Below the pieces are notes generated by a model that searched no databases, was not told the DNA's origin, and was given only the letters and a program-made list of their open reading frames with translations. A DNA stretch of 33,891 bases from Candidatus Brevefilum sp. (lineage in GTDB: Bacteria > Chloroflexota > Anaerolineae > Anaerolineales > Anaerolineaceae). The translations under genes were made by a program, and so were the position numbers. Where the stretch lies: the NCBI GenBank assembly GCA_029210815.1, contig JARGGB010000032.1, positions 1-33,891 of the forward strand. Reading direction: 5' to 3'. Each line of letters opens with the position of its first letter. Positions within the stretch are counted from its first letter, which is position 1. This document shows, piece by piece, positions 1 through 33,891 of this stretch.

Positions 1-146
1 GCTTCACTCTCGACCTAGGGTTTGGTTCAGGTCAGGAGACCTGAACCAACAATAGAGATGCAACTTCGAGATTGCTTCACTCTCGACCTAGGGTTTGGTT
101 CAGGTCAGGAGACCTGAACCAACAATAGAGATGCAACTTCGAGATT
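1..146. repeat. two tandem 73-bp repeats with internal palindrome
   Basis: Positions 1–73 and 74–146 are identical by eye. Each unit carries a perfect 12-bp inverted repeat, TTGGTTCAGGTC with loop AGGA and its complement, at 22–49 and 95–122. A third unit begins at 147 (gctt) and then diverges. Because copy 1 starts at the first base of the window, the array may extend upstream. There is no spacer between units, so this is a tandem repeat and not a CRISPR array. Function is unknown. Confidence 0.9.
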
Positions 147-347
147 GCTTTACTTACAAGCCGGCAGCCCCTGCTGCCCGGCACGTCGATGATGCACCCC
201 GACGGTGCTCATCTTGTCGCAATGACAGGACTACAAATTCTCCGGTTCCTGATGCTTAGACAACGAACCAGAATATGTTGAAGTAAAAATATTCCAATTA
301 AACCCGGGCTCTAATTCCTAATTGCCTGATACTTGATTCCTAATTGC
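147..347. repeat. intergenic dispersed-type repeat with hairpins
   Basis: This stretch has no credible gene. It begins with the junction gagattgctt and ends its repeat-like part with tcgcaatgacagga near 215–230, a style common in intergenic repeats of environmental bacteria (recalled, not searched). It contains a GC-rich hairpin: GCCGGCAGC at 160–168 pairs with GCTGCCCGGC at 173–182 with one bulged base. The rest up to the deaminase stop is AT-rich and featureless. Confidence 0.45.
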
Positions 348-1394
<1,047 letters not shown>

Positions 1395-1473
1395 TTATAA
1401 CAGATGATTTGGGGGGCTCATGTTTCCGTTTGGTTCCAGGAGAAGATTTTTGGGGATACCAATTATAAAGAGT

Positions 1474-1512
1474 GTCACGTAGGTCGCTGGCGCGACCATA
1501 CGTGACCTACGT
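1474..1512. repeat. inverted repeat with two competing folds
   Basis: GTCACGTAGGTCGC (1474–1487) pairs with GCGACC plus TACGTGAC (1492–1506, one bulged A at 1498) around loop TGGC. Alternatively ACGTAGGTC (1477–1485) pairs perfectly with GACCTACGT (1504–1512). The two pairings exclude each other. No T-run follows, so it is not a standard intrinsic terminator. It may be a dispersed REP-like element. Confidence 0.7.
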
Positions 1513-1574
1513 TTTATATGACTCCCTCTCCCGAGTTAAAGCTGATATCGTTGGGTCTTGTAGAACCTTTGTCC

Positions 1575-1604
1575 TTGCATTAACCGCAGCCATAACTCTA
1601 TAAT
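1575..1604 (+). promoter_or_regulatory. sigma-70-like promoter of the peroxiredoxin gene
   Basis: TTGCAT at 1575–1580, an 18-bp spacer, and a perfect TATAAT at 1599–1604. The start codon of the peroxiredoxin-like gene lies about 70 bp downstream. Seen by eye only. Confidence 0.5.
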
Positions 1605-1679
1605 AAACAATAATGAGGAATGTCCCCAGGCATTTTTATCTGCAGTAGAAAATTTCATGACACAATTGGAGGAAAACAA

Positions 1680-2153
1680 ATGAGCAATAATCGTATTAAA
1701 GTTGATGAAAGGGCACGGGACTTCACCCTTGAAGATACCCATGGCAAGCCCGTTAGCCTTTCTGAATTTAAAGGCAAGAAAAACCTGTTCCTGGTCTTCA
1801 ACCGGGGTTTTGCCTGACCATTCTGCCGCAGGCACATGGCGCAGTTGCGCCAGGATTATAAAGATTTTGTCGATCGTGATACTGAAGTGATCGCCGTAGG
1901 CCCGGACTCCCAAAAAGCATTTGTGGACTTTTGGGAAGAAAATGAGATTCCTTTCATTGGATTGGCAGACCCGGACCACGAGGTGGCGAAATTGTATGAC
2001 CAGGAGGTCAACCTCCTTAAATTAGGCCGGGTTCCTGCCCAGATGGTCATTGACAAGCAAGGCATTGTCCGCTACATCCATTATTCCAACTCAATGTCTG
2101 ATATCCCTGACAATGTGGACATGCTCAATCTTATCGATGAGATAAACGGCTAA
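1680..2153 (+). CDS. peroxiredoxin-like selenoprotein (UGA-coded Sec46)
   Basis: A 157-codon AhpC/TSA-type thioredoxin-fold protein if the in-frame TGA at 1815–1817 is read as selenocysteine. The upstream part ends NRGFA and the downstream part continues PFCRRHMAQL in the same frame, giving a UxxC motif (U46, C49) where relatives carry CxxC. The downstream half has the usual features: VIAVGPDS, FWEENEIPFIGLADPDHEVAKLY, and GRVPAQMVID containing the cis-Pro. Its likely role is thiol-dependent reduction of peroxides or disulfides in the cytosol. The start ATG 1680 follows GGAGG with seven nt spacing. A hairpin matching bacterial SECIS rules lies just after the UGA. No selA, selB, selC or selD gene is present here, so decoding is inferred. 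The alternative is a nonsense-mutated gene or a sequencing error. Confidence 0.78.
1815..1852 (+). promoter_or_regulatory. UGA codon and candidate bacterial SECIS element
   Basis: TGA at 1815–1817 is followed by the stem TGGCGC (1837–1842) / GCGCCA (1847–1852) with apical loop AGTT (1843–1846). The loop starts after 25 intervening nt, and a G lies in its first two positions. This fits the published general description of bacterial SECIS hairpins bound by SelB (loop about 16–37 nt after UGA, G near the loop start). The hairpin is inside the coding region, as is normal for bacteria. Confidence 0.65.
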
Positions 2154-2200
2154 AACGGCAAATTAGGAACGCTTTTATTGGTGAATTTACAGGTGCAAAA

Positions 2201-2905
2201 ATGAATGAGAACATCCTGATTGTGGGTGCCACCGGGAAAACCGGGCGTATCATCGTCCAAAAAATGTTAGACCGCGGTGACCAACCGCGGGTCTTTGTCA
2301 GGGATCAAGCCCTGGCAGAAAATTTGTTTGGCGGCAATGTCCAGGCGATTATTGGCGATGTGCGGCAAAACGAAAGCCTGTTGCCTGCCATGGATGGGAT
2401 CGATACGGTCATCTCTGCCATCGGTTCCCGCACACCTGTTGGTAAAAACTGCCCCAAACGCGTGGATTACCAGGGCGTTGAAAACATGGTCCAGGCTGCC
2501 GTGGATGCTGGCGTCAGGCGCTTTATTCTGATCTCTTCCATCGCGGTGACAAAACCGGGGCATCCAATGAATTGTTTTGGAAAAGTGCTTGAATACAAAC
2601 TAAAGGGGGAAGATATCCTTAGAAACAGCGGCATGGATTACCTGGTCATCCGTCCCGGGGGCTTGAAAGATACGGCGGGCGGGAAGAAAAGCCTGATCCT
2701 TGACCAGGGCGATCACATCATGGGCACCATCAGTCGTTCTGATGTGGCAGCATTGTGTCTGTTTGCCCTGGACTACCCGGGTGAACTGCGGTTAACCTTT
2801 GAGGCTGTTGAATCCGATGATGAGGGGCCGCAAAATTTAGCGGACTATTTCTCTTCACTTGCCAGGGATGAAACAGGAACCTCCCTTTCAGCGTCTATGC
2901 CTTAA
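2201..2905 (+). CDS. NAD(P)-binding SDR/NmrA-like protein
   Basis: A 234-residue atypical short-chain dehydrogenase of the NAD(P)H-binding (PF13460-like) type. The N terminus has the Rossmann motif GATGKTG at 9–15. Further signs are VISAIGSR after the third strand, VRRFILISSIAV (the serine region of the fold) and YLVIRPGGLKD, typical of this group. Members act as flavin/quinone reductases, epimerase-like enzymes or redox sensors, and the substrate cannot be told here. It starts 47 bp after the peroxiredoxin-like gene on the same strand with a modest AGGTG ribosome-binding site, so the two may be cotranscribed as a redox pair. Its 3' end overlaps that of the convergent metal ATPase gene by 11 bp. 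Confidence 0.8.
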   Translation: MNENILIVGATGKTGRIIVQKMLDRGDQPRVFVRDQALAENLFGGNVQAIIGDVRQNESLLPAMDGIDTVISAIGSRTPVGKNCPKRVDYQGVENMVQAAVDAGVRRFILISSIAVTKPGHPMNCFGKVLEYKLKGEDILRNSGMDYLVIRPGGLKDTAGGKKSLILDQGDHIMGTISRSDVAALCLFALDYPGELRLTFEAVESDDEGPQNLADYFSSLARDETGTSLSASMP

Positions 2906-5069
2906 ACCGGGTCGCCCGAAGTCCGTTCAACGTCACCAGCAGGGACACGCCCATATCAGCAAGCACCGCCAGCCACAAAGGTGCATAACCAAAAATGGCA
3001 ATGACGGCCACCAGCAGTTTGCTCCCTAAACTGAATATGATATTTTGCTTGACCAGGCGATTGGCAAAGCTTGAAAGCTTGATCGCAAAGGGCAGCTTTT
3101 GAATGCCGTCTGCCATCAAAACCACGTCCGCTGTCTCCATTGCCTGGGCGCTGCCGCCCCCCCCCATGGCGATTCCCAGGTCAGCGGAGGCAAGCGCCGG
3201 GGCATCGTTGATTCCGTCGCCGACCATTGCTACGGACCCATATTTTTGGCGCAGCCTTTCAACGGCACCCTGCTTATCGCCCGGCAGGAGATTCGATTGA
3301 ACATCTTCCAAACCGACTTCAGTTCCAACCACACCGGCAACGGTTGCATTATCCCCTGTCAGCATGATGGTGTGCTTGCCCATATCGTTCAGGATCCTCA
3401 CCACCGACAGCGATTCGTCTCGCAAGGTATCCGCCACGGCAATAAAGCCGCGCACCTTTTCACCGTCGCATAAGAGCATAGCTGTTTTCCCCTGTACCTG
3501 GGCATCAGCGACCCAATCATGAACGATGGGAGGAATGTGATGTTCTTCTTCGAAAAGCCTGAGGCTGCCGATGGTCATTTTTTCCCCGTTGATCTCCCCT
3601 TCAAGCCCTAAACCGCCGCGCGTTGTGAGGTTTTTGGCGGGGGGATAAGATTCGGTCACCTCTCGCCACTCGGCTTCGGCTTCAATCGCCTGTGCTAAGG
3701 GGTGGGAACTGTAGCGCTCAAGGGCATAAGCCAGTGCAATTAAATCATCACAGGCTGCACAGCCGCCTTCACCCTCGCAGGAGAGGTCCTTGCACTCGAC
3801 GACTTCAGGTGCGCCCTGTGTCAGGGTGCCTGTTTTGTCAAAAGCAAAAGCTTCAACCTGGGACAATGCCTCGATAAAAATGCCGCCTTTGAACAACACG
3901 CCAGCCTTGACAGCTCTCACCAGGCTCGCCACCATGGTGACGGGGGTCGAGATCACCAGCGCACAGGGGCAGCTGATCACCAACAAGACCAATGCCCGGC
4001 GCAGCCACCCTTGTGAACCATCTGAAGGATTCAAGAATGGCTCGCCAAAAAATAACGGCGGGATGCTGGCGATCAATATCGCCAGTATCACCATGGCAGG
4101 GGTGTAATATTTCGCAAATTTGTCAATGAATTTCTGGCTTTGCGATTGGTGTGACTGGGCTTCGGTCACCATCTCAATAATGCGGTGCAGGGTGCTGTCG
4201 GCAGCCAGGTGGGTGACCTCAAGGATCAAACGACCGTTGCCGTTGACTGTGCCGCTGAAGACATCGTCCCCGACTTCCTTCCAAACCGGGATGCTTTCCC
4301 CGGTAACCGGCGCCTGGTTGATATCGCTCTCCCCTTCAATGACAAGGCCGTCAATGGGGATACGGTCGCCCGGACGCACCAAAATCCGGTCGCCAACGGC
4401 TAATTCTTCTACTGGGACCAGGGTTTCATACCCGTCATCCACCCTGAGTGCGTGGGTTGGTGTCAGGGAGGTCAAGCCCGAAAGGGTGCGTCGAGCACGT
4501 GCATTGGTGAAGCCTTCCAGCGCTTCTGCCAGGTCAAACAATAAGATCAATGCCGCTGCTTCAGCATATTCACCAATCACGACCGCGCCAATCCCGGCGA
4601 TGGTCATCAAAAAATTGATGTTAAATGTATGGTTAATCCACAGGGTCATCAAGCCATTGCGAGCAATTGGCCACCCGGCTAACAGGAGCGCGCTAATTTG
4701 CATCCCGATCACAAGCCATGAAGGTGTGCCCAGTGAATTGAGTATCAGCGAGAGCAGCACGGTGGCACCTGCAATCAAAGCCAGTTGGGTCTCTACTTGC
4801 TGAAGAAGGTATCGCCAGAAGCCTACCAGTGCATTGGGTTCATCCTCGGGTGGGATCGCAGACGACTCGCCATCGTCCACCCCATAACCCAAACTTGAAA
4901 TCAACTTACGCAGTTGTCCTTCATCCACATCGCCGCGCACAGTCAAAATGCCGTCAAAGAAATTAAGCTTCGCTTCTTCAACGGACGCTAAATGGGTTAC
5001 AGAGCCTTCCAGTCCCTTTGCACAATCCACACAATCCAAACCAGTAATCTTAAATTGTTTTTCAACCAT
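2895..5069 (-). CDS. zntA: Zn/Cd/Pb-exporting P1B-type ATPase
   Basis: A 724-residue heavy-metal efflux pump of the inner membrane. The order is an N-terminal HMA domain with a DCVDC metal site (C13, C16), a membrane pair, the actuator with TGES near 256–259, the CPC transport motif at 367–369, the phosphorylation site DKTGT at 411–415, the HP motif at 456–457, and GDGINDAPALASADLGIAMG before the last helices. CPC plus the neighbouring SmtB-type regulator points to Zn/Cd/Pb rather than copper. A cysteine-rich insert (C426, C431, C437, C440) lies between the P and N domains. The gene follows arsR; its ribosome-binding site AGGTGA overlaps the arsR stop region, so the two form an operon probably derepressed by zinc or cadmium. 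Confidence 0.93.
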   Translation of the reverse strand: MVEKQFKITGLDCVDCAKGLEGSVTHLASVEEAKLNFFDGILTVRGDVDEGQLRKLISSLGYGVDDGESSAIPPEDEPNALVGFWRYLLQQVETQLALIAGATVLLSLILNSLGTPSWLVIGMQISALLLAGWPIARNGLMTLWINHTFNINFLMTIAGIGAVVIGEYAEAAALILLFDLAEALEGFTNARARRTLSGLTSLTPTHALRVDDGYETLVPVEELAVGDRILVRPGDRIPIDGLVIEGESDINQAPVTGESIPVWKEVGDDVFSGTVNGNGRLILEVTHLAADSTLHRIIEMVTEAQSHQSQSQKFIDKFAKYYTPAMVILAILIASIPPLFFGEPFLNPSDGSQGWLRRALVLLVISCPCALVISTPVTMVASLVRAVKAGVLFKGGIFIEALSQVEAFAFDKTGTLTQGAPEVVECKDLSCEGEGGCAACDDLIALAYALERYSSHPLAQAIEAEAEWREVTESYPPAKNLTTRGGLGLEGEINGEKMTIGSLRLFEEEHHIPPIVHDWVADAQVQGKTAMLLCDGEKVRGFIAVADTLRDESLSVVRILNDMGKHTIMLTGDNATVAGVVGTEVGLEDVQSNLLPGDKQGAVERLRQKYGSVAMVGDGINDAPALASADLGIAMGGGGSAQAMETADVVLMADGIQKLPFAIKLSSFANRLVKQNIIFSLGSKLLVAVIAIFGYAPLWLAVLADMGVSLLVTLNGLRATRFKA

Positions 5070-5084
5070 TAATATAAATTCACC

Positions 5085-5414
5085 TCAGTCATCCAGGATA
5101 TGCTCAAGGGTTCGCAGTAAGATATCCCGCACGTGATCGTCCGCAAGGGAATAATAAACCTCGCGCCCCTCTTTGTGGTACCGGACGATATCAAGCGCAC
5201 GCAGGATCCGCAATTGATGGGAAACCGCGCTTTGTGAAACGTCCAAATGGTCAGCCAGGTCTCCAACGGCGTGCTCGCCGGTGAACAAGAGGGCGAGGAT
5301 CTGCAAGCGTGTCGGGTCAGATAAGGCTTTAAAGCTCTCTGCCATTTGGATCAGTACTTCCTCTGAAAGGCCGTCTTTATCTATCGCAAATTGGACTTCT
5401 GCTTGCATCATCAT
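5085..5414 (-). CDS. ArsR/SmtB-family zinc-responsive repressor
   Basis: A 109-residue winged-helix metalloregulator that should repress the operon it heads. The recognition region reads DVSQSAVSHQLRILR. The C-terminal helix retains the four ligands of the alpha-5 zinc site of SmtB/CzrA: D92, H94, H105 and D108 (the last is Glu in SmtB), with the same spacing. There is no CxC arsenic-type motif in alpha-3. It is first in the operon with the P1B ATPase, 15 bp upstream of it. An operator-like palindrome covers the expected transcription start. Zn is the most likely inducer, with Cd, Pb or Co possible. Confidence 0.9.
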   Translation of the reverse strand: MMMQAEVQFAIDKDGLSEEVLIQMAESFKALSDPTRLQILALLFTGEHAVGDLADHLDVSQSAVSHQLRILRALDIVRYHKEGREVYYSLADDHVRDILLRTLEHILDD

Positions 5415-5429
5415 TTCTTATCCTTGAAT

Positions 5430-5449
5430 ATATGAGCACTTATTCATAT
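5430..5449 (-). promoter_or_regulatory. SmtB/ArsR-type operator
   Basis: ATATGAGCA–CT–TATTCATAT is an imperfect inverted repeat (7 of 9 paired positions) similar to the 12-2-12 operators of SmtB/ZiaR regulators (ATATGAACA-type half-sites). It lies between the -10 box and the arsR start, over the predicted +1, so a bound repressor would block initiation. Confidence 0.7.
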
Positions 5450-5451
5450 GT

Positions 5452-5479
5452 ATTATAATCGATGATTTCATTTCGTCAA
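5452..5479 (-). promoter_or_regulatory. promoter of arsR–P1B ATPase operon
   Basis: On the minus strand, TTGACG (5479–5474), a 16-bp spacer and a perfect TATAAT (5457–5452) precede the operator and the arsR start at 5414. This is a strong sigma-70-like promoter. Confidence 0.7.
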
Positions 5480-5522
5480 GTTTTTTATTGTATAATTACT
5501 ATGCTGTTGGCGATTAAGTTGA

Positions 5523-5764
5523 TATAATAATGCATGTGCATTAAAGAAGTTTAAAATTATCAGCAAAAATAGGAAAAATGAAAGAAAGCAACGATTCAAG
5601 TTCGATAGATAGTGACAGTTCTTACGGCGATCAACGCCGAAATTTGGGTATTTATAAGATGCGAGAATAACCGGATTCCTCCTTTGCGTTAAAGCGGGAG
5701 CCTGACTCGTATCTGGCTCCCGCTTTTTGTTAAGAACGTCCCATTTTGAAAAGAGGTAAGAAAG
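5523..5764 (+). promoter_or_regulatory. leader RNA / candidate attenuator before the MgtE-like gene
   Basis: An extended -10 (TGA plus TATAAT, with TATAAT at 5523–5528) has no clear -35. The roughly 230-nt leader that follows contains a small hairpin GGCG-atcaa-CGCC near 5626–5638, a possible antiterminator pairing of CTCCTTT (5679–5685) with AAAG..GGAG at 5691–5700, and a strong terminator at 5691–5731 just 34 bp before the start codon. This is the layout of a riboswitch or attenuator. I do not recognise the M-box, yybP-ykoY or other known consensus, so the class is unknown. Confidence 0.45.
5691..5731 (+). terminator. intrinsic terminator upstream of the MgtE-like gene
   Basis: AAAGCGGGAGCC (5691–5702) pairs perfectly over 12 bp with GGCTCCCGCTTT (5715–5726) around a 12-nt loop and runs into a T-tract. 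It lies between a promoter-like site and the gene at 5765, so it probably works as a conditional (attenuating) terminator. Upstream of it no plus-strand gene ends, which argues against a simple end-of-gene terminator. Confidence 0.8.
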
Positions 5765-7024
5765 ATGATTTATTTCAGCCAATTGATCAATCAAAATGTG
5801 TGGGATGGATTTGGAAGTATTGTGGGGAAATTAGAGGACATATTAATTGATGGGACAGAAAAGAAAATGCCGCCCATCGTTGCATTACGCTTAAAAAAGA
5901 ACCCCCTTGGTATTGAATTTATTCCTGCAAACCAAATCGCGAGTCTCTGGCCAAGCATCACACTGAGGGTTGGCGCTGATCGAATTAAGGCGTACACCCC
6001 CACGGGTCATGAACTTCGATTGCTGGACCGTGTCCTGGATCAGCAAATCGTTGATACTGAAGGCAAGCGGTTGGTAAGAGTTAATGACCTGCAAATCGCC
6101 AGGGCAAGAGAGTTGTTTGTTCTGACGGGTGTAGATGTCAGTGGATCAGGTTTACTCAGACGTCTGGGCATGGAAAAAATTGGCCGCGCTGTAGGTAATG
6201 TCATCAATAAAACCTCCGAACCGGTTGTAATCCCCTGGGAATTTGTTGCTTCAATTGAACATGACGACCCTTTACGTTTGAGTGTTTCACAGAATAAATT
6301 GGTTAAAATGCCCCCTGCAGATATTGCAGCCATCGTTGATGAATTGGACCGACACACAAGTGCCGCTATTTTGGAAGGTTTTAATAACGAGGCGCTTGCT
6401 GACACCCTGGAAGAATCCTCACCAGACCTGCAGTTAACCATCCTTTCAAATATGACCCCTCAACGTGCAGCCGATATTCTGGAAGAAATGGACCCGGACG
6501 AAGCAGCCGACCTTTTAGCTGACCTGCCAACTGATACCAGTGAAGAATTACTTGGTTTGATGGAAAAAGATGAAGCTCTCGATCTGCAAACTTTATTGAA
6601 GTATCCGGAGGATACTGCTGGCGGCATCATGACCACAGAATTTTCTTACGTTCCCGATAACATCACCACACATCAAGCGATTGATTTCTTGCGAAATTCT
6701 GAAGACGCCAGTGAAGACGAAGTAATGTACTATGTCCACATCGTTGACAGTCAGGGGAGATTAAAAGGGATTGTTACTTTGCGCGATTTGGTGATGGCAG
6801 ACCCTCAAAGTTCATTAAAACAATGGGAGGAACCGGACGTTATATCTGTTGAACCCCTGACGTCACAAGAAGACGTTGCATATCTCATTGCAAAATATAA
6901 CTTACTCTCAATTCCTGTTGTTAATCCCGAAAGCGAAGAAATGTTAGGGGTTGTCACCATGGATGACGCACTTGATGTTGTCTTACCTACTGCCTGGAAA
7001 AAACGTTTACCACGCTTATTCTAA
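5765..7024 (+). CDS. soluble PRC-barrel / MgtE N-domain / CBS-pair protein
   Basis: A 419-residue protein with two PRC-barrel-like segments (about 1–80 and 85–165; the second ends PVVIPWEFVASIE), an MgtE_N-type helical repeat domain (about 180–275, with DILEEMDPDEAADLLADLP) and a CBS pair (about 280–410, including DTAGGIMTTEF and LLSIPVVN). It has no membrane segment, so the transport domain of MgtE is absent. In MgtE these cytosolic domains sense Mg2+ and gate the pore. Here the protein lies 21 bp upstream of an Nramp-like permease in the same orientation, which suggests it is a detached sensor or gate for that permease. The gene follows a terminator-bearing leader. The domain call is firm; the role is inference. 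Confidence 0.82.
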   Translation: MIYFSQLINQNVWDGFGSIVGKLEDILIDGTEKKMPPIVALRLKKNPLGIEFIPANQIASLWPSITLRVGADRIKAYTPTGHELRLLDRVLDQQIVDTEGKRLVRVNDLQIARARELFVLTGVDVSGSGLLRRLGMEKIGRAVGNVINKTSEPVVIPWEFVASIEHDDPLRLSVSQNKLVKMPPADIAAIVDELDRHTSAAILEGFNNEALADTLEESSPDLQLTILSNMTPQRAADILEEMDPDEAADLLADLPTDTSEELLGLMEKDEALDLQTLLKYPEDTAGGIMTTEFSYVPDNITTHQAIDFLRNSEDASEDEVMYYVHIVDSQGRLKGIVTLRDLVMADPQSSLKQWEEPDVISVEPLTSQEDVAYLIAKYNLLSIPVVNPESEEMLGVVTMDDALDVVLPTAWKKRLPRLF

Positions 7025-7045
7025 GTTCTAAGGGAGCAATTTAAT

Positions 7046-8299
7046 ATGAAAAAAACTAGAGTGCCCGCATGGATTAAACGAATTGGATTTTATTTAACCA
7101 TATTAGGTCCTGGCTTGATCACAGCCAGTGCGGATAACGATGCACCTGGTATCGCAACCTACTCTATGGCTGGTTCAACCTATGGATACCAATTCCTTTC
7201 CATGATCCTGATTGTAACGATTGGTGAAATTGTCATTCAGGAAATGGCTGCCAGGATGGGTGTTGTCACAGGTAAAGGCACTGCCGATTTAATCCGCGAG
7301 CGTTTTGGCGTCAAGGTGACAGCTTTTGCAATGTTCTCATTACTCCTAGGCAATTTGGGCACAACAGTTGCTCAGATTGCTGGTATAGCCGCTGCTTCTG
7401 AATTATTTGGTATCAGTCGATATTTTGCCGCCCCACTTGCTGCGATTCTGGTTAGCCTAGCTGTTTTGAAAGGTTCTTATAAAATTATTGAGAAAGTATT
7501 ATTAGGTCTATCACTTGCCGCATTAAGTTATATCATCACAGTCGTCATGATTGATCCGCCATGGGGGCAGATATTTAGCGAAGTAATTCGGCCCAATTTT
7601 AGTTTTGAGACGGATTTCATTATTGCTATCTTGGCAACAATTGGTACAACAATAACCCCCTGGGGTATTTTTTATATGCAAGCATCTGTTGCAGATAAAG
7701 GCCTATCTATTAAAGATTATAAATACACAAAAATCGATGTGACCTTTGGCGCCGCTTGGGGAAACATTGTCTCTGCATTTATTATCATTGCCACAGCTAC
7801 CACATTGTTTGTTGCCGGTATATCTGTAGAGAGCGCAGAACAGGCAGCTTTGGTTTTGGAGCCGCTGGCGGGCAGCTGGGCAAAAGTGTTGTTCTCAGCA
7901 GGGCTTTTAGGCGCTTCACTTTTAGCAACCTCAGTTCTTCCCCTCTCGACCACTTATGCATTTTGTGAAGCATTTGGCTTTGAGCGCGGCATTAACCGGA
8001 AGTTCAATGAGGCACCAGCATTTTATACGATCTTTTCTGGGATCATAGTTATTAGCGTATTAATCGTATTAATACCTGGCATCCCCCTTTTCCCTATCAT
8101 GTGGCTATCACAGACCCTGAATGCGATACTATTGCCTGTTCTCATTTTCTTGGTCCTCAAACTGGCCAACAACGAACAATTGATGGGAGAATATAGAAAT
8201 AAAAAATTTCAAAATTACCTGGCATACAGCCTGGCAACAATGATCAGTGTGATTTCTATTGTTTTCTTAGTCACCTTACTTTTAGGCATCGGAAATTAA
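7046..8299 (+). CDS. Nramp-superfamily divalent metal (probably Mg) transporter
   Basis: A 417-residue membrane protein with about eleven hydrophobic segments. The first helix reads GPGLITASADNDAPGI (21–36), corresponding to GPGL..DPGN of Nramp. The sixth reads TTITPWGIFYMQ (201–212), corresponding to ATVMPHNLYLHS. Both metal-site motifs are altered: the DPGN order is changed and the metal-binding Met aligns with Thr204. Divergence of this kind is known in Nramp-related magnesium transporters (NRMT), which favour hard ions; assignment to that group is inference. The gene has an AAGGGAG ribosome-binding site nine nt before ATG and is coupled to the PRC–MgtE_N–CBS gene. Manganese or iron uptake remains possible. 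Confidence 0.82.
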   Translation: MKKTRVPAWIKRIGFYLTILGPGLITASADNDAPGIATYSMAGSTYGYQFLSMILIVTIGEIVIQEMAARMGVVTGKGTADLIRERFGVKVTAFAMFSLLLGNLGTTVAQIAGIAAASELFGISRYFAAPLAAILVSLAVLKGSYKIIEKVLLGLSLAALSYIITVVMIDPPWGQIFSEVIRPNFSFETDFIIAILATIGTTITPWGIFYMQASVADKGLSIKDYKYTKIDVTFGAAWGNIVSAFIIIATATTLFVAGISVESAEQAALVLEPLAGSWAKVLFSAGLLGASLLATSVLPLSTTYAFCEAFGFERGINRKFNEAPAFYTIFSGIIVISVLIVLIPGIPLFPIMWLSQTLNAILLPVLIFLVLKLANNEQLMGEYRNKKFQNYLAYSLATMISVISIVFLVTLLLGIGN

Positions 8300-8532
8300 A
8301 AACAATATTCTTTTATTGTCTAAATCAAGAAAACAATTAGAGCCGATTCAAGAATAAAGCTTATAAAAGAAGTAAAGAAATCGATGTGTGCGATTCTCTA
8401 AATATTATTGAGGAGATACAGCCTCGTAAAAAAAATTTCGTTTTCACATCTAAAAAATCTTCTAATGAAAAGACAAACTGCTGTTAAAATTTTCGCGCTT
8501 AATAAACCTGCATCCTAATACTGCTATTACCG
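8300..8532. other. convergent AT-rich intergenic region
   Basis: The gap lies between two convergent genes. Only a weak AT hairpin (ACAATA / TATTGT near 8303–8320) after the permease gene could act as a terminator. No gene is seen. Confidence 0.4.
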
Positions 8533-11067
8533 CTAATCTTTATCAATATATTTGAAGTAAACCACCTTCACAATCTCAGTTACAATAAAATCTAGCAGCA
8601 CAACAATTAATATAATCCCAATATTTGACCATGTCGGGTGTGCAAAATGAAACCACGATTGTCCTATGCTGGTAAAAGGCAGGGCAATTGTTGTAACAAA
8701 TGCAAAAGAGCTCAGAATAATAATTGTATTTGAAGGCCTTGTGCTGGCTTTAAAAAATATCTTTTTTGTTCGAATTGAAAACAGAAGAACAAGCTCTGAC
8801 AATATACTTCCGATAAACCAATAAGTTTGTAACTGAGCCTCACCAAGACGCTGAAATATCCCAAACATTGCAAAGTCAAATAAGGTGCTGATTACACCCA
8901 ATATAGATGCGATGACTATAATGTCACGGCTGTCATATTGCTTTGGTCTCAGCAACTCTTCTTTTCCAACATTATCAGTTGAAATTGAAAACATCGGGAA
9001 ATCCGACAGCAGGTTCACCAACAAGAGTTGGACGGGCAACATGGGCAAATAAGGGATGATCAGTGATGCAAAAGCTACCGCAAAAAAGTTGCCGAAATTT
9101 GAAAGCAGTGTGGCACGTATATAAGTAAGTGAATTGTAAAATGTTTTTCGTCCTTGAATTACACCATCGATAATCGTTCCCAAATCAGATTTCAGAAGAA
9201 TGATATCAGAGGCCTCTCTTGCAATATCTGAGGCACTTTCAACAACAAGTGAAACGTTCGCCGCTTTAAGCGCGGGTGCATCGTTGATGCCCTCGCCCAG
9301 AAAGCCTACCAAATATTCTTCTTGTAAAAGTTGGATGATTTCATATTTTTGTTTGGGCGAAACTCTAGCATAAACATTCGTCCGTGAAAGCTCAACCCGC
9401 TTTTCACCGAGTGAAAGCTTATCAAAATTTTCACCTGTGATCACATTTTCGCGATTGTCCGTAATATTCGCGTCATAGGCAACAGCACCTGCAACAATTG
9501 GGTCGTCGCCGGTTAAAACAACCAACCTAACACCAAGTTCATTGGCTTGTTCCACAACAGATCTTGTCGTTGGTTTAAGTTGGTCGGAGAAGGAAACAAT
9601 GCCAGAGATTTTAATATTTGTTTCTTCATCTTCCACGCTGTACTCTTCCCCGCCTTTCTCCCACTTTTTCATTGAGATTGCCAGGGTTCGGCGGCCCAAT
9701 TTGCCCTGTTGCTGAAGCCATTGAAGGATGCTTAACCGATCATCCTCCGAAAAGCTTGGGTCCAAAAGGATCATTTCCTCCGGTGATCCACGTACAATTA
9801 GAAATTGGTTCTCATCTTTTTCGACCAAAACACTGCTTCGACGTCTGGATGGGTCAAATGGGATTTCATTGATAAAATGAAACGCATTTAGCTGGTTTTT
9901 TTCTTCTTCATCCAGTGCTGCAATTAAAGCAAGGTCAAAGGCATTATTTGGCTGTACTTCCTTGCCATAGATGTCTCGAATTGCAATGCTCCCAGAAAAA
10001 GCTAAGCTTCCAAAATCGCTATTAATAACATACGTGTCCGAAACACTCAATTTGTTTTCAGTGATTGTTCCGGTTTTATCTGTGCAAAGAACTTGAATGC
10101 TTCCCAAATCTTCTACAGATGTCAAACGCTTCACCACAACATTTTGCTCTGCTAAAATTTTTGCGCCTTTTGAAAGTGAAAATGTTGTAACAAGGGGTAA
10201 AGCTTCGGGAATAACACCAACCGTTAATGCAATCGAAAATACAATCAGATCAATAAAACTGCGCGTAGAATCATCAATAAAATAGTGAATGCCAAGAACA
10301 ACAAAAATGGTAACAATCACCAGCCAAATGATAAATTTGCTGATTCGATCGATATTTTTTTGAAAAGCACTTTCTCTTTTTGTTTCTGTAATAAATTTAC
10401 TGATTTTTCCAATTTCTGTTTCCCTGCCAGTGGCAATAACAACGCCTTCAGCTTTCCCATTGAGAATAGATGTACCCTTAAATACAACGTTCTCTGCCTT
10501 GTAAGGTTCTGAAATCGGCTGATCCAATTTTTGAGATTTTTTTGTAACCTGGATTGATTCGCCTGTCAGTATTGTTTCATCAACCAGAAAATGACTGACA
10601 TCAAGAAGGCGAATATCTGCAGGAACAATATCACCTGTTTCAAGAATAACGACATCGCCAGGAACAAGATCTGAACTTAGAATCAGGCTTTCCTTACTCT
10701 CACGGCGAACTTTAGCTCTTCCCTCGGTAAATTTTTTTAGTGACTGAACAGCGGTTTCAGAGCGGTATTCCTGGATAAATCCAATACTGGCATTGATAAA
10801 AATGAAAAGAAATATTAATGTTGCGTCAACTCTCTCGCCTAACAGGAAAGATAAAATCCCCGCAGCAAATAGCAAGTATATAAAAGATGATTTAGACTGA
10901 CGAAGAAAAATTTTCCACCAGGGTGTTGCAGTATCTTTAATTTCGTTTAAACCATATTCATTCTGTTTTTGTTTGACCTGGCTGTCCGATAAGCCCTCAG
11001 GAAAACCAGATGATAACTTTTCCAGAACTTCATCCTGAGACAAGTGACTGAATTTTGAAAAACCCAT
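8533..11067 (-). CDS. MgtA-like Mg-transporting P-type ATPase
   Basis: An 844-residue cation-pumping P-type ATPase. Features: N-terminal cation_ATPase_N region (GLSDSQVKQKQNEYGLNEI), actuator motif TGES at 168–171, helix-4 motif IPEALP at 286–291, phosphorylated Asp330 in DKTGT, GEGINDAPALK, and a C-terminal stretch SNFGNFFAV..IPYLPMLPVQLLLVNLLSD that closely follows MgtA (P3B) pumps. MgtA has TPEMLP in helix 4, so specificity is not certain. The start is placed at ATG 11067, preceded by AGAGGA, rather than 25 codons upstream where no ribosome-binding site is visible. GC is low (21/60 and 24/60 in two lines) against about 55% in the next gene, which hints at transfer. It converges on the Nramp-like unit, consistent with Mg uptake. 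Confidence 0.82.
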   Translation of the reverse strand: MGFSKFSHLSQDEVLEKLSSGFPEGLSDSQVKQKQNEYGLNEIKDTATPWWKIFLRQSKSSFIYLLFAAGILSFLLGERVDATLIFLFIFINASIGFIQEYRSETAVQSLKKFTEGRAKVRRESKESLILSSDLVPGDVVILETGDIVPADIRLLDVSHFLVDETILTGESIQVTKKSQKLDQPISEPYKAENVVFKGTSILNGKAEGVVIATGRETEIGKISKFITETKRESAFQKNIDRISKFIIWLVIVTIFVVLGIHYFIDDSTRSFIDLIVFSIALTVGVIPEALPLVTTFSLSKGAKILAEQNVVVKRLTSVEDLGSIQVLCTDKTGTITENKLSVSDTYVINSDFGSLAFSGSIAIRDIYGKEVQPNNAFDLALIAALDEEEKNQLNAFHFINEIPFDPSRRRSSVLVEKDENQFLIVRGSPEEMILLDPSFSEDDRLSILQWLQQQGKLGRRTLAISMKKWEKGGEEYSVEDEETNIKISGIVSFSDQLKPTTRSVVEQANELGVRLVVLTGDDPIVAGAVAYDANITDNRENVITGENFDKLSLGEKRVELSRTNVYARVSPKQKYEIIQLLQEEYLVGFLGEGINDAPALKAANVSLVVESASDIAREASDIILLKSDLGTIIDGVIQGRKTFYNSLTYIRATLLSNFGNFFAVAFASLIIPYLPMLPVQLLLVNLLSDFPMFSISTDNVGKEELLRPKQYDSRDIIVIASILGVISTLFDFAMFGIFQRLGEAQLQTYWFIGSILSELVLLFSIRTKKIFFKASTRPSNTIIILSSFAFVTTIALPFTSIGQSWFHFAHPTWSNIGIILIVVLLDFIVTEIVKVVYFKYIDKD

Positions 11068-11223
11068 TTTATTATCCTCTTCTAATGAATTCTTAAATCC
11101 ATAAATGCATGAATTCAGAAATAACAAAATGAATTCTAACACAACATATTAAGAATTTTGGTGAATCAAAAAAATCTATAAATATTACTAAAAAGAAAAA
11201 TTGGATTCAAAGATTTATGGAAG

Positions 11224-11490
11224 TCACCGTGAATGAAACTTTTGCCGTTTATGAAACACGTATTCAAAGCGGGCTAAAATGATGCCAATGATGACCAGTA
11301 AAATCGGAAACGTCATGAACCAAAAAGGGATGATATCCGTTAGAATCACCAAGACAGCTCCCAAAGCAAAGGATAAGATCCCCACAATAATCACCAGACG
11401 ATAGACCACCCCCAATATCTTCTGCCAACGTGCTAATCCAGCGACATCAACCTCTGCTGGCTGTTCCGTTTTTTGTTCTTGCTCATCCAT
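11224..11490 (-). CDS. small two-helix membrane protein of unknown function
   Basis: An 88-residue protein with an acidic soluble N terminus (MDEQEQKTEQPAEVD) and two predicted membrane helices (about 31–52 and 56–72), ending in a basic tail (HKRQKFHSR). No family is recognised. The start has AGGAG ten nt upstream, and a TATAAT lies on the minus strand at 11528–11523. It sits 75 bp downstream of the prolyl oligopeptidase stop on the same strand and may have its own promoter. Confidence 0.65.
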   Translation of the reverse strand: MDEQEQKTEQPAEVDVAGLARWQKILGVVYRLVIIVGILSFALGAVLVILTDIIPFWFMTFPILLVIIGIILARFEYVFHKRQKFHSR

Positions 11491-11565
11491 GTGCGGTCAT
11501 CTCCTGCACTGTCATTACCTGTATTATAATCCCTCTCAATTTTTCAATACCTGTTAATGCAAATA

Positions 11566-13608
11566 TCAGGTCAGATTGGCTAAGGCAAAGGTCCACATGT
11601 CGGAAAATTCTTCAATGAGCTTTGCTGTTGGCTTGCCGGCACCGTGACCCGCCCGGGTCTCAATCCTGATCAGCACCGGTGCTTCTCCGCCTTGTGCCGC
11701 CTGCAAAGCCGCACCAAACTTGAAGCTGTGTGCAGGGAAAACGCGGTCATCGTGGTCCCCGGTCATCACCATTGTCGGCGGATATGCCATACCTGGCTTG
11801 ATGTTGTGATAAGGGGAATAAGCCCGAATATAGTCAAAATCCTCAGGGGCGTCTGGCGAACCATAGTCCGAAACCCACGCCCAGCCGATGGTGAATTTGT
11901 GAAAGCGAAGCATATCCATTACCCCCACGTTAGGGAGGCAGACCCCAAACAGATCCGGTCGCTGCGTTAAACACGCCCCGACCAGCAGACCGCCATTGCT
12001 GCGCCCGCCGATGACCAGTTTTTCAGTGCGGGTATAGCCCTGATCAATCAAGTGTTCTGCCGCCCCAATAAAATCATCGAAGACGTTTTGTTTGTTGTGC
12101 TTCATGCCGCCCTCATGCCAATCGCGGCCGTACTCACCGCCCCCGCGCAAGTGTGCCTGTGCAAAGATGCCGCCCATCTCCATCCACACCAGGTTGGGCA
12201 CACTGAAGGCAAGGGGTAAGGGGATATTAAATCCGCCGTAACCATAAAGATATGTGGGGGTTTCCCCATCAATCTCAATATCCTTATGATGGCTGATAAA
12301 TAAAGGCACCCGGGTGCCGTCTTTGCTTTCGTAAAAGACCTGCTCCGTTACATAATTTTGCGGGTCGAAGGATAAATCAGGCGCTTTAAAAACCCTTGAT
12401 TCCCGGGTACCCAGGTCAAAATGATACACTGTGCCGAGGGTTGTAAAACTTGAGAATTTGTAAAAGGTCTCCGTGTCATCCGAGCGACCGCTGAAGCCCA
12501 TCACCATGCCCAAACCAGGCAGTGATAATTCGCCATCAGGCATGCCATCGGTTTTGAATATCCGCACCTGGTGTGCCGCGTGATGTAAATAAGTGCAGAC
12601 AAAGCGCCCACCGACATAATCCGTATATTCCAGCTTATCAACATCTTCCGGCACAAGTTCTCGCCAGGCGCCAGGATTGGGGTTTGCAATATCAATCAGG
12701 ATCATCCGGTTTTGCGGCGCATCCTTATCCGTTTTGAAATAAAACCGGGTGTCATCATTGCCAACAAGGACGTATTCAGCATCAAAATCTGGCAGCAGTT
12801 CCACGACCTCTGCCGAGGGATCTGCCAGGTCAAGGTAAAATACGGCATTTTCTGAGGCGGTACCGTGCCAGACATAAATGATCAGATAACGTCCATCTTC
12901 GGTGACCTGTCCATCGAAGCCCCATTCTTTTTGATCAGGCCGCTCATAGATCAGTTGGTCTTCAGACTGAGGTGTGCCCATTTTGTGATAATAAAGTTTA
13001 TGAAAATAATTCGCCTGCTTAAGAGCGTCACCTTCCGGGGCATCATAGCGGCTGTAATAAAAACCTTCATCATCCTTATCCCAGCTGGCGCCAGAAAATT
13101 TTACCCACTCGATGGTATCTTCCAAATCCACCCTGTCATCCACCCGGCGGACTCGCCAGGTTTGCCAATCTGAGCCGGCATCCGAAATCCCATAGGCCAG
13201 GTAGCGCCCATCACGGCTGATTGCTGCGCCGCTCAGGGCGACTGTGCCGTCATCAGACAGTGTATTGGGGTCGATCAAAACGGTCGGTTCACCTTCCAAG
13301 TCTTCCATCCAGTAAAGCACATCCTGGTTTTGCAGTCCATCGTTGAAGAAATAAAAGTAACGCGTATTCCGTTTAAAAGGCGGTGACATTTTCTCGTAAT
13401 TCCACAACTCGGTCATACGATCCTGGATGGTTTTCCGCAAGGGGAAACGCTCCAGAAAATCGAATGTCAGCGCATTCTCGACCTCGATCCATGCCCGGAG
13501 TTCTTCGCTTTCCAGATCTTCCATCCAGCGATAGGGGTCAGAGATTTTCTGGCCGTGAATTTCTTCAAAAAAATCCAGCTTTTTTGTTTCAGGAACCTTA
13601 ATGGGCAT
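11566..13608 (-). CDS. prolyl oligopeptidase (family S9A)
   Basis: A 680-residue serine peptidase that cleaves short peptides after proline. It opens with an N-terminal SDPYRWMEDLES motif typical of S9A and continues as a seven-bladed propeller (about 70–400) and an alpha/beta hydrolase domain. Catalytic residues are visible: Ser537 in GGRSNGGLL, an Asp in GDHDDRV (617–623) and His655 in RAGHGAGKP. There is no signal peptide, so it is cytosolic. Length fits the family (about 680–710). The start ATG follows AGGAG. It begins 9 bp after the stop of the DnaQ-like exonuclease gene and is probably cotranscribed with it, without an evident functional link. Confidence 0.95.
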   Translation of the reverse strand: MPIKVPETKKLDFFEEIHGQKISDPYRWMEDLESEELRAWIEVENALTFDFLERFPLRKTIQDRMTELWNYEKMSPPFKRNTRYFYFFNDGLQNQDVLYWMEDLEGEPTVLIDPNTLSDDGTVALSGAAISRDGRYLAYGISDAGSDWQTWRVRRVDDRVDLEDTIEWVKFSGASWDKDDEGFYYSRYDAPEGDALKQANYFHKLYYHKMGTPQSEDQLIYERPDQKEWGFDGQVTEDGRYLIIYVWHGTASENAVFYLDLADPSAEVVELLPDFDAEYVLVGNDDTRFYFKTDKDAPQNRMILIDIANPNPGAWRELVPEDVDKLEYTDYVGGRFVCTYLHHAAHQVRIFKTDGMPDGELSLPGLGMVMGFSGRSDDTETFYKFSSFTTLGTVYHFDLGTRESRVFKAPDLSFDPQNYVTEQVFYESKDGTRVPLFISHHKDIEIDGETPTYLYGYGGFNIPLPLAFSVPNLVWMEMGGIFAQAHLRGGGEYGRDWHEGGMKHNKQNVFDDFIGAAEHLIDQGYTRTEKLVIGGRSNGGLLVGACLTQRPDLFGVCLPNVGVMDMLRFHKFTIGWAWVSDYGSPDAPEDFDYIRAYSPYHNIKPGMAYPPTMVMTGDHDDRVFPAHSFKFGAALQAAQGGEAPVLIRIETRAGHGAGKPTAKLIEEFSDMWTFALANLT

Positions 13609-13617
13609 GCTTTTCTC

Positions 13618-14190
13618 CTATGCTGAATAATCAGCCATATATCTAAATAAAGCAGCTGTCAACATGGCATCGTCCACTGCGCGGTGGGTGTTCGGAAGGG
13701 GGATGCCGCATGCCGCCCCGGCAGACTCTAATTTGTGAAATCGGAATCCCCGCCCGCGTCTGCTGGGTTCACCATAAAAAGCAGCATAGAGTTTCATCAC
13801 ACAGAAGAACCGCTTGTCGTTAAGCGTCCAATCCAACCAGTAGCGCTCGTGGGTTTGCTTCATCATGCGCAGGTCAAAATCGGCATTGTACATGCCAACA
13901 AATCGCCCTTCCAACACACTTTGTAATTTCGGCCATTCATCCTTCCACGAGGGCGCGCTTGCCACCATTGCCTCGGTGATGTGATGGACATCCATCGCAC
14001 TTTGGGGAATGGGGATCGTCGGTTTGAACAGGGATTCATACAGGGTTTCGCCCTGTGCGTTAACCACGCCAATTTCTATCACCACGTCTTCCGGTGAAAA
14101 ACCGGTGGTTTCGGTATCAATGAATACTGGCTCGTGTGCCAGAATTTGGCGGGTGCGCTCAATCACTTTTTGGTTAGCAACAGGAAACAT
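13618..14190 (-). CDS. DnaQ-like 3'-5' exonuclease (DEDDh)
   Basis: A 190-residue exonuclease of the DNA polymerase III epsilon-like superfamily. Exo I reads FIDTETTGF with D25 and E27, Exo II reads NADFDLRM with D104, and Exo III reads HRAVDD with H169 and D174, so all catalytic residues are present. There is no C-terminal clamp- or alpha-binding region, so it may be a stand-alone nuclease for DNA or RNA ends rather than the replicative proofreader. The ribosome-binding site GAGGT lies five nt before ATG. It is the upstream partner of the prolyl oligopeptidase gene. Confidence 0.88.
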   Translation of the reverse strand: MFPVANQKVIERTRQILAHEPVFIDTETTGFSPEDVVIEIGVVNAQGETLYESLFKPTIPIPQSAMDVHHITEAMVASAPSWKDEWPKLQSVLEGRFVGMYNADFDLRMMKQTHERYWLDWTLNDKRFFCVMKLYAAFYGEPSRRGRGFRFHKLESAGAACGIPLPNTHRAVDDAMLTAALFRYMADYSA

Positions 14191-14267
14191 AAAAACCTCA
14201 GTTCAACTCAAATTTAACATTAGGAAGTTTACCATATTCATCTTTTATATAACATGCCAGGAGAACC

Positions 14268-14882
14268 TTATATGATTGCCAGACCCTGCAAGCCCTGGTA
14301 AATCGCAAAGCCTGCCAGCACAAGGGCGGATACCAGCAGTAAAGCTTTTCTAACCTGCTCGCCCAACTGCCGCATGCTGGAAAACAAAAAGATCAACGCG
14401 ATATTGCTGATGATGAACACGCTGTAGAAACTTCCGATATATGCCAAGCCCCACCAGTGGGAGATACCCCATGCCTGGATCAGGTTTGGCCCGTTGATCA
14501 GGCTCCAAAAAAGCCAGGGTCCGGGTCCCAGCAGGTTCATGATCGTTGCTTTGACGAGGGTACCGATTGAATTTGTGTCTTCTGCTTCCTGTACACTTTG
14601 ATAATTTTTGAATGATTTATAGGAATCCCAGGCAAGGTACAGGAGAAATCCTGCGCCAGCCACCTGCAGGATGCGTAAGAAAAAGCCTGGCAAATTATTT
14701 AGCACCAGGAAGACGATTAGAATGACAGGGATATCGCTGACAAGGGGCGCAAATGCCGCCGGCAGCGCTTTTTTCCAGCCGCCTTTGATGGCATAGGATA
14801 GGAATACAGCCTGCAGCGGTCCGGGGGTAATCCCGGCTGAAAAGCCAATGGCAGCCGCTTTGATGATAAATGAGAAAAGCAT
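14268..14882 (-). CDS. LysE/RhtB-family exporter
   Basis: A 204-residue inner-membrane protein with about six hydrophobic helices. The N terminus carries the family signature: a glycine-rich first helix followed by GITPGPLQAVFLSYAIKGG. Members export amino acids or other small metabolites; the substrate is unknown. No Shine-Dalgarno is seen before ATG. A TATAAT lies on the minus strand only seven nt before the start codon (14895–14890), which would give a leaderless transcript. It is 77 bp upstream of the exonuclease gene on the same strand. Confidence 0.82.
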   Translation of the reverse strand: MLFSFIIKAAAIGFSAGITPGPLQAVFLSYAIKGGWKKALPAAFAPLVSDIPVILIVFLVLNNLPGFFLRILQVAGAGFLLYLAWDSYKSFKNYQSVQEAEDTNSIGTLVKATIMNLLGPGPWLFWSLINGPNLIQAWGISHWWGLAYIGSFYSVFIISNIALIFLFSSMRQLGEQVRKALLLVSALVLAGFAIYQGLQGLAII

Positions 14883-14913
14883 AGGGGTAATTATACGATA
14901 TTGCTTGCAGCTT

Positions 14914-14948
14914 GTAGTTGGTAGCTGGTAGTTGGTAGTTTGTAGCGA
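14914..14948. repeat. heptanucleotide tandem repeat (five units)
   Basis: Units are GTAGTTG, GTAGCTG, GTAGTTG, GTAGTTT and GTAGCGA. The 7-bp period is clear and the units differ by one to three bases. It lies 32 bp upstream of the LysE-family gene. Reading it as protein gives a spurious low-complexity peptide. Confidence 0.8.
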
Positions 14949-15062
14949 ACAACTTCGGGAAAGAAATTCCCTATACTTACGTTAGATTATTCGTTTTGCT
15001 GACTATTCTCCGTTTGACAAATCTCACGCCGAGATTGCCAGGTCATCCCAATGACAGGATTT

Positions 15063-17618
15063 TTACTGCTGCAAAGCCTCCAGCCACAGGGCGGCGATCT
15101 TGCGGTTGCGAGCTTCCAAAATGCCCATCGTCCGCACTAATTTTGCCGTCACTTCTGCCATCTCCCAGCCGTGATCCTTAATCGTCTCAATCACCGCTTT
15201 CAGGGTCTTCTGTGTGAAGCGTGTCTGAGACAGCATATCCACCAATCGCCAGATGCTGTATGCCTTTCGAATTTCTTCAATCGTCAAATCCTCCAGCACA
15301 CCTAAGGTTTCCTGCATGATCACCTTGCCCTGCTGTGGGTCTTTACTTTCAACATAGACACGGTTGATTGGTTCCGTTCCCGAGGCGCGCACCCGCAATT
15401 GATAGCGCTCATCACCTTCCTCATCACGCAGCAGCATTTCTGCCACGTCATAACGGATACCGCCCAAAAATGCCAGTTCCATCCCCGCTACCCGTGGATT
15501 CGCTTCTTTCTGGGGTAAATCCAGGTAATAATTGATGAAAGCTTCCTTTGCCTCCAGGGGTGCATCCACATCCGTTCGGCCGGTGTTCGACGTCTCATCA
15601 TCGGGCGAACTGCCAAAGGATTCCCACAAACCATCCATCCTGACTGTATCTTCCCAAATCTCTGCAATGGTCCTCAGGGGGTTCTCTTCCCGGGTGCCAA
15701 AATATGCCAGCATATCCATCACCAGCAGGTTTGCCCAGGGACCGTCCTTATCGGTGACGTGACCGCGCGTGGTCAGCCCGGAGGATTCTTCTCCACCGAT
15801 CAATATTCGGTCACGCCAGTCATCTGGTAAAGACTTTTCGCCTTGATAAGCACGGTTCACTCGGCGGATCTCTTCAATATATTTAATCCCAACCGGCACG
15901 AGAAAAGCGTGCTCCAAAACACGATCTTCCCGTGTGCCAATCCGAATCTTATAAAAGGGATGGCTGACATATGCCGGCAATGCGCCTTCCGCCGGTTCAT
16001 TTTCCTCATTGTTCGGGATCATCCCTGCCAATATCTCCAATAACGGCGACCCTGTTTGCGTTGCAATTACACGCCCAGTCAAACCGCGTTCCACACCGAG
16101 GTAACGCACCAGCATCGGCAAAATTTGGTTGGGGCGGAAGTAAACGCCGCCCTTATCCACAACCCCAAAGCGATCAGCATCCGTATCCATCCCCAGCCCT
16201 AAATGCGCCCCGGTTTCAGCAACCTTTTCCTTGAGAGGATTGATAAAGGGTTCTTCGGGGTTCGCATACGCCAAACCGGTTAATTCCGGGTCTCGTTGGG
16301 CATGAATGACAGTGTAGCGCACACCCGCTTCACCAGCCAAACGTGTCATATACCCCCTGCCAGAACCGTGAAACTCATCAATAACCAGCATCTTATCGCT
16401 GAAAAAGTCACGTATGCGGTCAAAATCAACCGGGATGCGAGCGTTCCCATTGCCGTTGTCTTTGATCCAGTTGACATAATCGTCCAATGGGTCGAAGCCC
16501 TTCAAACGCCCACTCAAGCGCGCTTCTTCCACATCCGTTGTTCGCGCGCCTGCATCCACCAATTGGAGTTCGTTGATATGAAAAGCAAGAAAATCGGTGA
16601 CATTTGAGGGTGCAGGATAACCCAAACGAGGATTGAATTTAATGCCCTGCCATTCCGGGGGGTTGTGGCTGGCTGTACAGATCAGCAATCCGGCGACATC
16701 TTCAGCGGGTAAATAATCCGTCAGGTAATAGACCAAAGCCGGTGTGGGGGTGTCCCGGTTAGCAAACGCAACCTCAAAGCCATTTGCAAGACAAACAGAT
16801 GCCGTCCATTCAGCCACCCTGTCCGCATTGCGTCGGGTGTCATATCCCACCACAATCTTTTTACCTGAGAGGTTTTCAGCGCCGACAAAATCCGGAACAT
16901 CGATATCATTCAAGAAGTCACAAACCGCCTGGACAACCTGCTTTGCCCGCCGCTCAGTAAAGTCCGCTGCCCACCGACCTCGCACGCCGCTGGTGCCAAA
17001 TCGCAGGTATTTCCGATCATAAATTGCACGCAGCAAACCCGGTTTTTGATCATCACCAACCAGCAGCGGATCCGCTGACCGCAGCCTGAAGCCGTAAAGA
17101 CGTTCGTAAATATTCGCGGTTTGCACAACTCTGAAGGGCATCCAGCGATCCGGATCCTTTTGATAATCCATGCTGTTCAGCAGGGGTAATATTTCGTAGT
17201 TGATAGCATCTCGCAAGCTGTCAAACACAGCCGCTGCCAGGTATTTTTTAGCCAGGTCAATGGCTCTTCCGCGCAGCTCACCGGTTTGGGGAACGTATTC
17301 TTCCAATATGGTCCGGCGCCGCTCACGACCTGCACCATCCTTTGGTTTAAACTGCTCAAGGCGGTATTGGGTCCCAACGGCAATCAGGGTCAGTAAGATG
17401 CTAAACGCCCGAGAGGAATCCACAGGATTTTGTGCGATAATTGTCTGGTTTGAAATTAATTTTCGATTCAGTAGATCCAAAAATTGCTCCATTGCCTGGA
17501 TCGCAGGCTGCCATGCTTCAGCATCCTCTGCTGTCATTAACTCCCTGTTCAAGGCATTAAATACCATGCCAAATTGGGATACTTCAAGTTCTTCAAATTC
17601 AAAACCATGGTTACTCAT
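15063..17618 (-). CDS. long phosphoglucomutase/phosphomannomutase
   Basis: An 851-residue alpha-D-phosphohexomutase interconverting hexose 1- and 6-phosphates. All four active-site loops are present: RFGTSGVRG at 206–214, TASHNPP with phosphoserine Ser317, metal loop DTDADR at 478–483, sugar loop GGEESSG at 608–614 and phosphate loop RASGTEP at 744–750. The family is usually 450–580 residues. Here about 200 residues precede the first motif (mostly helical, no motif recognised) and a helical tail of about 80 residues follows the last. The start ATG follows GGGAG by six nt. It is 88 bp downstream of glmM on the same strand, so the pair supplies hexose-phosphate and amino-sugar precursors. Confidence 0.88.
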   Translation of the reverse strand: MSNHGFEFEELEVSQFGMVFNALNRELMTAEDAEAWQPAIQAMEQFLDLLNRKLISNQTIIAQNPVDSSRAFSILLTLIAVGTQYRLEQFKPKDGAGRERRRTILEEYVPQTGELRGRAIDLAKKYLAAAVFDSLRDAINYEILPLLNSMDYQKDPDRWMPFRVVQTANIYERLYGFRLRSADPLLVGDDQKPGLLRAIYDRKYLRFGTSGVRGRWAADFTERRAKQVVQAVCDFLNDIDVPDFVGAENLSGKKIVVGYDTRRNADRVAEWTASVCLANGFEVAFANRDTPTPALVYYLTDYLPAEDVAGLLICTASHNPPEWQGIKFNPRLGYPAPSNVTDFLAFHINELQLVDAGARTTDVEEARLSGRLKGFDPLDDYVNWIKDNGNGNARIPVDFDRIRDFFSDKMLVIDEFHGSGRGYMTRLAGEAGVRYTVIHAQRDPELTGLAYANPEEPFINPLKEKVAETGAHLGLGMDTDADRFGVVDKGGVYFRPNQILPMLVRYLGVERGLTGRVIATQTGSPLLEILAGMIPNNEENEPAEGALPAYVSHPFYKIRIGTREDRVLEHAFLVPVGIKYIEEIRRVNRAYQGEKSLPDDWRDRILIGGEESSGLTTRGHVTDKDGPWANLLVMDMLAYFGTREENPLRTIAEIWEDTVRMDGLWESFGSSPDDETSNTGRTDVDAPLEAKEAFINYYLDLPQKEANPRVAGMELAFLGGIRYDVAEMLLRDEEGDERYQLRVRASGTEPINRVYVESKDPQQGKVIMQETLGVLEDLTIEEIRKAYSIWRLVDMLSQTRFTQKTLKAVIETIKDHGWEMAEVTAKLVRTMGILEARNRKIAALWLEALQQ

Positions 17619-17705
17619 GCATTACTCCCAAATGTTGTCTTAGACTTCAATTTTTCTATTCGTTCAGTCTTAGCTTACCCAATAATCACAAGTTTCAAAA
17701 TAATT

Positions 17706-19181
17706 TTATCGCTCAACGAGACCGCCGCGGGTGACGTTGAGGACCTCAAGAAATGCACCTTCAGGCGTATTCGTTGCCTTCTGCACAGCCTCACAGAGTT
17801 CAAAAGCTCTGGCAGCCAGATACTCTTCTGTATGGCGATTGTCTGCTTCCAGCATCAGGCGCACCTTGGGTTCCGTCCCGGAATAACGCAAATTCATGCG
17901 GGTGAGACCCGGTAATTGCGCTTTAATTGCCGCTTCTAATGCAACAACGTCGTCCAGCTTATCCAGGTCAATTTTCTGAGCAACAACTGCAGAGGCGATC
18001 ACCTGGGGATATTTATTGATGCTTTCCGCTAAATCTGCCAATTTCACGCAGCCGCTCGCCAGAAAAGCCCGTATCAAATAAAGTGCTGACCGAATCCCAT
18101 CCCCAGTTGCGTGGTTTTCATCCATCAGAATAATGTGACCGGATTGTTCACCACCCAGGCCAATTTGATCGCGCTTATGATCCTTCGCCATCAAATCTCT
18201 TAATTCCGCCATGATATATTTATCTCCAACGGGGGTTTCAATAAAGTTCAGGTCGCGTTCCTTGAAGTAATTAACCAGTGCGCCGTTGCGCATGGTCGTG
18301 CTGACCACAGTCCTGGCCAGCAATCGATCCTGCGACATCAGATAATCCGCTAACATCGCCAGCATGTGATCGCCGTCCACAAGGTTCCCCGCCTCGTCCA
18401 CGAAAATAACCCTGTCCGCATCGCCATCAAACACCACGCCAAAATTTGCACCATATTTTTTAATCAGATCGCTCAAATCCGCTGGTTGACGCCGAACATG
18501 TTCTGAACCCGAACGCACATTAATATTGCTTCCGGTTGGTGAGGCATGAATCACAATCACCTCCGCGCCTAAACGAGAAAACACTTCAGGTGCATACCAT
18601 GACGCAGCCCCATTGGAACAATCCAAAACCAGTTTAATCCCATCCAGCAAGTCAACCGGATGTTCATCCACTAGGTGATCTGCATAAAGTTCTCGCATAT
18701 CCCGTCCATCAATGCGCCGCCCAAATTGCGATTCAACGGCGCCTTGTAAATCGATTGAGGAATCTAAAAGCGCCTCGATTTCAAGCTCAATTTCCCGATC
18801 CAATTTTAAGGCTTCAGCGTCAAAAAACTTGATGCCATTCTCGCCAATCGGGTTATGAGAAGCGGAAATTACGACCCCTGCTTCAGCTTTCATCTTCTTA
18901 ACCATAAAAGCAACACCCGGTGTTGTGATCACTCCCAGGTCAACCACGGTCGCACCGCTAGAAAGCAGCCCGGTCGTCAGGGCACTCTGCATCATTTCTC
19001 CCGATTGGCGTGTATCGCGCCCAATGACGAAGGTCGGGTGCGATGCCCGACGAGAAAGAACCACGCCGGCGGCATAACCCAGGCGGGTGATGAAATCCGG
19101 TGTCAATGGATGCCGACCAACATGGCCGCGAAGGCCATCTGTTCCAAAATATTTTCGTTTCTTTTGATTTGAGATGGTCAA
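17706..19181 (-). CDS. glmM: phosphoglucosamine mutase
   Basis: A phosphohexomutase of about 491 residues converting glucosamine-6-P to glucosamine-1-P for peptidoglycan and UDP-GlcNAc. Signs (numbered from the TTG six nt further upstream): YFGTDGLRG near 13–20, ISASHNP with phosphoserine Ser110, metal loop DGDADR at 254–259, GGEQSG at 345–350 and RYSGTEPKVR near the C terminus. FGTDGLRG and GGEQSGHI are typical of GlmM. The start is TTG at 19181, six nt after AAGGAGA; the TTG at 19187 directly abuts the Shine-Dalgarno and is less likely. It precedes the long phosphohexomutase on the same strand. Confidence 0.9.
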   Translation of the reverse strand: MTISNQKKRKYFGTDGLRGHVGRHPLTPDFITRLGYAAGVVLSRRASHPTFVIGRDTRQSGEMMQSALTTGLLSSGATVVDLGVITTPGVAFMVKKMKAEAGVVISASHNPIGENGIKFFDAEALKLDREIELEIEALLDSSIDLQGAVESQFGRRIDGRDMRELYADHLVDEHPVDLLDGIKLVLDCSNGAASWYAPEVFSRLGAEVIVIHASPTGSNINVRSGSEHVRRQPADLSDLIKKYGANFGVVFDGDADRVIFVDEAGNLVDGDHMLAMLADYLMSQDRLLARTVVSTTMRNGALVNYFKERDLNFIETPVGDKYIMAELRDLMAKDHKRDQIGLGGEQSGHIILMDENHATGDGIRSALYLIRAFLASGCVKLADLAESINKYPQVIASAVVAQKIDLDKLDDVVALEAAIKAQLPGLTRMNLRYSGTEPKVRLMLEADNRHTEEYLAARAFELCEAVQKATNTPEGAFLEVLNVTRGGLVER

Positions 19182-19221
19182 AGTCAATCTCCTTAAATTT
19201 GCTATGGTTCTAAAATTAATA

Positions 19222-19262
19222 AACGCTGTCCTCAGAGTAAAGGTTCAAATCCGGACAGCGTT
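19222..19262 (-). terminator. intrinsic terminator of the EEP-family gene
   Basis: AACGCTGTCC (19222–19231) and GGACAGCGTT (19253–19262) form a perfect 10-bp stem with a 21-nt loop. On the minus strand it follows the EEP-family stop at 19281 and is trailed by TTTATTAATTTT. Confidence 0.7.
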
Positions 19263-19280
19263 GAGCATACCTACTTGCGA

Positions 19281-20192
19281 TTATTTAATTTGTATGTCGG
19301 CAACAACCGGCAAGTGGTCTGAAGCCCTTCTACTCAAATCACCCACCGCAATTTGACATGAATAATCGATCAAACGGTCTTTTGGATAGAAAAAAATATG
19401 GTCAATGGGCTGTCCTAAAGCGGGATGCGTCGGCCCTTCATTCTCCGGTGTTAAATGTTGAAAATCGTGTTCCGAAAGGAGCCTTTCTGAAATGCAGGGT
19501 TCATTCCTGGTTGCATTAAAATCACCTGCCAGGATTAATGGCTGATTACTTTCCAATATATGTTTTCGAATCAAATCAAGCAGGCGCTGAATTTGCCTCA
19601 TTCGCATCTGCCGAGATTGTTCAACGATTTCAGGGACTGCCCGAGGGGGACGCTCACCAACCAGGGTGGACAAATGCACTGTGATGACAAAGGGATAGGG
19701 CGGCACTTTCAAACGCCCGATCACGGCAAACCGGGGGTCTGTATCCCGGGTGCCTTCATAGGATACTGGCTGGAACAAAGGGATATTCCTTGGGATGCCG
19801 GGGTATTGAGGGTCACCCAGGCGCGCAAAGGGAAATTTTGCGTGAATAGAATTGCCTTTTGACCAATTCCACCAATCATTGAAGATGCCGGTCACCATCA
19901 CGTCCTTTTTGACCTGCATATGGGTTTCCATAGAAAGGGTCTCACCAAAATAGGAATAATCATAGCCGCCTGCGTGATTAATTTCTTCCATCAGGCTGTA
20001 CTTAACGCCATCCGCATTAACATGCTGGGATACCTCCTGGAGACATAAGAGGTTTGCACCCAGTTTCTTGATTAATATTCGTAATGCCTCTTTACGGGAT
20101 TTCTGGGTATCATGGGGGAACTCTTCAAATGTTTTTTCACCCCCGCTGATATTTAATGTTGCAATGCGTAAATCCAATCCGGTCACGAGCAC
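19281..20192 (-). CDS. endonuclease/exonuclease/phosphatase family protein
   Basis: A 303-residue EEP-superfamily hydrolase, a metal-dependent phosphodiesterase fold shared by DNase I, ExoIII and phospholipid phosphatases. Catalytic positions are visible: N14 in ATLNISG, E53 in CLQEVS, H173 in TVHLST, D224 and N226 in GDFNAT, D264–H265 in PIDHIFF and D292–H293 in SDHLP. The substrate cannot be told. No signal peptide is seen. The start is GTG at 20192 after AAGGGG; a GTG two codons later is also possible. A strong terminator follows it, separating it from glmM. Confidence 0.85.
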   Translation of the reverse strand: MLVTGLDLRIATLNISGGEKTFEEFPHDTQKSRKEALRILIKKLGANLLCLQEVSQHVNADGVKYSLMEEINHAGGYDYSYFGETLSMETHMQVKKDVMVTGIFNDWWNWSKGNSIHAKFPFARLGDPQYPGIPRNIPLFQPVSYEGTRDTDPRFAVIGRLKVPPYPFVITVHLSTLVGERPPRAVPEIVEQSRQMRMRQIQRLLDLIRKHILESNQPLILAGDFNATRNEPCISERLLSEHDFQHLTPENEGPTHPALGQPIDHIFFYPKDRLIDYSCQIAVGDLSRRASDHLPVVADIQIK

Positions 20193-20336
20193 CTTTCCCC
20201 TTAAAAAAATATCCTGATTAAATGATTATGCTGAACACTCATACCCATTCATTATACCAAGTATCAATCACAGGGAAATCCTGGCACATTCTCAAATTTG
20301 AAATCAAAAGCAAACCAGGCACTTCAAACACAGGTC

Positions 20337-21350
20337 TCAGGCTGATAACTTCGCAATAAAAACATCCAGCGCAAGATCTCCCGGCATTTCACCGGTTTTT
20401 TCGCCGAGGTCAATTGTTAATAATTGCTGGTAGATGGATTTCAACGATGAGAAACTGAACTTTTTTACCTGGTTGAAAATCTTTTGGGCAACAAAAGGAT
20501 GTAAATTCAAATGAGTGCGGATATCATTCTCACTCCCGCCGGAATCTATAAGCTCACGGGCTTGAATGAGCAAACGGAACTGCCTGATGATCATACCTAA
20601 AAGGTAACTGAACTCCATCTCGTCTAAGAGCAAATGTGCCATATCCAGGGCTTGTTCACCCTGCCGATTGCCAATTGCGTCCACCAGGGTGAATACGTTG
20701 GTCTGATAATCCCTGGTTGTCAAAAGAAGGACATCGTCCTCATCAACCGGACGTTCGTAATTTACATATGTCAATAATTTGATGATCTCTTGTGTTCCGC
20801 GCTGGGTATTGTTGCCAATAAAATCGGCAAGGGTGGCTGCTGCCCGGGGGTTGATAGCCCCGCCAAGTTCAGTAAATTTTTTCCGAACCCAACCCGGCAT
20901 ATCTCGCTCTGATGGCAGGGGGCAATCCACAATTAATGCGCGCCCACCCGCCTGGTTTGCCCAGCGAATAAACCAGTGCTTATCGTGATATTTTTCCCAT
21001 CCCCGCCTGTAATGCATTGAATCAGGCAGGATCAACACCAGCGCAGTTGACTGCGGCAGGGAATCCAACAAGGATAAAAACTGCGCTTGCAGGTCTTGAT
21101 TCCCCTTGCCGTCAAAAGGCCTGAGGGCATCCTCCACAAGCACCAGGCGCCTTTCAGCCAAAAACGGCAGTGACAATGCCGCTGATCGGAAATCATTTAA
21201 ATCCGCTGATTTCCCTTCCAGGCGAGAGGTATTCATCTCCGCCATATCCGGCTCACCCAGTTTGCTGTAAAGGGATTTAAAATGCGACTTAATTGCTTCC
21301 TGGTCATCCCCCCTGAGGATATAAACGATGGGCTTCATCTCTTCTGGCAT
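20337..21350 (-). CDS. holA: DNA polymerase III delta subunit
   Basis: A 337-residue clamp-loader subunit. It begins KPIVYILRGDD, matching the family opening (Y.L.G.D), and continues through a RecA-like fold (LPFLAERRLVLVEDA; STALVLILPDS) and a helical C-terminal collar domain (TNVFTLVDAIGNRQGEQALDMAHLLLDE; RQFRLLIQARELIDSG; HPFVAQKIFNQVKKFS). It opens the sliding clamp with gamma/tau and delta prime during replication. Length is usual. It lies 8 bp after the DUF6391 stop, indicating cotranscription. The ATG four codons later (MKPIV) is an alternative start. Confidence 0.9.
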   Translation of the reverse strand: MPEEMKPIVYILRGDDQEAIKSHFKSLYSKLGEPDMAEMNTSRLEGKSADLNDFRSAALSLPFLAERRLVLVEDALRPFDGKGNQDLQAQFLSLLDSLPQSTALVLILPDSMHYRRGWEKYHDKHWFIRWANQAGGRALIVDCPLPSERDMPGWVRKKFTELGGAINPRAAATLADFIGNNTQRGTQEIIKLLTYVNYERPVDEDDVLLLTTRDYQTNVFTLVDAIGNRQGEQALDMAHLLLDEMEFSYLLGMIIRQFRLLIQARELIDSGGSENDIRTHLNLHPFVAQKIFNQVKKFSFSSLKSIYQQLLTIDLGEKTGEMPGDLALDVFIAKLSA

Positions 21351-21358
21351 AAAAGCAA

Positions 21359-21871
21359 TTATCCCCTGGTGGTCACGCGATGAAAACGCAAGCCAGCCCG
21401 TTCAGTCATTTCAATCTTTGTTAACACAAGCCCATCAGGATGACCCGTTGTTGTATATTTTTTCTGGATATAAGGACCCAATGGGCGGGTCAGCACCAGG
21501 GCAATCATTGCAAGGCCCATCATTAAGGGCAATCTCTCGATTTTTTCCTTTTTGGAATTACCAGCGCCGATGGTGCCCAGCCATGCCCCCAATCCAGCCA
21601 TCATGCCTGGAATGGCAAAATTTGTGCCGCAATTCGGATGCATGGCAAGGTCGTACTGACCGCCTCGCAGCTTTTTCAAGGCTTCAATTGCAGCTTCTGC
21701 AATGTCTTCTGAAGAAACATCCCCAACAATTGTGAAGCCTGAAGGCGAAGACACCCCGCCAAATGGCTGATTGGGGAACTTTTTGGTCAACATATGAATG
21801 GTCGCATGTTCAAGACCGTGGTTCCGGCGGATGCGTGAAATGGGTTGTGAATCCAGTATTGATTTGGTCAT
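21359..21871 (-). CDS. DUF6391-family membrane protein
   Basis: A 170-residue protein of unknown function. The N-terminal soluble part has RRNHGLEHATIHML (H18 and H22 in HGLEH) and HPNCGTN (78–84); these His/Cys/Asn-rich motifs suggest a metal site or catalytic centre. Two hydrophobic segments follow (about 85–104 and 114–131). From memory this matches DUF6391, found in cyanobacteria and Chloroflexota. The start is placed at ATG 21871 with ACAGGA seven nt upstream; a TTG six codons earlier is less likely. It is tightly coupled to holA (8 bp) and lies 103 bp downstream of radA. Confidence 0.72.
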   Translation of the reverse strand: MTKSILDSQPISRIRRNHGLEHATIHMLTKKFPNQPFGGVSSPSGFTIVGDVSSEDIAEAAIEALKKLRGGQYDLAMHPNCGTNFAIPGMMAGLGAWLGTIGAGNSKKEKIERLPLMMGLAMIALVLTRPLGPYIQKKYTTTGHPDGLVLTKIEMTERAGLRFHRVTTRG

Positions 21872-21974
21872 TGATTGTCCTGTTTCCAATCTCGATAAAC
21901 AATGTGTGTTACTCGGTTTTTTAACTTAACCTATTATAACGGTGTAATGGAGAAATTAAAGGCTTTTTCAGAGA

Positions 21975-23372
21975 TTAATCAATCAATGCTAATTTTATTG
22001 CTTCACGCAATGAGCGCGCCTCTGTCACCTCAATACCCCCTGGCCACGGCTGTTTCCGCTGCAGTCGGCGAGGGACAATCGCCTGTTTAAAGCCTAAACT
22101 GGCTGCCTCCCGTAAGCGGGCATCCATATGACCAACCATGCGCAGTTCTCCTGAGAGACCCAACTCCCCGATTAAGACCAGGTCCGCCCGGACAGGTTTA
22201 TCCCGCATGGATGAAGTTATAGCAGCAGCAACAGCAAGATCCGACGCGGGTTCATCAATACGAAGTCCACCTACAACATTGACAAAGACATCCTGCTCGG
22301 AAAGCCGAATGTTGAGCCGGCGCGATAAAACTGCCGTGATCAACAGCAAGCGGTTAAAGTCAATCCCGTTGGGGGTGCGCCTCGGATTGCCAAAATTCGT
22401 ATGACTGGTCAAACCCTGGATCTCCACCAGCAGCGGTCGCGTCCCTTCCATGGCGACGGCAATGGCAGAACCCGGTGCGTTCACCATCCGCTCCGCCAAA
22501 AACGCTTCCGAGGGATTGCTGACTTCAATCATGCCGCTTTCTTGCATTTCAAAAACACCCACTTCAGAGGTGGCACCAAATCGGTTTTTGACCGACCGCA
22601 GCAAGCGGTATGCCTGGAAACGGTCGCCCTCCAGATAAAGCACTGTGTCCACGATATGTTCGAGCACACGTGGGCCGGCAATTGTCCCCTGCTTGGTGAC
22701 ATGCCCGATCACAAACACGGCAATGCCGGATGTTTTTGCCAGTTCACGCAGTTGAGATGCGCTTTCACGCACCTGTGAGATAGATCCAGCGCTGGATTCC
22801 ATGTCGGGTCGGTAAACGGTTTGAATTGAATCGATGATCAGGATGCGAGGGTTGACAGCCTGAACGTGGGCTAATATCGCGTCCATATTGGTCTCAGTTA
22901 CAAGGTAAAGGTCACCCGGCAGGTCGTCCAGGCCATTTTCCGTACTGCGCAAAAGGCGGTTTGCTCGCATTTTGATCTGGCGTGCCGATTCCTCACCAGA
23001 GACATACAAAACAGTGTTCCCATCTGCCATCTGCATGGTCATTTGCAACATTAAGGTCGACTTCCCGATACCAGGATCACCGCCGATTAGGACAATGGAT
23101 CCAGGCACAACACCGCCGCCAAGCACCCTTGAAAACTCTTTAATAGGTACCGGGATGCGTTCTTCACTATCACCCTCTATCTGGTTGAGCCGTACAGGCA
23201 CAGAAAGACCACCCATGCCGTGCTTACTAACACGGCTGAGGGCGGTCTGATTTGATTCGACGATTTCTTCGACCATGCTGTCCCAGGCTCCGCACTGCGG
23301 GCAGCGCCCCAGGGCTTTGGGAGAGGTTCGTCCACACTCCTGGCAGACAAAACGCGTTTTGGTCTTCGCCAC
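21975..23372 (-). CDS. radA: DNA repair protein RadA
   Basis: A 465-residue RecA-like ATPase promoting branch migration in recombinational repair. It has an N-terminal C4 zinc finger (C10, C13, C24, C27), Walker A GGDPGIGKST, Walker B ILIIDSIQT, the RadA-specific motif KNRFG within SVKNRFGATSE, and a C-terminal Lon-protease-like domain (LNIRLSEQDVFVNVVGGLRI..DLAVAAAI). Length is normal. It starts 3 bp after the clpC stop, so clpC and radA form an operon, an order common in Gram-positive-type genomes. Confidence 0.97.
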   Translation of the reverse strand: MAKTKTRFVCQECGRTSPKALGRCPQCGAWDSMVEEIVESNQTALSRVSKHGMGGLSVPVRLNQIEGDSEERIPVPIKEFSRVLGGGVVPGSIVLIGGDPGIGKSTLMLQMTMQMADGNTVLYVSGEESARQIKMRANRLLRSTENGLDDLPGDLYLVTETNMDAILAHVQAVNPRILIIDSIQTVYRPDMESSAGSISQVRESASQLRELAKTSGIAVFVIGHVTKQGTIAGPRVLEHIVDTVLYLEGDRFQAYRLLRSVKNRFGATSEVGVFEMQESGMIEVSNPSEAFLAERMVNAPGSAIAVAMEGTRPLLVEIQGLTSHTNFGNPRRTPNGIDFNRLLLITAVLSRRLNIRLSEQDVFVNVVGGLRIDEPASDLAVAAAITSSMRDKPVRADLVLIGELGLSGELRMVGHMDARLREAASLGFKQAIVPRRLQRKQPWPGGIEVTEARSLREAIKLALID

Positions 23373-23375
23373 CGT

Positions 23376-25925
23376 TTACATTCCCACTGCAGCTAAATCA
23401 GGGGTTTCTTCCTGATCAGCCTGGGCATCATGTTTGAAAACGATCTTCTTGACCTCAGCACCGTCTTCCTGGGTTACTTCAAGGTCAATTAAGATATTCT
23501 GCCCTTCATCAAATTCCTTAGCTAACAAGGCATCGGAAAGTTTATCTTCAATCTTGTGCTGGATCACACGGCGCAAAGGTCGTGCACCCATTTCAGGGTT
23601 ATATCCTTCTTCCGCCAGGTAAGCCAGGGCTTCATCGGTTGCACGTAAGTGAATATTGCTTTCTTCCAGCCGGTCGTTGACCTTATTCAGCTCTAACTGA
23701 ACGATCTCGCGAATATCCTCTTTGTTCAGCGATCGGAAGACAATCACCGAATCCAACCGGTTGATAAACTCCGGTCGGAAACTGCGTTTGAGTGCATCGG
23801 TTAATTTCTTCTGCATTTCTTTATAAGCCTGCGCCTCTTCTTCAGTTTCATCAACAGTCAATGAAAAGCCGAATGTCGATTGACGCTGGATCATTTCCGC
23901 ACCAACGTTGGTGGTCATGATGATGATGGCATTACGGAAATCCACCTTGCGACCGCGGGCATCTGACAGGTGCCCCTCTTCCATGATTTGCAGAAGCATG
24001 TTATGGGCTTCCATGTGCGCTTTTTCAATCTCATCAAAGACGACTATTGAATAAGGTCGTCTGCGAATGGCTTCCGTTAACTGCCCGGCATCTTCATAAC
24101 CAACATATCCTGGCGGGGCGCCAACCAGTCGGCTGACGCTGTGGCGTTCCATAAACTCGGACATGTCCAGTTGTATCAGGGCATCTTCACTGCCAAACAT
24201 GAACTCTGCCAGCGCTTTGGTCAGCTCTGTTTTGCCGACACCTGTCGGTCCCAGGAAAATAAAGGAGCCAACCGGGCGATTGGGATCTTTCAATCCCGCT
24301 CGGGCACGTCGGATCGCTTTCGAGATGGTTTCAATTGCTTCATTCTGACCGATAATATGCTCTGCTAATTTTGCTTCCATATTCAATAGACGAGCAGATT
24401 CCTCGGTTTCAAGCTGCATGAGGGGCACACCGGTCCACATTGAGATCACTTCAGCAATATCTTCCGTGGTTACGTGTGGGCTGGTGGTACGGTCCCAAAT
24501 GGTACGCATTTCCTCAAGCTGTCCTTCAAGCGCATCAATCTGGTCCTGCAAATCTTCCACCCGGTCAAATTCCTCATTTTCCCTGGCTTCTTCGATTTCT
24601 TCGCGCTTTTCCCTTAAGTCTGCAATGACCTTCTTGGCATCAATCGCCGCAGGGCTTTTGTACATGCGGACACGAGAAGCAGATTCATCAATCAGGTCAA
24701 TGGCTTTATCCGGCAGGAAGCGGTCGCTGACATACCTGGCTGAAAGCTTCGCCGCCGATTCCAGGGCTTCATCTTCAATCGTCAGGCGGTGATGATCTTC
24801 ATACGCGGAACGAATGCCGTGAAGAATTTCAATGGTCTCTTCCACACTCGGCTCGTTAACGATAATGGGTTGGAAACGACGCTCAAGCGCCGCATCGCTC
24901 TCAATGTTCTTTCGGTACTCATCAATGGTGGTCGCGCCGATCACCTGTAGCTCACCTCGTGAGAGGGCAGGCTTCAGGATATTTGCGGCGTCCACAGACG
25001 AGCCGGCAGAACCAGCGCCGACCAGCATATGGAACTCATCGATAAACAATATTGCATCAGATGATTTAAGTTCATCAATGACGCGTTTCAGGCGCTCCTC
25101 AAACTGCCCGCGGTACATCGTGCCGGCAACAAGTGAGCCCACATCCAATTGCAGCAAACGCCGATCCAGCAAGGGTGCCGGTACGTCGCCTTCGACAATC
25201 CTCTGGGCAAGGCCTTCAACAATAGCCGTCTTACCCACACCGGGTTCACCTATCAGGGCGGGGTTATTCTTTGTGCGGCGAGCCAAAATTTGTATCACTC
25301 GCTCAATTTCAGTTTGGCGTCCAATAACAGGGTCCAGCTTGTTTTGTTCAGCAAGGGACGTTAAGTCCGTTGCCAATTGATCGACAAGCGGTGTCTTATC
25401 CTTATCCTTTTGCTCAGGTTTACGTCGTCCTCTGCTTGACCTTCCGGTCAACTGCGGTCGGGATTCGGATTGCGATTGTGATTGTGATTGTGATTCCCTT
25501 AAAACCCGCTCCGTCTGACGGCGAATCTGCTCGGCGTTATAACCCAGTTTTGCGAGGATATTCATCGCTTCACAAGTGCTGAGGCGAATCAATCCCAGCA
25601 GCAAGTGTTCCGTTCCCACTGTTTTTTGACCCATCTTTCGGGCTTCTTCAATGGCGAAAGGAATAACCTGCTGCATTCCTGGTGAAAGGGTAACCTGACC
25701 GGTGTGATCGCCGTACCCAATTTCTTTTTCGATTAATGTGCTGACCCGATCCCTTTCAAGACCGAGCTCCCGTAAAACACGGCTGGCAACGCTGCCCTCA
25801 AGTTCGATCAGCGCAAGTAATAAGTGTTCTGTGCTGATCTGGGGCTTGCGAAAACGTTCTGCTTGTTTTTGAGCCAGGCTGAGCACGTGACGTGCTTTAG
25901 GTGTAAAGTTATCAATTCCAGCCAC
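23376..25925 (-). CDS. clpC: ATP-dependent Clp protease ATPase ClpC
   Basis: An 849-residue Hsp100 unfoldase that feeds substrates to ClpP. It contains two Clp_N repeats, a Ser/Gln-rich linker (near 150–175), AAA-1 with Walker A GEPGVGKT and Walker B ILFIDEFH, a UVR-like coiled segment (EEIEEARENEEFDRVEDLQD), AAA-2 with GPTGVGKTE and pore loop GYVGYEDAG, and the D2-small C-terminal domain. The UVR segment marks ClpC rather than ClpA or ClpB. The start is GTG after a perfect AAGGAGGT. The gene leads the clpC–radA operon. No CIRCE or CtsR heptad operator is seen upstream. The linker is encoded by a 6-bp tandem repeat. Confidence 0.97.
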   Translation of the reverse strand: MAGIDNFTPKARHVLSLAQKQAERFRKPQISTEHLLLALIELEGSVASRVLRELGLERDRVSTLIEKEIGYGDHTGQVTLSPGMQQVIPFAIEEARKMGQKTVGTEHLLLGLIRLSTCEAMNILAKLGYNAEQIRRQTERVLRESQSQSQSQSESRPQLTGRSSRGRRKPEQKDKDKTPLVDQLATDLTSLAEQNKLDPVIGRQTEIERVIQILARRTKNNPALIGEPGVGKTAIVEGLAQRIVEGDVPAPLLDRRLLQLDVGSLVAGTMYRGQFEERLKRVIDELKSSDAILFIDEFHMLVGAGSAGSSVDAANILKPALSRGELQVIGATTIDEYRKNIESDAALERRFQPIIVNEPSVEETIEILHGIRSAYEDHHRLTIEDEALESAAKLSARYVSDRFLPDKAIDLIDESASRVRMYKSPAAIDAKKVIADLREKREEIEEARENEEFDRVEDLQDQIDALEGQLEEMRTIWDRTTSPHVTTEDIAEVISMWTGVPLMQLETEESARLLNMEAKLAEHIIGQNEAIETISKAIRRARAGLKDPNRPVGSFIFLGPTGVGKTELTKALAEFMFGSEDALIQLDMSEFMERHSVSRLVGAPPGYVGYEDAGQLTEAIRRRPYSIVVFDEIEKAHMEAHNMLLQIMEEGHLSDARGRKVDFRNAIIIMTTNVGAEMIQRQSTFGFSLTVDETEEEAQAYKEMQKKLTDALKRSFRPEFINRLDSVIVFRSLNKEDIREIVQLELNKVNDRLEESNIHLRATDEALAYLAEEGYNPEMGARPLRRVIQHKIEDKLSDALLAKEFDEGQNILIDLEVTQEDGAEVKKIVFKHDAQADQEETPDLAAVGM
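25462..25497. repeat. 6-bp tandem repeat inside clpC
   Basis: Units GATTCG, GATTGC, GATTGT (three times) and GATTCC encode, on the minus strand, the alternating Ser–Gln/Glu linker of ClpC. Unit changes keep the reading frame, so copy number may vary between strains without loss of the protein. Confidence 0.75.
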
Positions 25926-26114
25926 GGCTTACCTCCTTGTGTAAATTCATTAGTAATTTCTACCTGTACTTTTAAATAATTGCCTGAATCGTAAAGTTCT
26001 ATCGTTGAAATCGGATCCAGGGGGAAGTTGAAGACCTTTACAACTTCAAAATGATACAGAATACACGATTCTATCTTCAAATCCATTCATAAGGTCTAAT
26101 CTAATTCTACCAAA

Positions 26115-26142
26115 AATATACCCCGACGGAACATCTGTACAA
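26115..26142 (-). promoter_or_regulatory. candidate clpC promoter
   Basis: On the minus strand, TTGTAC (26142–26137), a 16-bp spacer and TATATT (26120–26115). It lies 190 bp upstream of the GTG start. Confidence 0.4.
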
Positions 26143-26308
26143 TGTTTATAATAGAATGTTAATAAACCTGACATACTTAAACTTTCATATAGATAATTAT
26201 TACCAGATTTGTATAAATTAATTGTAAATATCTACAAATGATCATATTGTATTAGATTGAAGCTTGCTTACATTTTTTGAGGAAACTTCAAATACTATAT
26301 CACACACT

Positions 26309-26337
26309 TTGACAAGAAACTAATTATTGGCTATGTT
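26309..26337 (+). promoter_or_regulatory. promoter of the PLDc_N-like gene
   Basis: A perfect TTGACA at 26309–26314, a 17-bp spacer and TATGTT at 26332–26337, 54 bp before the start codon. Confidence 0.55.
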
Positions 26338-26390
26338 TTATATAGTAAAAGTTTATACGTAAAGTTTTGTGATATGTGAAGGAGAAAATA

Positions 26391-26603
26391 ATGAATAATT
26401 TCGGTATTTCATTCCTATTCTCAATTTTTAATATTCTTCTACTAGTATCGTGGATCGTCTTATCATTAATTTCCCTGTTCAAGATAAAAAATAGAAATTT
26501 ATCTTCAACTGCAACGGCTATCTGGGTGCTTATCGTCATTGCTGTACCAATATTAGGCGCTGTTAGTTTCTTTATCATAAACCCTTCAGAGTCAAGGGAA
26601 TAA
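26391..26603 (+). CDS. small PLDc_N-like membrane protein
   Basis: A 70-residue protein with two membrane helices (about 8–30 and 43–65). The connecting pattern WIVLSLISLFKIKNR and the second helix WVLIVIAVPILGAVSFFII resemble the phospholipase D N-terminal membrane segment (PF13396-like) that also occurs as short stand-alone proteins. There is no catalytic domain. The start ATG 26391 follows AAGGAG by six nt; the GTG 15 bp upstream overlaps that ribosome-binding site and is rejected. It has its own promoter and appears monocistronic. Function is unknown. Confidence 0.7.
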   Translation: MNNFGISFLFSIFNILLLVSWIVLSLISLFKIKNRNLSSTATAIWVLIVIAVPILGAVSFFIINPSESRE

Positions 26604-26942
26604 GACCAAAAACACGATTACAATCACCAATAATGCCATAAAAGCACCCAGCAAGGATAAACATCGAACTTGCAACACACCTGGTAAGATCAACGATTTA
26701 ACACTAGTACAAATTTGTATCCGAGAGAAACCCAGGGATGAAAATCAGCCAGACCACATCATCTGCATCATCCCTATTACAATTACAGGCCAAGAATGAA
26801 TCGCCATAAGATTTATGAGATTTTTGATATAGGTTCATTTTGAATCTTTTTAAATGGGTCAGATGGATAGAATATAATTATAGTTAATCTCGATTAGAAC
26901 CAAATTCTGCCCAGCAGTGAAACTGGTAAAGAAAACTAAAAA
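26604..26942. other. intergenic region, no gene seen
   Basis: A 339-bp gap between two plus-strand genes. A TATAAT lies at about 26874–26879 with only a weak -35 (TTTAAA, 18-bp spacing). The FHA gene that follows lacks a clear Shine-Dalgarno. No RNA gene or long hairpin is seen. Confidence 0.4.
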
Positions 26943-27611
26943 ATGGAAAAAAACAATCAGGAATACCCATTATTAATCGCTCAATCCGGCCCTTTGGAAG
27001 GTCAAAGGTGGAAAATCAAATCCGAATTACTGCTCGGCAGGGACTCCGACTGCGACGTTGTCATCCCAATGCGCCAGGTCTCAAGACAGCATGCACGAAT
27101 TTTCAAGCGTGAAGGTGGGACGCTGGTTGAGGATCTCAACAGCAAAAATGGCACTTATGTCAATGGCCATCACATTGAAGACATCGTGCGTCTTGAAGAA
27201 GGGGATGAGATCCAGGTTTCGCTTGCGCAGCATTTCATTTACCTAAGCTCCGATGCCACCATGCCCCTGGAAGCCCTGCCGGTTGACATGCAAAAACGGC
27301 GTCTCCGAGTAGATATCGGTGCCCGCCGTATTTGGATTTTGGATAAGGAACTCGATCCGCCCCTATCTGCCTCACAATTCAATTTACTGAGAATTCTTTG
27401 TGAACAAAGCGGTGAGGTGGTCGCAAGATCCGAAATTATCCAAGCGGTGTGGGGAAAAGCCGCCGAGGGTGTAACTGAACAAGCCCTGGATGCGCTTGTA
27501 AGACGATTGCGGGACCGCCTTGCAGAGGTTGACCCGATCTGGGACTACATCGTCACCGTCAGGGGTCACGGCCTTCGCCTGGACAACCCCGCCATCACAC
27601 AAGCCGCTTAG
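26943..27611 (+). CDS. FHA – winged-helix (OmpR-type) regulator
   Basis: A 222-residue protein combining a phosphothreonine-binding FHA domain and a DNA-binding domain. The FHA domain spans about 8–100, with GR at 32–33, SRQH at 47–50 and LNSKNGTYVNG at 65–75, all needed for phosphopeptide binding. An OmpR/PhoB-type winged helix spans about 118–213 (LSASQFNLLRILCEQSGEVVAR; ALDALVRRLRDRL; VRGHGLRL). There is no receiver domain. In known regulators such as EmbR the order is reversed and a BTAD domain lies between. It probably responds to Ser/Thr kinase signalling. It converges on the CpXC gene with a 4-bp gap. Confidence 0.88.
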   Translation: MEKNNQEYPLLIAQSGPLEGQRWKIKSELLLGRDSDCDVVIPMRQVSRQHARIFKREGGTLVEDLNSKNGTYVNGHHIEDIVRLEEGDEIQVSLAQHFIYLSSDATMPLEALPVDMQKRRLRVDIGARRIWILDKELDPPLSASQFNLLRILCEQSGEVVARSEIIQAVWGKAAEGVTEQALDALVRRLRDRLAEVDPIWDYIVTVRGHGLRLDNPAITQAA

Positions 27612-27615
27612 ATTT

Positions 27616-28974
27616 TTAGCCTGCCTTTTGCAAATTGCGCTTCATGGTAAAGCGCAGCGCCTTGCGGTAAATTTGCTGCAGTTTTTCGGCAGTCGCTTCC
27701 TGCCCTTTTTGCTGCTGTGTTTGGTTCAGCAAATTCATCAGAAACTGCATAAATTCATCCGTCAGCTCGTCGGCATTTTCGTCCAGAATAGCATTGATTG
27801 CATCATCATTTTCTACCCGGATCAATGCCTCAATCAGCTCGATATTTGCCCCGGGTGAACTTACTTTCTGAATGGCGCTGGCTACTTTTTGAAGCTTTGC
27901 CAATTTATCCTGCGCTTCTTCTTTACGAGCTTTCTGAATTTCGCTCCGAAGCACATCCAAAAAGATCTCGTTGATCGAAGGCAGTGCTTCCATGGTTGCT
28001 TCTTCAATATCCTCTTGTTCAAGGATTTCATCTAAAAGTTGTTTGGCAAGACCTTGCTGTTCTTTAATCGCCTTGTCAATTTCGTTGGTCATTTCCAAAA
28101 GATTCTCTCGCAGCTCGGTCAACTTCGCCTGCTGCTCACCTGAAGCGCGCTGGATTCGTTCTGAAAGGAGCTGGAAGAAAGCGTAGTCCAGTCCACCTCT
28201 TGCCATGCTCACCAGGGTCACCAGGCGGATCTCACTATCTGCCGCATCAATGATTAAATCGAGCAATTTCTCCCGAGTCAGCCCTTCTTTTGAGGCTTTT
28301 TCAAGATCTTGCATTGCGGCTTGCTGCTCTTTTGCCTGGACCAGGATTTCCTGACCATATTCGGTGCTTTCCAGTATCTCCTGCTGCAAACCGGCTAAAA
28401 CCTGTGTGCTTTCCTCTTCACCAGATGCTGCTGCGCTCTGGATCAACCGCCCCAGGATCATCAACAATTCTTCATCAACCAGTTCCTCTTCCTGTTTAAT
28501 CACCTCAGCCCGTGCCTCAGGGGAAGTGCTCGCCAGACGTTGAAGGAAGTTCAAGCGTTTCTGCTGCGATTCAAGCATTTCAGGTGTAATGCCGTCTTCT
28601 TCAAGAATACGTTCCATCAAGCGCTGACGTGTCAGCATGGTTTCTGGTTTAAACAGGTAAGCTTTACGCTTTTCCATCGGCAGGCTTTCCATGACTTTAG
28701 TGATCATGGGACCAATCATTTGCTCTTGCTGATTCACCGGTACGCTCAATTCAGGCGGGAAAAAAGTTAACAATAATTCCTTATCCGGATCATGATACAC
28801 GATCGGTGTGGGTGCCTGACCCTGGTAACCGCAATTTGGGCACTGGATCAAGTTGTAAGCACCGGAAAGTAAAGTCTGTTTTGCCTGGGGATTCTGACTC
28901 ACATCGAATAAACGGGTGATATCCGCAGCAACTGGTTGTCTACACTGGGGGCATGAAATGGTTGTCTTAGCCAT
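27616..28974 (-). CDS. CpXC-domain protein
   Basis: A 452-residue soluble protein. The N terminus has two zinc-ribbon-like pairs, CPQC (C8, C11) and CPNC (C45, C48), followed by the YHDPDKELLLTFFPPEL stretch typical of the CpXC domain (about 1–130). The rest is strongly helical and charged, with repeated Glu/Gln-rich segments suggesting coiled coil (about 140–450). Function of the family is unknown. It is transcribed toward the FHA regulator, so the two stops are neighbours but the genes are not cotranscribed. Confidence 0.8.
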   Translation of the reverse strand: MAKTTISCPQCRQPVAADITRLFDVSQNPQAKQTLLSGAYNLIQCPNCGYQGQAPTPIVYHDPDKELLLTFFPPELSVPVNQQEQMIGPMITKVMESLPMEKRKAYLFKPETMLTRQRLMERILEEDGITPEMLESQQKRLNFLQRLASTSPEARAEVIKQEEELVDEELLMILGRLIQSAAASGEEESTQVLAGLQQEILESTEYGQEILVQAKEQQAAMQDLEKASKEGLTREKLLDLIIDAADSEIRLVTLVSMARGGLDYAFFQLLSERIQRASGEQQAKLTELRENLLEMTNEIDKAIKEQQGLAKQLLDEILEQEDIEEATMEALPSINEIFLDVLRSEIQKARKEEAQDKLAKLQKVASAIQKVSSPGANIELIEALIRVENDDAINAILDENADELTDEFMQFLMNLLNQTQQQKGQEATAEKLQQIYRKALRFTMKRNLQKAG

Positions 28975-29158
28975 GTTCTCTCTTTCTTTTAATTTACGAA
29001 TCCAAGGAATGCATTATACCATCTGGAAAGGCTCCAAGAATCAGCACAAATACAAGCCAATAATAAACTTTACTGGTATTTTCTAAGAAGTCTATAAGAG
29101 ATTCGATGCAAGGTGTTATTTCGGGTTACACCCAGAGCTTTTTCCACCTGACAACTAA

Positions 29159-29196
29159 AACCCCTGGACATCATTCTCAAGAATTGTCCAGGGGTT
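29159..29196 (-). terminator. intrinsic terminator of the lipoprotein gene
   Basis: AACCCCTGGACA (29159–29170) pairs perfectly with TGTCCAGGGGTT (29185–29196). The loop itself can pair further (ATTCT with AGAAT). On the minus strand the hairpin lies 38 bp after the lipoprotein stop and runs into TTTTAG. Confidence 0.75.
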
Positions 29197-29233
29197 AGTA
29201 TCGTCAAACTTCGAGATTTGAGTATTTTCTATA

Positions 29234-30457
29234 TTACGGCAGCAGCTGGGTCCAGTTTTCACCGCCGTCAGATGTCTGATACAGTTTGCGCGGCTCCCAG
29301 GTATCCTCATCCGGTGTTGCCAGGACCCAACCATGCTGCTCATCCACAAAATCAAGCTTCAGGAAAATTTCACCAGCTGGGATGCCGGTCATTGCGGGCA
29401 TGAACCAGGTCACGCCGCCGTCCGTTGTTTTGAAAAGGTTTGTCCCGGCAGCCATCCAGCCTTCATCCAGGGAATAAAAATCAAAATCTCTGCCGTCCTG
29501 AACGGCGTTTTGAAATATCCAGGTCTGACCGCTGTCATCACTGCGATAAACAAGAAGGTACATGTTATCATCCGGCGCCAGGGCACGAACGGTAATGTAG
29601 CCTGTGTTATCTGTCAAAAAGACAGGCTGGTGCACTTCCAACCAGCTGCCAGTGTAGGTACTTGGCAGGGAAATATCCGTTTCCAGCGCCCAGTTAACGC
29701 CGCCATCAGTGGTTGTATGGAGATAAAAATAATCCGTCATTGGGTAGGTGCCCCCGATCCAGGCACGATCCACATCCAGGAATGTAATTCCACCTTTAGA
29801 TCCGCCCTCAGGCAAAGACTTCGACTCTCCTGGTTCATGACTGAACACCTCTGTCCAGGTTGCCCCGCCATCACTGGTGTGATAAATCGCCACATAATGT
29901 GACCCAGCCCCAGCGCCCAAATCAACCAGTGCAAAGCCATTATTCTCATCCAGGAAAAAATAGCGTGCCCTCTCAAAGGGAACAACGGATACTGTCCAGC
30001 TGACACTCCCCTCCAGGGTATGATAAATTTCACCACCTAAAGAATTAGGCGTGAACCAGGCTGTTTCTGCATCCAGGAAGAAGGCTTCTATCCATAAAGA
30101 GGTGACATCGGGCGGCAGTGGATGCAGTTCCATGGGCGTTGTATCCAGCCAGGTGTGACCGCCGTCCACAGTTCGCAAAAGCCTGTCATTATCCTGGGTT
30201 AATGCCCAACCTTGCGTTGGTGTGAACATCTTGAAATAATAAATAACAGGGTCTGTAAAACCCGGCAGGGAGATCTCCGGTTCTTCGGTAGGCGTTAATG
30301 ATGGGCTTAATGTTGGTGTGTTTGTCTCAAAGGGGGTTGGTGTACTTGTCTCTGCGTCGGGTTCTGGCTCTGTTCCTTCCAGCCACGGTAAATTGCATGC
30401 TTGCAAAGCAAGGATCAAGAGAATGAGTGTTGAGATTTTGATCCAATTCTTTCTCAT
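29234..30457 (-). CDS. YCF48/BNR-like repeat lipoprotein
   Basis: A 407-residue exported lipoprotein. MRKNWIKIST plus a hydrophobic stretch ends in the lipobox LQAC (C21). A Thr/Pro-rich linker follows (about 30–65). Then come repeated units of the type LLRTVDGGHTW, YHTSDGGATWTEV, TTDGGVNWALE, RSDDSGQTWIF, TTDGGVTWF and TSDGGENWTQL, the hallmark of YCF48/BNR beta-propellers. The propeller probably binds a protein or polysaccharide outside the cell. The start ATG 30457 has GGAG six nt upstream; the TTG four codons earlier is less likely. It is monocistronic, with its own terminator. Confidence 0.85.
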   Translation of the reverse strand: MRKNWIKISTLILLILALQACNLPWLEGTEPEPDAETSTPTPFETNTPTLSPSLTPTEEPEISLPGFTDPVIYYFKMFTPTQGWALTQDNDRLLRTVDGGHTWLDTTPMELHPLPPDVTSLWIEAFFLDAETAWFTPNSLGGEIYHTLEGSVSWTVSVVPFERARYFFLDENNGFALVDLGAGAGSHYVAIYHTSDGGATWTEVFSHEPGESKSLPEGGSKGGITFLDVDRAWIGGTYPMTDYFYLHTTTDGGVNWALETDISLPSTYTGSWLEVHQPVFLTDNTGYITVRALAPDDNMYLLVYRSDDSGQTWIFQNAVQDGRDFDFYSLDEGWMAAGTNLFKTTDGGVTWFMPAMTGIPAGEIFLKLDFVDEQHGWVLATPDEDTWEPRKLYQTSDGGENWTQLLP

Positions 30458-30515
30458 ATTTGTCTCCAATTTTGAAAAGACTCATGTTTATTGAAGTATT
30501 GAAAGTAATGAGCAG

Positions 30516-30536
30516 CATTTTGTCATCAACAAAATG
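30516..30536. repeat. 8-bp inverted repeat between divergent genes
   Basis: CATTTTGT (30516–30523) and ACAAAATG (30529–30536) with loop CATCA. It lies in the lipoprotein leader, about 60 bp before its start, and could be an operator or a leader hairpin. Confidence 0.45.
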
Positions 30537-30578
30537 TGCCCCAGTAGATCACAGATTCAGGCATTATCCTTTTCTATG

Positions 30579-30608
30579 AGCATATCACAGTGAAATACCA
30601 TGAGTCAA
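30579..30608 (-). promoter_or_regulatory. candidate promoter of the lipoprotein gene
   Basis: On the minus strand, TTGACT (30608–30603), an 18-bp spacer and TATGCT (30584–30579), about 120 bp before the start codon. Confidence 0.4.
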
Positions 30609-30669
30609 TCCTTATTGATCTGATGTTGCAAAAAACAGACTTAAATACCCAAAACATTTCCATACAAAG

Positions 30670-30699
30670 TTGGTCTTATTTGCAAACCTTCGTTATAAT
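30670..30699 (+). promoter_or_regulatory. promoter of the ATP-cone/kinase gene
   Basis: TTGGTC at 30670–30675, an 18-bp spacer and a perfect TATAAT at 30694–30699, about 47 bp before the start codon at 30747. Confidence 0.55.
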
Positions 30700-30746
30700 T
30701 AATTCAAAGTTTGCCTTTAAATGAATTTTTATTGGAAGGAGAGACG

Positions 30747-32087
30747 ATGTCTAGGATTGAATCAGTCAAAAAACGAGATGGCTCGATTGTAGACTTCACA
30801 CCGCAGCGGATCACCAACGCGATTTACCGTGCGGCTGTCGCTGTTGGCGGACGTGATAAAAGGACCTCTGAAAAATTAGCAGAAAAAGTCGTCCAGACTC
30901 TTGAAACGCAAACGCCTGAAGGTGAAATCCCCACCGTAGAGCAGATCCAGGATATTGTTGAAAAGACCCTGATTGAAGAGGGTCATGCAAAGGTTGCCAA
31001 AGCTTATATCCTTTACAGGGCGGAACGCGCTCGATTACGTGAACAGCGAGAGGAACGCCGGGCTGAACCCTCAGGGAACATCCCCTGGGCAAAATTATGG
31101 CGTATCCTGGATTGGGCGGTGGAACATAATTTCCATACCGTTGAACACCTCAATGAGCGCATCCGGAAAGGCGAGCTTTCTGAAATTGTCGGGGCTTCTG
31201 AGGCTTTTTACCAGGAGGATGTGGAAAATGCCGCAAACCTGGTAGCACAGCGGAAAGATGATCTTCGAATGGTGATCATTGCTGGTCCATCCTCATCGGG
31301 GAAGACCACAACCACCATTAAGCTTGGCGAACGTCTTGCACGGCATGATATGCACCTGGTGACGCTCAATGTCGATAATTATTTCTTTGACCTCGAAATG
31401 CATCCGAAGGACGAATTTGGCGACTATGATTTTGAAACACCGCAAGCGCTGGATTTGGATCTGATCAACGAACATCTCACCCGCTTGTTTGCTGGTGAGG
31501 AGGTCAAAATTCCGTTCTATGACTTCAAGACCGGTACTCGCCAGCTTGATCAAACGCCCATGAAATTAGCGTCGAATGAAGTCATCCTGATTGACAGCCT
31601 GCACGGTCTTTACCCCGATATGACCAAAGACATCTCGCCGGAGAAAAAATTCAGGCTTTATATTGAACCCTTGCTCCAGCTTAAGGCGCATGATGGAAGA
31701 TATATCCGCTGGACAGATATCCGGTTGATCCGGCGCATGCTGCGCGATGCGTCGCATAGGGCTTATGATCCAACCAAGACACTCCTGCACTGGCATTATG
31801 TGCGCGCCAGTGAGCTGCGAAATATCATCCCATATCTTAATACGACTGATTACATCGTCAACAGCGGGATGCCCTATGAAATGCCAATGTACAAAGCCAA
31901 GCTGTTTGATGAATTTGCCAGGTGGACAGAGGAATACAAAGGCGATCCGTTACGCGCTGATGCCTATGAACGTGCCAGCCGTGTTTATAAGCTGATGCAG
32001 TCTCTGGAGCCAATCAAAGATGATTCGATCGTCCCAGAGAATTCAGTCATCAGGGAATTCATCGGCGGGAGCATTTACGAGTATTAA
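30747..32087 (+). CDS. ATP-cone / uridine-kinase-like fusion protein
   Basis: A 446-residue protein. Residues 3–95 form an ATP-cone (VKKRDGSIVDFTPQRITNAI; VEQIQDIVEKTLIEEGHAKVAKAYILYR), the nucleotide-sensing domain of NrdR and ribonucleotide reductases. A helical linker leads to a P-loop kinase of the uridine kinase/phosphoribulokinase family, with Walker A GPSSSGKTTT at 180–189, DNYF at 210–213, DFETPQALD at 228–236 and IDSLHGL at 282–288. It probably phosphorylates a nucleoside or similar substrate, perhaps under control of ATP/dATP bound to the cone. The start ATG 30747 follows GGAAGGAG; the ATG 12 codons upstream is less likely. It is monocistronic. Confidence 0.85.
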   Translation: MSRIESVKKRDGSIVDFTPQRITNAIYRAAVAVGGRDKRTSEKLAEKVVQTLETQTPEGEIPTVEQIQDIVEKTLIEEGHAKVAKAYILYRAERARLREQREERRAEPSGNIPWAKLWRILDWAVEHNFHTVEHLNERIRKGELSEIVGASEAFYQEDVENAANLVAQRKDDLRMVIIAGPSSSGKTTTTIKLGERLARHDMHLVTLNVDNYFFDLEMHPKDEFGDYDFETPQALDLDLINEHLTRLFAGEEVKIPFYDFKTGTRQLDQTPMKLASNEVILIDSLHGLYPDMTKDISPEKKFRLYIEPLLQLKAHDGRYIRWTDIRLIRRMLRDASHRAYDPTKTLLHWHYVRASELRNIIPYLNTTDYIVNSGMPYEMPMYKAKLFDEFARWTEEYKGDPLRADAYERASRVYKLMQSLEPIKDDSIVPENSVIREFIGGSIYEY

Positions 32088-32132
32088 ATTGCGATTCTTT
32101 GCAAGCTAAATATTTTTAAGAACCCGTAGGGG

Positions 32133-32146
32133 CGAGGCGTGCCTCG
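32133..32146. repeat. GC-rich hairpin repeat between convergent genes
   Basis: CGAGGC–GT–GCCTCG within a GTAGGGGCGAGGCGTGCCTC context. The GTAGGGGCGAGGC style resembles widespread intergenic repeats (recalled, not searched). It may also serve as a bidirectional terminator, but no T-run follows. Confidence 0.45.
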
Positions 32147-32156
32147 GCCTTACCAA

Positions 32157-33395
32157 TTACCCTTCTATTGCCCTCAACAAATCACGGACAATATCATTAG
32201 GCTCTTCTATCCCCACCGAAAGGCGCACCAAACCATCCGTAATACCGGCTGCCAGACGTTTTTCACGGGGGGTATTGCGATGGGTCATGCTGGCTGGATG
32301 CTGCACCAGGGTATCTACATTTCCCAAACTCACTGCCAAGGTCGCCACCCTGACATTATCCATCATGCGCTTGCCAGCTTCCAACCCACCCTTAAGATCA
32401 AAGGCAATCATCCCACCATAATCGGACATCTGAATTTGTGCCAGGGCAAAATCCGGGTGACTTTCCAAGCCGGGATAATAAACGCAATTAACCTCGGGAT
32501 GTTCCTCAAGGCGCCTTGCAACGCGAAGGGCGTTTTGACAATGTCGTTTCATCCGCAATTCAAAGGTTTTCAAGCCAATATTCGCCATCCATGTATCGAT
32601 AGGGCTTGGCGTCGCTCCCATAATTTTATAAATCTGGTAGAGCGGTCCTTTTAACAAATCCAAATCCGTGGTGATCGCTGCCCCACCCAATACCTGTCCA
32701 TGCCCCGAAAGGTATTTCGTCGTCGAATGCACCACGATATCAGCGCCCAGGGTTAGGGGACGCTGACAGAAAGGTGTTGCGAAGGTATTATCCACTGCGA
32801 CCCGGGCGCCATTGCTATGGGCTAAATCCACAACCATTTTGATATCTGTCAAACGCAAGGAGGGGTTGACCGGCGTTTCGATATACGCCAGTTTCGCTTC
32901 AGGGTTGGCTTGAAAAGCCTGTTCCCAGGCCTGATACGTGTTATCCGTGACCCACACCACATTGATCCCAAAATTGGGAGCAAGGTTCTTGAAAAAGAGA
33001 TAAGTGCCGTCATAAAGCGCTGCTTGTGTCAGTACCGTTTGACCAGTTTCTACACAGGATAGAATGGCAGCCGTAACAGCAGCCATGCCGGATGCAAACA
33101 CCAAACCCCCGACAACATCTTCAGGCATCACATTCGGGTTCTGTTTCAAGATATCCCAGGCTTCAAGCGCTGCCAATTTACTGGCTAAATGCTGATGATT
33201 GGGGTTATTCAGCCGTGTGTAATAAAAGCCTGGCTTCTCTCCGCCGGCAATTGCCGCACCAGAATCAGTATCATCAAAGGTAAACACGGAATTCTGATAA
33301 ATGGGCATGATATGGGCATTTTCTGCGTTATGGCCTTCTTTATAATGGGTTAGAAAAGTCGTCAACCCTTCATATTTACCCGGATGGTCTGACAT
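32157..33395 (-). CDS. trans-sulfuration PLP-dependent enzyme
   Basis: A 412-residue cytosolic Cys/Met metabolism PLP enzyme (cystathionine gamma-synthase/lyase, methionine gamma-lyase, O-acetylhomoserine sulfhydrylase group). Marks: FYYTRLNNPN (57–66) with the phosphate-binding Tyr/Arg, SGMAAV at 102–107 for PLP phosphate, DNTFATPF near 202–209, the PLP lysine K227 in HSTTKYLSGHG, and the substrate-binding SVGIEEPNDIVRDL near the C terminus. The exact reaction cannot be read from motifs. Length is close to the usual 380–430. The start follows AAGGAG. An 8-bp inverted repeat lies upstream in its leader. Confidence 0.9.
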   Translation of the reverse strand: MSDHPGKYEGLTTFLTHYKEGHNAENAHIMPIYQNSVFTFDDTDSGAAIAGGEKPGFYYTRLNNPNHQHLASKLAALEAWDILKQNPNVMPEDVVGGLVFASGMAAVTAAILSCVETGQTVLTQAALYDGTYLFFKNLAPNFGINVVWVTDNTYQAWEQAFQANPEAKLAYIETPVNPSLRLTDIKMVVDLAHSNGARVAVDNTFATPFCQRPLTLGADIVVHSTTKYLSGHGQVLGGAAITTDLDLLKGPLYQIYKIMGATPSPIDTWMANIGLKTFELRMKRHCQNALRVARRLEEHPEVNCVYYPGLESHPDFALAQIQMSDYGGMIAFDLKGGLEAGKRMMDNVRVATLAVSLGNVDTLVQHPASMTHRNTPREKRLAAGITDGLVRLSVGIEEPNDIVRDLLRAIEG

Positions 33396-33433
33396 GCATT
33401 GCTCCTTGTTTGACAGATATTAATTAGCAAAGC

Positions 33434-33469
33434 CGGTTAAGTCTTGCGTTTGATAAACTATCTTAACCG
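33434..33469. repeat. inverted repeat upstream of the PLP enzyme gene
   Basis: CGGTTAAG (33434–33441) and CTTAACCG (33462–33469), 20-nt loop. It lies about 40–75 bp upstream of the start codon and could be an operator or leader structure. No SAM riboswitch consensus is seen. Confidence 0.45.
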
Positions 33470-33550
33470 CAAATCCAATTCTATCACAGCCAAACAGATA
33501 AATAGCTTGTTTATATGTCTTTTTATAAAGTGGGCGGCAAGGAGAAAACC

Positions 33551-33599
33551 TGCTTTTGTAGGGTGCGGTGCGTTCTCCACCGCACCATTATTGGCATGA
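33551..33599. repeat. 49-bp dispersed repeat, copy 1
   Basis: Flanks TGCTTTTGTAGGGTGCG and TCCACCGCACCATTATTGG.. are identical to copy 2. The 8-bp core differs. In this copy GGTGCGGTG and CACCGCACC form a perfect 9-bp stem. Confidence 0.8.
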
Positions 33600-33718
33600 T
33601 TCAACAATCAATACTGTCTAACAAATTGTCATTGGTTTATTGCAACAATTCGGCGGGCAGAAAAAAGACCCCCCTAACCCCCCGCAAGCAGGGGGAACTG
33701 GGCGTCAATGGCATAAAA

Positions 33719-33767
33719 TGCTTTTGTAGGGTGCGTGAATCTTTCCACCGCACCATTATTGGCATGA
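33719..33767. repeat. 49-bp dispersed repeat, copy 2
   Basis: Same flanks as copy 1 (168 bp away), with core TGAATCTT instead of GTGCGTTC. The stem is shortened to GGTGCG / CGCACC. Confidence 0.8.
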
Positions 33768-33820
33768 GTTCAATATCAACCCTGTCCGACCAAATTTATT
33801 CAGGATTGAATGCATAAATC

Positions 33821-33845
33821 GGCGGGATGAAATTCGCATCCCGCC
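33821..33845. repeat. GC-rich hairpin
   Basis: GGCGGGATG (33821–33829) and CATCCCGCC (33837–33845) form a perfect 9-bp stem with a 7-nt loop, followed by CTACG. It is of the same intergenic repeat style as 33551–33767. Confidence 0.65.
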
Positions 33846-33891
33846 CTACGAGCTCGCATTGCATAATTCCCTAAATAAATTCAAGAAGCAT

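Follow-up and report, generated by a model that had tools for sequence, protein, structure and literature searches.

The gene at positions 1680 to 2153 on the forward strand of the window (the whole 33,891-nt stretch of contig JARGGB010000032.1 that was analysed, from Candidatus Brevefilum sp.) almost certainly encodes a selenoprotein, with the UGA at 1815 read as selenocysteine (Sec). It is a well-supported new branch of the known peroxiredoxin-like (Prx-like) UxxC selenoproteins, rather than a new system, and this selenoprotein branch is widespread in Anaerolineales. The reading is settled by conservation across genomes and not by the lone hairpin that follows the UGA. The features concerned are as follows.

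1668 to 1672, forward strand: Shine-Dalgarno-like GGAGG, 7 nt 5' of the ATG.
1680 to 2153, forward strand: predicted selenoprotein coding sequence, 157 residues with TGA as Sec, from ATG at 1680 to TAA at 2151-2153.
1815 to 1817, forward strand: putative Sec codon UGA (U46), first residue of UxxC, TGA in 32/32 close loci.
1824 to 1826, forward strand: Cys49 codon, partner of U46, invariant in 31/31 aligned proteins and aligned with the peroxidatic Cys of peroxiredoxins.
1837 to 1852, forward strand: predicted SECIS hairpin TGGCGC-AGTT-GCGCCA, with stem 1837-1842/1847-1852 and loop AGTT 1843-1846, inside codons 53-58.
2201 to 2905, forward strand: next gene, a putative NAD(P)-binding (NmrA/SDR-like) protein, the family being read from a GATGKTG motif.

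Translated with TGA as U, positions 1680 to 2153 form one frame that holds a single TGA and is ended by TAA, and the claim that the TGA falls on the first residue of a redox motif (FNRGFA-U-PFC), with both flanks in the same frame, was exact in its coordinates. The window protein matched PF00578 (AhpC-TSA) at 1.5e-28 and 99.7 bits (cut-off 26) and could be aligned over its full length with 30 relatives, the start being cut short in one. No NCBIfam model exceeded its cut-off for the window protein; the best match was to SelL/SelL-related (NF040769), which was matched by all 31 aligned members, but for the window protein at 74 bits, below the cut-off of 120. SelL itself carries UxxU, whereas the second active-site residue of the window family was Cys in 31/31.

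Selenoproteins of this general kind have been described before. A Prx-like family in the Sargasso Sea set carries a thioredoxin-like UXXC in place of TXXU (PMC1088965), Prx-like 1, 2 and 3 with UxxC were described from the GOS data (PMC2398784), and Prx-like thiol:disulfide oxidoreductases have been predicted with high confidence (PMC13188914); these sources bear out the original prediction's remark that Sec use had been reported in peroxiredoxin-like families. As in these descriptions, the window gene combines PF00578, UxxC in place of the TxxU/C of peroxiredoxins, a single Sec and a downstream bacterial SECIS. The two features that define the family, PF00578 and a UxxC or UxxU site, are both present in the window protein, which was likened to published members by description only. 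Anaerolineae members are not mentioned in the portions of the published Prx-like UxxC descriptions consulted, and no description of this gene in Anaerolineae was found in the extracts of open-licence literature searched. For Chloroflexi, three selenoproteins of three families were counted in 2006 (PMC1794560). Within Anaerolineales, the relevant part of one source notes Sec for formate dehydrogenases, and reports that Anaerolinea thermophila encodes a Sec elongation factor with no dehydrogenase annotated with Sec (PMC4959059).

The AlphaFold model of the product, built with Cys in place of Sec (pLDDT 92.3, pTM 0.89), places it in the peroxiredoxin fold, with strands formed before the UGA and a helix starting directly after it. 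The nearest solved structures were Bcp4 (Z 24.4; 152 residues at rmsd 1.6) and AhpE (Z 23.9; 151 residues at rmsd 1.7), tied within method error; the likeness to Bcp/PrxQ and AhpE is one of fold. A CPxC-like site, a thioredoxin fold and a sequence match of 6.4e-12 to a ResA variant also recall ResA/TlpA, but the TM score (query length) was 0.73-0.79 in the ResA rows listed, against 0.83-0.88 for Bcp1, Bcp4 and AhpE. Six residues (R42, U46, P47, C49, R117 and P119) were invariant in 31/31 aligned proteins, and in sequence alignments Sec46 occupied the Thr/Ser place of peroxiredoxins and C49 lined up with their peroxidatic Cys. Canonical peroxiredoxins carry PxxxT/SxxC, whereas the window family has R-x-x-x-U-P-x-C: the PxxxT/SxxC motif, with C or U at its last place, was absent in 31/31, R42 standing for Pro and U46 for Thr/Ser. 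The gene had originally been called peroxiredoxin-like, which stands for the fold (PF00578, with Bcp4 and AhpE as neighbours) but does not extend to a canonical peroxiredoxin.

We consider it likely that the product is a thiol-disulfide or peroxide reductase of the UxxC kind, with Sec as the attacking and Cys as the resolving residue. This oxidoreductase would consist of one domain of peroxiredoxin fold, the thioredoxin-like U46-P-F-C49 site lying at the helix start. U46 may attack an oxidised substrate, either a disulfide or a peroxide, after which C49 would resolve the intermediate as a selenenylsulfide and a thioredoxin-like donor would reduce it. The reverse order, a genuine peroxidase in which C49 attacks peroxide and U46 resolves, appears rather unlikely but is the strongest competing account. 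It is favoured by the alignment of C49 with the peroxidatic Cys and of U46 with the Thr/Ser of peroxiredoxins, by R117, invariant in 31/31 and aligned with an Arg in Bcp1, and by Bcp and AhpE being the nearest folds. However, the PxxxT motif, which shapes the peroxide pocket of peroxiredoxins, is absent, with R42 at the place of its Pro in all 31 proteins, and U46 would be left with the resolving role alone, though Sec is normally the attacking residue. The reading that U46 attacks and C49 resolves is therefore preferred.

Evidence that the whole frame is coding came from comparison of both sides of the UGA. Across nine pairs, dN was 0.035-0.28 downstream of the UGA and 0.039-0.38 upstream; because these values are low, and below dS wherever dS was finite, both sides are taken to be under purifying selection. 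The original prediction had stated that family motifs are kept on both flanks, and this was supported by the conservation of residues 1-45 and the UxxC site together with the selection on either side. The same data bear on the proposal that the real product is a 105-residue frame from the ATG at 1836, with the UGA merely ending an unrelated short frame. That frame is exactly what mechanical frame finding returns when it stops at UGA, a fragment without the active site, but relatives conserve residues 1-45 and the UxxC site in a single frame, upstream dN is below dS wherever dS is computable, and strands encoded before the UGA are part of the predicted fold together with the helix right after it; we regard this proposal as highly improbable. 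Selenoprotein genes such as this one may be easily overlooked by frame finding that stops at UGA.

To survey the codon in relatives, 61 genomes (the source genome and 60 relatives) were searched for matches at E 1e-15 or better, and 38 had one, at 54 places in total. Exactly one TGA was present in each of the 33 best-matching places, which lie in 32 genomes, and it stood at position 46 in every case (30 being L010-L039 and three L062-L064); L040 and L041 likewise had TGA at position 46, giving 32/32 close loci when added to L010-L039. Fifty of the 54 places were read (L010-L039 and 20 more), and the remaining four hold one TGA each. A further sample of 301 genomes from the phylum yielded 36 with a match at 1e-25. 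Of its 45 places, 30 were taken as loci, among which L082, L083, L085-L087, L089, L092 and L106 were repeats of earlier places. Some of the 15 places without a locus repeat those of the first search, while G104:C8 and G348:C14 are new and stop-free and were left out of the counts, which makes the number of Cys genes a lower bound.

Pooling the distinct 52-nt stretches (n = 71) gave TGA in 66 and a Cys codon (TGC/TGT) in five, so that codon 46, at which Cys or UGA had been expected in homologues, behaved accordingly. An in-frame UGA where homologues have Cys is one mark of a bacterial selenoprotein gene, and the window gene shows it. The pool had repeats removed (L041, whose coding sequence is identical to that of L011, and one further stretch identical over the 52 nt) and excluded both a decayed locus, L068, and 16 distant homologues (L042-L057; 27-37% identity). 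The latter, all peroxiredoxins, carry Thr, Ser or Ala at position 46; in six of the 16, with Thr or Ala at 46, U stands at the place of C49, which is the true Sec-type peroxiredoxin arrangement and unlike that of the window gene. The 66 UGA stretches include a second branch with FNIGFAUPHCTNH and a third, more distant, with FVREFNUMQC. In L079, L080 and L081, which belong to this distant branch (FVREFNUMQC or close variants), the hairpin occurs in a version with a 5-nt loop.

These counts weigh on the idea that the TGA arose from a Cys codon (TGC/TGT) by nonsense mutation, sequencing error or decay into a pseudogene. TGA is one base from either Cys codon, Cys homologues exist, and a decayed copy was seen in one relative, L068. 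Against this, the same TGA was found in 66 of the 71 distinct stretches, across several families of the phylum, and selection remains purifying downstream of it; its presence in dozens of separate genomes means that it is not a sequencing error. We therefore hold this idea to be barely credible. The decayed copy itself (L068; G013:C3:1523852-1524301) is a frame-shifted duplicate of the selenoprotein gene in which the SECIS hairpin is still kept. An apparent TAG had made it a candidate UAG-Sec gene, which was rejected once the frames showed a decayed, frame-shifted duplicate, and the locus was dropped from the counts.

The Sec machinery on which the original prediction depends was found in full in the source assembly (2.66 Mb, rated 96% complete): selA (520 bits, cut-off 268), selB (354 bits, cut-off 242), selD (334 bits, cut-off 125) and one tRNA-Sec (selC) over its cut-off at 69.3 bits, called by ARAGORN as tRNA-SeC with anticodon TCA. 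Conservation of the hairpin together with this machinery suggests that the hairpin at 1837-1852 would recruit SelB with Sec-tRNA(Sec), and that selenocysteine would be inserted at UGA 1815. That UGA is instead reassigned genome-wide to Trp, Gly or another residue is next to inconceivable, since an in-frame TGA within a conserved gene, its one point of support, is outweighed by the use of TGA as terminator in three of the 22 other main window genes (picked from the open reading frame list), by the presence of selA, selB, selD and tRNA-Sec, and by the Cys that close homologues without UGA have at this position. Code change, nonsense mutation and the 105-residue product were thus all rejected, on conservation, selection and TGA stops. 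The selD gene (L061; G000:C75:2143-3066) has one in-frame TGA of its own, at SSCAGUASK, and for this reason looks like a second selenoprotein of the genome; the fold of the stretch 3' of that TGA ends in a GCAG-GTC-CTGC tip, whereas the gene at 1680-2153 has an AGTT loop.

In relatives, a clear tRNA-Sec was taken as a match of 62 bits or more, a line drawn by judgement because matches of about 40-50 bits are widespread and resemble other long-arm tRNAs; four of the ten matches in the source genome itself lay at 37-47 bits. By this measure a clear tRNA-Sec was present in 28 of the 32 genomes that carry the close UGA form, the other four comprising G020 and G049 with none, G043 with 53.0 bits and G015 with 48.7 bits. 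When 33 genomes were examined again, 26 had a clear one (64 bits or more), and G020, G027, G037, G049, G051, G293 and G311 had none. Of these, G027 and G037 nevertheless contain distant UGA paralogues (of the FVREFNUMQC-type branch, L079-L081), and G293 and G311 each have a match with one TGA. Genomes without a clear tRNA-Sec may be incomplete assemblies with contigs missing, yet G037 is rated 99% complete. Cys homologues coincide with the lack of a clear tRNA-Sec in G037 and G051, a coincidence not used as evidence, since a distant UGA paralogue and an above-cut-off selB match were also found in G037.

Behind the UGA, the original prediction had described a 6-bp stem with an AGTT loop beginning 25 nt after the UGA and G in loop position two, all of which we found as described. 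The bSECIS model, as given in the relevant part of its source, has a loop of 3-9 nt, a stem of 4-16 bp, a G among the first two loop positions, a spacing of 16-37 nt and an MFE of -7.5 or lower (PMC13188914), and the window hairpin conforms to it, with its 4-nt loop, 6-bp stem, 25-nt spacing and hairpin energy of -10.8 kcal/mol. The window contains 1461 TGA triplets, counting both strands; a model-compatible uninterrupted Watson-Crick stem of at least 6 bp follows 34 of them (2.3%), rising to 185 (12.7%) when G-U pairs are allowed. The 18-nt hairpin alone gave a z of -4.44, and the 48-nt stretch folded no better than shuffles (z -0.95); given this last value and the two chance rates, the hairpin in a single sequence is weak evidence. 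A search of positions 1500-2300 against Rfam at E up to 5 returned only one chance match, of 16.1 bits, to a snoRNA model from nematodes.

At the level of synonymous codons, the hairpin predicted to direct Sec insertion is under visible selection in the Anaerolineales branch. The observed to expected codon entropy over 31 aligned genes averaged 0.49 for the nine conserved codons at 47-60 and 0.90 for the 57 elsewhere. Synonymous choice was frozen most strongly at residues 54-57 (ratios 0.11, 0, 0 and 0.30), whose codons are those of the hairpin, with GCG kept in 28/29 at Ala54, CAG in 28/28 at Gln55, TTG in 28/28 at Leu56 and CGC/CGT in 30/30 at Arg57. Outside the hairpin, codon choice was narrowed less strongly at F44 (0.47), R50 (0.42) and Q108 (0.49). 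Cys homologues do not retain the hairpin codons: among genes with Gln-Leu at 55-56, CAG-TTG was used by 49/49 with UGA and 0/3 with Cys (Fisher p 4.5e-5, with kinship ignored and a small Cys sample).

The hairpin occupies two positions in the family. In type A, which accounts for 47 of the 66 UGA genes including that of the window, the loop starts 25 nt after the UGA, whereas in type B (15 of 66) it starts 16 nt after, 9 nt closer, with AGTT in the loop of 12 of the 15; four genes fit neither rule. Assignment to a type required at least 5 of the 6 pairs to form, a rule made for this analysis, so the paired percentages lean towards structure; with this bias 279 of 282 pair cells hold in type A (98.9%; n = 47) and 6/6 pairs form in 15/15 of type B, typically as GCGCGC-AGTTG-GCGCGC. 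In type A, three of the six pairs showed a change on both sides, in one sequence each (0/500 shuffles). Six slid controls paired in 17-66% of cells, the +3 control having two double-change pairs at 41% pairing. Folding of the 52-nt stretches gave a lowest-energy structure that contains the hairpin for 38 of 47 sequences in type A and 14 of 15 in type B. In L110 (G245), the Arg57 codon has become a Cys codon and the opposite stem base has also changed, so that pairing is kept at the expense of the residue.

The protein differs between the two types at the same sites. Type A has His52 (47/47), Met or Leu at 53 and Gln55 (47/47), and type B has Gln-Leu (n = 13) or Ser-Leu (n = 2) at 52-53 and Arg55 in 14/15, the codons of Ala54 and Arg55 forming the 3' arm. 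On the tree, whose bootstrap had not converged, 14 of the 15 type B genes fall in one well-supported clade and L063 lies beside an odd member, L039, so that two changes of the type B label are required. In this tree L111 forms a long branch, and the L105 protein is cut short by a further stop. It seems somewhat more plausible than otherwise that the SECIS moved within the coding region and that the RNA signal dictates residues of the active-site helix. The RNA element may have moved first and the protein followed, an order that we offer tentatively. The family provides a compact natural data set on a coding-region SECIS that constrains, and shifts within, a protein.

The putative NAD(P)-binding gene adjoins the selenoprotein gene in 10 of the 11 same-genus loci (L010-L020) and was matched in none of the 19 loci outside the genus (L021-L039; up to 1.5 kb on each side), which makes this mainly a genus-level neighbourhood rather than a fixed partnership; a partial match was found in L064. 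In L040 (LGGY01000181.1), under the title Marinimicrobia bacterium 46_43, the selenoprotein gene occurs as a copy of 92% identity with the same downstream genes; this is probably an Anaerolineaceae contig that was binned or labelled wrongly.
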